Assembly: GCA_025353765.1 (NCBI GenBank)
Contig: JANXOD010000035.1
Span: 62,001 to 126,000 of the forward strand
Direction: 5' to 3'
DNA: 64,000 nt
Source: Sphingobacteriales bacterium
Lineage (GTDB): Bacteria > Bacteroidota > Bacteroidia > Sphingobacteriales > Sphingobacteriaceae
This document shows positions 1-64,000 of the stretch, piece by piece. The notes below the pieces were generated by a model. That model was not told the DNA's origin and ran no database searches. It saw nothing but the letters and a program-made list of their open reading frames with translations. The first letter of the stretch is position 1. Each line of letters opens with the position of its first letter. The position numbers were made by a program, and so were the translations under genes.

Positions 1-1
1 G

Positions 2-1252
2 GCAAAAGGATTGAAAGTTAGCCAATACGGTACTGGATCTCACACCAATGAAAATGTAGTTATCCAAATTGACCCTTCGATGAATAACTATATAAATGAG
101 ATATATTCTGCTGTTACACATTGGAATAACGTTCTTGATTGTAGTTTAGATTTTAGTGTATACTCTCCTGGGCAAACTACTCCACCAAATATAATAATCA
201 CTAATGCCAATTTGGGTTCAGGTGTCTGTGGTCAGTCATATTTCCCTGTTAATAATAAGCCTGGTAGTTTGATTCGAATAAATATTAATGAAATCTCCGG
301 CCTTCCTTTTGAACAAAGGCAACGTACAATCACTCATGAACTTGGACATGCCATAGGACTTAGGCACACTAACTGGCAGGGACATGAGGCCACCACAGGA
401 AATGATCCTTCTAATGGAGCCTATTATGATGCGATTCATATTCCCGGGACTCCAACAGGAATTGATGCCTCTTCATTAATGAATAGTGGAGAATGTGGAA
501 CTGGTGCTACGTACTTGTCTGATTATGATAAAATTGCAATTCGATCTCTTTATTTTCAACCAACTCCCAATTGGCAGCAATTAAGTGGAGGAGCAAGAGA
601 TATAAGTATAGGTGCAGATGGAAGTGTATTTATCATAGGAACGGATTATAATTATAATAATGGAGGTGCCAGAATATTTAAATGGGCGAATAATGACTGG
701 ACACCAATTGGTGGATATGCAATTGCTATAGCAGTAGCACCCAATGGAGTGCCATGGGTAGTCAATTCATTTGGATCAATTTTTAGAAGAGATGGCAATG
801 TTTGGACTCAAGTTCCTGGAGGGGCTAAAGATATTGGTATAGGCGCAGATGGAAGTATATTTATCATAGGAACGGATTATAATTATAATAATGGGGGTGC
901 CAGAATATTTAAATGGGCGAATAATGACTGGACACCAATTGGTGGATATGCAATTGCTATAGCAGTAGCACCCAATGGAGTGCCATGGATGGTTAATTCA
1001 TTTGGATCAATTTGTAGGAGAGATGGTAATGTCTGGACTCAACTCTTTGGTGGTGCCAAAGATATTGGTATAGGCGCAGATGGAAAGGTTTATATAATAG
1101 GAACAGATACTTTAAATGGAGGATATGGCACTTTTACTTGGACAGGCAACTCTTGGAACAAATTTAGTGGCGCAGGCATTAAAATAGCTGGGGATCTTAA
1201 TGGAAAACCATGGTTAATAAACTCCTATAATGTAATATTTAAATATTTTTAA
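2..1252 (+). CDS. Secreted HEIGH-type metalloprotease with tectonin-like repeats, 5' partial
   Basis: The reading frame is open at the left window edge, so the N-terminus (presumably a signal peptide) is missing; the TTG at 11 is probably internal. The first ~190 visible residues form a zinc-metalloprotease domain with the motif HELGHAIGLRH, which gives the three zinc-binding histidines and the catalytic Glu, followed by a Met-turn-like SLMN. This pattern and the surrounding sequence resemble peptidase family M57 (dual-action HEIGH peptidases) of Bacteroidota. From about residue 187 the protein consists of 77-residue units with the W-x-x-L-x-G-G-A and GADG-x-V/I-x-I-IGTD patterns of tectonin/TECPR beta-propeller blades, which usually bind glycans or proteins. 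Inference: an extracellular protease with a binding propeller. No T9SS sorting tail is visible at the C-terminus. Family assignment is good; the substrate is unknown. Confidence 0.85.
   Translation, partial: AKGLKVSQYGTGSHTNENVVIQIDPSMNNYINEIYSAVTHWNNVLDCSLDFSVYSPGQTTPPNIIITNANLGSGVCGQSYFPVNNKPGSLIRININEISGLPFEQRQRTITHELGHAIGLRHTNWQGHEATTGNDPSNGAYYDAIHIPGTPTGIDASSLMNSGECGTGATYLSDYDKIAIRSLYFQPTPNWQQLSGGARDISIGADGSVFIIGTDYNYNNGGARIFKWANNDWTPIGGYAIAIAVAPNGVPWVVNSFGSIFRRDGNVWTQVPGGAKDIGIGADGSIFIIGTDYNYNNGGARIFKWANNDWTPIGGYAIAIAVAPNGVPWMVNSFGSICRRDGNVWTQLFGGAKDIGIGADGKVYIIGTDTLNGGYGTFTWTGNSWNKFSGAGIKIAGDLNGKPWLINSYNVIFKYF
599..1252 (+). repeat. Three 231-bp in-frame tandem repeats (tectonin-like blades)
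   Basis: Units start at the GAT codon at 599, 830 and 1061, giving an exact 231-bp (77-codon) period. Units 1 and 2 are almost identical at the DNA level from about 607 to 790 versus 838 to 1021, including many synonymous positions, while unit 3 is clearly diverged after its first 40 bp. This indicates a recent duplication or gene conversion of one unit pair inside the propeller. Confidence 0.9.
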
Positions 1253-1315
1253 ATAGTGTATAAAAGAGGTACTTACTAATTTAAAAGCTCTGAAAGAGGT
1301 TTTCAGATTTATGAT

Positions 1316-1343
1316 AACACGAGTTGCGTGAGTAACTGGTGTT
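1316..1343. other. Imperfect hairpin in the 277-bp gap before the ABC exporter
   Basis: AACACGAGTT (1316-1325) can pair with AACTGGTGTT (1334-1343) with one mismatch and an 8-nt loop. No T-run follows, so it is a poor intrinsic terminator. The rest of 1253-1529 shows no gene. Confidence 0.35.
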
Positions 1344-1504
1344 GTGTTTATAACGCTTTCTAGTATTTTATTGCCAAGACAGATGTAACCATAATTCTTG
1401 TATAATTTACAAATTTCTCCACTCATCTTTACTTCCCATAATCACAAAAATGCAAGTTTTTTCTACAATTAAACAGTAACCCTAAATATACGCTGGTTAA
1501 ATTA

Positions 1505-1512
1505 TAAATTTG
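1505..1512 (+). promoter_or_regulatory. Candidate Bacteroidota -7 box of the ABC exporter
   Basis: TAAATTTG fits the TAnnTTTG -7 consensus of Bacteroidota. It would place transcription start about 10 bases before the ATG at 1530. No convincing TTTG -33 box is present 19-21 bp upstream, so support is weak. Confidence 0.3.
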
Positions 1513-1529
1513 GAACTTAATAATCCTTA

Positions 1530-3362
1530 ATGAAGACTTATTTCAGACTATTATCTTTCGCAAAACCAATTGAAAAATTTGCTATACCCTATATTGTTGT
1601 AACTGCTATATCTCTAATTTTTAATACTCTGAACTTTGCTTTACTAGCGCCATTTCTAAATACTTTATTTTTTACCCAACATGCAGCTATTTTACCAACT
1701 GCTGTCCCCGAGTTCCATTCTATATTTGACATTATGGCTATGTTCAAATATTTTTCAAACTATGCTATTTTCTATTATGGACCATGGGGGGCGCTAAAAA
1801 TTGTAATTGCAATTATTGTAGGTTGCAATTTATTGAGTAATCTATTCAGATATTTTTCTCAGCGCATTATGGAAAATTTGCGTGTGCATACCTTATTAAA
1901 TCTTCGTAAAGCCGTATTTTTTAATGTAATGGATCTTCACCTGGGATACTTCAGTAATGAGCGAAAAGGGGATATCATTGCTAAAATTTCTTCAGATGTT
2001 CAAACTGTTCAATATTCGGTAACAAGTACACTTCAAATTGTATTTAAAGAACCTATCCAATTAATTTTTTACCTGATTACGCTCTTCGCCATATCTTCCA
2101 ATCTTACCTTATATGCTTTGCTTGTTATCCCTATATCTGGCTTTATAATAGCACGTATTGTTAAGCGCTTAAAACATCAGGCACAGGAATCCCAAAAATC
2201 GTTTGGAATGATGATCAGCTATCTTGATGAAGCTTTATCAGGCATAAAAATTATTAAAGCTTTTAATGCAGTTAATTATATAAAAGATAAGTTTCATAGC
2301 GAAAATAAACGATATTCGGCCATTAGCAAATCCATGGCCAGAAGACAACAACTGGCTTCACCTGTATCTGAGTCGATGGGTGTATTAATGGTTGCAGGTG
2401 TGGTCATGTATGGTGGATATTTGATCCTGAATAAGCGGTCTGATTTAGATGCAGCAGCATTTATAGCCTATATTGCTTTATTTTCACAGGTAATGCGTCC
2501 CGCTAAAGCAATTACGGATTCTTTTAGTAATATCCATCAGGGCCTGGCTGCCGGTGAACGGGTATTAGGGTTGATTGACACAAAACCGGCAATCATTAAT
2601 TCACCAAATGCAGAAAAAATAAGCTCTTTTCAGAAGGCTATTACTTTCCAGAATGTATCCTTTGCTTATGATAGTAAAATGGTATTAAAAGATATCAGTT
2701 TTACCATTCCTTATGGGAAAACTACTGCTCTTGTTGGCCCTTCAGGCGGAGGTAAAAGCACCATATCTGATGTAATTCCACGGTTTTATGATATCTCGGG
2801 AGGAGAAATCTTAATTGATGGCAAAGATATCCGTAGTTTAGAAATAGAATCATTGCGTGAACTGATGGGAGTTGTAAATCAGGAGTCTATTTTATTTAAT
2901 GATACTATTTATAACAATATTGCTTTTGGTAAACCCGATACTTCCTTAGAAGATGTGGAACGTGCCGCTAAAATTGCGAATGCTCATGAATTTATAGTTA
3001 AAACAGATCAAGGCTATCAAACAAATATAGGCGATAGAGGAGTGCGGCTTTCAGGCGGCCAACGACAACGTTTAAATATTGCCCGGGCTGTTTTGCGAAA
3101 TCCCCAGATATTAATTTTAGATGAAGCAACATCAGCATTAGATACCGAATCAGAAAAACTGGTGCAGGAAGCTTTAAATAATTTGATGGCAAACAGGACT
3201 TGTTTAGTTATAGCACATCGACTTAGCACTATTCAAAATGCAGATCAGATATTGGTTATAAATCAGGGAGAAATTGCAGAGAGAGGAACTCATAACGAAT
3301 TAATAAACCGTGACAATTCGATTTATAAGAAACTAGTTGAAATGCAAACGTTGGAGGAATAG
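1530..3362 (+). CDS. ABC exporter, permease-ATPase fusion (MsbA/lipid exporter-like)
   Basis: A 610-residue half-transporter of type I ABC exporter architecture: an N-terminal transmembrane domain (residues ~15-330, with about six hydrophobic segments) and a C-terminal nucleotide-binding domain. Visible motifs are Walker A GPSGGGKST (~403-411), signature LSGGQRQR (~508), Walker B ILILDEATSALD (~528-539) and the switch His in VIAHRLST. Length and order match MsbA-like lipid or drug exporters acting as homodimers in the inner membrane. Export of lipid A-core or another amphiphile is an inference from family resemblance. It stands alone on the plus strand and is convergent with the fucosyltransferase-like gene; no strong terminator is seen between them. 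Confidence 0.9.
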   Translation: MKTYFRLLSFAKPIEKFAIPYIVVTAISLIFNTLNFALLAPFLNTLFFTQHAAILPTAVPEFHSIFDIMAMFKYFSNYAIFYYGPWGALKIVIAIIVGCNLLSNLFRYFSQRIMENLRVHTLLNLRKAVFFNVMDLHLGYFSNERKGDIIAKISSDVQTVQYSVTSTLQIVFKEPIQLIFYLITLFAISSNLTLYALLVIPISGFIIARIVKRLKHQAQESQKSFGMMISYLDEALSGIKIIKAFNAVNYIKDKFHSENKRYSAISKSMARRQQLASPVSESMGVLMVAGVVMYGGYLILNKRSDLDAAAFIAYIALFSQVMRPAKAITDSFSNIHQGLAAGERVLGLIDTKPAIINSPNAEKISSFQKAITFQNVSFAYDSKMVLKDISFTIPYGKTTALVGPSGGGKSTISDVIPRFYDISGGEILIDGKDIRSLEIESLRELMGVVNQESILFNDTIYNNIAFGKPDTSLEDVERAAKIANAHEFIVKTDQGYQTNIGDRGVRLSGGQRQRLNIARAVLRNPQILILDEATSALDTESEKLVQEALNNLMANRTCLVIAHRLSTIQNADQILVINQGEIAERGTHNELINRDNSIYKKLVEMQTLEE

Positions 3363-3419
3363 AATCCTATAATTATAATAAAACGTTCTAAATATTGTAG
3401 TAAATACTAACTCCAGAGA

Positions 3420-4331
3420 TTAATATCTTCTTTCCCCTCTTAATTTTCGATTTACTCTATCGGTAAAAGATTCAAATGTGGATTCTTTATTTGAATAAGC
3501 TAGTCGCACGTTTTTTGAATCTTCTATAACTTCCACCAGTTTTTTCAAGATGTTTTCATGAAGGTAATTTTCATTGATCTTATTGCCAGGTAACCATGGT
3601 TGCTCCAAGTATGATCGATATAGAGTTTCATCAGTATCTATCTTGATAATATGCTCTATAGCTAAATCTACTGATTCAAAATCTAAAATATTAATAAAGC
3701 TTTTGCTGTTAAAATCTAGGTTGACTAAAGGATCTCCCCAATAAATGGGAATTGAATTTACCAACATTGGCTCTACGATTTTCTCCGTTAAATATCCTGG
3801 AGAAGACCGGTTTTCAAACGATATAACAAATTTATAACTCTTTATAAATGAATTTTTATCGGCAACTGGTCCACCAATATTATTCATATATCTACCACCT
3901 GAATTTACCTTTTTGTAAGTTGAAAGTTTTTTAAAAAAACTATTTCGTTCCTTGCAATCACTATTGGAAACTACAAAACAGCAGAATTTACTTTTCTGAG
4001 CTATTATTTTATCGGGATCAGGCTTGTTCAGTAACTGCCGGATATCTGTATACAAGGCAAACAGGGGCAATCTATAATTTCGTTTATCCTGTATGTAAGA
4101 AAAACTAAACGCCAGATCACAATTTCTAAAATTGGGTTGGTAATATTCGCCTGTGAAAAATATTCTCAGGCAATTGTATTTCTTATACTGCTTACCAAAA
4201 ACAGAATAAATTAATACATCTGGTTCATTAGACAATTCCAGCTCATAATGAGTAGATAATAGATTCCAAAAAAAGTTATCTTCCTTTTTAAAACCAGTCC
4301 AGAAATCAGAAAAATCGATTTTTAATTTCAT
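3420..4331 (-). CDS. Family 10 glycosyltransferase (alpha-1,3-fucosyltransferase-like)
   Basis: A 303-residue protein whose central part (KFVISFENRSSPGYLTEKI followed by EPMLVNSIPIYWGDP) is the signature of GT10 alpha-1,3/1,4-fucosyltransferases, close to the Helicobacter pylori enzymes; this region binds GDP-fucose. The N-terminal third matches the acceptor-binding half in order (FFTGEYYQPNF). The Helicobacter heptad-repeat stalk is absent, but the C-terminus is basic (RVNRKLRGERRY), compatible with peripheral membrane attachment. It would transfer fucose to a cell-surface glycan or O-antigen. It follows infB on the same strand, separated only by a terminator hairpin that ends just before its ATG. 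No other glycan-synthesis genes adjoin it. Donor and acceptor are inferred. Confidence 0.85.
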   Translation of the reverse strand: MKLKIDFSDFWTGFKKEDNFFWNLLSTHYELELSNEPDVLIYSVFGKQYKKYNCLRIFFTGEYYQPNFRNCDLAFSFSYIQDKRNYRLPLFALYTDIRQLLNKPDPDKIIAQKSKFCCFVVSNSDCKERNSFFKKLSTYKKVNSGGRYMNNIGGPVADKNSFIKSYKFVISFENRSSPGYLTEKIVEPMLVNSIPIYWGDPLVNLDFNSKSFINILDFESVDLAIEHIIKIDTDETLYRSYLEQPWLPGNKINENYLHENILKKLVEVIEDSKNVRLAYSNKESTFESFTDRVNRKLRGERRY

Positions 4332-4334
4332 GAT

Positions 4335-4361
4335 AACAAAAAACCCGGATATATCCGGGTT
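4335..4361 (-). terminator. Rho-independent terminator of the rimP-nusA-infB operon
   Basis: A perfect 20-bp palindrome (AACCCGGATA/TATCCGGGTT, 4342-4361) is followed on the minus strand by TTTTG. It lies about 24 bases after the infB stop codon and ends about 10 bases before the ATG of the fucosyltransferase-like gene, which leaves no room for a promoter in between. Confidence 0.85.
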
Positions 4362-4384
4362 AATTCTTTATGAGATAATTGAGT

Positions 4385-7300
4385 TTACAACTTCCTTTTC
4401 ACCTCAACCTGTTCGTAAGATTCTACAATATCTCCCACTTCTATATTATTGAAGTTATGAATATTTAAACCACATTCGTAGTTTGCTAATACCTCTTTCA
4501 CATCATCTTTAAAACGTTTTAGCGAAGCCAGTTCACCTGAGTAAATGACAACACCATCGCGGATGATACGTATTTTACTATTACGGGTTATCTTTCCTTC
4601 AGTTACCATACATCCGGCAATTGTACCCACTTTACTAATTTTAAACACTTCGCGTATCTCAACGTTAGAAGTAATTTTCTCTTCAAACTCAGGAGCAAGC
4701 ATACCTTCCATCGCCGCTTTCACTTCATTAATCGCATCGTAAATAATAGAATATAAACGGATATCAATTTGTTCCTGTTCTGCCAGTTTACGTGCACTGG
4801 CAGATGGGCGAACCTGGAAACCTATAATGATTGCATCAGAAGCGGAAGCTAATAATACATCCGATTCTGAGATTTGACCTACTGATTTATGAATGATATT
4901 AACCTGAATTTGTTCTGTTGAAAGTTTTAATAATGAATCTGATAATGCTTCAATTGAACCATCCACATCACCTTTAACAATCACGTTCAGTTCTTTAAAG
5001 TTACCAATGGCCAAACGACGACCGATCTCATCCAATGTGATGTGTTTCTGAGTACGTAATCCCTGCTCACGTTGTAATTGTAAACGCTTATTGGCAATTT
5101 CACGTGCCTCCACTTCGCTTTCCATCGAGTTGAATTTATCACCTGATGTTGGTGCACCCTGCATACCTAGCACCTGCACAGGCGTTGATGGACCAGCCGC
5201 TTCAACTTTTTGCCCGCGTTCATTATGGAGCGCTTTTACTCTACCGCTATAACATCCCGCAAGGATAGGATCACCTACGCGTAATGTACCGGCCTGAATT
5301 AAAACTGTAGTCACAATACCACGGCCTTTATCTAAGGCAGCTTCGATAACTGTACCAACAGCACGTTTATCGGGGTTAGCTGTTAATTCTAATAAATCAG
5401 CTTCAAGCAATACTTTCTCTAACAAAAGATCAATACCGGCACCTGTTTTACCGGATATTTCCTGGCTCTGATATTTACCGCCCCAATCTTCAACCAAAAT
5501 GTTCATGGTTGATAATTCTTGACGTATTTTTTCCGCATTTGCTCCCGGCTTATCCACTTTACTAAATGCAAAAACAATAGGAACATTTGCAGCCTGGGCA
5601 TGGTTAATTGCTTCCTTCGTTTGAGGCATTACACTATCATCAGCAGCAATTACAATAATTGCAATATCTGTTACTTTAGCACCACGTGCACGCATTGCGG
5701 TAAACGCTTCGTGACCCGGTGTATCTAAAAACGTTATTTTACGTTCGTTTTCAAGCGTTACTTCATATGCACCAATGTGCTGAGTAATACCTCCAGCCTC
5801 ACCGGCAATTACATTTGTTTTACGTACAAAGTCAAGCAAGGATGTTTTACCATGATCTACATGGCCCATCACCGTAACAATCGGAGCTCTTGGAATCAGA
5901 TCTTCCGGAGCATCTTCTTCTACAAGTGCATAGGTTTCTTCATCTTCAGGTTTTACAAATTCAACTTCATAACCAAATTCATCGGCTACTATGGTCAATG
6001 TTTCTGCATCCAAACGCTGATTGATGGACACAAACATTCCCAAACTCATACAAGTGGAAATAATTTGTGTTACCGGCACATCGAGCATACTTGCTAATTC
6101 ATTTGCCGTTACAAACTCTGTAACTTTTATTATTTTAGACTGAAGCTCACGCTCCATTGCAGCATCTTCCGTTGTTTGGGCAACATCATCACGTTTTTGA
6201 CGACGCAACTTAGCACGTTGCGAAAATTTGCCAGATTTACCTGCACCACTTAAACGGGCAAGAGTTGCTTTAATCTGATCCTGTATTTCTTTATCTGTAG
6301 GTTCTGCCTTCGGCGTTTCTGGTGTACGTGCCTTATTCCTGAAATCAGGACGGGGGCTATCACCTTGAGGGCTTCTTGTAGTGTTTCTAAAATCAGGACG
6401 GGGGCCAGATATGGTATTTGTACCAGTTCCGGCAGTTGGTGCCGGACGGTTTGTACCCTGGCCCTGCGTTGATTGTCCGGGTTGATTATCCTTACGTTTA
6501 CGTTTACGTTTATGATCGCTACCTGCAACATTAGATGAAGATGCAACGGGTTGTCCACGACGTGGAGGTGCCGTAGGCAATACTATTTTACCAATTACGT
6601 TTGGCCCGGTTAAACGCACTGCTTTTGCACGAATTACATCGTCTGTACCGGAAATCGGTGCTTTTTCTTCTGTAGCACTTGACGTTCCATCAACTGCAGC
6701 AGGAGTTTCTGCTTTAGGTTCTTTAATCGGTTCAGGAATAACTGTTTTCTTTTCTTCTGTAACAGTTGGTTTCTCTTTCTTTTCCTGAGATGAAACAGGT
6801 TTTGTAACTGCCTCAACTGGTTTAGCTTCTTCGACTACTTTTGTGATTTTTTCTTTCACAGGCTCTGCCGACTTTGCAGCTTCTGGCGTAGTCTTTTCTG
6901 CTTGGGGAGTTTTCTTTTCCTGTTCAACAGGTTTCTTATCAGGGCGAGTTTTTGTATTCAGATCATTTAAATTAATCTTACCTACAATTTTAACACCCGG
7001 TAATGTACCCTCATCTGGCTTTGTTTCTTCTGTTTTCTGTTCAACAGGAGGTTTCGGCTTTTCTACCGGAGTCGGAGTGAATGGATTTACGTTTTTAATC
7101 AGAATTTCCTCTTGCTCAAAATCTTTAGAACGCTGTGGCTCTATTTTTTCAGGAGTTACAAGAATATCATCACGACGGATTTTGCCAATAACAATTTGTT
7201 TGGCTTCATCCTTCACATTCTTATCGCCTTGAAACTCTTTCAAAAGAACATCATACATCTCATCGGTGAGTTTAGTGCCGGGCCGGGCTTCTACCTGATG

Positions 7301-7393
7301 GCCTTTTTTCCCTAAAAACTCAACCGCTGTGGATAATCCAATATTCAGCTCTTTTGCAGCTTTAAGTAAATTTGTGCTTTTACCTTCTGACAT
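4385..7393 (-). CDS. infB: Translation initiation factor IF-2
   Basis: A 1002-residue IF-2, the GTPase that brings initiator tRNA to the 30S subunit. The layout is: N-terminal IF2_N helix bundle (~1-55), a long Lys/Glu/Pro/Thr-rich linker (~80-390) with a duplicated SPRPDFRN motif, a second IF2_N module (~425-480), the G domain (G1 GHVDHGKT at ~506, G3 DTPGHEAF, G4 at ~611-614), domain II, IF2 domain III and C-terminal domain IV. The ATG at 7393 starts directly with the conserved [10 protein letters not shown]-type N-terminus. The G4 box reads SKVD (Ser codon 5561-5563) where NKxD is canonical. It is the last gene of rimP-nusA-infB, closed by the palindromic terminator downstream. Identity is certain. 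Confidence 0.98.
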
Positions 7394-7421
7394 TTATTAT
7401 TTAACCTCGCTATTATTTTTA

Positions 7422-7429
7422 CAAAAGTA
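7422..7429 (-). promoter_or_regulatory. Candidate internal -7 box upstream of infB
   Basis: On the minus strand the sequence reads TACTTTTG, matching TAnnTTTG, about 29 bases upstream of the infB ATG. No TTTG is present at the expected -33 spacing. It may give infB its own transcription in addition to read-through from nusA. Confidence 0.3.
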
Positions 7430-7529
7430 CGTTTTTTATATGATGTTGTAAGTTTTGCCTGTTAGCTTTTCCTTCTTTAGGATAAAATTACATGTTATAC
7501 CTAATCCTACAACACAATATATCTAACAA

Positions 7530-8765
7530 TTACTCAAATTCTGATCTTAAAATTTCAAGTACATCTTTCACTGTATTTTCTTCCAAGTCTGTACGTTTAA
7601 CTAATTCGTCGGCAGATAATTCAAGTACAGATTTGGCAGTGTCCAACCCAATTCTCTTAAATTCATCAATCACCCAACTTTCTATTTCATCAGAGAATTC
7701 TTCGATATCTACATCCTCTTCATCTTCATGCGCTTCGCGATAAACATCAATTTCATAACCGGTTAATTTACCTGCTAATTTAATATTATGTCCGCCACGG
7801 CCAATAGCTAATGAAACCTGATCTGGTTTCAAATACACTGCTGCACGTTTTTCATCATCATCCAATTTAATCGTAGTGATCTTTGCCGGACTTAAAGATC
7901 GTTGAATGTATAACGAAATATTGTTGGTATAGTTTATTACATCTATATTTTCATTTTTCAATTCACGAACAATACCATGGATACGTGATCCTTTCATTCC
8001 TACGCAAGCTCCAACCGGATCAATACGATCGTCATAAGATTCTACTGCTACTTTAGCACGCTCTCCAGGTTCACGCACGATCTTTTTAATAGTAATTAAG
8101 CCATCAAAAATTTCTGGAACTTCCATTTCAAATAAACGTTGCAAAAACTCAGGTGCAGTACGTGAAATAATAATTTTGGGATTACCGTTTAACATTTCCA
8201 CTTTAGAAATGATGGCACGTACAGAATCTCCCTTTTTAAAATAATCCGCAGGGATTTGTTCCGTTTTAGGAAGCAGAAGTTCGTTACCTTCATCATCTAA
8301 TACCAATGTTTCTTTTTTCCAAACCTGGTAAACTTCACCGCTTACAATTTCGCCTACACGATCTTTATATTTTTTGAATATTTCGTCTTTTTCTAATTCA
8401 AGAATCTTAGATACTAACGTTTGACGGGCAGCTAAGATCGCTCTGCGGCCAAAACTTTCTAAAGTGATCTGCTCAATAAAATCATCGCCAACTTCCAGTT
8501 CAGGATCTGCCTGATGAGCTTCTGCCAATTCGATTTCCAAATCGTCATCTTCAGAAAAACCGTCTTCCATAACTGTACGGGTACGCCAAATTTCCAAATC
8601 TCCGTTATCGGGATTAACGATCACGTCACAATTTTCGTCGGTGCCAAACCTCTTGCGTAACATGCTACGAAAAACTTCTTCCAGTACACTTATTACTGTT
8701 GGGCGATCAATATTTTTAAGATCTTTAAACTCCTGGAAGGAATCAATTAAATTAATACTGCTCAT
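7530..8765 (-). CDS. nusA: Transcription termination/antitermination protein NusA
   Basis: A 411-residue NusA that binds RNA polymerase and RNA to control pausing, termination and antitermination. It shows the N-terminal polymerase-binding domain (~1-125, with DRPTVISVLEEVFRSML), an S1 domain (~133-200), and two KH domains (~230-375, with GACVGMKGSRIHGIVREL and SLAIGRGGHNIKLAGKLTG). The C-terminus ends with a short acidic extension and a helical SADELVKRTDLEENTV segment instead of the two full acidic repeats of Escherichia coli NusA, which is usual for Bacteroidota. It lies between rimP (79 or so bases upstream) and infB (136 bases downstream) in the conserved operon order. Confidence 0.97.
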   Translation of the reverse strand: MSSINLIDSFQEFKDLKNIDRPTVISVLEEVFRSMLRKRFGTDENCDVIVNPDNGDLEIWRTRTVMEDGFSEDDDLEIELAEAHQADPELEVGDDFIEQITLESFGRRAILAARQTLVSKILELEKDEIFKKYKDRVGEIVSGEVYQVWKKETLVLDDEGNELLLPKTEQIPADYFKKGDSVRAIISKVEMLNGNPKIIISRTAPEFLQRLFEMEVPEIFDGLITIKKIVREPGERAKVAVESYDDRIDPVGACVGMKGSRIHGIVRELKNENIDVINYTNNISLYIQRSLSPAKITTIKLDDDEKRAAVYLKPDQVSLAIGRGGHNIKLAGKLTGYEIDVYREAHEDEEDVDIEEFSDEIESWVIDEFKRIGLDTAKSVLELSADELVKRTDLEENTVKDVLEILRSEFE

Positions 8766-8844
8766 TATTTATTATGATTTTAACTAATTTTGAAAGATTA
8801 ACACTGATTATTTGGTGAATCTTTCTAATCTTTTTAAACTAATC

Positions 8845-9309
8845 TTATTTAAAACTTATAATTACTTTACTTTCTGATATTTGATTAAAAAAGATAAAAT
8901 TTTCAACTATTTGTACTTTCTTCCCTTTTTCTTTTACGCTTTCTTCTATTTTGATACCTGTGTCTTCCGCCCCTATTAGTTTCCCTTCACGCTTTGTGCC
9001 ATCGCTTAATTTAATGCTTAAGGAGCGGTTTAAATTTTTACGATACTGACGCAAAGATTTTAAAGGTGCATCTAATCCAGGAGATGAAACTTCCAGGTTA
9101 TAAGCCTGCTCAATAACATTTTCCTCTTCCAGATAGAAGCCTACATGGCGGCTAATTGCTACACATTCTTTAATGCCAACTCCCTGATCTCCATCTACTA
9201 AAATGGATAAAATTCCGCTGCCATGCATCTGCACATCTACCAAAAACAGATCCGGACGATCAGCAATTTTCTCTTCAACTAATTCTGTTACCCGTTTCTC
9301 TATGTTCAT
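8845..9309 (-). CDS. rimP: Ribosome maturation factor RimP
   Basis: About 154 residues of RimP (YhbC/P15a family), needed for 30S subunit maturation. The N-terminal domain contains FLVDVQMHG...LSILVDGDQGV and the conserved YNLEVSSPGLDAPL motif at ~80-95; the C-terminal SH3-like domain follows. A longer frame can start at a TTG at 9315, but the ATG at 9309 gives the usual MNIEKRV N-terminus and is preferred. It is the first gene of the rimP-nusA-infB operon, whose promoter and leader hairpin lie at 9347-9420. Confidence 0.95.
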   Translation of the reverse strand: MNIEKRVTELVEEKIADRPDLFLVDVQMHGSGILSILVDGDQGVGIKECVAISRHVGFYLEEENVIEQAYNLEVSSPGLDAPLKSLRQYRKNLNRSLSIKLSDGTKREGKLIGAEDTGIKIEESVKEKGKKVQIVENFIFFNQISESKVIISFK

Positions 9310-9346
9310 AATCAATCTTTTATTACGATACCTAAAACAAGGAAGT

Positions 9347-9379
9347 AAAAAAAAGAGGGAACAACGTGTTCCCTCTTTT
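9347..9379 (-). terminator. Hairpin with U-tract in the rimP leader (terminator or attenuator)
   Basis: AAAAGAGGGAACA (9351-9363) and TGTTCCCTCTTTT (9367-9379) form a perfect 13-bp stem with a 3-nt loop. On the minus strand it is followed by eight T (9347-9354, partly in the stem), giving a strong intrinsic terminator for transcripts from the lipoprotein gene at 9471-9911. Because the predicted rimP promoter lies just upstream (9390-9420), the same hairpin would also sit at the 5' end of the rimP-nusA-infB transcript. Confidence 0.8.
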
Positions 9380-9389
9380 AAGATCGATG

Positions 9390-9420
9390 CAAATATAAAA
9401 AAACATTTTGGCTTAGCAAA
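9390..9420 (-). promoter_or_regulatory. Promoter of the rimP-nusA-infB operon
   Basis: On the minus strand TTTG (9417-9420) and TATATTTG (9390-9397) are separated by 19 bp, an exact fit to the Bacteroidota housekeeping promoter TTTG-N19-TAnnTTTG. Transcription would start near 9383, about 74 bases before the rimP ATG. Confidence 0.65.
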
Positions 9421-9470
9421 GAGCTGATTTCAAAACATTTGGTAAATAATGTGAGTAAGGATTGATCTGG

Positions 9471-9911
9471 TTAAAACTGAAACTTGTATTCAATAAAACC
9501 TCCTGAAGACATTAATTTTTTGCTTTCAAATAAATTCTGAGACTTCAGTAATATTTCTTTTGTATAGCATTCAGCAAAATATTTTTGATTCTTTTTAAAC
9601 CCAGCATGAGGAATAAATATAATGAGACTGTCTTTAGCTGTATAAGTTCCTTTTAAAGGCGACTGAATATCTCTTAGTTCTGAATCCTTCGGGTCTTCAT
9701 AAACTGCAAAAAAACTTTTCCATTTATGCTGTGCTAAGCTATCGGTTTTAAAATTATTCAGGATGAAAGAGGGTATATTATGAAGTTCAACTCCAGTGCT
9801 ATCTGCTGAAACTTGGATTACAATGCCTGTGTCTGATGTTTCTTTGGCAGATTGTTTGCAAGCATAAAGTATTGGAAAAATAAATAACATCAAGTGAAAC
9901 ACTTTTTTCAT
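9471..9911 (-). CDS. Hypothetical lipoprotein
   Basis: A 146-residue protein with a lipoprotein signal peptide (MKKVFHLMLFIFPILYAC, lipidation Cys18) and a ~125-residue mature part without a family I recognise. The mature part is predicted beta-rich, with spaced aromatic residues (KWKSFFAVYEDPKD, YKFQF at the C-terminus). It is divergent from the YvlD-like gene; the shared 132-bp gap contains the dyad element at 9934-9996, whose conserved end is about 20 bases from this ATG. Its transcript would end at the leader hairpin 9347-9379. Function unknown. Confidence 0.75.
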   Translation of the reverse strand: MKKVFHLMLFIFPILYACKQSAKETSDTGIVIQVSADSTGVELHNIPSFILNNFKTDSLAQHKWKSFFAVYEDPKDSELRDIQSPLKGTYTAKDSLIIFIPHAGFKKNQKYFAECYTKEILLKSQNLFESKKLMSSGGFIEYKFQF

Positions 9912-9933
9912 CTTTTTTTGTTTTTAGCGGTGA

Positions 9934-9996
9934 TGAAGCTATCATGAGAAAAAAATTATTTATCTGTTTGATAAACTACTGCTCATGATGGCTTCA
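9934..9996. promoter_or_regulatory. Long dyad element, copy 1 (14-bp arms, 49-bp spacing)
   Basis: Left arm TGAAGCTATCATGA (9934-9947) and right arm TCATGATGGCTTCA (9983-9996) are inverted repeats with one mismatch and a 35-bp AT-rich spacer. The left arm is extended outward to GGTGATGAAGCTATCATGA, shared exactly with the second copy at 32183-32245 in inverse orientation. The extended end faces the lipoprotein start at 9911. It can be an operator pair, a long RNA hairpin in the lipoprotein leader, or a small mobile element. Confidence 0.75.
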
Positions 9997-10043
9997 ATTT
10001 CATAGTTAGCTATATTTACTCAAAACAATCAAACTTATAAATT

Positions 10044-10388
10044 ATGAAACTAATCATTGAAATTTTACTAATGGGTGCAGCCGTTGCCATTGCTGCCTAT
10101 CTAATTCCAGGGGTTACTGTGGATAATTATTGGAGTGCGATTATTGCAGGTGTTTTAATTTCTCTCGCTAATGCTACAATCGGCACTATTTTACGTATTT
10201 TAACATTCCCTGTCAATTTTTTAACATTGGGATTAATGTCTTTTATTATAACCGTTTTGATGGTTTTACTTGTTGATCATTTTATGACGAGCTTTCATAC
10301 CAGAGGCTTTTGGTCTGCTTTTCTTTTTGCAATTGTGTTATCATTAATAAAAATGATATTTGGAGCATTTAGCCCTCAAAGAGATTAA
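10044..10388 (+). CDS. YvlD-like membrane protein (phage holin family 4 superfamily)
   Basis: A 114-residue integral membrane protein with four predicted hydrophobic segments and the typical pattern of the YvlD/phage_holin_4_2 family (LIPGVTVDNYWSAIIAG, RILTFPVNFLTLG near the middle). The name holin is historical; these proteins are chromosomal and in Bacillus are linked to envelope-stress regulons. The ATG at 10044 is the only suitable start. It is divergent from the lipoprotein gene and may share the dyad element at 9934-9996. A hairpin in the 3' end of the convergent aminopeptidase gene (10426-10457) could end its transcript. Function in this organism is unknown. Confidence 0.85.
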   Translation: MKLIIEILLMGAAVAIAAYLIPGVTVDNYWSAIIAGVLISLANATIGTILRILTFPVNFLTLGLMSFIITVLMVLLVDHFMTSFHTRGFWSAFLFAIVLSLIKMIFGAFSPQRD

Positions 10389-10415
10389 TTTTTGCTTAGT
10401 TTAACCAATTCAATT

Positions 10416-12524
10416 TTATTTGCGAGCCTCAAGTGTTGCTTTTACTACACTTGAGGCTTTGTCTTTTGCAGTTTGATTGAAAATAGAACTGTTATCCAGA
10501 GTACTAAATGCTTTGCTTAAAACCTGAACCGCAGAAGCTCGCACATGTGAGACCTCATCATTCAAGGCAATTTCGGATAACTGTTGGTATAGTTTTCCCC
10601 CTTCTGCCTGATCTAAATTTGCAATAAATTTTACAGCTAATTGGCGGATATACCAGCTCTTATCCTTTAATGCCTCTATTACCGTCTCTCTGGCTTCTTT
10701 ATCTTTAGCAAAAGTTTGCAACATCAATATAGCTTCAAGCCTGTCAATAAATAAGGGTGCATGATAATACTGGAAAATATATTGAGAAAGTGGTTTAACT
10801 TCCTTTTTTTCTGCCAGAATGTATTTTTCTGCATCTACATTAACTAAATCTGGAACTGATTCTGTTAAAAATATGAATGTTTGATCTTGTTTATCTAAAA
10901 TAACTTTCTTGCGTTCCACTTTGCCATTATAATAAATATCTATAGCTATTGGGATGCGATATAAAGGGGTCTTAGCCAGATCCTGATTCTGTTGAATAGT
11001 AATCACTGATTCTTTCTTTTCAGGATTATAATTAGTTTGGATATTTAATATGGGATGACCCGAAGCTAAAAACCATTCATTAAAAAACCAGTTCAGATCT
11101 TGTCCGGTAACTTCTTCAAAAGCAAGGCGCAGATCGTGTATTTCTGCAGTTTTGTAAGCATTGCGTGTTAGATACAGGTTTAGCGATTTAAAAAAGGCAT
11201 CATCACCAACAGTTTTACGCAGCATGTGAAGTATCCGTCCGCCTTTTTGATAAGTTACCTCATCAAACATATGCTCACGGTTTGCATAATTAAACCGAAT
11301 TACATTTACCTGATTTTTTTGGGAGCTGTTAAGATAGGCTGTTAAATCTTCCAACCCCTTTAAATCAGCAGTTTCACGCCCATATTTATATTCATCCCAT
11401 AAATATTCCCCATAGGTTGCAAAAGACTCGTTTAAAGGCAAATTAGACCAGGATTCAGCCGTTACCAAATCGCCGAACCAGTGATGAAAAAGTTCATGAG
11501 ATATCACATCTTCATGGTTTTCATCCAAATATTGAGCCTCGCTCATATTCATTTGATCGAAGAGAACGGTAGCGCTTGTGTTTTCCATTGCTCCAGCTAC
11601 AAAATCTCGTACTACAATTTGCGAATATTTATCCCAAGGATATTCAATCCCCAATTTATTAGAAAAAAATTCCATCATTTCGGGAGTATTGCCAAATACT
11701 AATTTTGCTGTTGATGCATACGCAGGTTCAGTATAATAGTTTACTTCTTTATCATGCCATTTATCTTTCGTGATGGTGAAATTTCCAACAGCAAGCATGG
11801 TTAAATAGGTTGAATGTGGTTGTTCTTGTCGCCAGCTATCAGTACGTGTGCCATTTCCATTCAGGCTTGAATATTCTAAAGTTCCGTTAGATAAGGTTAC
11901 ATATTCATTGGGAACAGTAATGTTAAGTTCCTGTGTCATTTTTTCTTGTGGACCGTTAATCGTAGGAAACCAATTTGAATTGCATTCGGTTTCTCCCTGT
12001 GTCCATATTTCGCGTGGCTTATCTTTTTCCTTTCCATCTCTGTTAATAAAATAAAATCCTCTGTCTCCTGCTGATGCGATATCTTCCCCAATTTTCAACT
12101 TATTGGGCATTGCTATATAATCTATGAATAAGGTATATGTCTGATCTTTTGTATATGTTTTATCTAATTCAATGATCAACTTTTTGCCATTGTAGGTATA
12201 GCGTAAAGATTGTTTCTCATTACTTTTAATTAAGGACACATCGCTGATTTTAAATCCGTTAGCATCTAAAATAATCTGATTTGAAGTATAGAAATATGGT
12301 TTAGCAGATATAGCTGCCTGCCCTATTACAAAAGCACTATCCCAGTTAAAACTTAAATCAAGACGGGTATTAATTATTTCAGTTAATTTAGGATAGCTGC
12401 CTTGATATATATTAGAGCCGGAGTTTATAGTTACCGGATCTAAGGTTACTTTTTTTATAGTGGAACAAGCCATTAAAAAAAATGCTGTCATTAGGAGACA
12501 GCATAAATTATTTTTAGGTTTCAT
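10416..12524 (-). CDS. M1 family aminopeptidase lipoprotein
   Basis: A 702-residue zinc metallopeptidase of family M1 (aminopeptidase N-like), removing N-terminal residues from peptides. It has a lipoprotein signal peptide with Cys20 (FFLMACS), an N-terminal beta domain, the exopeptidase motif GAMEN (311-315), and the zinc site HELFHH (343-348) with the third ligand Glu366 in NLPLNESFATYGE. The last ~110 residues look like HEAT-type helical repeats (DKSWYIRQLAVKFIANL, VSHVRASAVQVL). It is the last gene of acyl-CoA dehydrogenase - TlpA-like - pepN, 6 bases after the TlpA-like stop. Location is likely the periplasm or outer membrane. Confidence 0.93.
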   Translation of the reverse strand: MKPKNNLCCLLMTAFFLMACSTIKKVTLDPVTINSGSNIYQGSYPKLTEIINTRLDLSFNWDSAFVIGQAAISAKPYFYTSNQIILDANGFKISDVSLIKSNEKQSLRYTYNGKKLIIELDKTYTKDQTYTLFIDYIAMPNKLKIGEDIASAGDRGFYFINRDGKEKDKPREIWTQGETECNSNWFPTINGPQEKMTQELNITVPNEYVTLSNGTLEYSSLNGNGTRTDSWRQEQPHSTYLTMLAVGNFTITKDKWHDKEVNYYTEPAYASTAKLVFGNTPEMMEFFSNKLGIEYPWDKYSQIVVRDFVAGAMENTSATVLFDQMNMSEAQYLDENHEDVISHELFHHWFGDLVTAESWSNLPLNESFATYGEYLWDEYKYGRETADLKGLEDLTAYLNSSQKNQVNVIRFNYANREHMFDEVTYQKGGRILHMLRKTVGDDAFFKSLNLYLTRNAYKTAEIHDLRLAFEEVTGQDLNWFFNEWFLASGHPILNIQTNYNPEKKESVITIQQNQDLAKTPLYRIPIAIDIYYNGKVERKKVILDKQDQTFIFLTESVPDLVNVDAEKYILAEKKEVKPLSQYIFQYYHAPLFIDRLEAILMLQTFAKDKEARETVIEALKDKSWYIRQLAVKFIANLDQAEGGKLYQQLSEIALNDEVSHVRASAVQVLSKAFSTLDNSSIFNQTAKDKASSVVKATLEARK
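10426..10465 (+). terminator. Hairpin inside the aminopeptidase 3' end, plus-strand terminator for the YvlD-like gene
   Basis: GCCTCAAGTGT (10426-10436) and ACACTTGAGGC (10447-10457) form a perfect 11-bp stem followed on the plus strand by TTTGTCTTTT. The hairpin is encoded within the last codons of the minus-strand aminopeptidase gene, so one sequence appears to serve as protein code and terminator. Confidence 0.6.
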
Positions 12525-12530
12525 AGAATA

Positions 12531-13781
12531 TTACTTTTCTGCAAGCAAATCATTAATTGTTTTTTCGAACTCATTTACGAATTCTGCATAATGTTCTCCT
12601 GTTCCCGGGCCGTTAAAACCTGTATGTATTTTACGAACATCTCCTCTTTTATCAATTATGATAGTTGTAGGAAAGGCCATAAAATTATTAAGCATAGGCA
12701 AACTTTTTAGTACCTCCTGTTTGTCATTTGTATAACCCGTAATTAACGTATTATAGGTTACACCAAAACGATCTCTCAATCGTTGAATATTTTTCTGAGA
12801 TTTTTTAAAATCAGTAGACCGCTCATAGGCTAAACCGATAATCTCCACTCCACGGGTTTTATATTTTTTATAAAAAGATGATAAATAAGCTGTTTCATCC
12901 ATACAATTAGGACACCATGAACCCAAAAACTGGACTATGACAACTTTATTTTTATACTTAGCATCCGAAAGGGAAACTTTGTTTCCATTCATATCTGGGA
13001 AGGAAAAATCAATTTTTTGATAATTGGGTTTAAGCTTAGTTAATGAATAAGCATCTGGCAATATGGCTTTATCATCCTTTTTAGCAGTCCAATTGTCAAT
13101 GGAAGAAAATCCGGAATAGAATTTCCCATCAGTTATGATGGTATCATTTTGCAATTTACCGATAAATAAAAATGCATGTGATCCATCAAAACAAGACAGG
13201 TATAGCTTATTACCTGAAATAGTTCCTTCAAGGAAGCGGTAATCGCCTGTGTTTGTTAAAAATGTACCGGATATTTTGGCGCCCTCTTGTTGAAACTCGC
13301 CTATAGCCATTGTTGTATCTTTGCCATCCGCACTTATAAATGTACTTGACCAGCGGTTTGATAAAGTATTTGTAGGAGGCACATCCGCCTTAAAAAAGCG
13401 CCAGGAGGCATCGGGCTCGGCTTCAAAGCTCATGGATACATCTTTTTTCGCCAGATGTTTAATCCACTTTCCCGATAATCCACCTGCTTTAATAACCGTT
13501 TTAATTTCAGAATCAAACAAAGGCATTTGTATGTTTACAGAATCGGTTGTTATAGTAACTTCATTTACGCGAAATTTTTCCTTACCATTTATAATATCTA
13601 TCATCTTCTTACCAGCAGAATCAATAACTTCAAAATTGAAAGGAATTTCTGCACCGGACTCTGTTTTAAGGGTTGCCCGCCAAACTCCTTTTTTGAAATC
13701 AGATGTTTTTTTGGTCTTACAGGCAATAACCATTATAACCAATATCAGCAGGTAAATTACTTTTAGTATAGGTTTATTCAT
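12531..13781 (-). CDS. TlpA/ResA-like thioredoxin-fold lipoprotein
   Basis: A 416-residue protein with a lipoprotein-type signal (VIMVIAC, Cys21), a beta-rich N-terminal domain (~30-245) common in Bacteroidota thiol-disulfide proteins, and a C-terminal AhpC/TSA-thioredoxin domain (~255-410). The redox motif is CPNC in FLGSWCPNCMDE. Such proteins reduce or shuffle disulfides in the periplasm; the specific client is unknown. It is spaced 16 bases after the acyl-CoA dehydrogenase gene and 6 bases before the M1 aminopeptidase gene, which indicates co-transcription. Confidence 0.88.
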   Translation of the reverse strand: MNKPILKVIYLLILVIMVIACKTKKTSDFKKGVWRATLKTESGAEIPFNFEVIDSAGKKMIDIINGKEKFRVNEVTITTDSVNIQMPLFDSEIKTVIKAGGLSGKWIKHLAKKDVSMSFEAEPDASWRFFKADVPPTNTLSNRWSSTFISADGKDTTMAIGEFQQEGAKISGTFLTNTGDYRFLEGTISGNKLYLSCFDGSHAFLFIGKLQNDTIITDGKFYSGFSSIDNWTAKKDDKAILPDAYSLTKLKPNYQKIDFSFPDMNGNKVSLSDAKYKNKVVIVQFLGSWCPNCMDETAYLSSFYKKYKTRGVEIIGLAYERSTDFKKSQKNIQRLRDRFGVTYNTLITGYTNDKQEVLKSLPMLNNFMAFPTTIIIDKRGDVRKIHTGFNGPGTGEHYAEFVNEFEKTINDLLAEK

Positions 13782-13797
13782 GGTTTTTCTTTTTGAA

Positions 13798-14937
13798 TTA
13801 CTTTAAAACCTCACGTGCTATTACAATTTTTTGTATTTCGGAAGTACCTTCATATATCTGTGTGATTTTTGCATCACGCATTAATCGTTCTACGTGATAC
13901 TCTTTCACAAAGCCATAACCGCCATGAATCTGCACAGCTTCTATGGTGGTTTTCATAGCCACCTGTGATGCAAATAATTTCGCCATAGAACTTGCTTGTG
14001 CATAAGGTAAACCCTGATCTTTTAGCCAAGCTGCTTTTAAACACAATAACCTTGCTGCTTCGATTTCTGTGGCCATATCTGCCAACTTAAACTGAATCGC
14101 CTGATGATCTGCAATTTGCTTGCCAAATGCTTTACGTTCTTTAGAATATTGAACAGCTAACTCATAAGCACCTGATGCAATCCCCAAAGCCTGAGCAGCA
14201 ATGCCAATACGGCCGCCTTCAAGCGTTTTCATTGCAAATTTAAAGCCAAAGCCATCTTCGCCAATACGGTTTTCTTTGGGAACCTTTACATCCGTAAACA
14301 TTAAAGAGTGTGTGTCAGAACCTCGTATACCCAATTTATTTTCTTTTAAGCCAACCATAAAACCCTCCATACCTTTTTCAACGATGAGGGCATTAATGCC
14401 TCGGTGTCCTTTGGCTACATCAGTTTGTGCAATTACCAAATAGATAGAAGCTGTACCGCCATTGGTGATCCAGTTTTTTGTACCATTTAATAAATAATGA
14501 TCTCCCATATCAATAGCGGTGGTACTTTGGGAAGTTGCATCGGATCCGGCTTCTGGTTCTGACAAGCAAAAAGCACCTATTTTTTTACCGGAAGCTAAGT
14601 CTTTCAAGTATTTTTCTTTTTGAAATTCACTGCCGTATTTTTCTAGACCATAACATACCAGAGAATTATTTACGGATACTACCACTGATGTTGAAGCATC
14701 TATTTTTGAAAGCTCTTCCATAGCCAGTGCATAGGAAACCGTATCCAACCCCGAGCCATTATACACCGGATTTACCATCATGCCTAAAAAGCCTAATTCA
14801 CCTAATTTCTGGACTTGTTCAGCAGGAAATTTTTGGTGTTCATCTCGTTCTATTACACCTGGTTTTAGTTCATTTATAGCAAAATCCCTCGCTGCCTGCC
14901 GGATCATTACCTGCTCTTCGGATAGTTCAAAGTACAT
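13798..14937 (-). CDS. Acyl-CoA dehydrogenase (short/branched-chain type)
   Basis: A 379-residue FAD-dependent acyl-CoA dehydrogenase with the family's usual length. The two signature motifs are present: GAFCLSEPEAGSDA (~125-138) for FAD/substrate binding and QIHGGYGFVKEYHVERLMRD (~335-355). The catalytic Glu is in IYEGTSEIQ near the C-terminus. It oxidises an acyl-CoA to the 2-enoyl-CoA in fatty-acid or branched-chain amino-acid breakdown; chain specificity cannot be read directly. It is the first gene of the minus-strand run that continues with the TlpA-like and aminopeptidase genes, a functionally mixed set. Confidence 0.95.
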   Translation of the reverse strand: MYFELSEEQVMIRQAARDFAINELKPGVIERDEHQKFPAEQVQKLGELGFLGMMVNPVYNGSGLDTVSYALAMEELSKIDASTSVVVSVNNSLVCYGLEKYGSEFQKEKYLKDLASGKKIGAFCLSEPEAGSDATSQSTTAIDMGDHYLLNGTKNWITNGGTASIYLVIAQTDVAKGHRGINALIVEKGMEGFMVGLKENKLGIRGSDTHSLMFTDVKVPKENRIGEDGFGFKFAMKTLEGGRIGIAAQALGIASGAYELAVQYSKERKAFGKQIADHQAIQFKLADMATEIEAARLLCLKAAWLKDQGLPYAQASSMAKLFASQVAMKTTIEAVQIHGGYGFVKEYHVERLMRDAKITQIYEGTSEIQKIVIAREVLK

Positions 14938-15284
14938 ATAATACCAAATATTTGATTGATTTCAAAAATACTATTTAAAATGAATGTTTTATTTTGATAG
15001 CAAGTATTTTATCTGGAAAATACATTTATCGCTAATATTTTTTACCATAATCATTTTATAATCTACGCTTTAAGACAAGGAGTCCTTCTCAATAAAACTC
15101 TTTAAATATCAATATACAGATCAATAATTTTTATTTTAAAAATATTTAGTTGTAAATAATTTTATTAAATTTTTTACAGTAATTTCGACTTTTAATAGCC
15201 ATTTGTTTTTTAAAGAAACCCACGAGATGACTTTTTAGTCATTTTATATTAAAAATTAAAATATTTATCATTGCATATAAGGCT
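14938..15284. other. 347-bp AT-rich intergenic region
   Basis: No gene is seen. It carries a possible -7 box for the acyl-CoA dehydrogenase gene (minus-strand TATTTTTG, 14963-14970), a short palindrome AAGGAGTCCTT (15077-15087), and a small stem ATGACT-TTTT-AGTCAT (15227-15242) upstream of the XRE gene. The AT content is markedly higher than in the flanking genes. Confidence 0.5.
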
Positions 15285-15524
15285 ATGGCATTAATGGATT
15301 TTAAATATTTATTAGAAACCGAAGGCGAATTTCGCCAAAAAGTAGTTTTGCAATTAAAACGTCTGCGTAAACAAAAGATGATTTCCCAAGAGCGGTTTTA
15401 TATGGAAACTAACATCAATATAGCTCGGTTAGAAACTGGGAGATATGGCATTCGGTTGGAAACTATTCGTAAAATATGTTATTATTTTGATATTACTATA
15501 TCTGCATTTTTCCAGGATGTTTAA
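15285..15524 (+). CDS. XRE-family HTH transcriptional regulator, small
   Basis: A 79-residue protein that is essentially one Cro/CI-type helix-turn-helix domain: QLKRLRKQKMISQERFYMETNINIARLETGRYGIRLETIRKICYYF covers its five helices, with the recognition helix around NIARLETG. No sensor domain is present. The ATG at 15285 follows a 347-bp AT-rich gap that may contain its operator. Its stop codon overlaps the stop of the convergent heptose adenylyltransferase gene by 4 bases, so no terminator separates them. Target genes are unknown. Confidence 0.85.
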   Translation: MALMDFKYLLETEGEFRQKVVLQLKRLRKQKMISQERFYMETNINIARLETGRYGIRLETIRKICYYFDITISAFFQDV

Positions 15525-16024
15525 TAAGAATTCTTAAGTTTTTGTATTTTTTGTTCTATTGCAGTGGTAGAATAACTTGGAAGAAACTCTATCGTTTTAA
15601 CTTCTCTACCATTTTTCAATACTAGATCTGCTCCAATTATTTGCTCAATAGTATAATCTGCTCCTTTCACTAATATATCCGGCATGATATTTTGTATTAG
15701 CTGTAAAGGCGTTTGCTCTTCGAATAAGACTACCACATCTACAAAAAATAATGCTGCAAGTATTGCAGAGCGTGATTTTTCATCCGTAATGGGCCTATTC
15801 GGTCCTTTAAGTTTTGCGGTAGATTTATCAGAATTAAGGCCTATAATTAATATATCACCCAAGTCTGCTGCTTTTGCTAAGTAATCAATATGGCCTAGAT
15901 GGAGCAGATCAAAACACCCGTTAGTAAAAACAATTTTTTTCTCTTCGGAGCGCCAAATGTTTAGAAAAGGTTTTAGTTTGTCAATAGTTTTTATTTTACG
16001 CTTCAATAAGTCCAATTTTTTCAT
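15521..16024 (-). CDS. rfaE2: D-glycero-beta-D-manno-heptose 1-phosphate adenylyltransferase
   Basis: A 167-residue nucleotidyltransferase with the N-terminal VFTNGCFDLLHLGHIDYL motif (HxGH type) of the RfaE/HldE C-terminal domain family and the ISSTSS-like DEKSRSAIL segment. It activates heptose-1-phosphate to ADP-heptose for lipopolysaccharide core. As in many Bacteroidota it is a stand-alone domain without the kinase half. Its 5' end overlaps the 3' end of the flippase-like gene by 29 bases, implying coupled translation. Confidence 0.92.
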   Translation of the reverse strand: MKKLDLLKRKIKTIDKLKPFLNIWRSEEKKIVFTNGCFDLLHLGHIDYLAKAADLGDILIIGLNSDKSTAKLKGPNRPITDEKSRSAILAALFFVDVVVLFEEQTPLQLIQNIMPDILVKGADYTIEQIIGADLVLKNGREVKTIEFLPSYSTTAIEQKIQKLKNSY

Positions 16025-17015
16025 TTCTGTCTTGTTTGGGTGAATCGATCATTATAAAAAGCAAACTTGCAGCCCCAGCAAATAATATGAGAAGGACCTG
16101 GGAGGAATGTATAATTGTAGCATAAGATAAACCATCTGTTCGTTCAATATGATATATTGTTAAACCTTCGGCAACCATCCAATGATAAGCACCAATTCCT
16201 CCCTGAACGGGTGCAATCATACCTAAACTACCAAAAACTAACACTGACAGGGCAACGATTAAGCCAAGATTAGATGTAGCGGTTATTGCAAAAAAACACA
16301 AATAGGTAGCCAAATAATAAAGAACCCATATTAATATGGAGTATAGTATAAAAATATTTTTATATTGTAAATACCTGATGGAATTAAGTCCACTTTTAAG
16401 CCCTCCCCATAAACCCTTAATTTTCTCGGCAATACCAAAAATATCTTTTTTAATTATTAAGTAGTATAGACCAAGTGTTGCTGCAAAAAAAATCAGGATA
16501 AAAAGAATAATATTAGCAGTGTTAACTCTCACCGCAAGCGTTAACAAAATATTGGTATATAGGAAATGTGATATAAATTTAAATTGCAATGCTATAGTAA
16601 TTAATATAACGAGAACAAGCATGAGCAGATCAATCATGCGCTCTATAATTACGGTACCTAATAATTTATTTATGGGAACTTTATTTGTCCTGTTTATTAC
16701 TCCGCATCTTGAAATTTCGCCCATCCGTGGAAATGCCAGATTAGCTAAATACCCTATCATCACAGCATAAAACATATTTGCATTTTTGGGTCTGCCATAG
16801 CCAAGGGGCCCAATAAGCATACCCCATCTTAAAGCACGGAATATATGTGCTATCAAGCAAAACAGTGCGGATACAATAACCCAAAAATAATTGGCTTTTT
16901 TAAGATCATGAAGTAATTTATTTAAATTTTGTCCTCTAAAAGCAAAAAGCAATAGGAAAATGCCCAAAGATAAGAGAAACAGGTATTTTAATACTTTAAG
17001 ATAGGAGGTTTTCAA
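15996..17015 (-). CDS. Lysylphosphatidylglycerol synthase TM region / UPF0104 family membrane protein
   Basis: A 339-residue integral membrane protein with about eight hydrophobic segments. It has the family pattern RALRWGMLIGPLGYG...YLANLAFPRMGEISRCGVI near residues 60-105 and VQGGIGAYHWMVAEGL near 275-290, as in the flippase-like AglD/MprF TM family (lysylphosphatidylglycerol synthase TM region). It lacks the aminoacyl-transferase domain of MprF. The only start that keeps the first membrane segment is a TTG at 17015; the next ATG is ~65 codons downstream and an in-frame stop lies just upstream. It overlaps rfaE2, so a role in envelope lipid or LPS assembly is inferred. Confidence 0.85.
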   Translation of the reverse strand: MKTSYLKVLKYLFLLSLGIFLLLFAFRGQNLNKLLHDLKKANYFWVIVSALFCLIAHIFRALRWGMLIGPLGYGRPKNANMFYAVMIGYLANLAFPRMGEISRCGVINRTNKVPINKLLGTVIIERMIDLLMLVLVILITIALQFKFISHFLYTNILLTLAVRVNTANIILFILIFFAATLGLYYLIIKKDIFGIAEKIKGLWGGLKSGLNSIRYLQYKNIFILYSILIWVLYYLATYLCFFAITATSNLGLIVALSVLVFGSLGMIAPVQGGIGAYHWMVAEGLTIYHIERTDGLSYATIIHSSQVLLILFAGAASLLFIMIDSPKQDRNEKIGLIEA

Positions 17016-17128
17016 AAAATTAATGGAAAAGGTTTATTGTTATCAAGTATTTATACACTTCAAAATTAGCAATTTTTCGATCATCCCATCCTGAATTGAT
17101 AATAGATAAACCTTAATTTGATGAGGGC

Positions 17129-17968
17129 TTACTTTAAAATGATATTATCTATGAGTCTTGTATGACTAATCCTGGCTGCAATAAGTGCTACTAAACTTTT
17201 TGGTTGTTTAGAAGACACAGGCATAAGCGTTTCTCCATCACATATCTCAAAGTATTCTAATTGAATGCCTTCGCGGATATTTATGGCATTAACAGCATTG
17301 CTTTTTAGCTCACTAATATCATATTGGTCAAATTCACTTTTAGTTCTTATTAATGCTCTTGATAATACTAGTGCCTGAATACGCTCAGTTTTTGATAAAT
17401 AAATATTTCTGGAACTCATTGCAAGGCCATCGGGTTCACGAATAATCGAGCACATAATTAGTTTAACATCCAATTTTAGGATATCAACCATTTTAGATAT
17501 AACCATAAACTGCTGATAGTCTTTTTGGCCAAAAAAAGCATAATCCGGTTTTACAATATCAAAAAGCTTTTTTACAATTTGAGTAACACCCTGATAATGT
17601 CCGGGGCGTATTTTGCCTTCTAATATTTTATCCAAGTCACCCAGATCTATTTGCCAAACTTCACCTTTACTATACATTTCTGCTACATCCGGCAAAAACA
17701 AAATATCACAAGGGCTATCTTCTAATTTCCGGATATCTTTCTCAATAGGCCTGGGATAGTTCTCAAGATCTTTGGGATCAGTAAATTGTGTTGGATTAAC
17801 AAATATGCTGCATACCACTAAATCCGTTTTACTGGCCGCATTTTTCAAAAGAGATAAATGCCCATCGTGAAGAGCACCCATAGTAGGTATAAATCCAATA
17901 GTCTTACCCGTATTTTTCTTTTTTTTTAGATAATCAGATAAAAGTGCACCAGTTGTAAATATTTCCAA
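17129..17968 (-). CDS. panC: Pantothenate synthetase
   Basis: A 279-residue PanC, which condenses pantoate and beta-alanine with ATP to give pantothenate for CoA. It has the ATP-binding HIGH-like motif in GFIPTMGALHDGHLSLL (~25-40), FVNPTQF, FFGQKDYQQ and the KMSKS-like MSSRNIYL. The start is a TTG at 17968: an in-frame stop lies two codons upstream, the next Met is in the catalytic TMG motif, and the TTG gives a normal PanC N-terminus. It is divergent from the glycogen-synthase-like gene, an arrangement I recall from other Bacteroidota. Confidence 0.95.
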   Translation of the reverse strand: MEIFTTGALLSDYLKKKKNTGKTIGFIPTMGALHDGHLSLLKNAASKTDLVVCSIFVNPTQFTDPKDLENYPRPIEKDIRKLEDSPCDILFLPDVAEMYSKGEVWQIDLGDLDKILEGKIRPGHYQGVTQIVKKLFDIVKPDYAFFGQKDYQQFMVISKMVDILKLDVKLIMCSIIREPDGLAMSSRNIYLSKTERIQALVLSRALIRTKSEFDQYDISELKSNAVNAINIREGIQLEYFEICDGETLMPVSSKQPKSLVALIAARISHTRLIDNIILK

Positions 17969-18040
17969 GATTCAATTAGTTTTAAAACGGTCCCAAAATC
18001 GGCAAATACTTAAAGAAAACCAAAACTCTTCGTATAAATC

Positions 18041-18072
18041 GTTGATTTTTGTTAAAATAATGAGTATATTTG
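18041..18072 (+). promoter_or_regulatory. Promoter of the glycogen-synthase-like / DUF4270 genes
   Basis: GTTG (18041-18044) and TATATTTG (18065-18072) are 20 bp apart, close to the Bacteroidota TTTG-N19/20-TAnnTTTG promoter. Transcription would start near 18079, which rules out the upstream ATG at 18042 and supports the ATG at 18114. Confidence 0.6.
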
Positions 18073-18113
18073 CAGTTCGAATTTTTTTCTTAATATTAAA
18101 TAATCAATTGGAG

Positions 18114-18938
18114 ATGGCAAAAACGAAGCTTCTGTTTATTACCCATGAGATGTCGCCTTTCCTGGAACTTACCAAAATTTCTGAGATCACACGCAAACTT
18201 CCGCAAGCAATGCAGGATAAAGGATTAGAGATCCGCATCCTTATGCCTCGTTTCGGGAATATTAATGAGCGTCGCAATCGATTACATGAGGTAATTCGCT
18301 TATCAGGAATGAATATTATTATTGATGACAATGATAATCCACTAATTATCAAGGTGGCTTCTATTCCGGCGGCACGTATGCAGGTTTATTTCTTAGATAA
18401 TGAGGAATATTTCCAACGGAAATACGTTTTCAGAGATAATAGTAATAAATTTTACGAAGATAACGATGAACGTACAATCTTCTTTTGTAAAGGTGCGTTA
18501 GAAACTGTTAAAAAATTAGGATGGTCTCCTGATGTAGTTCATTGTCATGGATGGATGAGCGCATTAGTTCCAACTTACTTAAAAACTATTTACAAAGATG
18601 ACCCTACTTTTAAAAATTCTAAGGTAGTTTATTCTGTGTATGAAGATGAGTTTAGCGAAAAACTTAGTTCGGAGTTTGCCCGCAAAGCAGTAATGAATGG
18701 TATGCTTGCTGAGCATACTGAAATTTTCAAAGCAGCGGATAATACAGCACTAAATATTGGAGCAATAAGTTATTCTGATATGGTAGTTTTTGGAAGTGAA
18801 ACCATTAATGAAGAAGTGTTAAAGTTTGTTAAAAAAGCTAATAAACCGACTTTAGAATACGCTTCTGCTTCAGATTTCGAAAATTTTTACAACCTTTACG
18901 AAGAAATTGCAAATGAAGAACTCGTTTCTTTAGCTTAA
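18114..18938 (+). CDS. Glycogen/starch-synthase N-terminal domain protein (GT5-like, single domain)
   Basis: A 274-residue protein that matches only the N-terminal Rossmann domain of GT5 glycogen/starch synthases (KLLFITHEMSPFLELTKISEI, LEIRILMPRFGNINERR, DVVHCHGWMSAL). The GT1-like C-terminal domain is absent, and the ADP-glucose-binding KxGGL motif at the N-terminus is replaced by LTKISE, so synthase activity is doubtful. The start at 18114 is preceded by GGAG and fits the promoter at 18041-18072. It is followed after 14 bases by the DUF4270 lipoprotein. Similar one-domain proteins next to panC are usual in Bacteroidota to my knowledge; a regulatory or binding role is inferred. Confidence 0.85.
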   Translation: MAKTKLLFITHEMSPFLELTKISEITRKLPQAMQDKGLEIRILMPRFGNINERRNRLHEVIRLSGMNIIIDDNDNPLIIKVASIPAARMQVYFLDNEEYFQRKYVFRDNSNKFYEDNDERTIFFCKGALETVKKLGWSPDVVHCHGWMSALVPTYLKTIYKDDPTFKNSKVVYSVYEDEFSEKLSSEFARKAVMNGMLAEHTEIFKAADNTALNIGAISYSDMVVFGSETINEEVLKFVKKANKPTLEYASASDFENFYNLYEEIANEELVSLA

Positions 18939-18952
18939 AAAGTAGAGTACAT

Positions 18953-20329
18953 ATGAAATTATTCAAATTAGACTTATTAACGTTGTTGATAAGTCTTTTT
19001 ATTTTAGGGAGTTGCAAAACTTCTGATCAAATAGGCATAAATCCGGCAAATGATATAAACGGAATTTTAGTAGAGGAGGCAGTAAAAACAGCTACAGTTG
19101 CTGAAGATCCTGTTATAACAAACAGTTTATCAAAGTTCCCTATAGGTTATTTCCAAGATCCAATTTTTGGTAAAACCACAGCTAATGTGGCCATGTCATT
19201 AAACACACCTAGTACCGACTTAACATTTGGTACTGCACCTGCTTTAGATTCTGCCGTATTAGTTCTAAAGTATGCCGATGGTTATTACGGGGATGCTACT
19301 GCCAAGTTACAATTTGAAGTATACCAACTGGCGGCAAGATTGCAGCCTGGTAAAGTATTTTATAATACAGACGTTCAAGCCTTTGATAATTCTATACTTG
19401 TTGGAAGTAGATTAGCAAAAGTAAATACTGTAGACAGTGTTTTGGTTACAGAAATTGTAAAAGGTGCACCAGACGTGCAGAAAAAGAAAGCCCCCCAAAT
19501 TCGTATTACGTTAGACCCTACCTTTATTAACTCTAATTTTTTAAATGCAGATGTGGCTAATTTCAAAACCAACAGTGCATTTAATAATTTCATTAAAGGA
19601 TTATATGTAACAGTTAATGGTGCGCAAACTACCGGCGCAGGCGGAATTGCCTATTTCGATTTAAGCAGTGCAGATGGCAGCAAGCTCGAACTATATTATA
19701 AAAATACATCCGGTACAACCGTGGATACTACAGTAGTAAGTTTCCCCATACAAAATTCTTTAAGCCCTGTTGCTGCAGAGTTTAAACATGATTATACAGG
19801 AACTCTTGTTGAAACTCAATTAAATAATCCTAATACAGAATATGATGATACTTACGTACAGGCCATGGCTGGTGTTAAAACACGAGTTAACTTCCCTAAT
19901 TTAGATCAGTTAGGTAAAATAACTGTTAATAAAGCAGAACTGATTGTATCGGTTGATCAGGGAACTGCTGATGTATTTAAACCTGTCCCAAGATTATTTT
20001 TATACCAATCTGATATTGCCGGACAAAAACAATTAGTTCCGGATATTAGTGATCATGACTCACGTGCCTTAACTGATGCGGGATTTGGCGGATTTTATGA
20101 CAGCACTAAAAAACGCTATACATTTGTACTTACTTCATATGTACAAGATTTGCTAAGTGGCAAGCTGAAACAATACAATACCTATATTTCTGCCGTTGAC
20201 TCCCTGGCAAATCGCTTAACTGCTTTACCATCATCCGGAACAACTGCTGCCAGAGTTGTTATAGGAAGTGGCAAAAGTACCTCAAACTATAAAATGAAGC
20301 TGAATATCATTTATACTAAAGCGAATTAA
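18953..20329 (+). CDS. DUF4270 family lipoprotein
   Basis: A 458-residue protein with a lipoprotein signal peptide (FILGSCKTSD, Cys21) and the sequence pattern of DUF4270, a Bacteroidota-specific family of unknown function: SKFPIGYFQDPIFGKTTA near residue 65 and a C-terminal region with DSRALTDAGFGGFYD. It is likely exported to the outer membrane. It is co-transcribed with the glycogen-synthase-like gene (14-base gap), and its stop codon lies inside a terminator hairpin (20315-20345), after which glmS follows. The neighbourhood suggests envelope or amino-sugar related physiology, but no function can be given. Confidence 0.88.
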   Translation: MKLFKLDLLTLLISLFILGSCKTSDQIGINPANDINGILVEEAVKTATVAEDPVITNSLSKFPIGYFQDPIFGKTTANVAMSLNTPSTDLTFGTAPALDSAVLVLKYADGYYGDATAKLQFEVYQLAARLQPGKVFYNTDVQAFDNSILVGSRLAKVNTVDSVLVTEIVKGAPDVQKKKAPQIRITLDPTFINSNFLNADVANFKTNSAFNNFIKGLYVTVNGAQTTGAGGIAYFDLSSADGSKLELYYKNTSGTTVDTTVVSFPIQNSLSPVAAEFKHDYTGTLVETQLNNPNTEYDDTYVQAMAGVKTRVNFPNLDQLGKITVNKAELIVSVDQGTADVFKPVPRLFLYQSDIAGQKQLVPDISDHDSRALTDAGFGGFYDSTKKRYTFVLTSYVQDLLSGKLKQYNTYISAVDSLANRLTALPSSGTTAARVVIGSGKSTSNYKMKLNIIYTKAN

Positions 20330-20355
20330 ATTCATTCGCTTTAGTATTGTTTTCT
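20315..20355 (+). terminator. Terminator after the DUF4270 gene
   Basis: ACTAAAGCGAAT (20315-20326) and ATTCGCTTTAGT (20334-20345) form a perfect 12-bp stem that includes the end of the coding region and stop codon, followed by ATTGTTTTCT. It partly isolates glmS from the upstream genes. Confidence 0.7.
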
Positions 20356-20415
20356 ATATATTTATTCGATTTTTATTAAATCCGTTCACAAGAATTTTAC
20401 CTCAATTACCTTTTT

Positions 20416-22251
20416 ATGTGTGGAATAGTTGGATATATTGGCTATCGTGATGCATGGCCAATTATTATTAAAGGATTACATAGATTAGAATATCGCGGCT
20501 ATGATAGCGCTGGCGTAGCTCTAATAAATGGTACTTTTAATATTTATAAAAAAGCTGGTAAAGTAAGCGATCTGGAGAAATTTGCTGAAGGGAAAAATTT
20601 ATCCGGCCATATTGGAATGGGCCATACTCGTTGGGCTACACATGGAGTCCCCTCTGATATTAATTCTCATCCACATACATCGGGAGATGGCCGTTTGGCA
20701 ATTATTCATAATGGTATTATTGAGAATTATTCAAGTCTAAAGGAAACGCTACTTTCAAGAGGGCATGTCTTTAAAAGCGATACAGATACTGAAGTATTAA
20801 TTCATCTTATCGAAGACATTCAAGATCAAACTAATTTAGACTTACGTGAAGCAGTACGTATTGCATTAAATGAAGTGATAGGTGCCTATGCTATCGTTAT
20901 TATGAGCAAGGATGATCCTGATCAACTTATTGCTGCGAGAAAAGGAAGTCCGCTGGTTTTAGGTGTAGGCGAGAAAGAATATTTTATTGCTTCTGATGCT
21001 TCGCCCATAGTAGAATATACAAAAAACGTTATTTATTTAAATGATAATGAGATCGCTTACATTAAGCGTGATGAATTGCTTATAAAAAGCATTGATAACG
21101 TAGTTCAAATCCCTTACGTACATGAGCTGGAATTAAAATTGGAAATGCTTGAAAAAGGTGGTTATGACCATTTCATGCTTAAGGAAATATATGAACAGCC
21201 CCGTTCCATCAGAGATTGTATGCGTGGACGCATCTATCCTCAGGAAGGAAAAGTCCAATTAGGTGGAATTAAGGAATATGCCGAAAAGCTTAAAAATGTA
21301 GACCGTATCATTATTGTAGCCTGCGGAACTTCATGGCATGCTGGATTAGTTGGTGAGTATTTAATTGAAGAATGTGCCCGCATTCCTGTTGAAGTTGAAT
21401 ATGCTTCAGAATTCAGGTATCGTAACCCGATAATTTCAGAGAAGGACATTGTAATAGCTATATCTCAATCAGGAGAAACGGCAGATACTATGGCTGCCAT
21501 TCAATTAGCCAAGGAAAAAGGTGCTACTATATTTGGCATTTGTAATGTAGTGGGTGCTTCTATCCCAAGATTAAGCAATGCCGGAGTTTATACTCATGCC
21601 GGTCCGGAAATTGGTGTGGCATCAACAAAAGCGTTTACTGCCCAAGTTACCGTACTTACCTTAATGGCTCTTTATATGGCTCAGCAAAGAGGCACTATAA
21701 AACAATCTGAATTGATTCGCTTATTAACGGAACTGGACAATATTCCATTACTTGTAGAAAGATGCCTGGCCTACAACGATCGTATTAAAGAGATTGCCGA
21801 GAAGTTTAAAGATTCAAGGAATTTCTTATTCTTAGGTCGTGGAAGTGGATTTCCTGTTGCTTTGGAAGGAGCTTTGAAACTAAAGGAAATATCTTACATA
21901 CATGCTGAAGGTTATCCTGCAGCAGAAATGAAACATGGGCCTATTGCTTTAATTGATGAAGAAATGCCGGTTGTAGTTATTGCTACCAAAAACGCATCTT
22001 ATGAAAAAGTGATCAGCAATATACAAGAGGTTAAAGCCCGCAAAGGCATCGTGATAGCTATTGTTACCGAAGGCGACAGAGAAGTAGTTCAAATGGCTGA
22101 TTATACCATTGAAATACCAGATGCGGATGATATCTTTTTACCGCTTTTGGCTACCATACCATTGCAGTTACTTTCTTATCATATTGCTGTAATGCGAGGT
22201 TGTAATGTTGACCAGCCGAGAAATTTGGCCAAATCCGTTACGGTAGAGTAA
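20416..22251 (+). CDS. glmS: Glutamine-fructose-6-phosphate aminotransferase (isomerizing)
   Basis: A 611-residue GlmS that makes glucosamine-6-phosphate from fructose-6-phosphate and glutamine, the entry step to UDP-GlcNAc. The N-terminal class II glutaminase domain has the nucleophile Cys2 (MCGIVGYIG), HTRWATHG and the HNGIIENY motif; two SIS sugar-isomerase domains follow (GTSWHAGLVGEYLIE, SQSGETADTMAA, GRGSGFPVALEGALKLKE), and the C-terminus DQPRNLAKSVTVE is the conserved catalytic tail. No glmS ribozyme-like leader is recognisable in the ~70-base upstream gap. A terminator follows at 22294. Confidence 0.98.
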   Translation: MCGIVGYIGYRDAWPIIIKGLHRLEYRGYDSAGVALINGTFNIYKKAGKVSDLEKFAEGKNLSGHIGMGHTRWATHGVPSDINSHPHTSGDGRLAIIHNGIIENYSSLKETLLSRGHVFKSDTDTEVLIHLIEDIQDQTNLDLREAVRIALNEVIGAYAIVIMSKDDPDQLIAARKGSPLVLGVGEKEYFIASDASPIVEYTKNVIYLNDNEIAYIKRDELLIKSIDNVVQIPYVHELELKLEMLEKGGYDHFMLKEIYEQPRSIRDCMRGRIYPQEGKVQLGGIKEYAEKLKNVDRIIIVACGTSWHAGLVGEYLIEECARIPVEVEYASEFRYRNPIISEKDIVIAISQSGETADTMAAIQLAKEKGATIFGICNVVGASIPRLSNAGVYTHAGPEIGVASTKAFTAQVTVLTLMALYMAQQRGTIKQSELIRLLTELDNIPLLVERCLAYNDRIKEIAEKFKDSRNFLFLGRGSGFPVALEGALKLKEISYIHAEGYPAAEMKHGPIALIDEEMPVVVIATKNASYEKVISNIQEVKARKGIVIAIVTEGDREVVQMADYTIEIPDADDIFLPLLATIPLQLLSYHIAVMRGCNVDQPRNLAKSVTVE

Positions 22252-22293
22252 ATTATTGCTTTAACAAAAAAGCTTTAATTATATATTTTTCCG

Positions 22294-22327
22294 ACCCTGT
22301 ATAGTTTAATCTAGGCAGGGTTTTTTC
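22294..22327 (+). terminator. Terminator of glmS
   Basis: ACCCTG (22294-22299) pairs with CAGGGT (22316-22321), with a 16-base loop, followed by a T-run (22321-22326). It touches the stop codon of the convergent HTH gene and could serve both directions. Confidence 0.65.
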
Positions 22328-22689
22328 TATTTATCCGAAGAATTTTTAATACCATTATGAATTAGCCCTGCAATATTTTTTAGTTCTTGCAGGGGAAGAC
22401 TTTTAAGGGTTTGATAGAGATTTTCTTCTTCCGGTTTATGTTGCAGTTGTTTTAGGGCATGGCTATCGGGTAATGGTGTGTTGGCATCCGGCCTCCAGGT
22501 CAGCAGATCGTTGGGTGTACAGTTTAACAGGTTACATAGCTTTTCGAGATGATCGAAACGCATACTTCGGATCTCGCTATTGAGCAAGCTGCTTGTGCTA
22601 TGAGAGTATATGCCTGCTTTTATAAGTGTAGCATGCGGATTTTCTATTCCTCTCATTTTAAAAAGGCTATTGAGGCTGAAGTATAACAT
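22327..22689 (-). CDS. HTH_26-type (Cro/CI-like) transcriptional regulator
   Basis: A 120-residue protein with an N-terminal Cro/CI-like helix-turn-helix (residues ~1-65: MRGIENPHATLIKAGIYSHS followed by LNCTPNDLLTWRPD, the typical end of HTH_26 domains) and a ~50-residue polar C-terminal helix region. It is convergent with glmS; its 5' side faces the 546-bp gap with the 21-bp-period array. Possibly autoregulated from that gap; targets unknown. Confidence 0.8.
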   Translation of the reverse strand: MLYFSLNSLFKMRGIENPHATLIKAGIYSHSTSSLLNSEIRSMRFDHLEKLCNLLNCTPNDLLTWRPDANTPLPDSHALKQLQHKPEEENLYQTLKSLPLQELKNIAGLIHNGIKNSSDK

Positions 22690-22833
22690 AGTTTCTTATT
22701 GTTTTTAGGTTTAACATAGTCGGAAAAGTCCGGAAGTTTAGATGAACTAAAATTACAAGAAGTAGTTTTTATTTCAAAAACTTAGGGTAAAAAGCGAGAT
22801 AATTTGGTAAATATTGGTAAATATTGTTGTAAA

Positions 22834-22980
22834 GTGGGAGTGATATTGCTGTTACCGGACATGCTGTTTGAATAAGTGGGAGTGCCATTTGAATAAGTGA
22901 GAACATCATTTAAAAAAGTGGGTATGCCATTGGAATATGTGGGAGTGATTTCTAAAAAAATGGGATGTAATAATACCGTA
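22834..22980. repeat. Degenerate tandem array with 21-bp period, array 1
   Basis: Seven consecutive 21-bp units start at 22834, 22855, 22876, 22897, 22918, 22939 and 22960. The consensus is about GTGGGAGTGCCATTTGAATAA; units 3-6 are the clearest, unit 2 and the last are weak. Just upstream is a small direct repeat TTGGTAAATA at 22804 and 22814. The array sits in the 546-bp gap 22690-23235 between the divergently oriented HTH_26 and XRE genes; the rest of that gap shows nothing definable. On the minus strand the array is translatable as heptapeptides of the type TYSNGIP within a 75-codon frame, but no credible gene is evident. Confidence 0.85.
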
Positions 22981-23235
22981 GAGAGTGGCGCCGAAATGTA
23001 TCGCGTCACTTTCTATGGTATTAATTTAGGGATAGTAAACCAAAAGGTAGACCCTGTTCCAATTTCACTTTTTGAGTAAGTTCTTCATAAGTTAATTAAT
23101 TAAGCATATAGCAATAGTCAGGCCCAATATTGAAGAGAGTAGTACAATTATATCATGCATTATAAACAATTCTCCTTATTAAGAGTATTCTTTATCAGAG
23201 TACGAATATAAAATCTTTATATCTTACTTTAACCT

Positions 23236-23505
23236 ATGGGAAAAGAGGGTAGTACAAGTTCTGAAGAAGGAGCATTAGACCCTAAAGAGGAACTAAAAAA
23301 GATAGGTGTGAGGTTAAAAAAATTTCGTAAAAAAACTAAATATTCCAGTCCGGATAAATTTGCTTACGAGCATGATATTAACCGGTCACAATATGGCAAG
23401 TATGAGGCCGGCTCTGAAGATCTGCGAATGAGTTCTCTTATCAATGTACTTAATAAACTAGGACTTACACTGGAGCAGTTCTTTAATGATGATAAACCAG
23501 CCTAA
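23236..23505 (+). CDS. XRE-family HTH transcriptional regulator, small
   Basis: An 89-residue protein with a charged ~20-residue N-terminal tail (Ser/Glu-rich) and one Cro/CI-type helix-turn-helix domain (residues ~20-85: IGVRLKKFRKKTKYSSPDKF, INRSQYGKYEAGSEDLRMSS, LGLTLEQFF). It resembles the 79-residue XRE protein at 15285 in domain type but not in close sequence. It lies downstream of the 21-bp array, divergent from the HTH_26 gene, and convergent with the membrane-protein gene after a 23-base gap. Confidence 0.85.
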   Translation: MGKEGSTSSEEGALDPKEELKKIGVRLKKFRKKTKYSSPDKFAYEHDINRSQYGKYEAGSEDLRMSSLINVLNKLGLTLEQFFNDDKPA

Positions 23506-23528
23506 ATATCCTGGATTTAAATTTAGTC

Positions 23529-23912
23529 TTACAATTTTCTACTTATCTGTATCGTATAATACAACCTAAAAAATTCCAGTACAATCACTAACCGGAATAT
23601 CCATTCAAATACAAGCGGGTGAGGATAATATTCGCTGATGAAGGTTAGAAATCCGAAAGAAAATACCCATACCACAAGTCTTAATGGAAATTGAATATAA
23701 TAGGAAACAGATCCCCATTTCTTTTGCATAAACAACCCAATAGCAGAACCCAAAAGCAAAGGATAAATGATCAACAACACTATGATTTTAATTATGGAAG
23801 GTGTTGTTGTAGAAAGGTGATTGATATCGGATAAAATAGAATAAACCTGTTTACTTAATAATGCGATACTGATGATATCCAACAGGCTAAAAAAGCGGAG
23901 AGTATATCTCAT
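23529..23912 (-). CDS. Small membrane protein, unknown function
   Basis: A 127-residue protein with four hydrophobic stretches (about 8-25, 40-65, 75-100 and 105-120), so probably an inner-membrane four-helix protein. I do not recognise a family. It starts 5 bases after rbfA on the same strand, so it is co-transcribed with rbfA. Confidence 0.7.
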   Translation of the reverse strand: MRYTLRFFSLLDIISIALLSKQVYSILSDINHLSTTTPSIIKIIVLLIIYPLLLGSAIGLFMQKKWGSVSYYIQFPLRLVVWVFSFGFLTFISEYYPHPLVFEWIFRLVIVLEFFRLYYTIQISRKL

Positions 23913-23917
23913 TCGTC

Positions 23918-24301
23918 TTAATTTTCTTGTTCAGGTTCCTCGGCCTGACGTGGTTCTTTGCTTATTTTATCGAATATTTTATCCATGCGTTCTACATAAT
24001 CGCTGGTATCATCTACAAAAAACTCTAATTGAGGGATGATCCTGGCCTGATCTTTTATGCGGCTTCCTAACTTATATCGTATTTCATTAACATGAGCTTT
24101 AATGGTATTTAAAGCCAGTGTGGTATTATTGCTATTAAAAAAACTTAGATAAACACGTGCTAAAGCCAGATCGGGAGAGATCCTTACCTTAGTGATAGTA
24201 ACCATCACGTTAGGCAGTAAATTCGTTGCTTCACGTTGAAATATCTCGGCTAAATCCTTTTGTATTACACCGGCAAATTTTTGTTGACGCTTTGATTCCA
24301 T
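23918..24301 (-). CDS. rbfA: 30S ribosome-binding factor RbfA
   Basis: A 127-residue RbfA with the single KH-like fold of the family: N-terminal KFAGVIQKDLAEIF, MVTITKVRISPDLALARVYLSFF in the middle, and IPQLEFFVDDTSDYVERMDKIF at the C-terminal side. It assists maturation of the 16S rRNA 5' helix and cold adaptation. Upstream it is divergent from the M14 peptidase gene across a 123-bp gap with a perfect 16-bp palindrome. Confidence 0.95.
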   Translation of the reverse strand: MESKRQQKFAGVIQKDLAEIFQREATNLLPNVMVTITKVRISPDLALARVYLSFFNSNNTTLALNTIKAHVNEIRYKLGSRIKDQARIIPQLEFFVDDTSDYVERMDKIFDKISKEPRQAEEPEQEN

Positions 24302-24345
24302 ATTGATATAACGTGTTAATTGGATGATGTTTTACAAATAAAGTG

Positions 24346-24361
24346 ATAATTCATGAATTAT
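24346..24361. promoter_or_regulatory. Perfect 16-bp palindrome between rbfA and the M14 gene
   Basis: ATAATTCATGAATTAT is a perfect inverted repeat in the centre of the divergent intergenic region, 45 bp from the rbfA ATG and 13 bp upstream of the predicted -33 of the M14 gene. It has the size and place of an operator for a dimeric regulator; no regulator is identified. Confidence 0.45.
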
Positions 24362-24373
24362 TCCTACGATCAT

Positions 24374-24403
24374 ATTGCTACCCATTAGAGAATTATATAT
24401 TTG
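24374..24403 (+). promoter_or_regulatory. Candidate promoter of the M14 peptidase - rhomboid genes
   Basis: ATTG (24374-24377) and TATATTTG (24396-24403) with an 18-bp spacer approximate the Bacteroidota promoter consensus, with start of transcription about 15 bases before the ATG at 24425. Confidence 0.5.
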
Positions 24404-24424
24404 TGCTTGTATTAATTCCGTTAT

Positions 24425-26167
24425 ATGAGGAAATTTCTTCTTTTTGGTTTTTTTAATTGTTTATTTCATATGGCTTCTGCTCAATTAACTCCTTTTGAAA
24501 AGAGTATAAATAAAAATACAACGGCAACTTATGCTCAGGTTATTTCTTTTTATCAGCAACTGGATCAAAAATATGATCAGTTAAAAATGATTACCTGTGG
24601 GTTTACTGATATTGGTAAGCCTTTGCACTTAATTGTTCTTTCTAAAAATAAAATTTTTGATCCGGCGCTAATACGCAAACAGAACAAGCGGATTTTATTA
24701 ATCAATAACGGCATTCATCCCGGTGAACCGGAAGGTATTGATGCCAGTATGATGCTTGCACGAGATCTGTTAGAAAAAAACAAACTTCCGAATGATGTGA
24801 CGATTTGCATTATTCCGGTTTATAATATTGATGGCAGTCTTAACCGGGGAGTTTCAAGGGTAAATCAAAATGGGCCTGAGAGTTATGGTTTTAGAGGGAA
24901 CTCTAAAAACCTGGATCTGAACCGCGATTTTATAAAAACAGATTCTAAAAACTCTTATTCTTTTCAGGAAATTTTTAATACCTGGCAACCCGAAATTTTT
25001 GTAGATAATCATACCAGCAATGGAGCCGATTATCAATATGTGATGAGTTTAATTGAAACGCAGAGGAATAAACTAAATCCTATATTAGCCTCATTTATGA
25101 CCAAGGTTATGGAGCCTGAGCTTTATAAACGGATGAAAAAAAGCGATTTTGAAATGACACCTTATGTAGAGCATGATGGCGAAACACCGGATTCGGGGAT
25201 TACCGCATTTTTGGAAACTTCGCGATTTTCTACAGGTTATGCAGCTTTACATAATACCATTGGTTTCATGCCCGAAACGCATATGTTGAAGCCGTATGAT
25301 AAACGTGTTTACGCTACCTACGAATTTATAAAGCATGTTATTGAGTTTACGCAAGAGCAGTCAAATGAAATAGGCCGGATTAAAGCGGAGGCAGATGTAA
25401 AGGTTAAAAATCAACATACTTTTCCTTTGACTTGGGAATTGGATAAAAGTAAATTCGACAGCATTACTTTTAAAGGTTATGAGGGAAAACATAAACCCAG
25501 CGAGGTAAGTGGCTTAAGCCGATTATATTATGACAGAGATGAGCCTTTTGAAAAGAAGATCGGTCTTTATAATACCTACATGCCCGCATTATCTGTAGAA
25601 AAACCTTTGTGTTATATTATACCGCAAGCCTGGCAAAAAGTAATTGATTTATTAAAGTTAAATCGTGTAGTAATGAAACGCCTTTCGGCGGATACAGAGA
25701 TGGATGCAGATATGTATTATATTGCTGATTATAAAACAGGTTCTAAACCTTATGAGGGGCATTATATCCACAGCAATGTAAAACTGAATACGGTAAAGCA
25801 AAAAGTAAATTTTCATGAAGGAGATTATGTGGTTTATGTAAACCAGCCTCAAAACAGATATATTGTAGAAACATTAGAGCCGCAGGGAACGGATTCATTT
25901 TTTGCCTGGAATTTTTTCGATTCTGTACTGGGACAAAAAGAGTATTTTTCGGCGTATGTATTTGAAGATGCTGCTGCAAAAATGTTAGAGCAGGATCCAG
26001 ATTTGCGCAAAAGGCTGGAAGAAGAAAAAATTAAAAATCCGGAGATAGCTAAAAGTGCAGCAACTCAATTAGATTGGGTTTACAAAAACTCAGCATATTA
26101 TGAAAAAACATATTCCAGATACCCCATTGGGCGCATGTTGACCAATATAAAATTAGATTTAAAATAA
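24425..26167 (+). CDS. Secreted M14 family zinc carboxypeptidase-like protein
   Basis: A 580-residue protein with a signal peptide ending in ASAQ (residue 20). Zinc ligands of the M14 carboxypeptidase fold are visible: His98 and Glu101 in NNGIHPGEPEG, His196 in VDNHTSNGADY; the likely catalytic Glu is Glu264 in FLETSRFSTG, and NLDLNRDF is the conserved Arg region. A ~250-residue C-terminal extension without a known domain follows. It acts in the periplasm or outside the cell on peptides. Its stop codon overlaps the ATG of the rhomboid gene (TAATG), so the two are translationally coupled. Confidence 0.9.
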   Translation: MRKFLLFGFFNCLFHMASAQLTPFEKSINKNTTATYAQVISFYQQLDQKYDQLKMITCGFTDIGKPLHLIVLSKNKIFDPALIRKQNKRILLINNGIHPGEPEGIDASMMLARDLLEKNKLPNDVTICIIPVYNIDGSLNRGVSRVNQNGPESYGFRGNSKNLDLNRDFIKTDSKNSYSFQEIFNTWQPEIFVDNHTSNGADYQYVMSLIETQRNKLNPILASFMTKVMEPELYKRMKKSDFEMTPYVEHDGETPDSGITAFLETSRFSTGYAALHNTIGFMPETHMLKPYDKRVYATYEFIKHVIEFTQEQSNEIGRIKAEADVKVKNQHTFPLTWELDKSKFDSITFKGYEGKHKPSEVSGLSRLYYDRDEPFEKKIGLYNTYMPALSVEKPLCYIIPQAWQKVIDLLKLNRVVMKRLSADTEMDADMYYIADYKTGSKPYEGHYIHSNVKLNTVKQKVNFHEGDYVVYVNQPQNRYIVETLEPQGTDSFFAWNFFDSVLGQKEYFSAYVFEDAAAKMLEQDPDLRKRLEEEKIKNPEIAKSAATQLDWVYKNSAYYEKTYSRYPIGRMLTNIKLDLK

Positions 26168-26799
26168 TGGAGACCTTTATCACTGACACTCCGGTTGCTA
26201 CAGTTATATTTTTATTTACCATCATAACCAGTTTATATGCATTTTCAAACCCAACAGTGTATGGTAAATTCATGCTTCATCCCTATAGTATAAGTCGTGG
26301 AGAACGTTTATATTCTTTAATTACAAGCGGCTTAATTCATAAAGATTGGATGCATCTGTTTGTGAATATGCTTTCCTATTATTTCTTTGCTTTTCAATTA
26401 GAGCGTACGTTCGTATCACTTAGTAGTTGGGGTCATGTACAATTTGGAGTATTATATTTTGTAAGTATCGTTTTGAGTGATATTACATCTATATTAAAAC
26501 ATAAGGAAGATTTTTGGTATAATAGTTTAGGAGCATCGGGTGCGGTTTGTGCTGTAGTGTTTAGCTACATTTTATTTTATCCCATGAATAAGATGATCAT
26601 TTTGCCAATTCCTATTCCAATTCCGGCGGTTTTATATGGATTTCTTTTTCTGGGATATTGCTGGTATGCATCCCGCAGCTCCCGTGATGCCATTAACCAC
26701 GATGCCCATTTTTATGGAGCGTTAACCGGTGTATTCCTAACCATTATTTTCTATCCGGATGTTGCAGCTTATTTTGTACATCAGGTAATTGGGAAGTAA
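26167..26799 (+). CDS. Rhomboid family intramembrane serine protease
   Basis: A 210-residue membrane protein with about six hydrophobic helices. The catalytic dyad is visible as Ser124 in GASGAV and His181 in the NHDAHFYGALTG helix; HLFVNM (His63-Asn67) is the oxyanion-side motif of helix 2. These features match rhomboid proteases, which cut single-pass membrane substrates. The ATG overlaps the stop codon of the M14 gene by one base. Substrate unknown. Confidence 0.92.
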   Translation: METFITDTPVATVIFLFTIITSLYAFSNPTVYGKFMLHPYSISRGERLYSLITSGLIHKDWMHLFVNMLSYYFFAFQLERTFVSLSSWGHVQFGVLYFVSIVLSDITSILKHKEDFWYNSLGASGAVCAVVFSYILFYPMNKMIILPIPIPIPAVLYGFLFLGYCWYASRSSRDAINHDAHFYGALTGVFLTIIFYPDVAAYFVHQVIGK

Positions 26800-26808
26800 A
26801 TTCTTGTA

Positions 26809-27798
26809 TTAAGATGGCAGATCAATCGACTCAAAAGATTTAAATTGTTGATTTTCATCTAATAAATAACTCATTGGGTTTTCAGGGTCTTTGATGATTT
26901 CAAACAGTGTAAGACCCCAGGGTTTCCAAAAATTTTCTAAGACCTGGCCATAGGTTTTAGTCTGCCATATATCGAATAAAGGCTTATTACTCACACCCAT
27001 TAAGGGCATGGGCTCTATGTAAATGCTTTCGTCGGTTGGAAGTATGGTATATTCGGGCAAGCGGTTAAAGAGATAATTAGAATAAAAAAACCTCGCACAT
27101 AATTCTTCATATTGAACAGGATGTAAAGCCTCGTTTTTTATTTTTTCTAATAGATCTTTATGATAAATGGCATTTGCTCCATTATCCTGAAGACAGGCAA
27201 TTATTCCGAAATCACGCATACCTAAAGAGAAGCTAAGCGTATTAATTTCATCACGATAGTTGAAGCTATCCGTACCATTTTTAACCTCAAATACCTTGAT
27301 GGTCCAGGGTAAATTCCCTTCAAAAACAACCTTATAAATTAAGGACTGAAGCATTAAATGCAAATTACTGAATTTATGCACCAGCGATTGCGATAAAATA
27401 AATTCTTCGCCTAATGTTTGCTGTTGGCGAATTCCTATTCGTATTTCATTAAATAGAATTCCGTAAATTAACTTCGCCATCCATTGGAAAAGACGTATTT
27501 CGGGTAGGTTTTTGACCTGTTGATATCCCGCTAAAAAAGCTGTTTTAACTTCTTCTTCAAGCGGGCCAATAGTCTGTTCTGCTAAAGAGAATTGACATGG
27601 TAATTTAAAATCCTTATAAGTAGCTGTACTTTCATCTAATAGCTTAAAGGGCTTATTTTCCAACCCGTAATGCTGCATAATCCATAGAGGGAAAACAGAA
27701 ATTTCTTCTTCTGCAGAATTTAATTTATCCCCGCTAAGGAAACAAATATCTTTACTAAAGTTTAGTTTTTTAAATGGGTTATAAGGAAGTATGGCCAT
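26809..27798 (-). CDS. Hypothetical protein, Bacteroidota-type
   Basis: About 329 residues, soluble, with no signal peptide or membrane segment. A longer frame begins at a TTG (27807), but the ATG at 27798 (MAILPYNPF) is the likely start. The N-terminal stretch (ICFLSGDKLNS, then FPLWIMQHYGL and KLPCQF) has the spacing of a zinc-binding HNH-like N-terminus, but the expected second Cys of the CxxC pair is Ser, so this is only a resemblance. The remainder is rich in aromatic residues. It is convergent with the rhomboid gene. Function unknown. Confidence 0.7.
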   Translation of the reverse strand: MAILPYNPFKKLNFSKDICFLSGDKLNSAEEEISVFPLWIMQHYGLENKPFKLLDESTATYKDFKLPCQFSLAEQTIGPLEEEVKTAFLAGYQQVKNLPEIRLFQWMAKLIYGILFNEIRIGIRQQQTLGEEFILSQSLVHKFSNLHLMLQSLIYKVVFEGNLPWTIKVFEVKNGTDSFNYRDEINTLSFSLGMRDFGIIACLQDNGANAIYHKDLLEKIKNEALHPVQYEELCARFFYSNYLFNRLPEYTILPTDESIYIEPMPLMGVSNKPLFDIWQTKTYGQVLENFWKPWGLTLFEIIKDPENPMSYLLDENQQFKSFESIDLPS

Positions 27799-27899
27799 GA
27801 ATGGCAAAGATAATAAACACGAAGAGATGAATTAGATTATTCGTTAATCATTAACAGCCAGTGGCTTAAACCCGGGGCTATTTAATGAAAATAAAACGA

Positions 27900-29030
27900 T
27901 TAATAATGGCTATAAAAATTTCTAATCTTACCTGTTAACTGACTATATATTGGTTTTGTAAATTCCAGAAAAAGAGCCTGTGGAGCAGGTGCTAAGCCTT
28001 CGCGTTTTTTAGTGATTTTAAGATAATTATCAGATAAAGCTCGTTCATCACCCTGATAAGTTCCCCATTGATCTTGCCAAACAAAAGTGCCCGGCATTTT
28101 TTCCTGGGTTATCACATTTTTAGTCCGCCAATCTAATACTCTAAAATCTAATAATCCGGTAGAAGTAATCGTTTTTTCAAATACGCTTACTTTTGCTTTA
28201 ACTGTTCCGAATACATCGCTACCTCTTGAAGTTCCAACTTTTACGCTATCGCGTTTAACTTCCTCAACCCGCTCTTTTACATAAGTTTGGCCAACTACAA
28301 AATCATCAAAACTCAGTGATAAAACCTGGTCTGGCACTAAATCTTCCCGTTTAGCTTGTTTGGGAGTATAAAATTTTATAAAACTTCTGGCTTCATAGTT
28401 TTCCAGGTATTCAAATATTTTATTTTGGAAATACTCATTGCTTAATTCATACACACCTCTGTGAACCTCAACCGGCTCGACTACCACTTTGAGTACAGCC
28501 GCCCAGTAAGCATCATCTATTTTTTGTTTGGCATCTTTATAGCCCGGGGACAACTGTTCAGCTCTTTCAAAATCTTCATATGCCTGCTTTGCACTTTGTC
28601 TGTTTTTTTCTGCCATTAATTTTAATCCACGGGCATAACGTACATCGGCAGCATTTAATTTTGCTTCGGCCAGTTCAGAAATAAATTTAGGGGGATTAGG
28701 AATTTCTTCAAGATATGAAGGGCATTTTCGTATTGCATCTGCTAAATTATTTAGGGCCTCATACTCCTGTATAACCTGTTCCCAACGTAATATGTTAGAA
28801 GAGAGTTTAGCTTCGCGGATTTTTGTCTGATGGTCCTCGGTTGCCAGATCATACGCTTTTCTTAAGGTATTTAAGGCTTTACTATTACTTGTAGACTTTT
28901 GCAGCCTGTTTACCGCTTTATAAACAGCTTTGTCATAATCGCCTTTTTCTAAAGAACGCTGCCCGGTACTACAGGCTGCCATTAAAACGAATAAGAAAAG
29001 AAAAAAGCAACGGTAAATAGAAGGTCTCAT
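27900..29030 (-). CDS. Lipoprotein with tetratricopeptide-like helical N-terminal half
   Basis: About 376 residues with a lipoprotein signal (FLFVLMAACSTG, Cys20). A frame 10 codons longer exists (29060), but the ATG at 29030 places the basic N-terminus directly before the hydrophobic core and is preferred. Residues ~25-170 are helical and TPR-like (LEKGDYDKAVYKAVNRLQ, DFERAEQLSPGYKDAKQKI). The C-terminal half is beta-rich and of no family I recognise. It is divergent from the dipeptide epimerase gene. Outer-membrane-anchored assembly or scaffold role is a guess. Confidence 0.75.
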   Translation of the reverse strand: MRPSIYRCFFLFLFVLMAACSTGQRSLEKGDYDKAVYKAVNRLQKSTSNSKALNTLRKAYDLATEDHQTKIREAKLSSNILRWEQVIQEYEALNNLADAIRKCPSYLEEIPNPPKFISELAEAKLNAADVRYARGLKLMAEKNRQSAKQAYEDFERAEQLSPGYKDAKQKIDDAYWAAVLKVVVEPVEVHRGVYELSNEYFQNKIFEYLENYEARSFIKFYTPKQAKREDLVPDQVLSLSFDDFVVGQTYVKERVEEVKRDSVKVGTSRGSDVFGTVKAKVSVFEKTITSTGLLDFRVLDWRTKNVITQEKMPGTFVWQDQWGTYQGDERALSDNYLKITKKREGLAPAPQALFLEFTKPIYSQLTGKIRNFYSHY

Positions 29031-29126
29031 AAATAAATAATTAAGATTATAATTCTTCAAAAATACAAATTGGCTGCCATAATATTTTGTTATTTAGCAG
29101 AGTCATTATTTTAAAGACGATGGATT

Positions 29127-30140
29127 ATGAAGATTAGTTACAAACCCTTTGAACTTGAATTAAAATATCCTTTCACTATTGCCCGTTTTTCACGCACATC
29201 CACTCCTTTAATATTACTTGAAATTAATTATGAAGGCTTTACAGGATATGGCGAAGCTTCTATGGTGCCTTATCTTGGCGAAAGTGTTCAGACTGCTTCT
29301 TATTTTTTATCCAAGGTTGATTCATCCCAAATTAAGTATCCATTTAATTATGCAGAAATTCTTTTCTATTTGGATGAGATTCAATCGGGTAATTCGAATA
29401 TAAAAGCAGCTATAGATATCGCTTTGCATGATCTGCAAGGAAAAATAGAAAATCAACCCTGTTATAGTTTGTTTCGCTCAGATCCATTAAACATGCCGGC
29501 TACTTCTTTAACTATCGGGATTGATACGCCTGAAATAGTTATTCAAAAAGTAAAAGAATCAGAAGATTGCAAGATCATAAAAGTTAAACTGGGGCGGGAT
29601 AATGATAAAGAACTGATTAATACCATTCGCTCTGTAAGCGATAAACCCTTATATGTAGATGCAAATCAAGGCTGGGCAGATAAACACCAGGGCCTGGATA
29701 TGGTACATTGGCTGCATGAACAAGGTGTGATTTTAATTGAGCAACCCATGTCAAAAGATGATCTGGATTCAAATGCTTGGATTACGGAAAATAGTCCTGT
29801 TCCAATTATTGGCGATGAAGCTGTTCAACGATATGCTGATGTAGAAAAAGCAAAGGGAGTTTATCGTGGCATCAATGTGAAGCTGATGAAAAGTGCAGGT
29901 ATGTATGAAAGTTACAGGATGATTATTAAAGCAAAAGAATTGGGTTTAAAAGTTTTAATTGGCTGTATGAGTGAAACCAGTTGTGCTACCTTAGCAGGAG
30001 CAGCATTAGCTCCACTATGTGATTGGGCCGATCTGGACGGACCATTTTTAACCCGCAATAATCCGTATCAAAATCCGGAATTCGAAAATGGCAAATGGGT
30101 TTTAAGTGATGCACCCGGTTTAGGTTTAGTATTTAGGTAA
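29127..30140 (+). CDS. Dipeptide epimerase (L-Ala-D/L-Glu epimerase-like, enolase superfamily)
   Basis: A 337-residue enolase-superfamily protein of the muconate lactonizing subgroup. The catalytic lysines are in KVKLG (Lys152/Lys154) and NVKLMKSAG (Lys252); metal ligands are Asp178 (VDANQGW), Glu205 (LIEQPM) and Asp230 (IGDEAV). These positions match dipeptide epimerases, which interconvert L-Ala-D-Glu and L-Ala-L-Glu during murein peptide recycling. The preceding lipoprotein gene is divergent; the DUF2784 gene overlaps its stop codon by one base. Confidence 0.9.
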   Translation: MKISYKPFELELKYPFTIARFSRTSTPLILLEINYEGFTGYGEASMVPYLGESVQTASYFLSKVDSSQIKYPFNYAEILFYLDEIQSGNSNIKAAIDIALHDLQGKIENQPCYSLFRSDPLNMPATSLTIGIDTPEIVIQKVKESEDCKIIKVKLGRDNDKELINTIRSVSDKPLYVDANQGWADKHQGLDMVHWLHEQGVILIEQPMSKDDLDSNAWITENSPVPIIGDEAVQRYADVEKAKGVYRGINVKLMKSAGMYESYRMIIKAKELGLKVLIGCMSETSCATLAGAALAPLCDWADLDGPFLTRNNPYQNPEFENGKWVLSDAPGLGLVFR

Positions 30141-30535
30141 TGTTAAGAGCGCTGGATATTTTTTTCACGTTTCTACATCTGTTTATCATTGGCTTTAATC
30201 TGATTGGCTGGGCATTTAAATCAACCCGGAAAATTCACCTTCTTGTTATTTCGGCTACCATAATCTGCTGGTTTATACTTGGAATTTGGTATGGAATTGG
30301 TTATTGTCCCATAACCGATTGGCAATGGCAAGTAAAAGAAAAGCTAGGTATATACAACCTCCCCAACTCTTTTATCAAGTATTTTGCAGACACCATCAGT
30401 GGACAGAATATTGATGCAGGATTAATTGATATATTAACTGCAGTAAGTTTTGCGCTGGTAGTTTTGATTACTTGTTATGTAAATTTCCTTAAGAAATCCT
30501 CTAGGTTAGATGGGGCTAATTCCCTCCCAAAATAA
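30140..30535 (+). CDS. DUF2784 family membrane protein
   Basis: A 131-residue protein with about four hydrophobic segments and the DUF2784 pattern (LHLFIIGFNLIGWAF, WFILGIWYGIGYCPITDWQW with the conserved Cys-Pro and Trp residues). Function unknown; inner membrane. It is coupled to the epimerase gene (TAATG overlap) and its last 20 bases overlap the 3' end of the convergent prohibitin-like gene. Confidence 0.85.
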   Translation: MLRALDIFFTFLHLFIIGFNLIGWAFKSTRKIHLLVISATIICWFILGIWYGIGYCPITDWQWQVKEKLGIYNLPNSFIKYFADTISGQNIDAGLIDILTAVSFALVVLITCYVNFLKKSSRLDGANSLPK

Positions 30536-31421
30536 CAGGTGCTCCTTTGCTGTTTCCCATAATAATTACTTTGGTGTTGGGTGAAAGGGCTATTTCTTTT
30601 TGAGCTTTTATAGTTTCGTATTGCAATTGCTTATCACTTAAGCCAGTTGATAATATTTTTTGATAATCGGCTATACCTTGTGCTTCTACACGTTTACGCT
30701 CCGCTTCCTGTTTTTCTTTTTGCAAAACAAAGATCATTTTCTGTGCATCCTGCTCTGCATTAATTTTAGACTCAATTGATTTTTTTACAGATTCTGGTAA
30801 GGTTATATTTCTAACTAAAAGCTGTTCTAAAACCAGACCGCGTTTAGCAAAACTTTGGTTTATGGTTTTAAATATCCGATCCTGAAATTCCTGACGTTTG
30901 GTAGAATATAAAGATACTGCTTCATAATATACTGCATTATCACGAATAGCTGTACGGGATATCGGGCGAACAACTTTATCTAAATAATCATCCCCTATTT
31001 GTCGTAGGATCTGTGGTGCTTCGGATGCTCTTACTTTAAATAATACTGATAAGTCAATGGTTACTTCTAAACCATCAGCCGAAAGTACATGTATAGCATC
31101 ATCGCCAGCTTTTGAACCTTCATCATGCACGCCAGACATGGTATAGTTCTGTGTTTTTACGTCAAAAGGAGTTACTTCTGCAATGGGATTAATAATATTT
31201 AATCCGCTGTAAAGCACATCATCATCCACTTTACCAAATACTGTTTTTACACCAACTTGTCCAGCATCTATCACTTTAAACATGGAAGTTAAAGCTCCAA
31301 TAATGATAACCACTAAACCGGCTATCCGAATAAAAGAACCAAATCTGGCAGCCGGACTATTCTGTTTTGATAAGATGAATCCCACTGCTATAATAAGTAA
31401 GCCAAGTATAATGAAGAACAT
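30516..31421 (-). CDS. Prohibitin/SPFH-domain membrane protein
   Basis: A 301-residue protein with two N-terminal hydrophobic segments (residues ~3-20 and 30-47), an SPFH/band-7 domain (~50-220, with VDAGQVGVKTVFGKV and EQLLVRNITLPESV) and a charged helical C-terminus (EKQEAERKRVEAQGIADYQ). This is prohibitin/HflK-like architecture, forming ring-shaped membrane microdomain scaffolds that often guard FtsH-type proteases. It lies 88 bases downstream of the small membrane protein gene and overlaps the DUF2784 gene at the 3' end. Confidence 0.9.
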   Translation of the reverse strand: MFFIILGLLIIAVGFILSKQNSPAARFGSFIRIAGLVVIIIGALTSMFKVIDAGQVGVKTVFGKVDDDVLYSGLNIINPIAEVTPFDVKTQNYTMSGVHDEGSKAGDDAIHVLSADGLEVTIDLSVLFKVRASEAPQILRQIGDDYLDKVVRPISRTAIRDNAVYYEAVSLYSTKRQEFQDRIFKTINQSFAKRGLVLEQLLVRNITLPESVKKSIESKINAEQDAQKMIFVLQKEKQEAERKRVEAQGIADYQKILSTGLSDKQLQYETIKAQKEIALSPNTKVIIMGNSKGAPVILGGN

Positions 31422-31509
31422 AATTGAGAGTTTAAGTGTATCAAAGATAATATTAAAAACAACATCCGGATAGTGGTAAATAGGGAAAGAAAACCTGTCT
31501 AAAAAAGTT

Positions 31510-31698
31510 TTAGGGTTTCTTAGTCATGTCGCGTACACTTTTAACCAACTGAATTTTCAGATAGACGAATAAGGCAAGTGCAAAAATTCCTGCAATGGCA
31601 TACTGATAATAGCTATTACTAAATGCCCAATAAAGGCTCAATAGCAAAGTAATAATAGAGATGTTTATAAGAATATTTAATACGATTTTTTTAGCCAT
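31510..31698 (-). CDS. Small two-helix membrane protein
   Basis: 62 residues with two hydrophobic segments (~5-25 and 32-48) and a basic C-terminus. No family recognised. The four-base gap after the rhodanese gene and the good start codon support it as a real gene co-transcribed with the rhodanese. Confidence 0.65.
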   Translation of the reverse strand: MAKKIVLNILINISIITLLLSLYWAFSNSYYQYAIAGIFALALFVYLKIQLVKSVRDMTKKP

Positions 31699-31702
31699 AA
31701 CC

Positions 31703-32020
31703 TTAGTAAACCTGCATATCTGGTTCTATCTCTGTCGCCCAGGCGATTATACCTCCTTTTAAATTATATAAGTTGGTATAGCCAAACTGTTGTTCTAGTT
31801 GCATAATTGCTGCCGTACTTCTGGCTCCGCTACGACATTGGATTACCACAGGTTTGTCTTTACTGATTTTGGAAGCTTCTATAATAACACCTGCCAACGG
31901 AATATTTTCTCCTCCCAGGTTAGACATTTCGTATTCAAATTGTTCACGTACATCAATCAACTGAAAATCTTCTTTCTTGTCAATTTTTTGCTTTAGTTCC
32001 CTTACTGTAATTTCTTTCAT
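31703..32020 (-). CDS. Rhodanese-like domain protein
   Basis: A 105-residue single rhodanese domain with the active-site loop CRSGAR (sulfur-carrying Cys) and the substrate-side IDVREQFEYEMSNLGG motif. It would transfer sulfur as a persulfide; partner unknown. The frame opens further upstream (32047), but a -7 box at 32045-32052 would lie within that extension and MKEITVREL is the usual N-terminus, so the ATG at 32020 is chosen. It is first of a small operon with the two-helix membrane protein and perhaps the prohibitin gene. Confidence 0.9.
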   Translation of the reverse strand: MKEITVRELKQKIDKKEDFQLIDVREQFEYEMSNLGGENIPLAGVIIEASKISKDKPVVIQCRSGARSTAAIMQLEQQFGYTNLYNLKGGIIAWATEIEPDMQVY

Positions 32021-32044
32021 AATTAGATGGAATAATTTAATAGT

Positions 32045-32052
32045 CAAATGTA
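32045..32052 (-). promoter_or_regulatory. Candidate -7 box of the rhodanese gene
   Basis: On the minus strand TACATTTG matches TAnnTTTG, about 25 bases before the ATG at 32020. A possible -33 (ATTG) is at a long 23-bp spacing, so support is limited. Confidence 0.35.
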
Positions 32053-32182
32053 CTGCTTTTACACTAATTTTGAAGCAATATGATCTGTAACGCTAAATAG
32101 TAATCTAAATTTTGTTGATATTGTAACAAGTACGAATTCAAGCCGTTTTAATAAAAAAATATTTCTGTTTTAATATTTTGGA

Positions 32183-32245
32183 TGAAACCATCATGAGCAG
32201 CGGCTTACAAAATTATATACTGTTTTTTTGTTCATGATAGCTTCA
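32183..32245. promoter_or_regulatory. Long dyad element, copy 2 (14-bp arms, 49-bp spacing)
   Basis: Left arm TGAAACCATCATGA (32183-32196) and right arm TCATGATAGCTTCA (32232-32245) are inverted repeats with two mismatches and a 35-bp spacer. The right arm extends to TCATGATAGCTTCATCACC, identical (as reverse complement) to copy 1 at 9934-9996; the outer CCATCATGAGCAG block is also identical. Start-to-start arm spacing is 49 bp in both copies. The extended end lies about 21 bases before the ATG of the DUF4407 gene. Confidence 0.75.
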
Positions 32246-32271
32246 TCACCATTAAAGAACACATTATTTGA

Positions 32272-33390
32272 ATGAAAAAAATTACCGATTTTTTCTGGTT
32301 CTGTTCCGGAGCCCATGTAGATACTTTAAAAAAATATCCTACCGAACATAATAAGTATGTGGGTATTGGGGCAACTATATTTTTCACGGCCTTATTCGCA
32401 GCTTTATCTGGTGGCTATGCGATGTATTTTGTATTTGCAGGGAGTTCAACTGCAGAAATCTTTGCTGTGCTTTTTGGCTTAATTTGGGGTTTAGCTATTT
32501 TTAATATGGACCGTTATATTGTATCAAGTATCAGTAAAAGCGGTACAACCAATCAACAGATATTACAAGCTACACCAAGAATACTGTTAGCTATCATGAT
32601 TGGACTTGTTATTTCCCGTCCACTTGAATTAAAGATTTTTGATAAAGAGATTCGCCAGAAATTAAAAACCAGTTACCTAAACGGGCAGCGTTCAAAAATA
32701 GATACTCTTAATAAAATATTTTCGAATAAATATGGATTAGAATTACAAAAAACATCCGATTTAAAAAAAGAAAAAGATTCACTGGAAAAAGATATTAATC
32801 GTTCCAGGTATATACTAAACCAGGAAGTTTTTGGTGATAAAACCAATCAAACTTCGGGCATTACAGGCTATGGAACTTATGCCAAACAAAAAGAATCTTT
32901 AGTTGTGCAAAAAGAGCAAAGACTTGCGACTGTACGTGGGGAGTTGGGTAATATGGACAATTTTTTCAATCGTCGAAAAGAATTAGACGGACTTTCGGAA
33001 CAACGCATGTTTAGCGGAAGACAATTGGATAGTCTTTCTAATGTAGCAGGTTTTGCAGATCGAAACTGGGCTTTAGGACAATTAACATTTAAAGAAGATG
33101 GCAAACGAGATCTGGATAATTATCTGGCCATTTCATTTATAGGTTTCCTGTTTATATTATTTGAATGCTTGCCCGTTTTTGTGAAATTAATGAGCAATAA
33201 AGGCCCATATGATATCGCTTTACAAAATGTAGAAGAATCTGCTATCCATGGTTCATATAAAGGCAAAGAACAAGATATAGCCATAACAGACGGCCTTCAG
33301 GATACTAAAATAGATACTGAAACAGAAAAGCAAAAACAGATCATTAAGCGCAGTTCTGTTAGAGATTTAGAAAAATATAACTGGGATTAA
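32272..33390 (+). CDS. DUF4407 family membrane protein
   Basis: A 372-residue protein matching DUF4407: N-terminal FFWFCSGAHVDTLKKYPTEHNKYVGIG, then three hydrophobic segments (~30-50, 57-75, 100-118), a long charged coiled-coil-like middle (~125-270, with KTSDLKKEKDSLEKDINRS) and a fourth membrane segment near 285-305 (ISFIGFLFILFECLPVFV). Function unknown; the coil probably projects into the periplasm. The dyad element copy 2 lies immediately upstream, so its expression may be tied to that of the lipoprotein/YvlD pair at 9.5-10.4 kb. Confidence 0.88.
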   Translation: MKKITDFFWFCSGAHVDTLKKYPTEHNKYVGIGATIFFTALFAALSGGYAMYFVFAGSSTAEIFAVLFGLIWGLAIFNMDRYIVSSISKSGTTNQQILQATPRILLAIMIGLVISRPLELKIFDKEIRQKLKTSYLNGQRSKIDTLNKIFSNKYGLELQKTSDLKKEKDSLEKDINRSRYILNQEVFGDKTNQTSGITGYGTYAKQKESLVVQKEQRLATVRGELGNMDNFFNRRKELDGLSEQRMFSGRQLDSLSNVAGFADRNWALGQLTFKEDGKRDLDNYLAISFIGFLFILFECLPVFVKLMSNKGPYDIALQNVEESAIHGSYKGKEQDIAITDGLQDTKIDTETEKQKQIIKRSSVRDLEKYNWD

Positions 33391-33592
33391 GTGTTGATAT
33401 TTAAGTTGTAGCAAATCAATTATGAGGTTAACCCTTATACTATTTTAAAAGAAGAAACTATTTTCAATTTTATAATAATTTTTAGAGTGATTTCGAGTTA
33501 TTACATCAATTTTATGCTAAAAAAGTGCCATTATTGTGCTTAGGCAACTACTAAAAATCGCTTCTTAATTCTTTATCCTAAGCTGAACCAAA

Positions 33593-33620
33593 AATAAATC
33601 CATCTAACAATGCAATGGAT
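33593..33620 (-). terminator. Weak terminator of the T9SS cargo gene
   Basis: ATCCAT (33598-33603) and ATGGAT (33615-33620) form a short stem followed on the minus strand by TTATTTTTGG, close to the end of the gene at 33629. Confidence 0.45.
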
Positions 33621-33628
33621 GCTTTTAT

Positions 33629-35452
33629 TTACTCAATCACCAAGAATTGGCTTTGGGTATCTATTCCGTCAGTCCAAATCACGTTATAAATGCCTGTCTT
33701 TAATCCATTTAAATCTACTTTAGTTTGCAAAACATCTTTCTCAACAGAGGTAGTTTTAAATATTTTTCCAGCCATATCTACTAACTTTAATTGTGCAGAG
33801 TTGGTGCTGCTTGGGTGTTGTACCCACACATCCTCTCTGGCTGGGTTAGGATATAATACTATGTTAGATTGCTTTAAGCTTATTTTTACCTGTATAATAT
33901 CACTGTAGGTAAATTTCGCATCATTATCCATCATTTTCAGACGGTAATAATTGCTTCCATTTTTTGGTGTTTGATGTATAAAAGAATAATATCTGATAGC
34001 CGTACTATTACCGGCTGCTGTTATAGAATCAATAGTGCTAAAAGTTTCGCCCGTACCGTATTCAACGTTAAAATGTGATGTGTTTTCCTCACTGGCTGTT
34101 TTCCAGTTTAGTTGCGTTTGATTACCCACAACCTTACCATTGAAGCTAATTAATTTTAGTGGAAGTGGAGTAAAAGAACTTTCATACGCTCCCATATCTA
34201 CTATACCACCATTTTGTGAATTAAATATTCGTGCATTACCGGCTATATCTTTACTATTTGGGGCAATGGGCGTATTGTCTCCTGCATCAACTGCCGGTGA
34301 AGTTTGCTGTAGATATAGGCCATCGTCACTTGTGGCATATAGGCCATCATTGCCGGCAGGGTTAGCCGAATTTACAAACAGAGGATTTGTAGCTATATTA
34401 CCCGTTCCCACATAACCACCTTGTACCAAACTATAGTTAACTGCTGATGAATTGGTATTACTACTGCCAACAATCCCGCTTGTATTACCATATATAATCG
34501 AATTTTGGATGGTGAATGTTGACCCCGAAATATACATTGCACCTCCTTGATTAGCACCTGCAGTATTATTGGTAAACGTGCTACTATAAATGGTTATGCC
34601 AGGGTTAGAGATACTATATACTCCACCACCAAAAGAAGCACTATTGCCAATAAATATACTATTATTAATATCGGGTGAAGCATTGTCATTAAACATTCCA
34701 CCACCATAGCGTGTGGCGGTATTATTGCTAAATATGCAATTACTAATGCCCGGAGATGAAAAACTATTCAATATTGCACCCCCATCTAAAAGTGTGGAAT
34801 TACCTATGAATATACTATTAGTGATAGTTGGATTGGAAAAGGATGCATTATATATTCCATTATTTAAGTTGTTTTTAAATGTGCAATTATTAATGATTGG
34901 CGAGGACCCAGAGTTATACATTCCGCCACCTTGATATTGATAAATACCTACACCCGATATAACTGAAAAAGTACCGCCATTTGCATTTCCATTTTTAATA
35001 TCAAATCCATCTAAAATAGTACTGCTATTATTATTAACAGATACTACCACATGATAAGCATTATCGGTAACATCGCCAACAACACCAAGGTCGCCACTTA
35101 AAATAGTAGGATTAGTAGCAATAATGCGCTGAGATAATAAAGTTTCGGTACCTGCAAAACCACCATATAAAATGACTCCGTTTTTTAATACAAAAGTTAG
35201 TTCTCTATTATCAATACTGCCTGATACGGGGTTAATAGTAGGTATATAAGTACCTTTTGATACCCAAATTTGAGTAGCGGCAGCCGCATTATTAATTAAA
35301 GTTTGTAATTGTATACCCGGAGCGGCTTTTGTCCAACTTGAGCCATCTTGAGGTGCACTGCCGCCATTTGGGGTTACATAAATAGTTGCTTTTGCAGCGC
35401 CTGCGATCAGAAGGAAAAAAACACTAATGAAAACAAGTAATTTTTTTTTCAT
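33629..35452 (-). CDS. T9SS-exported right-handed beta-helix protein
   Basis: A 607-residue secreted protein: signal peptide (residues 1-~23), a region ~30-430 of parallel beta-helix type with repeated N-N-x-I/T-F-x-x-N motifs (SPIINNCTFKNN, NPTITNSIFIGN, SPGISNCIFSNN), ending in the polymorphic-outer-membrane-like AVDAGDNTPIAPNSKDIAGN...DMGAYE motif. It ends in a type A T9SS sorting domain (~530-607: VVLYPNPAREDVWV to KTGIYNVIWTDG). It would pass the outer membrane by the type IX system and be released or attached to the surface; a polysaccharide-binding or lyase role is possible. A run of nine A follows the ATG. Confidence 0.92.
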   Translation of the reverse strand: MKKKLLVFISVFFLLIAGAAKATIYVTPNGGSAPQDGSSWTKAAPGIQLQTLINNAAAATQIWVSKGTYIPTINPVSGSIDNRELTFVLKNGVILYGGFAGTETLLSQRIIATNPTILSGDLGVVGDVTDNAYHVVVSVNNNSSTILDGFDIKNGNANGGTFSVISGVGIYQYQGGGMYNSGSSPIINNCTFKNNLNNGIYNASFSNPTITNSIFIGNSTLLDGGAILNSFSSPGISNCIFSNNTATRYGGGMFNDNASPDINNSIFIGNSASFGGGVYSISNPGITIYSSTFTNNTAGANQGGAMYISGSTFTIQNSIIYGNTSGIVGSSNTNSSAVNYSLVQGGYVGTGNIATNPLFVNSANPAGNDGLYATSDDGLYLQQTSPAVDAGDNTPIAPNSKDIAGNARIFNSQNGGIVDMGAYESSFTPLPLKLISFNGKVVGNQTQLNWKTASEENTSHFNVEYGTGETFSTIDSITAAGNSTAIRYYSFIHQTPKNGSNYYRLKMMDNDAKFTYSDIIQVKISLKQSNIVLYPNPAREDVWVQHPSSTNSAQLKLVDMAGKIFKTTSVEKDVLQTKVDLNGLKTGIYNVIWTDGIDTQSQFLVIE

Positions 35453-35681
35453 GATATTATTGTTTTAGATTTTTTATGGGAATTAAAATTATGTAAAAAT
35501 ACATATTTTGTTAATAAACTAATAAGACATAGGAATGATTGCCAATAGTATAAAATTTGTTAAAGATATTATACAGTTTTTTATTAAAGACAGATCTTAA
35601 AGTTAAAAACTTAAGACACGCCATATAATAGTAGTGTTAATAGGCTCTAACAAGGGAATAAATGACATAGATCCTGGACTT

Positions 35682-37358
35682 CTATTTCAACCTCTCCTTT
35701 AAATCCAGCTTATGTTTTCTTGCTGTGTCTAGTGCAATATCGTAACCGGCATCTGCATGACGTATAACGCCCATTGCCGGATCGTTATGTAAAACCCGCT
35801 TAATTCTACGTTCTGCATCTGCGGTACCATCAGCAACGATAACCATCCCCGCATGGATAGAATAACCAATACCCACACCGCCGCCATGATGTAAAGAAAT
35901 CCAACTCGCTCCGCCAGCGGTATTGATTAATGCATTTAAAACCGGCCAGTCAGCAACGGCATCTGATCCATCTTTCATGGCTTCGGTTTCCCGGTTGGGT
36001 GAGGCTACAGAACCTGTATCTAAATGATCCCGGCCGATTACAATAGGAGCTTTTACTTTTCCATCTGCAACTAATTTATTAAAGGCTAGTCCGGCTTTTT
36101 CGCGTTCGCCCTGGCCAAGCCAACAGATCCGGGCGGGTAATCCCTGGAAAGCAATCCGTTCCTGTGCCATGGTGATCCATCGGCGCAAGCCTTCATTTTC
36201 CGGGAAAAGTTCTAAGATCAATTTGTCTGTTTCATAAATATCCTGCGGATCTCCACTTAATGCTGCCCAGCGGAAAGGCCCTTTACCTTCGCAAAATAAG
36301 GGACGAATATAGGCTGGTACAAATCCGGGGAAATCAAATGCATTTTTAACTCCGGCTTCTAAAGCACGTCCGCGTAAATTATTGCCATAATCAAACGTAA
36401 TAGCGCCGCGTTTTTGCAGTTCCAGCATTTGCTCCACATGTTTTGCCATGGTTGCATAAGATCGTTTTACATACTCATCCGGATTTTGATCCCGTAAAAC
36501 TTTTGCCTGTTCAACAGTTAATCCTTCCGGGAAATAACCGATCAGCGGATCATGTGCGGAAGTTTGGTCAGTTAGTATATCAGGTATTATATTCCGATCA
36601 ATTAATCGCTGTAAAAGATCAACTGCATTGCAAACTACGCCTATAGATAATGCTTTTCCTTCTTTTTTATATTGAAGTGCTCGATCAATCGCTGTATCAA
36701 TATCCAGTTCAATTTCATCAATATATCGTGTTTCCAATCGTTTACGGATGCGCCATTCTTCTACTTCCGCCGCAAGGCAAACACCTTCATTCATGGTAAT
36801 AGCCAAAGGTTGTGCGCCACCCATCCCACCTAAACCTGCAGTAACAGAAAGTGTTCCTTTTAATGAACCATTAAAATGCTGACGGGCAATTTCCCCAAAT
36901 GTTTCATACGTGCCCTGCACAATTCCCTGTGACCCGATATAGATCCATGATCCGGCTGTCATCTGGCCATACATCATTAAACCTTTATCTTCTAATTCAT
37001 CAAAATGTTGCTGTGTTGCCCATTTTGGAACCAGTTGAGAATTTGATATCAGAACACGAGGTGCATCTTTATGGGTTGGTAATATGCCAACTGCTTTGCC
37101 TGATTGAATAAGTAAGGTTTCATCATCTTCCAGATCTTTTAAAGCTTTAATGATCAGCTCAAGTGCCTCCGGATTTCGGGCTGCTTTACCTCGTCCGCCG
37201 TATACAATCAGCTCTTGTGGCCTTTCCGCTACATCCGGATCTAGATTATTTAACAACATTCTTAATGCAGCTTCCTGTACCCAGCCTTTGCAGTTTAATG
37301 CAGTTCCGGTAGGTGTATTTTTTATAGATAGATCAATTGATGGTGATAGGGTAGCCAT
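35682..37358 (-). CDS. hutU: Urocanate hydratase
   Basis: A 558-residue urocanase, which hydrates urocanate to imidazolonepropionate in histidine breakdown using tightly bound NAD+ as electrophile. Length and sequence are typical: [25 protein letters not shown]-like region ([19 protein letters not shown]), [14 protein letters not shown], and the conserved Cys region in [11 protein letters not shown]. The C-terminus has the [23 protein letters not shown] signature. No hutH, hutI or hutG neighbour is in the window, so the pathway genes are dispersed here. It is divergent from the His/Cys-rich small protein gene. Confidence 0.97.
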
Positions 37359-37442
37359 GTGAATATTTTTTATAGTATTACGCGAACAAATTTAAATGAA
37401 TTAGGTTTATATATTTTAATTACTTTTGTTTCTCTCATTGGT

Positions 37443-37787
37443 ATGAAAGGTATAAAAAAATCTATAGGAATTGCACTATCTCTGGTGCTGTTACTGAGTT
37501 TCTCGGTAACTATCATTCCATTGGATTTTCTTCATAGCCATCAAAACTTACGCACAGTTTGTGAAAATACAAAAACGCATACACCCTGTAACCACAAAGC
37601 ACATGTAGCGTCAAAAGCAGATTTCTGCTGGGTTTGTGCCGTGCATTTTGATAAAACATTTACAAAAACATCCCTGCTTGATAAAATAAAATCATCTCCT
37701 GCTTTATCCCTGTTTACTGATAATGACTTTACGGGATATTTTATTGAGCAGTTGTTTGCTACTCTACGAGGTCCTCCTTCCGAATAA
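37443..37787 (+). CDS. Small exported His/Cys-rich protein upstream of a TonB receptor
   Basis: About 114 residues starting at the ATG at 37443 (an in-frame extension to 37359 uses upstream codons that would lie in the hutU promoter region). A hydrophobic N-terminal segment (GIALSLVLLLSFSVTII) is followed by a cluster of possible metal ligands: HSHQNLRTVC, HTPCNHKAH and FCWVCAVHFD. No family is recognised. It lies 79 bases upstream of the ZnuD-like TonB receptor gene on the same strand. Inference: a periplasmic metal-binding partner of that receptor. Confidence 0.7.
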   Translation: MKGIKKSIGIALSLVLLLSFSVTIIPLDFLHSHQNLRTVCENTKTHTPCNHKAHVASKADFCWVCAVHFDKTFTKTSLLDKIKSSPALSLFTDNDFTGYFIEQLFATLRGPPSE

Positions 37788-37866
37788 ATTTTAATTTCTT
37801 TTATTAAAAAATGCTATGCCCATCACATAAGCATTCTTATTTATTGTTTTCTTATTTTTTATCATC

Positions 37867-40185
37867 ATGAAATTGAAATATATTTTTCTATCTATTACTG
37901 CTTTATTGCTGTCTGTGACAAGCCTGTTTGCTCATGAAATTGCAATGGCCGGTAAAGTTGTGGATGCTCAAACTAAAGAGCCTTTGCCTGGAGCAGCGGT
38001 GTCTCTTCCGGATCTTCGTATAACTGTGATAACTGACGTTAACGGAACATTTAATTTCAAAAATATTCCTTCCCGTGGGCGTTTTTTAGTGGAGGTTAGA
38101 TTTATTGGATATAAAACATTAACCCAAACGGTTGATCTATCCGTAACCACAAATTTTGAATTTGCATTAGAGCCCAGTATGATTGAAGCTCGCGAAGTTG
38201 TAGTAACCGGTTCTGCCTTTAGTTCTGATAAGCGTAAAAATAGTACGTCTGTTGCATCGGTTGGTAAGGCAGAGTTGTTGAGCCGCCCTTCTACTAATCT
38301 GATAGATGCCATATCTCGCATACCAGGCGTAGCTCAGGTAACTACCGGAGCAGCTATTTCAAAACCTGTAATTCGTGGTTTAAGTTATAATCGTGTGTTA
38401 ACCATGAATAATGGTGTTAAACAACAAGGACAACAATGGGGAGATGAGCATGGTATCGAAATTGACCAGTATAGTGCAGATCGTGTGGAGGTATTAAGAG
38501 GTCCCGCAAGTTTAATGTATGGTTCTGATGCATTAGGTGGTGTAATTAATATCTTGGATGCTCTTCCTGCTCCGGAAGGGACTATTCAGGGAGAGTTTCT
38601 TACAAATTATGCCACAAATAATGGCTTATCAGGAAGCTCATTAATGTTTCAGGGGAACGATAACGGCTTTATTTACAGAGTTCGGGGTTCATATAAAAAT
38701 GCCTATTCTTATGAAACACCAACGGGGTATGTTCCAAACTCAGGTTTTAATGAAACCAGTTTTGAAGGGCAAATCGGCTTAAATAAAAAATGGGGCTATG
38801 CCCATTTAGATGTATCCAGCTTCCGTAATAATATTGGTTTTTATGAGCCTAAACTTGATGCAAATGGCAATTTTATTGATGATAATGGGAATAATTTTAC
38901 CGAATCTCAATTTAAAGACAGAACACTTGCATTTCCTAAGCAGGATGTTCGTCACTATAAAATAGCTTTAAACAGTAATATTCTTGTAGGCGATGGTAGT
39001 TTGAAAGCTACTTTAGGCTTTCAGCATAATCTTCGCAGAGAACTGAGCGCAGCTAATACAAATCCGGATTTGTTCCTTAACATGTATACCTATAGTTATG
39101 ATCTTAAATACGCTTTTAATGAAGTGAATGGCTGGGCTCCCATCATTGGTGCTTCAGGTGAAATGATCCATAGTTTAAATACCCAGGGTAATGAGCAATT
39201 AGTTCCAGATTTCGACTCAAAAGCATTGGGTGTGTTTGCTTACGTTAAAAAAACATGGGGAGATAATACCTTCAATGTTGGTGGGCGTTTTGATTATCGT
39301 AAATTGCATGGAAAGGCTTTTGATAATGGCAATGCTTCATTTAGTGCTTTTTCAAATACTTTTTCTAATGTAAGCGGCGCAACTGGCTATACACATGAAT
39401 TTAATGATCGATTGAGCTTTAAAACCAATTTAGGAACAGCGTTTAGAGCACCCAATATTGCAGAACTATCTTCAAATGGGGTACATTCAGGTGCATTCCG
39501 TTACGAAATTGGTAATCCTGATTTAAAACCTGAACAAAGTTATCAGTTTGATGCATCTCTGGATTATCAATCTAATAAAGTTAGTGCAAGCCTTGGCGGA
39601 TTTGCCAATTATATCAATAAATACATTTATTATAGGAATACTCCTGGCGAAACTATCTTAGTAGACGGGAATACCTATCCTGTATATCGCTTTGTTCAGG
39701 ATGATGCCTTGTTACATGGTTTAGAGGCTACCTTAACCTTACACCCTGTTAATTTTATTCATTTCGAAAACAGTTTCTCTTATACTATAGCAACTAATCG
39801 TATAACCAATCAACCTCTTCCATTCATTCCTGCAGCTGTTTTACATAATGAGTTACGTTTTGAGCCAAAAATTAGCAGAACTAAAAAATCTTATATTTCT
39901 GTAGGATTGGATAATACTTTTAAACAAGACAGGGTAGATCAGTTTGAAACCACAACTGGCAGTTATTCATTACTAAATGCCGGAATTGGTACTACCATAA
40001 AACTGAGCAAACAGCAAGATTTGACACTTTATGTATCCGGAAAAAACCTGTTAGATAGAAAATATTACGATCATTTAAGCCGCTTTAAACCAGGCAGATT
40101 AGATGCATCAGATCCAACATTTGGTATCTACAACCCGGGGCGTATCATATCATTTGGGCTTACTTTACCCTTTGCTTTTAAATAA
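37867..40185 (+). CDS. TonB-dependent outer-membrane receptor (ZnuD-like, metal uptake)
   Basis: A 772-residue receptor with a signal peptide (~1-22), a CarboxypepD_reg-like domain (~25-110: GKVVDAQTKEPLPGAAVSL), a plug domain (~115-235 with IRGLSYNRVL and RVEVLRGPASLMYGSDALGGVINI) and a C-terminal 22-strand barrel ending in the aromatic LPFAFK. The plug loop QQWGDEHGIEIDQY resembles the zinc receptors of the ZnuD type, and the preceding His/Cys-rich gene fits metal import. Siderophore or cobalamin uptake remains possible. A terminator follows at 40210. Confidence 0.9.
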   Translation: MKLKYIFLSITALLLSVTSLFAHEIAMAGKVVDAQTKEPLPGAAVSLPDLRITVITDVNGTFNFKNIPSRGRFLVEVRFIGYKTLTQTVDLSVTTNFEFALEPSMIEAREVVVTGSAFSSDKRKNSTSVASVGKAELLSRPSTNLIDAISRIPGVAQVTTGAAISKPVIRGLSYNRVLTMNNGVKQQGQQWGDEHGIEIDQYSADRVEVLRGPASLMYGSDALGGVINILDALPAPEGTIQGEFLTNYATNNGLSGSSLMFQGNDNGFIYRVRGSYKNAYSYETPTGYVPNSGFNETSFEGQIGLNKKWGYAHLDVSSFRNNIGFYEPKLDANGNFIDDNGNNFTESQFKDRTLAFPKQDVRHYKIALNSNILVGDGSLKATLGFQHNLRRELSAANTNPDLFLNMYTYSYDLKYAFNEVNGWAPIIGASGEMIHSLNTQGNEQLVPDFDSKALGVFAYVKKTWGDNTFNVGGRFDYRKLHGKAFDNGNASFSAFSNTFSNVSGATGYTHEFNDRLSFKTNLGTAFRAPNIAELSSNGVHSGAFRYEIGNPDLKPEQSYQFDASLDYQSNKVSASLGGFANYINKYIYYRNTPGETILVDGNTYPVYRFVQDDALLHGLEATLTLHPVNFIHFENSFSYTIATNRITNQPLPFIPAAVLHNELRFEPKISRTKKSYISVGLDNTFKQDRVDQFETTTGSYSLLNAGIGTTIKLSKQQDLTLYVSGKNLLDRKYYDHLSRFKPGRLDASDPTFGIYNPGRIISFGLTLPFAFK

Positions 40186-40209
40186 GTCTTCTTTAATGTT
40201 TAATTCTCA

Positions 40210-40242
40210 AACCCGTTTACTGAAAAGTAACGGGTTTTTTGT
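40210..40242 (+). terminator. Terminator of the TonB receptor gene
   Basis: AACCCGTT (40210-40217) pairs with AACGGGTT (40229-40236), followed by TTTTTTG; a standard rho-independent terminator. Confidence 0.8.
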
Positions 40243-40283
40243 TGTCTTAGTTAGAGAAATATTTGAGTTAGGCAAGAATATGA

Positions 40284-40553
40284 TTATTTCCCACTGCTCT
40301 TAGTGACCATTTTCTTTATATCATTTACAGTATAATTCATAAGCATATCAGGCATTAACCATATTACGTTTGAGTGATATTTTCCATCTGTACCGCGTAA
40401 TCTGAAAGAAATCGTGTTAATACGTGGAGTTCTATGTCCGCCATAATCCCCATGAGCTCCAAATATGGGGTCAAACTCAGGAAATGCTTCTTTTATTACT
40501 CCAGAAATTCGGTTCATTTCAATCTTTGAAGCTTTCCTGTTTTGATTTCCCAT
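40284..40553 (-). CDS. Hypothetical small basic protein
   Basis: 89 residues, soluble, basic, with no signal peptide. Sequence includes EAFPEFDPIFGAHGDYGGHR and ISFRLRGTDGKYHSNVIWLMPD, which look like a folded alpha/beta domain rather than a random frame. No family recognised; it is flanked by the TonB receptor terminator and the holB upstream region, both on the other strand. Confidence 0.55.
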   Translation of the reverse strand: MGNQNRKASKIEMNRISGVIKEAFPEFDPIFGAHGDYGGHRTPRINTISFRLRGTDGKYHSNVIWLMPDMLMNYTVNDIKKMVTKSSGK

Positions 40554-40752
40554 AACTAAGTTTTCTGAAATTTTTATCGTTCAAATTTTAACTTGTTCTT
40601 GACCTTAAATATAAATTGATAAGGGTGAAATGTTTTTCTATAGTCAAATGTAAGTCATAGACATTAGAGATCGGTTGCGGTGATTATAAATTTTGAACAA
40701 AATTCATTTATCTTAAGTCTTACATCTCACATCTAATTCTTATTTTGCATCC

Positions 40753-41898
40753 ATGCAGTTTAGTGATATTATTGGGCAGGAAGAAGTTAAGCAACATTTG
40801 ATTCAAACTGTTTTAGAGAACAGGGTTAGTCATGCGCAGTTGTTTCTTGGTCCGGAAGGGTCTGGGAGTCTCCCGCTTGCATTGGCTTATGCTCAATTTA
40901 TTTCCTGTCAAAATCGCCAACCTTTAGATAGTTGCGGAGAATGCTCATCCTGCCGGAAATATAATAAACTGATACATCCCGACCTTCATTTTTCTTACCC
41001 ATTTTTTGCCAAACATAAGGATGATACTGCTTTAACTTTTTTAACAGAATGGCGGGAAGCTTTTCTAGCCAATCCCTATTTAAATTTGGATGAATGGCGA
41101 AATCAGCTGGATGCAGCCAATAAGCAGGCGAATATTAATATTGCCGAATGCCATCACATCATCCAAAAATTGAGCTTAAAGCCATTTGAAGCTGAGTACA
41201 AAGTGCTTATTATGTGGTTGCCAGAATATTTGGATAAGGTTGGTAATACACTGCTTAAAATCATTGAAGAGCCTGCACAAAAAACATTGTTTTTGTTAGT
41301 TTCCCAAAACCAGGATCACATATTAAATACCATTCTTTCCAGAACTCAACTAGTAAAAATTCCGCGTTTAAGTAATGATGAGATCAAGAATTACCTGGTT
41401 CAATCAAAAAGTATTTTAGAAACTAAGGCCTCACAAATTGCTTATTTGAGCGAAGGAAATTTACATGCCGCTCTGAGTTTTTTGAAAGAGGAGGAGAATG
41501 ATAACTTCCAATTTTTTTCGGAATGGATGCGAATGAGTTTTGCAGATCAGGGAATTAAAATTGTTGATTTTGTAGATATCGCGGCAAAATTGGGTAGGGA
41601 GAATCAAAAGAATTTTTTGCGTTATGGCATTAACCTTATCCGCGAAAGCGTCATGATACTTTCTGGAGCATCAAACCTGGTGCATTTGTCAAATGCAGAG
41701 CTAGAATTCATCACTAAGTTTAGCAAACAGTTGAATTTGGCTAAGGCCGAAGCATTGATAAATGAGTTGGAAAAAGCTCATTATCATTTAGAGCGGAATG
41801 CAAATCCGAAAATTTTATTTTTAGATGTATCTTTACAATTCGTTAAAATTTTAAAGTTTAATACGCTCCCTTCGGGGACTCAATATATACTTACTTAA
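40753..41898 (+). CDS. holB: DNA polymerase III subunit delta'-like clamp-loader protein
   Basis: A 381-residue clamp-loader AAA+ protein. The N-terminus MQFSDIIGQEEVKQHL is typical; the zinc module is visible as Cys52, Cys61, Cys64, Cys67 (CGECSSCRK). The Walker A position reads GPEGSGSL, lacking the Lys that binds phosphate, which fits delta' as the non-hydrolysing subunit. Further motifs are KVLIMWLPEYLDKVGNTLLKIIEEP and the sensor 1 SRTQ region. It is the first gene of the holB-ricT-gldH operon (one base between holB and ricT). Confidence 0.92.
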   Translation: MQFSDIIGQEEVKQHLIQTVLENRVSHAQLFLGPEGSGSLPLALAYAQFISCQNRQPLDSCGECSSCRKYNKLIHPDLHFSYPFFAKHKDDTALTFLTEWREAFLANPYLNLDEWRNQLDAANKQANINIAECHHIIQKLSLKPFEAEYKVLIMWLPEYLDKVGNTLLKIIEEPAQKTLFLLVSQNQDHILNTILSRTQLVKIPRLSNDEIKNYLVQSKSILETKASQIAYLSEGNLHAALSFLKEEENDNFQFFSEWMRMSFADQGIKIVDFVDIAAKLGRENQKNFLRYGINLIRESVMILSGASNLVHLSNAELEFITKFSKQLNLAKAEALINELEKAHYHLERNANPKILFLDVSLQFVKILKFNTLPSGTQYILT

Positions 41899-41899
41899 T

Positions 41900-43207
41900 A
41901 TGGGATGTGGAAGTTGTTCAACAGGCGGTTGTGCGCCTGCAGGCTGCAAAAGTAATGGTTCATGCCTTACAAATGGTTGCAGTAAATTAGATGTTTACGA
42001 TTGGCTGTCGCACATGGATATGCCATCTAATTATAAGCCCTTTAATATTATTGAGATTAAATTTAAGGGCTCAAGGAAAGAGTTTTTTCTCAATATAGAA
42101 AATCTATACCTGGAAGCCGGGGAACTGGTTGCCGTTGAAACTACTACAGGAGGCTATGATATTGGCCATGTTTCTTTAACAGGAGAATTAGTGCGCATGC
42201 AATTAAAAAAGCGAAATGTGCGTACTGAGGATGTAGCTAAAAAGATTTACCGGAAAGCTACTCCCGCTGATGTAGAGAAGTGGAAATTAGCAAAAGAAGC
42301 CGAATTTGAAACCATGCATAAAGCTAGGGTTTTGGCTAAAGAGCTTGGCCTGGCTATGAAATTAAGTGATGTAGATTACCAGGGAGATAAAACAAAAGCT
42401 ACGTTCTTTTATACTGCCGGAGGCCGGGTTGATTTTCGTGAATTGATTAAACGTATGGCCGAAACGTTTCATATCCGTATTGAGATGCGGCAGATTGGTA
42501 TGCGGCAGGAAGCCAGCAGATTGGGTGGAATTGGATCTTGTGGACGTGAACTTTGTTGCTCTACCTGGTTAACTGATTTTAAAACAGTTTCTACATCGGC
42601 GGCACGTTACCAAAATCTTTCTTTAAATACATTAAAGTTAGCCGGACAATGTGGTAAATTAAAATGCTGTTTAAACTATGAATTAGATACCTACATGGAT
42701 GCCTTAAAAGATATTCCGAATAATGTAGACCGACTGGAAACAGTCATAGGAACAGTAAGGCACCAAAAAACAGATATCTTCAAAAAATTAATGTGGTTTA
42801 GTTACCCTAATGATGATAACTGGATTCCGCTAGAAATTTCACGTGTGAAAGAAATACAGCAATTAAATAAAGAAGGCATTAAGCCAGATTATTTGAAAGA
42901 GGAAACTGCTGAAGCAGATAAACCGGTAACGGCTAAGGTGCTGGATTATGAAAATGTAGTAGGCCAGGATAGCTTAACCCGATTAGATCATAAAAGAGGC
43001 GGTAACGGGAAAAACAATAATCGGAACAATCGCAATAAATCCAAGCCGGGACAGCAAAACCAGGCTAAGCCGAGCAATGCTTTGGTTGACGGTAACAAAA
43101 CTCCGGATAAACCCGCAGCACCAGAGAATCGTGCTGTAAACCCTAATAGAAATAATAATCGCAGGCCAAATAATAATAGAAACAATCGTCCAAAACCTAC
43201 AGAATAA
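41900..43207 (+). CDS. ricT: PSP1-domain protein (RicT/YaaT-like regulatory iron-sulfur complex subunit)
   Basis: A 435-residue PSP1/YaaT-family protein. A Cys-rich N-terminus (MGCGSCSTGGCAPAGC) precedes the PSP1 domain (~75-290) with the conserved CGRELCCSTWL and CGKLKCCLNYELDTY motifs, where Cys residues can hold Fe-S clusters in Ric complexes. In Bacillus the family acts in RNA processing and biofilm control; its role in Bacteroidota is not settled. The last ~75 residues are Asn/Arg/Lys/Pro-rich low complexity, common in Bacteroidota homologues. It abuts holB and gldH with 1-0 base gaps. Confidence 0.9.
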   Translation: MGCGSCSTGGCAPAGCKSNGSCLTNGCSKLDVYDWLSHMDMPSNYKPFNIIEIKFKGSRKEFFLNIENLYLEAGELVAVETTTGGYDIGHVSLTGELVRMQLKKRNVRTEDVAKKIYRKATPADVEKWKLAKEAEFETMHKARVLAKELGLAMKLSDVDYQGDKTKATFFYTAGGRVDFRELIKRMAETFHIRIEMRQIGMRQEASRLGGIGSCGRELCCSTWLTDFKTVSTSAARYQNLSLNTLKLAGQCGKLKCCLNYELDTYMDALKDIPNNVDRLETVIGTVRHQKTDIFKKLMWFSYPNDDNWIPLEISRVKEIQQLNKEGIKPDYLKEETAEADKPVTAKVLDYENVVGQDSLTRLDHKRGGNGKNNNRNNRNKSKPGQQNQAKPSNALVDGNKTPDKPAAPENRAVNPNRNNNRRPNNNRNNRPKPTE

Positions 43208-43690
43208 ATGAATTTCATTGGAAAGCGATCTTTAACTGCAGCTTTTTTAGTTATCACTGTTTTTTTTACTTCCTGTGAGGATACAAAAACCATTGTGGAT
43301 ACTAACCTGGAAATGAATAGCCATGATTGGAGTTATCTTAATAAGGTGCGCATCCCCGTAACTATTCAGAACGAAAGTATAGCCTATAATGTGTATGTGA
43401 ACTTGCGTCATACGGCGGATTATAAATATTCTAATATCTTTTTATTGATTGAAACTACCGGTCCCGATGGTAAAAAAACGACAGAACGTAAAGAGTTTAC
43501 TTTAGCTCAACCCGATGGGGAATGGTTGGGAAAAGGCTCCGGTAATATGTATAGCTATCAATTGCCTTATAAAATGGATTATCGCTTTGCTAAGAAAGGG
43601 AAATATACATTTCAGTTAGAGCAAAATATGCGTGATAACCCTTTACGTGAGATTACAGATGTTGGGATAAGGGTAGAGAAGGCGGAGTAA
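43208..43690 (+). CDS. gldH: Gliding motility lipoprotein GldH
   Basis: A 160-residue lipoprotein (signal ending VFFTSCED, Cys23) with the GldH pattern: DTNLEMNSHDWSYLNKVRIPV, YNVYVNLRHTADYKYSNIFL and the C-terminal LEQNMRDNPLREITDVGIRVE. GldH is needed for gliding and for stable GldK in the T9SS/gliding machinery of Flavobacterium, and also occurs in non-gliding Bacteroidota. The ATG directly follows the ricT stop codon. Its presence fits the T9SS cargo gene at 33.6 kb. Confidence 0.93.
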   Translation: MNFIGKRSLTAAFLVITVFFTSCEDTKTIVDTNLEMNSHDWSYLNKVRIPVTIQNESIAYNVYVNLRHTADYKYSNIFLLIETTGPDGKKTTERKEFTLAQPDGEWLGKGSGNMYSYQLPYKMDYRFAKKGKYTFQLEQNMRDNPLREITDVGIRVEKAE

Positions 43691-43755
43691 TTCCTTAATT
43701 TGAAAATTTGATAATGTGTTGATTTATCTCTTGGCACAGTTCCGTGAACGCTCTC

Positions 43756-43964
43756 TCATTAAAACTATTTTCTAAGACCTCAAAATGATTTGCGGAGTCA
43801 TCAAAATGAATTTCTATGTCATTAAAACTATTTTCTAAGACATCAAATTGATTTTCGAGTTATCAAAATGACCTGCGAAGCCATCAAGTAAAACTTCTAT
43901 GTCATCAAAATGACTTGCGAAGACATCAAAATAAACTTCTATGTCATCAAAAGTATTTTTACCA
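43756..43964. repeat. Degenerate tandem array with 21-bp period, array 2
   Basis: Ten units start at 43756, 43777, 43798, 43819, 43840, 43860, 43881, 43902, 43923 and 43944; all are 21 bp except the fifth, which is 20 bp. Each contains a core close to ATCAAAA. Three unit types alternate: one ending CTTGCGAAG or similar, one ending ACTTCTATG, and one identical in units 1 and 4 (63 bp apart). It fills most of the 342-bp gap 43691-44032 between the convergent gldH and murF genes, which holds no gene. Stops interrupt the plus-strand frames. Confidence 0.85.
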
Positions 43965-44025
43965 CCTCTCCCGAAAATCGGGATTCCGCTTCGCTACACA
44001 ATCCACCTCCGCTGGTGGAGGTGGT
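43961..44025. repeat. REP-like double palindrome downstream of murF
   Basis: ACCACCTC (43961-43968) pairs with GAGGTGGT (44018-44025); inside lie TCCCGA-AAA-TCGGGA (43969-43983) and CCACCTCC-GCTGGT-GGAGGTGG (44003-44024). This GC-rich structure in an AT-rich gap resembles intergenic palindromic repeats of Bacteroidota, and may also end transcription of murF and gldH from both sides. Confidence 0.7.
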
Positions 44026-44032
44026 TAACCCG

Positions 44033-45343
44033 CTACATCAAAGGTATGAGTTCCTCCAACTTCATCCCACGAGAACCTTTAATAAGGATAGTCGCATTTA
44101 CAATCGGATTTTTCTTAAGAGCTTCAAATGCTTCATCTGTAGTTTTGTAGAATTCACTATTTCCGATACGCACTTTGTAGAATTCATCTCCAATAAAAAT
44201 CCGTCGCTCTGCATCTGTTGAATTTGCTTTTTGAATAATGGCTTGATGCTCTTTAGGAGCTTCATCGCCCAGTTCAAACATATCACCTAAAATGATGACT
44301 TTATGCGCAGCAGTGATTGCAGCCAGGTTATCTAATGCGACCATCATACTGCTTGGGTTCGCGTTATAATAATCGCAAATAAGGGTATTGGTAGCCGTTT
44401 TAGATAGTTGTGACCGGTTGTTTATGGGATTATAACAACTTATACCGGCATTAATTTCATCGGACCTAAGATTAAAGAAACAAGCAATACAAATAGCAGC
44501 AAGAATGTTTTCGAAATTGTAATTTCCGGTTAAGTTTGATTTAGCCAGGTGCTCCACATCATCCATTTCCATGGCTTCGCGTTCCCATTTTACGGTCAGA
44601 AAAGGATCAGAGCTCAGGAGTTCTCCATTGGTAAAACTGTCGGTCCCGGTTCCGTAATACACTACCCGGTCCAGGTTTTTCAGCCGCATCATTTCTATGA
44701 GTTCATGGTTATTACGATTGATGAAGGCAATACCATTTGTATCTTTTAAAAAGGAATACAATTCGCCTTTGGCAATTTTAACACCATCAAATCCGCCAAA
44801 ACCTTCTAAATGTGCTTTACCAACATTGGTAATCAGGCCATGTGTGGGTTGTGCAAGGCTGCATAAAAACTCAATTTCCTTTTGGTGATTCGCACCCATC
44901 TCAATAATGGCTATTTCAATATCACTGGTAATGGAAAGAATAGTTAAGGGAACACCAATGTGGTTATTCAAATTACCCTGGGTTGCATAGGTTTTATAAT
45001 GTTGCGATAAAACAGAATATAGCAATTCTTTGGTAGTCGTTTTTCCATTTGTCCCGGTAATACCTATAATTGGGATGGTTAATGCATCTCTATGAGACTT
45101 AGCCAGCTCCTGAAATGTGTTTAACACATCATCAACCAATATAAAACGGTCATCTGTATGATACTTGGCATTATCAATTATCGCGTAAGCAGCACCTTTT
45201 TCTAATGCAGTTTGTGCATAGCTATTACCGTCAAAGTTTTCACCTTTTAGGGCGAAGAACAAACAATCGGGTGTGATTTTACGCGTATCGGTACAAATTA
45301 CCGGGTGTTTTAAATATATCTGGTAAAGTTGATCTGTATTCAT
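44033..45343 (-). CDS. murF: UDP-N-acetylmuramoyl-tripeptide--D-alanyl-D-alanine ligase
   Basis: A 436-residue Mur ligase (start ATG at 45343, MNTDQLYQIYLKHP; a 14-codon longer frame begins at 45385). MurF adds D-Ala-D-Ala to UDP-MurNAc-tripeptide. It shows the N-terminal domain (DTRKITPDCLFFALKGENFDGN), the ATP-binding GITGTNGKTTTKEL (~94-107), the Mg-binding EMGANHQKEIEFL, and the C-terminal ligase domain with YNANPSSM. It stands apart from a mur cluster; downstream is the REP-like element and array 2, upstream it is divergent from the M14 gene. Confidence 0.95.
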   Translation of the reverse strand: MNTDQLYQIYLKHPVICTDTRKITPDCLFFALKGENFDGNSYAQTALEKGAAYAIIDNAKYHTDDRFILVDDVLNTFQELAKSHRDALTIPIIGITGTNGKTTTKELLYSVLSQHYKTYATQGNLNNHIGVPLTILSITSDIEIAIIEMGANHQKEIEFLCSLAQPTHGLITNVGKAHLEGFGGFDGVKIAKGELYSFLKDTNGIAFINRNNHELIEMMRLKNLDRVVYYGTGTDSFTNGELLSSDPFLTVKWEREAMEMDDVEHLAKSNLTGNYNFENILAAICIACFFNLRSDEINAGISCYNPINNRSQLSKTATNTLICDYYNANPSSMMVALDNLAAITAAHKVIILGDMFELGDEAPKEHQAIIQKANSTDAERRIFIGDEFYKVRIGNSEFYKTTDEAFEALKKNPIVNATILIKGSRGMKLEELIPLM

Positions 45344-45470
45344 TTTTACAATATTAAGATTTTTGCAGAATGCAAAGCTCAACATTTAAAGAGTTTTTAT
45401 AGAAAGGATATTCGTTTTATGTACTATATGTGATACTTGCGCTATTGATTATCATTTGTAAATTAGGAGC

Positions 45471-47969
45471 ATGAAAAAATGTATACTCTCTGTTTTTCTC
45501 TTTTGTATTGGTTTTTTAGCTTCCGCACAATCCCTGCAATCTCCTTCAGAATTTTTAGGATATAAGCTTGGCGATCAGTTTACACCTTATTACCGTGTAG
45601 TGGAGTATTATAAATATATCGCTACTGCATCAAAAAATATAAAACTTCAGGAATACGGGAAAACCAATGAAGGCCGTCCCTTAATGGCTGCTTTTATAGC
45701 TTCGGATGAAAACATTGGAAAACTGGATGATATCCGTAAAAATAATTTACGCCTTGCCGGGATAGAAAGTGGTGTGGCAGATGCGAAACAACCGGCTATT
45801 GTATGGCTCAGTTATAATGTTCATGGGAATGAGGTTGTTTCTACAGAAGCATCTATGCAAACAATTTATGACCTGGTTGATCCGGCTAACAGTCGCACAA
45901 AAGTTTGGTTACAAAATACAGTGGTTATCATTGATCCATGCCTTAATCCGGATGGGCGTGAGCGATATGTTAATTTTTATAATTCAACCAAAAACAGTAT
46001 TCCCGATCCTGTTTCATTTTCACGCGAACACAAAGAACCCTGGCCGGGAGGAAGATCAAATCATTATTATTTTGATTTGAATAGAGATTGGGCATGGCAA
46101 ACCCAAATGGAAACGCAGCAACGAATGGCCTTATATAACCAGTGGTTGCCCGAAGTCCATGTAGATTTTCATGAGCAGGGTTTTAATGAGCCTTATTATT
46201 TTGCACCCGCAGCAGAGCCTTTTCATCAGGACATTACGAAATGGCAGCGGGAGTTTCAAACCATTATTGGTAAAAATAATGCCCGGTATTTTGATCAGAA
46301 TGGCTGGATGTATTTTACCAGGGAGGAATTCGACTTATTATATCCTTCTTATGGAGATACTTATCCCACCTATAATGGATCTGTCGGGATGACGTTTGAG
46401 CAGGGCGGTATTGGTGCGGGCCTATCGGTAATTAATAATGATGGGGATACACTGACTTTAAAAAATCGCATTGATCATCATTACACTACAGGAATGTCTA
46501 CCATTGAAGCAACTTCCCAAAATGCAACTAAAGCTGTGGCAGAATTCAAGAACTTTTTCAGCAATAGCAAATCAACGCCTCCGGGAGAATATAAAGCCTA
46601 TGTGATAAAAGGAGAAAATCCTGAAAATTTAAAAACACTGGCTAATTTGTTAAAACGAAATGGAATTGAATTTGGCTATGGAGCTGTAAAAGGTGCCAGC
46701 GGATATAATTACTTTTCGGGCAAGACAGAAAGCTTTTCTGTAGATAAAAATGATATGGTAATTAGTGCTTATCAGCCCAAGTCTGTATTGGTGAAAGTAT
46801 TATTTGAGCCCAAGACATTTGTGTCAGATTCAATTACTTATGATATTACCGCCTGGGCTTTGCCTTATGCCTACGGATTAAAATCTTATGCCACTCGTGA
46901 AGCATTAAAACCGCAAACAAATACATTAAATATTCCCATAGTTGCTAATCCTGAAATTGTAAAACCGGTAGCTTTTATTGCTGACTGGAATTCTTTAGCA
47001 GATGTTAAATTCCTCTCGGAATTGCTTAAAAAGAATATTAAAGTTCGTTATTCAGAAATTCCGTTTGAAACAGGTGGGAAGAATTTTAATGCAGGTTCAT
47101 TAATTATAGCCCGTACCAGTAATGAAAACCTGGGTGATCGTTTTGTACAAGTCATAACCGATGTTGCTCAAAAATCGGGAGTTACTTTGCAGGCTCTTGC
47201 TTCTGCATTTGTAGATAAGGGTGCTGATCTGGGATCTAGTAAAATCCGGTTTATTAGCAAACCTAAAGTGGCGGTGATAGGTAGTGATGAAACTTCATCT
47301 CTTGCCTTTGGTGAAGTGTGGCAATTTTTTGAACAGCAAATTCATTATCCTTTATCGGTTATACGCTATAAAGATTTGGAGCGGGCAAATTTAAATGAAT
47401 TTAATGTGATCATTTTCCCGGAAGGTAATTATGATGATTTGGGTAATGATAAAATGCAGGCATGGATACGCAGCGGCGGTAAGTTGATTGCAATGGAAGG
47501 AGCAGTTTCGCAATTAGTCGGTAAAAAGGGATTTAATCTAAAAGTAAAGGAGGAAGAGAAGAAAGATGATAAAAATAAGGATCCATATGAAAATCTTAAA
47601 ACCTATGAAAACCGAGAGAGGGAATCTGTGAGAAATAGTATCCCGGGTGCAATTTATAAAGTCAATTTAGATAATACTCACCCATTGGCATTTGGCTTTC
47701 CTGATTTCTATTATACCTTGAAATTAGATGATCAAATTTATCAATTCATTGATAAAGGATGGAATGTAGGCACCTTGAGGAAAGACAATTACGTAACCGG
47801 ATTTGTGGGTGCACAAACTAAAAAAAAGTTGGCAGATGGTTTATTATTTGGTGCACAGGATATGGGAAATGGCTCGGTTGTATATTTAACAGATGATCCG
47901 CTATTCCGTAGTTTTTGGGAAAATGGGAAATTGCTATTTAGTAATGCTGTATTTATGGTGGGGCAATAA
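45471..47969 (+). CDS. Large secreted M14 family zinc carboxypeptidase
   Basis: An 832-residue protein with a signal peptide ending LASAQ (residue 20). The M14 catalytic domain (~35-350) has zinc ligands His118 and Glu121 (NVHGNEVVSTE), His234 (VDFHEQGFNEPY), the LNRDW arginine motif and catalytic Glu310 (GMTFEQGG). The ~480-residue C-terminal part contains Rossmann-like segments (KVAVIGSDETSSLAF, VIIFPEGNYDDLGND) of glutamine-amidotransferase-like fold, seen in this subfamily. It is distantly related to the 580-residue M14 protein at 24.4 kb. Extracytoplasmic peptide breakdown is the likely role. Confidence 0.9.
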   Translation: MKKCILSVFLFCIGFLASAQSLQSPSEFLGYKLGDQFTPYYRVVEYYKYIATASKNIKLQEYGKTNEGRPLMAAFIASDENIGKLDDIRKNNLRLAGIESGVADAKQPAIVWLSYNVHGNEVVSTEASMQTIYDLVDPANSRTKVWLQNTVVIIDPCLNPDGRERYVNFYNSTKNSIPDPVSFSREHKEPWPGGRSNHYYFDLNRDWAWQTQMETQQRMALYNQWLPEVHVDFHEQGFNEPYYFAPAAEPFHQDITKWQREFQTIIGKNNARYFDQNGWMYFTREEFDLLYPSYGDTYPTYNGSVGMTFEQGGIGAGLSVINNDGDTLTLKNRIDHHYTTGMSTIEATSQNATKAVAEFKNFFSNSKSTPPGEYKAYVIKGENPENLKTLANLLKRNGIEFGYGAVKGASGYNYFSGKTESFSVDKNDMVISAYQPKSVLVKVLFEPKTFVSDSITYDITAWALPYAYGLKSYATREALKPQTNTLNIPIVANPEIVKPVAFIADWNSLADVKFLSELLKKNIKVRYSEIPFETGGKNFNAGSLIIARTSNENLGDRFVQVITDVAQKSGVTLQALASAFVDKGADLGSSKIRFISKPKVAVIGSDETSSLAFGEVWQFFEQQIHYPLSVIRYKDLERANLNEFNVIIFPEGNYDDLGNDKMQAWIRSGGKLIAMEGAVSQLVGKKGFNLKVKEEEKKDDKNKDPYENLKTYENRERESVRNSIPGAIYKVNLDNTHPLAFGFPDFYYTLKLDDQIYQFIDKGWNVGTLRKDNYVTGFVGAQTKKKLADGLLFGAQDMGNGSVVYLTDDPLFRSFWENGKLLFSNAVFMVGQ

Positions 47970-48044
47970 GAAAATCTTAATACTAATTAAACAATTTACT
48001 ATATTGTGAAAGTATAAATTTTATATGGGCGACTTCTTCCTATT

Positions 48045-50486
48045 ATGCTAAACTATAAATCCATTTTTTTTATATGTGCATATTTTTCATTTATATCTTT
48101 TTCAAACGCACAGATAAATCCAGGATTTTCTATAAATGGAATCGTAGTTGATTCAAATAAAAATGCTTTGGAAGGTGCAACAATTATTCTGTTGAGAGGG
48201 CGGGATTCTAGTGTTGTTAAAATAGCCTTAACAGATAAAAAAGGATTATTCGAGTTTCCTAATCTTTCTAATGATAGCTATCTCTTATCGGTAAGTTTTG
48301 TAGGATTTAAAAAACAACTAACGCAACCATATGCTTTTTTTGAAAGTAAACCCACTCAGGATATAGGGGTAATAACCTTATTGGCCTCGGATAATGCCTT
48401 AAATGAAATTACAGTTACCGCTGCTAAAAAACTTTTAGATGTTCATCCCGGAAAGGTTATTTTGAATATTGAAAATAGCATTATAGCAACCGGAAGTTCT
48501 GCATTAGAATTACTAAAGCGAGCGCCTGGTGTTCAGGTTGATAATAATTATAATATCAGATTAAATGGGAAACAAGGAGTTTTAATAACCATTGACGGTA
48601 AGCAAACTTATATGGATAATGATGCTTTAGGCGAATTGCTTCATAATACCAGAAGTGAGAGTATAGAATCAATAGAGTTGATTAGCAACCCGTCCGCAAA
48701 ATATACTGCCGAAGGAAGCGGTGCTATTATCAATATTAAAACCAAAAAGAATAAAAGTTTGGGAGCTAATGGCAGTATGAATATTGGTTTTGGAAATAGC
48801 GATTTAGGTAGCGGTTTTAATCCTAACCAGCGCTATAATGGCGGAATAAACGCAAATTATAGAACTCAAAAATTAAATATATTTGGCAGTAATAATTATG
48901 CAGATCAAACCTTTTATCGTACGTCTTTATTAGACCGAAATATTAATAATAACAATCAGGTCACTAATATAAAAGTAGATTACTTAAGTAAACAACAACG
49001 TAAAAGTGATACTTACAGAATAGGAACTGATTATTTTATCAGTCCTAAACAAACTATTGGATTTCTTGTCGCGGGAAATTATAGTAAACTTAATATAGCC
49101 AAGCAAAATAGATCGGATATCTCTGATGGCAATTCAAATTCATCTATTGAAACAAAATCTGATCAAAACCGCAAATTCTCTAATATTGGATTCAACTTAA
49201 ATTACAAAGGAAAATTAGGCAAGAAAGAAAGCGAATTATCAATTGATCTGGATTATTTCATCTATGATAGAAGTTCTTTGGAGTTTTTGACAAATAATTA
49301 TTCAAATGGTACAGACAAGTTTTTTAGTAATAGTTCACCATCAGATTATGATATTAAATCGTTAAAAATAGATTATATCTTACCTATAAAAAAGGATCAG
49401 AGTTTAAGTATCGGAATACAAAGCAGTAATGTAAGTGGTAATAGTAAACTTGATTTTGGGGAAATAGTTTCAGGCGCTTATCAGCCGGATGCTATGCTAA
49501 CAGGCCAATTTAAGGTTAATAATCAAATAAATGCAGCTTATGTTTCTTATAAACGGGATTTTAAAAAATCGGTTTTAGAATTAGGTTTAAGAGCAGAACA
49601 AACATTCCCTGAAGAAGATCCGTTACCCGGGAGCAGCACCAAACTCGGCTATTTTAACCTATTTCCAAACTTGCAGTTTACTCAAAACCTAAATCAAAAT
49701 AACCAACTTCTTTTTTCTTATAGTCGCAGGATATTAAGGCCGCCTTATGAAGATCTGAATCCTTTTGTGGGTTATCTGGATCAATATACTTATCATTATG
49801 GTAATCCACTTTTAAAACCATCATATACTCAAAATGTAGAACTCACCCATGTTTATAAAGAAAAATACACCACTACTATCAGGGCAAGTTTAACCAATGA
49901 TGTTTTTTTAAACGTACTGGAACAGGATAATGTCACTATGGTTAATAAAAGCATCAGAAGAAATCTGGATAAGCAATTTACCTATGGGATATCATTTAAT
50001 GCTCCACTTACTGTTTATAAAAATTGGAGTATGGATAATACGATAGAGGCATTTTACCAGCGCTTTACAAATAAATCTATTGCTGGCAATTTAGATAATG
50101 GTAGCCCGGATGTTACATTTACAACGCTGCAAAGTTTTACATTCCCACATGTATTCAATGCAGAATTAAGTGCTAAGTATGAAACTCCAACCTCATATGG
50201 CATCAGCAAATACAAATCTTTATATAGCATGGATTTTGGGATAAGCAGATCTTTTTGGGACAAGAAAGCAAATCTAAAATTCAAAGTAAGCGATATTTTT
50301 AATACAGATAAAGACAGGTTTAGTTCTAATTATCAAAATCTCGATTTAAGGGGTGTTGAAAAAACGGAATCGCGTATAGCTCAACTAAGTTTCACCTATT
50401 TATTTGGGAAAAAGACAGTTAAGGCCGCCCGTAAAAGAAGTACCGGAAGTGAGAGTGAACAAGAACGGCTTAAAACCAGCGGATAA
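48045..50486 (+). CDS. TonB-dependent receptor-like outer-membrane beta-barrel protein (OMP_b-brl_3 family)
   Basis: An 813-residue outer-membrane protein: signal peptide (~1-22), CarboxypepD_reg-like domain (~28-115: GIVVDSNKNALEGATIILL), a plug-like domain (~120-230: LDVHPGKVILNIENSI, LKRAPGVQVDNNYNIRLNGKQGVLITIDGKQTYM) and a C-terminal barrel. After the last strand (FTYLFGKK) comes a ~25-residue charged tail with KAARKRSTG. It is a paralogue of the convergent gene at 50545-52995. Ligand unknown. A bidirectional terminator separates the two genes. Confidence 0.9.
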   Translation: MLNYKSIFFICAYFSFISFSNAQINPGFSINGIVVDSNKNALEGATIILLRGRDSSVVKIALTDKKGLFEFPNLSNDSYLLSVSFVGFKKQLTQPYAFFESKPTQDIGVITLLASDNALNEITVTAAKKLLDVHPGKVILNIENSIIATGSSALELLKRAPGVQVDNNYNIRLNGKQGVLITIDGKQTYMDNDALGELLHNTRSESIESIELISNPSAKYTAEGSGAIINIKTKKNKSLGANGSMNIGFGNSDLGSGFNPNQRYNGGINANYRTQKLNIFGSNNYADQTFYRTSLLDRNINNNNQVTNIKVDYLSKQQRKSDTYRIGTDYFISPKQTIGFLVAGNYSKLNIAKQNRSDISDGNSNSSIETKSDQNRKFSNIGFNLNYKGKLGKKESELSIDLDYFIYDRSSLEFLTNNYSNGTDKFFSNSSPSDYDIKSLKIDYILPIKKDQSLSIGIQSSNVSGNSKLDFGEIVSGAYQPDAMLTGQFKVNNQINAAYVSYKRDFKKSVLELGLRAEQTFPEEDPLPGSSTKLGYFNLFPNLQFTQNLNQNNQLLFSYSRRILRPPYEDLNPFVGYLDQYTYHYGNPLLKPSYTQNVELTHVYKEKYTTTIRASLTNDVFLNVLEQDNVTMVNKSIRRNLDKQFTYGISFNAPLTVYKNWSMDNTIEAFYQRFTNKSIAGNLDNGSPDVTFTTLQSFTFPHVFNAELSAKYETPTSYGISKYKSLYSMDFGISRSFWDKKANLKFKVSDIFNTDKDRFSSNYQNLDLRGVEKTESRIAQLSFTYLFGKKTVKAARKRSTGSESEQERLKTSG

Positions 50487-50519
50487 AAGGTGATTACATT
50501 AACTGCAATCACCTTTTTT
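50485..50519. terminator. Bidirectional terminator between the two paralogous receptors
   Basis: AAAAGGTGATT (50485-50495) and AATCACCTTTT (50507-50517) form a perfect 11-bp stem flanked by A- and T-runs, overlapping the stop codon of the plus-strand gene and 26 bases from the stop of the minus-strand gene. Confidence 0.85.
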
Positions 50520-50544
50520 AGTATGACTAATCTAATTCCAAAAA

Positions 50545-52995
50545 TCAATTCTTCATTCTGTTCGTTTCATCTTCTAAACCGGTTGAACGGCGGCGTGCAG
50601 CTTTCACCTCATTTTTACCAAAGCGATAAGTTAATGTAACTCTTGCAATTTGTGATTCGCCGGCTTCGGTAAAATTCAGATTCATGTTTTGATAGGTTGT
50701 AGATAAACGCTGCTTACGGGTATTAAAGATATCATTCATATTAAACTTTAAATTCACTTTATTACTCATAAATGATTTCTTAAAACCGGCATTCATGACC
50801 GTTTGCGCCTGAATTTTGAAAATGCCATATTGTAGCGGAGATTGATATTGTACTGATGCCTCTGCTGTAAATGTTTTGTTAATGGTAAATGAGTGGTCCA
50901 TATTATACGTTACAGCAGTTTGACCAGAATTTAAAGTGCCGCCATTAGATTTTGATTTAAAACTCATGTCAAACACTTGTAAATTGTTGTTGATATTCCA
51001 CCATTTTGCTAAGGGAACCGGAGCGTAAATAGTAATCCCGATAATTTGCTGCTCATCAAGATTACGCTGAATGGCGTACGTTTTCAATGTGGCATCTTCC
51101 TGTTCTGTAACTGTAGTCATTACATCTTTCGTATGACTGTAGTTAAGTGTAGTTGTAATTCCACCTTTGTATGTATGAGAAAGGTCAAATGAATTAGTAA
51201 ACTGTGGATTTAAATATGGATTACCTTTTTGAAAGGTGTATTCATCTAAGAAGTTTAAGAAAGGATTCAAATCATCATATCCCGGGCGGTCAATTCTACG
51301 ACTGTAGGATAGACCCAACTCATGATTTTTGCCTAATTTTTGTGATAAGGAAACACTCGGAAAAAATTCTAAATAATTGCGTTTTGTAACCTGGTTTTGA
51401 GTGATCGAGTTTCCTGTAGAAATGGTATTTTCAGCTCGTAAGCCAAGCTGAATACCCGTGTTTTTAATTTCTTTACTGAAATTCATATAAGCTGCATTTA
51501 TATTTTCATCATATAAAAAGCGATTAGAGTAATCTGCATCAGCAACCCACATATTATTAACAAGCGTTGCATATAAAAGATCATTATCTGTTTTAACAAT
51601 GCTTGATTTTAAACCTGCTTCAAACTTTGTTGTTTTATTAAGAGGATGAGTATAATCAACCTTAACAGATTTTACATCAATATTTGAGAGAGTATAATTC
51701 TTTACATTCGAATTCTCTTTGGGTGGTAAATTAGTTGTGGTATAGGAGTTATTTCTAAGTTCATCATGATTGCCTTTGTAATTAGAATAATCAACATCTA
51801 CAGATAGTTCTTTTCCGGCAGTATCAAGCGTGCCTTTATAATTTAAATTATAAGCCATGTTATGATATTTCTCTATGTTATTCCCAAGTACATTTATAAT
51901 TTCAGTTTCATCTAAATTATTTTTACGGGTGGTATAGCTATTACTTTTTTCATCATTTTTATTAGCATATCCATTCACTAAAACTCCTATGGTATTATTT
52001 TTATTGATGGAATAGTCCATCCCTCCTTTAAAAGAGTTACTAAAACGACGATTATCCCAGTCATTTAACTGCACAAAATTAGTGACTGTGCCTGCATCAT
52101 TAACCTGCCGATTTAAATTCAAATTATTTAACCGTCCATTATTAGCATAACTATAATTACCAAATACATTTACGTTATTTTGACGATAATTTAAAGTTGT
52201 ACCACCATTATATTTTGAAGTTTTACCATAACCGGCACCGCTTGTTAATGTACCATTAAAACCCATATTCTTGCTTTTTTTAGTTTTGATATTGATGATA
52301 CCCGAAGTTCCGGCTGCATCATATTTAGCGGATGGGCTTGTAATCAACTCAATACTTTGAATTTCGCTGCTTTGCATATTTCTGAGCATGTTAGATACAT
52401 CTGCGCTGCTCATATAGGTTTGTTTACCATCCAACATAATTAATACGCCTTGCTTTCCTTTCATGGAAATATTATCATCCTTATCTACAGTAACTCCCGG
52501 AGCTTTCTCTAATACCTCCATGGCTGTATTTCCTGCCGAAACGCTACTGCCTTCTACATTCATTACCAATTTATCCATTTTACGCTCTATAAAGGGCTTT
52601 TGTGCAACAATGCTTACTTCTTTTAGTGTTTTACTTTCTGTGGTAAGTCGTATTTCATCAACCCTGATTATAGAATTAGTCTCACTTAAATTAAAGGGCT
52701 TGCTATAAGCCTTTTTATAGCCTACCATGGTTGCAGAAATAAGATAGTCTCCAGTTGTTATATTGTCAAAACTATAATTTCCCGAAAGATCTGTTAGGGA
52801 TGTCTTTACCAGCGTTGAATCTTTGGCTTTTAGCAGGCTGATGGTTGCATAGTCAAGCGATTTTTGCTGTTCATCTATTACTGCCCCAGTAATTTTGCTT
52901 CCGGATAATTTCGCCTGTGCAAATGCAGGAGAGTTATACAGACTTAATACTGTGATAAACAATAATAACAAGTATATGGTGTAGTTCTTTTTCAT
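50545..52995 (-). CDS. TonB-dependent receptor-like outer-membrane beta-barrel protein (OMP_b-brl_3 family)
   Basis: An 816-residue paralogue of the protein at 48045: signal peptide ending PAFAQ (~27), CarboxypepD_reg-like domain (~35-120: GAVIDEQQKSLDYATISLL), plug-like domain (~125-240: MEVLEKAPGVTVDKDDNISM, MLDGKQTYMS) and C-terminal barrel. The barrel end LTYRFGKN is followed by the tail KAARRRSTGLEDETNRMKN, the same motif as in its partner. The two genes are convergent with equal length and collinear domains. Ligand unknown; a 235-bp AT-rich region lies upstream. Confidence 0.9.
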   Translation of the reverse strand: MKKNYTIYLLLLFITVLSLYNSPAFAQAKLSGSKITGAVIDEQQKSLDYATISLLKAKDSTLVKTSLTDLSGNYSFDNITTGDYLISATMVGYKKAYSKPFNLSETNSIIRVDEIRLTTESKTLKEVSIVAQKPFIERKMDKLVMNVEGSSVSAGNTAMEVLEKAPGVTVDKDDNISMKGKQGVLIMLDGKQTYMSSADVSNMLRNMQSSEIQSIELITSPSAKYDAAGTSGIINIKTKKSKNMGFNGTLTSGAGYGKTSKYNGGTTLNYRQNNVNVFGNYSYANNGRLNNLNLNRQVNDAGTVTNFVQLNDWDNRRFSNSFKGGMDYSINKNNTIGVLVNGYANKNDEKSNSYTTRKNNLDETEIINVLGNNIEKYHNMAYNLNYKGTLDTAGKELSVDVDYSNYKGNHDELRNNSYTTTNLPPKENSNVKNYTLSNIDVKSVKVDYTHPLNKTTKFEAGLKSSIVKTDNDLLYATLVNNMWVADADYSNRFLYDENINAAYMNFSKEIKNTGIQLGLRAENTISTGNSITQNQVTKRNYLEFFPSVSLSQKLGKNHELGLSYSRRIDRPGYDDLNPFLNFLDEYTFQKGNPYLNPQFTNSFDLSHTYKGGITTTLNYSHTKDVMTTVTEQEDATLKTYAIQRNLDEQQIIGITIYAPVPLAKWWNINNNLQVFDMSFKSKSNGGTLNSGQTAVTYNMDHSFTINKTFTAEASVQYQSPLQYGIFKIQAQTVMNAGFKKSFMSNKVNLKFNMNDIFNTRKQRLSTTYQNMNLNFTEAGESQIARVTLTYRFGKNEVKAARRRSTGLEDETNRMKN

Positions 52996-53187
52996 GATTT
53001 TTTTGAGTTTATTTTAATTTTGTTTAGAAAATGAGCATATAATTATCCTATAAGGGGATTAAAATGCCCTTTCATTCTATTTAGTGAAGTTTTGTTATTT
53101 TCTTTTAGTCGCCTTGGCGAATATTAATTTTAGAACGATTTAATATTAAGACGCTCTAATTGAAGTCTTGGTTACAGATTTAGTTTT

Positions 53188-53222
53188 TATAAAATCCGGC
53201 TATTTTAAAGCCGGATTTTTCA
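53188..53222 (-). terminator. Terminator of the PadR-PspC operon
   Basis: AAATCCGGCT (53192-53201) and AGCCGGATTT (53209-53218) form a perfect 10-bp stem with a 7-nt loop. On the minus strand the stem is followed by TATAAAAACT, i.e. a short T-run only in its base, 13 bases after the PspC-protein stop. Confidence 0.7.
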
Positions 53223-53230
53223 GGCTATTT

Positions 53231-54808
53231 TTATTCGTTCTCGTCCTCGTGTCTATTCTTCTTATACAGGGAATCATTTTTGCATTTTAAACCATCATCT
53301 GTCATGATCCATTCGGACAAGAAATCATCTGATGAATCTTGAGGCTGGCAATCTCTCAGGTTATGATCTCGCAGATAACGGTTCAAATTACCTTCAATCA
53401 TTAAACGGGTGTTTTGGGGAACACGAAGTACAAGCTTCATCCGCTGATCGCGATATAAAACATTTTTGCCGATATACATATTTTTATCAAACTGTATTAT
53501 TGAATCAGTTTGTTTAACCTGATATTTAATGTTGCGGGCATTTGTTAATGCACGTTCAAAATCAGATCCTTTAGCACTAAATTCCTGGGTCAAAGTTGGC
53601 TTATCAGTACCCGCTTTTTCGATGATCAGGTCTATATCATCATAATTAAAATCATGGTCTCTTCCATTAATAACAATTCGCCCTTTAAAATCGCTGGAAT
53701 CAAGTTTATAGCTTTGGCTATCCTGTTTCGATAAATATTTTTCAGTATTTAATTTCAAATAATAAACTTCAGAAGGCTTTATATTAGTTACCTGTGAGAA
53801 TGAAGCATCTTCAGTAAAATCTGCACCTACTTTTGCACCATAATAAGCAGCTAATCCTAATCCGCCAAGCCAGATAATCAACATAGCAAATGCTCCGCTG
53901 CGAGTAACGACTTTACGGTTAAAAAGGACTCTAATGGCGAATAATAAAAGAGCAACAATCGGGATAAATACGGTAACAAATACTCCAAAAGATAAAGCAG
54001 ACCTGTATTCTGGATTAATCAGATTATTAGCGAATGGACCCATATTACCTGCTTGCCAAACTCCAAGGAAAGCCATTAAACCTATTACCAAGCCCAATAA
54101 AACCATTGCACCAATAAATATGATGAATGCACCCACAATCTTAATAAAAATCTTGCCTACGTTGCCTAAAAAGCTTCCGATTTTATCTATTGCAGGCCCT
54201 GCTTCACGATGGGCACGGTGTATGCCATGGCGTAAACCCTCCACTTCTTCATCAAAATTCTTTTTAAAATTCTGAAGATTAATCGGTTCACCTTTCATGG
54301 CCATTTTATCAGTACGTGTAATAGCTTTAGGCATCACAATCCATAATATAATGTAAAGCATTAAGCCCGTACCGCCGAAAAAGAACATAATTAAAGTGAT
54401 TAAGCGTATCCAGCGTGGTTCAATATCAAAATAGTGCCCAATGCCTGCACAAACGCCGCCAATAATACGGTCATCTACATCTCTGAACAATTTTTTACCA
54501 GCTTTAAACGTACTTTGTGTATTGTATACAGGTTCTTCTTCTTCTACATCAAAATCGCTTGCGTTACCCATTTGTGCAGTAACTTCCTGTACATCCAGTA
54601 AAACAATTACCTGTTTATTATCTTTGGTAAGCCTTTCGCTAAACATCTCAGCTAAGCGGTTTTCAATATCGGTTACAATCTCATCGCTATCCGGCGAATA
54701 AGCGAAGTGCCTTTTTACTTCCGTCATATAACTTTGCAGCACTTCATAAGCATCTTCTTCAATATGAAAAACGATACCGTTTATGTTAATTATTATTGTC
54801 TTGTTCAT
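53231..54808 (-). CDS. PspC-domain membrane protein
   Basis: A 525-residue membrane protein with a ~95-residue cytoplasmic N-terminal region (NINGIVFHIEEDAYEVLQSYM, typical of Bacteroidota PspC proteins), a PspC domain (~105-165: FRDVDDRIIGGVCAGIGHYFDIEP and a membrane segment ILWIVMPKA), three further hydrophobic segments (~215-300) and a C-terminal extracytoplasmic beta-rich domain (DUF2154/LiaF-like arrangement is possible). It is coupled to the padR-type gene, 4 bases upstream. Such pairs are usually envelope-stress sensors or protectors; the exact role is inferred. Confidence 0.9.
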   Translation of the reverse strand: MNKTIIININGIVFHIEEDAYEVLQSYMTEVKRHFAYSPDSDEIVTDIENRLAEMFSERLTKDNKQVIVLLDVQEVTAQMGNASDFDVEEEEPVYNTQSTFKAGKKLFRDVDDRIIGGVCAGIGHYFDIEPRWIRLITLIMFFFGGTGLMLYIILWIVMPKAITRTDKMAMKGEPINLQNFKKNFDEEVEGLRHGIHRAHREAGPAIDKIGSFLGNVGKIFIKIVGAFIIFIGAMVLLGLVIGLMAFLGVWQAGNMGPFANNLINPEYRSALSFGVFVTVFIPIVALLLFAIRVLFNRKVVTRSGAFAMLIIWLGGLGLAAYYGAKVGADFTEDASFSQVTNIKPSEVYYLKLNTEKYLSKQDSQSYKLDSSDFKGRIVINGRDHDFNYDDIDLIIEKAGTDKPTLTQEFSAKGSDFERALTNARNIKYQVKQTDSIIQFDKNMYIGKNVLYRDQRMKLVLRVPQNTRLMIEGNLNRYLRDHNLRDCQPQDSSDDFLSEWIMTDDGLKCKNDSLYKKNRHEDENE

Positions 54809-54812
54809 GATC

Positions 54813-55187
54813 TTAACTTAAATTAATGTTTTCAGATTGATTATTTGATTCATGTAGTTTGCGGCCTTCCAACGAGGTTGTAACGGCATAGGCAAGTTCT
54901 TCCCAGGTTTTATCCAGTTTTTGTAATACCTCTAAACCAGCCGGAGAGAGTATATAATATTTTCTCGGTGGTCCGGATGTAGATTCCTGCCAGTTATAAC
55001 TTAGTAAACCATTATTTTTTAATCGGGTTAATAAAGGGTATAATGTTCCCTCTACTATCAACAACTTCGCTTTTTTAAGCTCGTTGATTATGTCTGAGGC
55101 ATATATCTCCCCTCGGGAAATAATTGAAAGAATACAATATTCCAGTATTCCTTTCCTCATTTGGGTTTGGGTGTTCTCAACTATCAT
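54813..55187 (-). CDS. PadR-family transcriptional regulator
   Basis: A 124-residue PadR-type winged-helix regulator: MRKGILEYCILSIISRGEIYASDII, the wing LLIVEGTLYPLLTRLKNNGLLSYNW and SGPPRKYYILSPAGLEVL are diagnostic, with a C-terminal dimerisation helix (~88-110). It probably represses its own operon with the PspC-domain gene, which starts 4 bases after its stop codon. No ligand is known. Confidence 0.92.
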   Translation of the reverse strand: MIVENTQTQMRKGILEYCILSIISRGEIYASDIINELKKAKLLIVEGTLYPLLTRLKNNGLLSYNWQESTSGPPRKYYILSPAGLEVLQKLDKTWEELAYAVTTSLEGRKLHESNNQSENINLS

Positions 55188-55191
55188 GAAA

Positions 55192-55226
55192 CAAAGATAT
55201 ATGTTTTGCTTAGTATTATGCTATAC
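55192..55226 (-). promoter_or_regulatory. Candidate promoter/operator of the PadR-PspC operon
   Basis: On the minus strand TATCTTTG (55192-55199) fits the -7 consensus directly before the PadR ATG, so the leader would be nearly absent. A GTAT-N6-ATAC dyad (55213-55226) lies at the place of an upstream operator, similar to the ATAC/GTAT half-sites reported for PadR proteins. The remaining 279-bp gap to 55466 shows no gene. Confidence 0.4.
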
Positions 55227-55466
55227 ATAGTAGTAAATATTTTAAAATAAATATTGTAGTTAAAATAAATCCAGGTTAATAAAAACAAAAATCGCTGTTT
55301 TTGAGTATTTACGGCTGGTTATATGGACATGAAAAAATCTTTAATATTTTTTAAAACTTTTTTCGTCGACTGCGGGTTTATTGAACAATCATAGGTTCTC
55401 TTTAGTAGCTGCTGGAATAAAATGAGAATTGAATTAACTAAATAAATACATAAAAAGTAAAACAAA

Positions 55467-55940
55467 ATGAAAACACTAACATTTAAGTATCGGTTTCTAT
55501 TTGCACTATTAACAATTATTGTTGGTTTTAGTAATTGTAAAAAAGAGACAAATACCCCTTCACCTACCGGCGTAGTAAATTCCAGCATGACTAATGTAAT
55601 AGAAAGCCCTACTTATGTTAAATCGTCCGTGAAAAATATTAAGGATAGTTTTCGACGTTCAACCTATGATTTCGTCATTCAATTTTATTCTGATCCTGAG
55701 TGTACAATTCCAAAATCAGTAAGCAATTTAACTGTTTACTATAAAGAAACAAGAGAGGATTATTCCACACAACCCCATCCAAGAACTGAGAGGATTGAGC
55801 AAGTAATTTGTAATGGTACTGAAAAGGTTTTATCAGATGTTCTTTTCATTAGGCGTAATCTATTTGGAGAGGAGCACGAGCATTACTATCATCAATTATT
55901 TCCATCTCCTGATTATATAATAGTTATTAATAAATACTAA
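55467..55940 (+). CDS. Hypothetical lipoprotein upstream of the SusC/SusD locus
   Basis: A 157-residue protein with a signal peptide and probable lipidation Cys24 (IIVGFSNCKKE). The mature part contains two Cys (DPECTIP, QVICNG) and a beta-rich pattern (FVIQFYSDPEC, NLTVYYKETREDYS). No family recognised. It precedes susC by 113 bases on the same strand; whether it belongs to that locus is unclear. Confidence 0.7.
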   Translation: MKTLTFKYRFLFALLTIIVGFSNCKKETNTPSPTGVVNSSMTNVIESPTYVKSSVKNIKDSFRRSTYDFVIQFYSDPECTIPKSVSNLTVYYKETREDYSTQPHPRTERIEQVICNGTEKVLSDVLFIRRNLFGEEHEHYYHQLFPSPDYIIVINKY

Positions 55941-56053
55941 GATCGATTACATAATGGAATATTAGTCTGCTTTCTTTAATAATTAGCCAATAACTATTAA
56001 TTCCATTTAAAACTTATTTGCCAGTTTATTATTCCTTTTGAATTACATAGTCT

Positions 56054-59000
56054 ATGAAAAATTTTCTAAGTCTTTTATACTTAGTGCTATTCATTTGCAG
56101 TAGCGCAAGAGCTCAAGATCGTACAGTTACAGGAACAGTTACAGATAAGGATGATAAATTGCCTCTTCCCGGTGTAAGTGTCATTGTAAAGGGTACAAAA
56201 CTGGGCACACAAACCAATGCAGATGGTAAGTTTGCCTTAAAAGTACCCGAGGCGAATACCTCATTACAGTTCTCCTTTATCGGTTATACCACTCAGGAGA
56301 TTAGCATTCCTTCATCCAATATTGTTAATGTAGTGATGGGTACAGATACCAAACAATTAGAAGCAGTTGTTGTAACAGCATTGGGTATAACCCGAACCCG
56401 TAATCAGGTTCCATATGCAGCACAACAGGTAACTGGTGATGAAATAAGTAAGAACCGATCAACTAATGTTTTAGGAAGTTTTTCGGGTAAGGTTTCGGGT
56501 TTGGAGATCCGCCAAAACAATGCTTTAGGTAGTTCTGTCAATGTGGTTTCACGAGGTATTCGATCTATTACAGGAAATAATCAGGCCCTGTTTGTTATTG
56601 ACGGAGTTCCGGTCAGTAATGATAATACCAATGAGGCTAATACAAAGAAAGGGACCAGCCAAAACCAGGGTAGTGGCGGGTATGATTACGGCAGCCCGGC
56701 ATCAGATATTAACCCGGATGATATTGCTTCTATTACTTATTTAAAAGGTGCTGCTGCCTCTGCTCTTTATGGTTCCAGAGGAGGTAATGGCGTAATTATA
56801 ATTACCACTAAAAAAGGTAGTAAGGGTTTAGGAATCACCTTTAATTCGGGTATCAGTGTCGGATTTATGGATAAAGCCACATTCCCTAAATACCAAAAAG
56901 AGTATGGTGGTGGGTATAGTCCGGAGTTTCTAAAAGAGGATGTTGACGGAGATGGAATAAAAGATGATGTCTATCCCACAAACGCAGATGCATCTTATGG
57001 TGTTAAGTTTGATCCAAACCTACAAGTTTACCAATGGGATGCTTTTGATAAAACCTCTTCAAACTTTAAAAAAGCAAGACCTTGGGTTGCAGCGGCGAAT
57101 GATCCGAGTAGTTTTTTTGAAAATCCTATATCAGATAACCAAAGTATTTTAATTACGAATGGAAATGATAACGGTACTTTTAAATTAGGCTATGCCCGCA
57201 GTAATGAAAGAGGTTTTCTGCCAAATAGCAAAATAAACAAAAACACAATTGATTTCGGCGGTACATACAACATCACACCAAAATTAATTGCCGGTGCATC
57301 TGTTAATTTTTACAATGTGAATGGCTTAGGCAGATATGGAACTGGTTATGATAATGAGAATAGAAACATAATGACCAGTTTTAGAGAGTGGTGGCAGGTA
57401 AATACTGATATTAAGGAACAGAAAAATACGTATTTCAGATCTGGAGGAGAAAATGTGAGCTGGTGTCGGAAAAGTCCAACTGATCTTACTCCTATTTATT
57501 GGGATAATCCTTATTTTGTAAGGTATCAGGATTATGAAAATGATACTCGTAACCGTTATTTAGGCAATATAAATCTAAATTATAAACCTTTGGAATGGCT
57601 AAATATTTTAGGCCGTATTTCCTTAGATTCTTATGCACAACTCAAAGAGGAAAGAAAAGCATGGGGTACTGTCGGGTTTCCTTATTATTCCAGAGAGAAC
57701 CAGTCTTTTAATGAAACCAATTATGACCTGTTGGCAAATATGGATAGAAATGTATCGCCAGATCTTAATTTTAAAGGTTTATTGGGCCTTAACATTAGAA
57801 AACAGCACCAGGAAATCATAAATGCCTCTACTAATGGCGGATTAGTTGCACCTAAGGTTTACTCTTTGGCTAATTCTTTAAATATTCCTGAGCCGCCCAT
57901 AGAATTTGATAGAAGGCGAGAGGTTATTGGTGTTTTTGCAGGTACTACCTTCACTTATAAAAATATGTTAAGCCTGGATGGTACCATTAGGAGAGATGTT
58001 TCCACTACCTTACCTAAAGGCAATAATGTGTATTACTATCCATCGGTTTCATTAGGATTTACTTTTTCTGAATTATTAAAAAATTCAGCAGAGTGGTTAT
58101 CATACGGTAAATTAAGGGCGAACTATGCAGAAGTAGGAAACGATGCCGACTATTACAGTACCATAGATACTTATGAAAATATTGCTCCATTTGGTTCTTC
58201 TTCCCAAACGAGTGCCGATCACACTAAAAACAATCCTAATTTAAAGCCGGAGCGTACACGGAGTATAGAAACAGGCTTAGAAATGTCTTTTCTTAATAAC
58301 CGGCTGGGTTTTGATGCCACTTATTATAAAACAAATACAGTTAATCAGATTTTACCGGTACTTGTTTCAGCAGCAACAGGCTATACAGCAAAATATTTAA
58401 ACTCAGGTACCGTTCAAAATAAGGGTTTTGAAATCTCTTTGAACGGGACTCCTATTCAGGCAACCGATTTTATATGGAAAGTTACGGCCAACTGGACAAG
58501 AAATAGGAATACTATTACCGAGTTATTTAAAGATGCAACAGGCAAGCAGGCACTTAATCTTCAACTGGGCTTATTCCAGGGAGGTATTACATCCAATGCA
58601 AGCTTAAATGAACCCTTCGGCATGTTAAGGGGTACTGATTTTATTTATAGAGATGGGCAAAAAGTAGTAGGCAGTGATGGTAATTATCTAAAAACAAACA
58701 CTTCAAATGTATCAATTGGTAATCCCAATCCCGATTGGATAGCCGGCATCACTAATAGTTTTACCTATAAAGGAGTATCTCTGAGTTTTTTAATCGATAT
58801 CCGTAAAGGGGGGAGTGTATTTTCTGCTGATATGTATTACGGTTTGGCTACAGGTTTGTATCCCGAAACGGTAGGCTTAAATGATCTGGGAAATCCTTCA
58901 AGAAGTCCAATCTCAAAAGGCGGAGGATTTATCAGGCCGGGTGTTACCGAAGATGGCAAACCAAACACGATTAGACTGGAGAATAATGTCCAGGCATTTG

Positions 59001-59284
59001 GATATAGTAAAAATCCAGACGCAGCCTTTATTTATGATGCCAGTTATGTTAAATTACGAGAAGTCGTTATTAGCTATTCACTTCCCCCATCGCTAATCAC
59101 TAAATTCGGACCTATAAAAGGTGTTGATTTATCTTTAATTGGCCGTAACTTGTGGATTATTCATAAAAACTTGCCCTATTCCGATCCTGAAGAAGGCTTA
59201 AGCTCGGGAAACCTTCAAGGATACCAGGTAGGAGCTTACCCAACTACCAGAACCTTTGCTTTAAACTTAAAGCTAAAATTTTAA
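56054..59284 (+). CDS. SusC/RagA family TonB-linked outer-membrane protein
   Basis: A 1076-residue SusC-type transporter: signal peptide (~1-20, SSARAQ), CarboxypepD_reg-like domain (~24-105: GTVTDKDDKLPLPGVSVIVKG), plug domain (~115-250 with the SusC signature SGLEIRQNNALGSS, DGVPVSND and LKGAAASALYGSRGGNGVIII) and a large C-terminal barrel ending FALNLKLKF. It imports glycans or peptides together with the SusD-type lipoprotein encoded 12 bases downstream. It is ~70-75% similar by eye to the third gene of the locus at 60992. Substrate cannot be inferred because no hydrolase or sensor is nearby. Confidence 0.95.
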   Translation: MKNFLSLLYLVLFICSSARAQDRTVTGTVTDKDDKLPLPGVSVIVKGTKLGTQTNADGKFALKVPEANTSLQFSFIGYTTQEISIPSSNIVNVVMGTDTKQLEAVVVTALGITRTRNQVPYAAQQVTGDEISKNRSTNVLGSFSGKVSGLEIRQNNALGSSVNVVSRGIRSITGNNQALFVIDGVPVSNDNTNEANTKKGTSQNQGSGGYDYGSPASDINPDDIASITYLKGAAASALYGSRGGNGVIIITTKKGSKGLGITFNSGISVGFMDKATFPKYQKEYGGGYSPEFLKEDVDGDGIKDDVYPTNADASYGVKFDPNLQVYQWDAFDKTSSNFKKARPWVAAANDPSSFFENPISDNQSILITNGNDNGTFKLGYARSNERGFLPNSKINKNTIDFGGTYNITPKLIAGASVNFYNVNGLGRYGTGYDNENRNIMTSFREWWQVNTDIKEQKNTYFRSGGENVSWCRKSPTDLTPIYWDNPYFVRYQDYENDTRNRYLGNINLNYKPLEWLNILGRISLDSYAQLKEERKAWGTVGFPYYSRENQSFNETNYDLLANMDRNVSPDLNFKGLLGLNIRKQHQEIINASTNGGLVAPKVYSLANSLNIPEPPIEFDRRREVIGVFAGTTFTYKNMLSLDGTIRRDVSTTLPKGNNVYYYPSVSLGFTFSELLKNSAEWLSYGKLRANYAEVGNDADYYSTIDTYENIAPFGSSSQTSADHTKNNPNLKPERTRSIETGLEMSFLNNRLGFDATYYKTNTVNQILPVLVSAATGYTAKYLNSGTVQNKGFEISLNGTPIQATDFIWKVTANWTRNRNTITELFKDATGKQALNLQLGLFQGGITSNASLNEPFGMLRGTDFIYRDGQKVVGSDGNYLKTNTSNVSIGNPNPDWIAGITNSFTYKGVSLSFLIDIRKGGSVFSADMYYGLATGLYPETVGLNDLGNPSRSPISKGGGFIRPGVTEDGKPNTIRLENNVQAFGYSKNPDAAFIYDASYVKLREVVISYSLPPSLITKFGPIKGVDLSLIGRNLWIIHKNLPYSDPEEGLSSGNLQGYQVGAYPTTRTFALNLKLKF

Positions 59285-59295
59285 GACTTACTAAG

Positions 59296-60720
59296 ATGAA
59301 AAAGATTTTTATATCCATTATGATCTTGTTTTGCCTCGGAGCCTGCAGGAAAGATTTTACCAATTTAAATATAGATCCAAAACGGCCTCGGGATGTACCC
59401 CCTTCGGGATTGTTTACCTATGCACAAAGAAGATTATCCAATACCATAACATCTTCCAGTGTTAATTTAAATATATTTCGATTGATAGAACAGTATTGGC
59501 AGGAAACAGAATATACGGATGAGAGTAACTACGATATAACCACACGCCCAATCCCGGATAATATATGGAATGCATTATATACAGATGTACTAAAAAACTT
59601 CGAAGAAGCAAAGAAAAAAATCCCTACTCAGGTAGCGAATGTTACTGTACAAAAAAATCAGATAGCCATAACAGATATAATGCAGGTTTATACCTGGTAT
59701 TATCTGCTAACTACTTATGGAAATATCCCATATTCTGAAGCACTAAATATCGACAAACCATTCCCCAAATATGATGATGCCAAAACTGTTTATAATGATC
59801 TTTTAACTCGTTTAGATGCAGATATTGCTGCATTAGATCCGGCTGCCGGAAGTTTGGGCAATGCAGATATAATTTATAACGGAAATGTTAACTCTTGGAA
59901 AAAATTTGCCAATACTTTTAAATTAAAAATGGGTATGCTGCTGGCAGATATTGATAATACTAAAGCACAATCTATCGTTGAGTCTGCAATGTCTGCCGGA
60001 GTTTTTACATCCAATGCAGATAATGCTACTTTTAAATATCAGGTTAGTCCTCCAAATACAAATCCCGTTTGGGTAGATCTTGTTCAAGTTGGCAGAGATG
60101 ACTTTGTTGCTGCAAGCACCTTGGTTGACAATATGAATACGCTTAACGATCCAAGGCGCCCTTTATATTTTAGAATTAATAAAGCCGGAACTTTTACGGG
60201 AGGTAAGCCGGGTGAAAAAAGCAATAATGGCTCTTTTTCTTATCCGGCCGTTAAATTAACCCAGCCGGAGTACCCCGCTTTATTATTAAGCTATGATGAA
60301 ACTGAATTTTTCTTAGCTGAAGCTGTCGAAAGAGGGTATAATGTAGGAGGGCCCGCTGAAATCCATTATGATAATGCTATTATTGCATCGATTAACTATT
60401 GGGGTGGTTCCGCAGCAGATGCTACAGCTTACCTTGCTAACCAGGCTGTAGCCTATTCAAAAGCATCGGGCACATATAAGGGAAAAATAGGCAATCAAAA
60501 GTGGATTGCATTATATAATAGAGGATGGGATGCCTGGATTGATACCCGGAGATTAGACTTCCCTAAATTAACAGCTCCGTCAACAGCAGTTAGTGCTTTT
60601 CCTGTCAGGTTGAAATATCCAATTAAGGAACAAAACGTTAACGGAGTAAATTACAGTCAAGCCGCCGCCGCTATTGGTGGAGATTTAGTAATCACTAAAT
60701 TATTTTGGGATAAGTTTTAA
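59296..60720 (+). CDS. SusD/RagB family nutrient-binding lipoprotein
   Basis: A 474-residue SusD-like (SusD-like_2 group) lipoprotein with Cys17 (MILFCLGACRKDF). N-terminal TPR-like helices bind the SusC partner; recognisable pieces are YTWYYLLTTYGNIPYSEAL, KKFANTFKLKMGMLLAD and the C-terminal WIALYNRGWDAWIDTRRL. It caps the SusC barrel and binds ligand at the surface. It starts 12 bases after susC and is closed by a terminator at 60739, so the second SusC gene has a separate transcript. Confidence 0.94.
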   Translation: MKKIFISIMILFCLGACRKDFTNLNIDPKRPRDVPPSGLFTYAQRRLSNTITSSSVNLNIFRLIEQYWQETEYTDESNYDITTRPIPDNIWNALYTDVLKNFEEAKKKIPTQVANVTVQKNQIAITDIMQVYTWYYLLTTYGNIPYSEALNIDKPFPKYDDAKTVYNDLLTRLDADIAALDPAAGSLGNADIIYNGNVNSWKKFANTFKLKMGMLLADIDNTKAQSIVESAMSAGVFTSNADNATFKYQVSPPNTNPVWVDLVQVGRDDFVAASTLVDNMNTLNDPRRPLYFRINKAGTFTGGKPGEKSNNGSFSYPAVKLTQPEYPALLLSYDETEFFLAEAVERGYNVGGPAEIHYDNAIIASINYWGGSAADATAYLANQAVAYSKASGTYKGKIGNQKWIALYNRGWDAWIDTRRLDFPKLTAPSTAVSAFPVRLKYPIKEQNVNGVNYSQAAAAIGGDLVITKLFWDKF

Positions 60721-60738
60721 GGATTAAAATATTATACA

Positions 60739-60776
60739 AAAAAACGACTGTCAAATTAATGGCAGTCGTTTTTTTA
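60739..60776 (+). terminator. Terminator after the first SusC-SusD pair
   Basis: AAAACGACTG (60741-60750) pairs with CAGTCGTTTT (60763-60772), followed by TTTTTATA. Strong rho-independent terminator. The rest of the 271-bp gap to 60991 is very AT-rich, with no clear consensus promoter. Confidence 0.85.
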
Positions 60777-60991
60777 TATAATAACTTTCAAGAAATTTTT
60801 ATAATTTATGTGAATATGATAAAAATACTGTTGAAGAGGTTATAAATACTTAATTATATAATACTGATTATCAACATTATAATAAAATTATTAAAAAAAT
60901 TATTGCGAAAAATTTTGATGTACAAGTATATATACCGATTTTTAAAGATTAAATTATTCATTAACTAAACTAAATTTATTAATTAATCAGT

Positions 60992-63900
60992 ATGAAAAGA
61001 CTTCTACAAAGTTTCTTCCTTATGCTATTTGTTGCCGTACAGGCCTTAGCCCAGGAACGAAATGTAACAGGAACTGTAACCGCAAAAGAGGACGGGTTAC
61101 CCCTTCCGGGTGTGAGTGTAAAGGTGAGTGGTACACAAATCGGCACACAAACAGGTTCAGATGGTAAATTCTCTCTGAGAGTGCCAAGTTCAAATAGCTC
61201 ATTGCAATTCACTTACATTAGTTACAAAACGCAAACTGTAACTATAGGTAGTGATAATACAGTTAATATTTCATTATCTCAGGACTCTAAACAATTAGGC
61301 GAGGTAGTTGTAACGGCATTAGGTTTAACTAAGACCCGTAATCAAGTTGCTTACGCAGCACAACAGGTAAGTGGGGATGAACTTAGTAAGAATCGTTCTA
61401 CCAATATTCTAAGTAATTTTTCTGGTAAAGTTTCTGGTTTAGAAATCCGTCAGAATAATGCCTTAGGTGCTTCTACTAACGTTATCCTACGTGGTGTCAA
61501 ATCTATCACAGGGAATAACCAGGCCTTATTTGTAATTGATGGAGTTCCAGTAAATAACGATAATACTAATGGATCTACTCAAAAACAAGGTGGTGGTGGT
61601 TATGATTATGGTAATCCTGCTGCAGATGTGAATCCGGATGATATTGCTTCTGTTACTGTTTTAAAAGGTGCGGCGGCATCTGCTCTTTATGGTTCAAGAG
61701 GTAGTAATGGGGTTATTTTAATTAATACAAAAAAAGGGGGTAATGGGCTCGGAATTACTTTTAATTCTGGTGTAAGTATAGGATTTGTTGATGAATCTAC
61801 CTTTGCTACTTATCAAAAAGAATATGGTGGCGGTTATGGGGCATATTATCAAAACAAAAATGTACCTAAAGGCTCAGCATTATACAAAAGGTTCCTTTAT
61901 CGTGATATTAATGGAGATGGAACCAAGGATTATGTATTTCCTACAACTGAAGATGCATCTTATGGTGCTGAGTTTGATCCAAAGCTGATGGTTTATCAGT
62001 GGGACGCTTTTGAGAAAACATCTCCTAATTTTGGTAAAGCTACTCCTTGGGTTGGGGCAGCTAATGATCCAAAAACCTTTTTTGAAACCCCCGTATCTGA
62101 TAACCAAAGTATTTTAATTACTAATGGCAATGATAAGGGTACATTTAAATTAGGGTATAATCGAAGTAATGAAAATGGTATTCTGGCTAATAGTACAATG
62201 AATAAAAATTCTGTTGACTTTGGTGGTACGTATAATATAACTCCAAAATTAACAGCGGGCGCATCAGTTAACTATTATAATACGAATGGTTTAGGCCGAT
62301 ATGGAACTGGTTATGATGGTGCCAATGGCAGAAATGTAATGACTAATTTCAGAGAGTGGTGGCAAGTGAATACTGATATTAAGGAGCAAAAAGATGCATA
62401 TTTCAGAACTGGCGGGAAGAATGCAACATGGAATTACTCAGATATAACAGATCCTACCCCTATTTATTGGGATAACCCTTACTTTGTGAGATACCAAAAT
62501 TATGAGACTGATACTCGTAATCGTTATTTAGGAAATACTACTTTAAACTTTAAAGCAACAGAATGGTTAAATATTTTGGGAAGAATTTCTTTGGATACCT
62601 ATTCACAGATTCAAGAAGAGAGAAAAGCTTTAGGTAGTGTTGGAGTCCCTTATTACTCAAGAAATAACAAATCTTTTAACGAAACCAATTATGATTTATT
62701 AGCGAATATTAATAAAGATTTGTCCTCTCAATTTAACTTTAAAGCATTATTGGGTACTAACATTAGAAAGCAACATACAGAAACAGTATCTTCCATAACT
62801 AATGGTGGTTTAATTGTTGCGGGTATCTACTCTCTTTCTAATTCAGCTAGTGCACCTAATGCTCCACTGGAGTTTGATGGAAGAAAAGAAGTTGATGGAG
62901 TTTTTGCCGGTACAACATTAACATATAAAAATATGTTAGCTTTAGATGGTACCATAAGAAGAGACGCCTCTTCTACTTTACCCAAAGGAAATAATGTATA
63001 TTACTACCCATCAGTATCTTTAGGCTTTACTTTCTCTGAATTAATGAAAACTTCAGATTGGTTATCTTATGGTAAATTAAGAGCAAACTATGCACAAGTA
63101 GGTAGTGATGCAGATTTCTATAGTGTAAATGATACTTATACCATTTCACCTCCATTTGGAGGTTCACCACAGGTTGCAGTTCCAACAACTAAAAATAATG
63201 AGAATTTAAGGCCAGAGCGTACAAGTAGCTCAGAAGTGGGATTAGAAATGTCTTTTTTAAAGAATAGGTTAGGGTTTGATGCAACATATTATAAAACAAG
63301 TACCATTGATCAAATTTTGCCAGTAACAATTTCTACTGCAACAGGTTATAGCTCAAAATTTTTAAACTCAGGAACAGTTGAAAATAAAGGTATTGAGTTA
63401 TCTCTTAATGGAACTCCTGTCCAGACAAAGAACCTTACATGGAAAATTACAGCTAACTGGTCAAGAAACAGAAACAAGGTTACAGAGTTATTTAAAGATG
63501 GAACCGGGCAACAAGCAACTAATCTTCAATTAGGCTCTTTTCAAGGTGGTATTACTGCTAATGCAAGCCTAGGTGAACCTTATGGTATGTTACGTGGTAC
63601 CGATTTTGTTTACTTAGATGGGCAAAAAGTTGTTGGAGCTAATGGAAATTATCTAAAAACAGCTACGTCAAATGTAGCAATTGGTAATCCAAACGCAAAT
63701 TGGATAGGTGGTATTAATAATAGCTTTAGCTATAAGGGAATATCATTAGGCTTTTTAGTAGATATTCGTGATGGTGGTAGTGTATTTTCTACAGATATGT
63801 ATTACGGCTTAGCTACAGGTTTATATCCTGAAACTGCCGGCTTAAATGATCTGGGAAATCCTTCAAGAAACTCAATTGCAAATGGAGGAGGTTTTATCAG

Positions 63901-64000
63901 ACCAGGTGTTACTGCGAATGGGCAACCTAATACAACAAGAGTAGCGAATTCAAATTATGGAGCTTATGGTTATAGTATTAACCCGGATGCAGCATTTATT
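60992..64000 (+). CDS. SusC/RagA family TonB-linked outer-membrane protein, 3' partial
   Basis: The frame starts at the ATG at 60992 (MKRLLQSFFLMLFVAVQALA, signal peptide ending ALAQ) and stays open for 1003 codons to the window end. Domains are the same as in the protein at 56054: CarboxypepD_reg-like (~23-105), plug (~110-245: SGLEIRQNNALGAS, DGVPVNND, LKGAAASALYGSRGSNGVILI) and barrel. It is a tandem duplicate of that gene: long nearly identical runs such as REWWQVNTDIKEQK and TPIYWDNPYFVRYQ occur in the same order. It differs by a ~15-residue insertion (around YYQNKNVPKGSALYKRFLY) near position 285. About 60-70 C-terminal residues and a SusD partner probably lie beyond the window. Confidence 0.95.
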   Translation, partial: MKRLLQSFFLMLFVAVQALAQERNVTGTVTAKEDGLPLPGVSVKVSGTQIGTQTGSDGKFSLRVPSSNSSLQFTYISYKTQTVTIGSDNTVNISLSQDSKQLGEVVVTALGLTKTRNQVAYAAQQVSGDELSKNRSTNILSNFSGKVSGLEIRQNNALGASTNVILRGVKSITGNNQALFVIDGVPVNNDNTNGSTQKQGGGGYDYGNPAADVNPDDIASVTVLKGAAASALYGSRGSNGVILINTKKGGNGLGITFNSGVSIGFVDESTFATYQKEYGGGYGAYYQNKNVPKGSALYKRFLYRDINGDGTKDYVFPTTEDASYGAEFDPKLMVYQWDAFEKTSPNFGKATPWVGAANDPKTFFETPVSDNQSILITNGNDKGTFKLGYNRSNENGILANSTMNKNSVDFGGTYNITPKLTAGASVNYYNTNGLGRYGTGYDGANGRNVMTNFREWWQVNTDIKEQKDAYFRTGGKNATWNYSDITDPTPIYWDNPYFVRYQNYETDTRNRYLGNTTLNFKATEWLNILGRISLDTYSQIQEERKALGSVGVPYYSRNNKSFNETNYDLLANINKDLSSQFNFKALLGTNIRKQHTETVSSITNGGLIVAGIYSLSNSASAPNAPLEFDGRKEVDGVFAGTTLTYKNMLALDGTIRRDASSTLPKGNNVYYYPSVSLGFTFSELMKTSDWLSYGKLRANYAQVGSDADFYSVNDTYTISPPFGGSPQVAVPTTKNNENLRPERTSSSEVGLEMSFLKNRLGFDATYYKTSTIDQILPVTISTATGYSSKFLNSGTVENKGIELSLNGTPVQTKNLTWKITANWSRNRNKVTELFKDGTGQQATNLQLGSFQGGITANASLGEPYGMLRGTDFVYLDGQKVVGANGNYLKTATSNVAIGNPNANWIGGINNSFSYKGISLGFLVDIRDGGSVFSTDMYYGLATGLYPETAGLNDLGNPSRNSIANGGGFIRPGVTANGQPNTTRVANSNYGAYGYSINPDAAFI

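What the first reader, a model, noticed from the sequence alone, without database searches (positions are those of the whole stretch)
43756..43964. Second 21-bp-period array with alternating unit types (array 2)
Ten units (nine of 21 bp, one of 20 bp) lie between convergent gldH and murF. The sequence is unrelated to array 1 but the period is the same. Units fall into types that alternate, and units 1 and 4 are identical, giving a 63-bp higher-order repeat. One minus-strand frame gives heptads such as FASHFDD-IEVLLDG, while plus-strand frames contain stops. Two arrays of different sequence but equal period within 21 kb suggest a class of element in which the period rather than the sequence is selected or generated.
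Basis: partly seen in the sequence, partly recalled or inferred. Interest (0 to 1): 0.6.

Follow-up and report, generated by a model that had tools for sequence, protein, structure and literature searches.

The report
Genome-wide 21-bp intergenic repeat arrays
This short stretch of repeated DNA between two genes is one of dozens of non-coding arrays in the same bacterium that have different sequences but the same 21-letter repeat length; this looks like a largely undescribed, satellite-like kind of bacterial repeat whose cause is not yet known.

Summary
The array is real: nine 21-bp units plus one of 20 bp at 43757-43960, units 1 and 4 identical, alternating unit types, between convergent gldH and murF. 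It belongs to a genome-wide class. In 1.26 Mb of this genome I found about 30 arrays with periods of 21, 42 or 63 bp (four at 41/43). They fall into many unrelated sequence families, and all but one of those placed lie in intergenic DNA. Nine relatives (0.80 Mb, eight same-genus) have none, apart from 7-bp heptamer arrays in one; three more distant Bacteroidota genomes do. The orthologous gldH-murF gap in relatives has no array. Tests argue against coding (unit divergence shows no codon-phase structure), phased curvature, heptamer origin, a shared palindrome, and reverse transcription (no RVT_1 match). Two-copy 21-bp duplications are not in excess, so it is not a general 21-bp slippage bias. 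Families share units but not unit order. Best reading: satellite-like intergenic minisatellites whose period is inherited and kept by in-register duplication and loss, while sequence drifts. Function is undemonstrated. Closest known: the 23-nt BrickBuilt minisatellite/MITE of Porphyromonas gingivalis, but here the sequence varies and the period is constant.

The parts
43757..43960 (.). Array 2: ten units (nine of 21 bp including the partial last one, one of 20 bp), types x y z x x/y y z y z x
   Evidence: sequence, TRF, lag identities, wrap-around alignment 43759-43959
43841..43860 (.). The 20-bp unit; shifts the frame of the minus-strand heptad reading
43208..43690 (+). gldH, left neighbour (PF14109)
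44033..45385 (-). murF, right neighbour (Mur ligase domains)
43961..44025 (.). Adjacent 65-bp stretch starting ACCACCTC and ending GAGGTGGT; contains a dispersed 38-bp element (TTCCGCTTCGCTACACAATCCACCTCC...); hairpin-forming, separate from the array
   Evidence: sequence; further genomic matches, mostly 82-89% identical
22857..22965 (.). Array 1: same 21-bp period, unrelated sequence, between two minus-strand ORFs

Best explanation
Array 2 is one locus of a genome-wide set of families of non-coding intergenic minisatellites with a 21-bp period. Shown: the arrays are intergenic, sequence-diverse, share the period, and turn over in blocks of one, two or three units; related arrays share units but not unit order; the array is absent at the orthologous site in relatives. 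Inferred: a short seed is occasionally copied to a new intergenic site and amplified there by slippage or unequal recombination in multiples of 21 bp. In-register turnover keeps the period while the sequence drifts, as in eukaryotic satellite DNA. The period is inherited from ancestral arrays rather than re-created from random sequence. The arrays are most likely neutral or mildly selfish; a role at gene 3' ends is possible but not shown.
For: Confirmed array. About 30 arrays of 21/42/63 bp (four at 41/43) in 1.264 Mb, few other non-coding periods. 29 of 30 could be placed in a gap between called ORFs, although such gaps are about 11% of the sequence (ORF-based gene calls). Array families dispersed on several contigs. 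Every in-register offset between family members fits about equally well, so each array was amplified or homogenised after dispersal. Best lag is 21, 42 or 63 depending on the array. No array in relatives' gldH-murF gaps: about 17 bp in G028, a 62-66-codon gene there in G001, G006, G011, G017 and G007. No codon-phase structure against coding controls. No excess of two-copy 21-bp duplications. No RVT_1 match and a single cut-off-level Y1_Tnp match.
Against: Common ancestry between the sequence families is not detectable (own families P=0.065), so inheritance of the period is inference. Some families have 42/43-bp periods without 21-bp sub-structure. No close strain was available, so copy-number change was not observed. 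Neutrality was not tested directly; convergent gaps are somewhat over-represented (8 of 29 against 49 of 372, overall P=0.057).
Confidence: 0.5

Rival explanations
1. DNA-level functional platform: 21 bp is two helical turns, so any protein bound to successive units lies on one face of the DNA; arrays serve as sequence-agnostic nucleoid-protein or insulator sites, often at gene 3' ends.
For: Period 21/42/63 with almost no other value; near-exclusive intergenic position and mild excess in convergent gaps; same period class in other Bacteroidota.
Against: No 10.5-bp harmonic in A/T content; no shared motif or dyad; three-turn periods of 31-32 bp absent; indels at 5% of changes show no evident constraint.
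Confidence: 0.2
2. A molecular generator with a 21-bp step (a specific slippage, repair or templated-synthesis process) makes arrays from arbitrary sequence.
For: Unrelated sequences with one period in one genome, none in sampled relatives; a same-genus relative has 7-bp arrays instead, as if the period were genome-specific.
Against: No excess of nascent two-copy 21-bp duplications outside arrays; no RVT_1 match in this genome.
Confidence: 0.15
3. Decayed or live genes for heptad-repeat (coiled-coil-like) peptides; 21 bp is seven codons.
For: Many arrays have a frame that reads as heptads, e.g. EIDKLRA, FDDIEVY, IIKPNNG; short ORFs cover several arrays.
Against: Unit divergence has no codon-phase structure (combined P=0.44 over 20 array segments, against 0.019 for 10 control repeats); stops not rarer than column-shuffled controls; 20-, 41- and 43-bp units break frame; no significant Pfam family.
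Confidence: 0.07
4. Transcribed repeat RNA acting as a multi-site RNA platform or bidirectional 3'-end element.
For: Convergent position; BrickBuilt arrays in P. gingivalis are transcribed and contain promoters (PMC4596501).
Against: Array 2 folds no better than shuffles (z -1.3 and -0.1); no promoter- or terminator-like site; no Rfam match above threshold.
Confidence: 0.08

Closest known systems
BrickBuilt minisatellite/MITE of Porphyromonas gingivalis (PMC4596501)
   Same: Bacteroidota; imperfect tandem repeats of 20-odd bp, many loci per genome, intergenic, spurious ORFs, not translated as far as known
   Different: BrickBuilt has one 23-nt unit at all 19 loci, with leader/tail and IS5-type terminal inverted repeats in many copies; here units differ between arrays, the period is 21, and most arrays have no shared flanks
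Heptameric tandem repeats of bacteria (SPADE survey PMC6344855; TAACTGA repeats PMC4679880)
   Same: Intergenic, one period dominates, function unclear; present in same-genus G018
   Different: Period 7; no 7- or 14-bp sub-structure in the arrays here
Borg tandem repeats (PMC9879509)
   Same: Many unrelated units per genome, some of about 20 nt, some intergenic, nearly absent from the host genomes
   Different: Perfect units of varying length, about half in ORFs, A enrichment; here one fixed period, diverged units, intergenic
Eukaryotic satellite DNA (general knowledge)
   Same: Within-array homogenisation, higher-order units, sequence drift at constant period
   Different: Arrays here are only about 80-400 bp

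Membership tests
BrickBuilt-type minisatellite/MITE | Tandem repeat of about 23 nt shared by all loci | tested here: not met
   Units differ among at least 15 families; period 21
BrickBuilt-type minisatellite/MITE | Leader/tail with terminal inverted repeats | tested here: not met
   Flanks of most array pairs share nothing; a few exceptions; terminal inverted repeats themselves were not searched for
BrickBuilt-type minisatellite/MITE | Intergenic location | tested here: met
   29 of 30 placed in gaps between called ORFs
Minisatellite (VNTR) | Imperfect tandem repeats of 10-100 bp | tested here: met
Minisatellite (VNTR) | Copy-number variation between strains | not testable with these tools
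   no close strain held; same-genus relatives have GldH about 52-66% identical
Protein-coding heptad repeats | Codon-phase constraint on unit divergence | tested here: not met
   P=0.44 against controls 0.019
Phased A-tract curved DNA | 10.5-bp harmonic in A/T content | tested here: not met
   W power at 10.5 bp 0.06 against flat 0.10
Heptamer repeats | 7-bp sub-periodicity | tested here: not met
   lags 7 and 14 below expectation
REP/RAYT or RT-driven repeats | Cognate Y1 transposase or reverse transcriptase in the genome | tested here: not met
   no RVT_1 match; a single Y1_Tnp match at cut-off

The most novel reading that the evidence does not exclude
A class of bacterial DNA element whose conserved property is a 21-bp spacing and not a sequence: a protein or process reads or writes DNA in steps of two helical turns whatever the bases, producing dozens of unrelated arrays in some Bacteroidota genomes and none in their relatives.
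Probability: 0.25. Interest if true: 0.8.

Novelty: new variant of a known kind. Interest (0 to 1): 0.5.

Why it matters
Bacterial minisatellites are usually described by unit sequence. Here a single genome holds dozens of arrays that share only their period, while sampled relatives have none or a different period. That makes the question of what fixes repeat length in non-coding bacterial DNA testable. It also warns that short heptad ORFs annotated over such arrays are probably not genes.

Tried and rejected
Coding heptads: stop counts against column shuffles were uninformative, the codon-phase test was negative (control 40). Phased curvature: no 10.5-bp harmonic. Heptamer origin: none. Shared inverted repeats: isolated cases, combined signal weak (Fisher P=0.015, KS P=0.07), not a common feature. 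Detectable common ancestry of all families: not significant for own families; the all-pairs signal includes arrays chosen by the CATCAAAAT pattern. General 21-bp duplication bias: no excess. Whole-array block copying: no preferred offset. Decayed small gene seen after gldH in relatives: no homology. Mobile carriage on viruses: nearly all viral pattern hits lie in long ORFs, one non-coding exception.

Full report
Observation. The array is present as described. Reading, ten units run from 43757 to about 43960; nine are 21 bp (the last one partial), unit 5 is 20 bp, units 1 and 4 are identical, and three unit types alternate (x y z x x/y y z y z x). TRF finds it independently at periods 21, 42 and 63, and identity is 0.60, 0.63 and 0.55 at lags 21, 42 and 63 against about 0.27 at other lags. 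The neighbours are gldH and murF, convergent, confirmed by Pfam.

A genome-wide class. The window lies in a 2.83-Mb, 44-contig genome. I sampled 1.264 Mb of it (the window plus 60 stretches of 20 kb). A lag scan found 51 periodic regions; about 30 are non-coding arrays at 21, 42 or 63 bp, four of these at 41/43 bp. The other periods are few and several lie in open coding repeats. 29 of the 30 could be placed in gaps between called ORFs, while such gaps are about 11% of the sequence (ORF-based gene calls, and short ORFs made of array were set aside). One further 21-bp repeat lies inside a 422-codon ORF (L105:17112). Nine relatives, eight of the same genus and one of the same family, sampled for 0.80 Mb in all, show no comparable array; about 19 would be expected at the same density. 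One of them (G018) carries 7/14-bp heptamer arrays instead.

Other genomes. A pattern scan of species genomes for three CATCAAAAT words 21 bp apart found arrays in four Bacteroidota records, the other hits being mostly acidic coding repeats. Sampling three of those genomes away from the hit showed further 21/42-bp arrays of quite different sequence (L177, L180, L184, L188, L190, L193, L195). So the period class is not confined to this genome. The ascertainment by a 21-bp pattern does not explain arrays with other units on other contigs.

What the arrays are not. Coding: if seven codons were being conserved, unit divergence should be concentrated in one codon position. It is not (20 array segments, combined P=0.44), whereas repeats of other periods from the same genome, all open in one frame, do show it (10, P=0.019). 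Units of 20, 41 and 43 bp also break frame. The control is modest in power, so a few coding arrays cannot be excluded. Curvature: the 10.5-bp harmonic is not raised. Heptamer derivation: lags 7 and 14 are not raised. Shared dyad: some arrays contain palindromes but not as a rule. RNA structure: array 2 folds no better than shuffles on either strand, with no promoter- or terminator-like site and no Rfam match above threshold. Reverse transcription: no RVT_1 domain was found in this genome; RAYT-type transposase: only a cut-off-level match.

How they evolve. Arrays form families of two or three dispersed members, for example array 2 with L002 (79% identical, also between convergent genes) and, more loosely, the array at G000:C27:38987. 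Between family members every in-register offset fits about equally well, so unit order was not copied as a block, or has been homogenised since. The best lag is 21, 42 or 63 depending on the array, as expected if one, two or three units duplicate together. Indel events are 5% of changes, 19 of 54 of them in one low-complexity array. Two-copy 21-bp duplications outside arrays are not in excess (3 in 1.26 Mb, one of them part of the coding repeat in L105), so ordinary sequence does not keep throwing up 21-bp duplications. The orthologous gldH-murF gap in relatives is about 17 bp or holds a 60-66-codon membrane-protein gene, never an array, and no homology to that gene remains here. The array is therefore most simply a lineage-specific gain at this site.

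Mechanism. I favour a satellite-like model: seeds spread, are amplified locally in register, and drift in sequence while the period is inherited. Steps shown: non-coding, dispersed families, in-register turnover, absence in relatives. Steps inferred: slippage or unequal recombination as the engine, inheritance of the period across sequence families (not detectable by similarity, P=0.065), and neutrality. A generator with a 21-bp step, and a protein platform with two-turn spacing, remain open.

What is known. The nearest described element is BrickBuilt in Porphyromonas gingivalis (PMC4596501): intergenic, 23-nt repeats, 19 loci, but one unit sequence and MITE ends. That paper also mentions earlier reports of 41-, 23- and 22-nt repeats in that species. 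A survey of 7006 genomes reports heptamers as the commonest intergenic tandem repeat, of unknown function (PMC6344855). Borg elements have many unrelated units but varying lengths (PMC9879509). Nine literature searches found no description of a fixed 21-bp class; subscription journals are mostly not covered, so this is weak evidence of novelty.

Limits. Gene calls are ORF-based. The relatives' sample is 0.80 Mb over nine genomes.

Noticed in passing
L107:14324-14872, L110:7002-8078, L111:349-915 (G018, same genus): Heptamer (7/14-bp) tandem arrays in a relative that lacks 21-bp arrays, as if the period were a genome-specific trait.
   Followed up: partly
window 43984-44021: A dispersed element of about 38 bp (TTCCGCTTCGCTACACAATCCACCTCC...) next to array 2; a copy also lies beside the related array on C27.
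   Followed up: partly
L075:4845-5140, L156:14251-14446, L150:11015: A 43-bp array family with no 21-bp sub-structure, with an apparent single-duplication relative in L150.
   Followed up: no
L083, L153 and L072 array flanks: A stretch of about 190-230 bp, 75-81% identical, shared by the flanks of three arrays of different families.
   Followed up: no
L029, L038, L039, L042, L047 between gldH and murF; L028, L030, L031, L035, L052 just after gldH: A 60-66-codon gene for a likely membrane protein follows gldH in many relatives and is missing in the window genome, where the array lies.
   Followed up: partly
L214:8891-8937 (viral contig): A 21-bp array (GTCCATCAAAATGAGGGAGGT) in apparently non-coding DNA of a viral contig.
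   Followed up: no
window 586-1108: 231-bp repeats with codon-phase divergence in an open frame, most likely a genuine coding repeat.
   Followed up: partly
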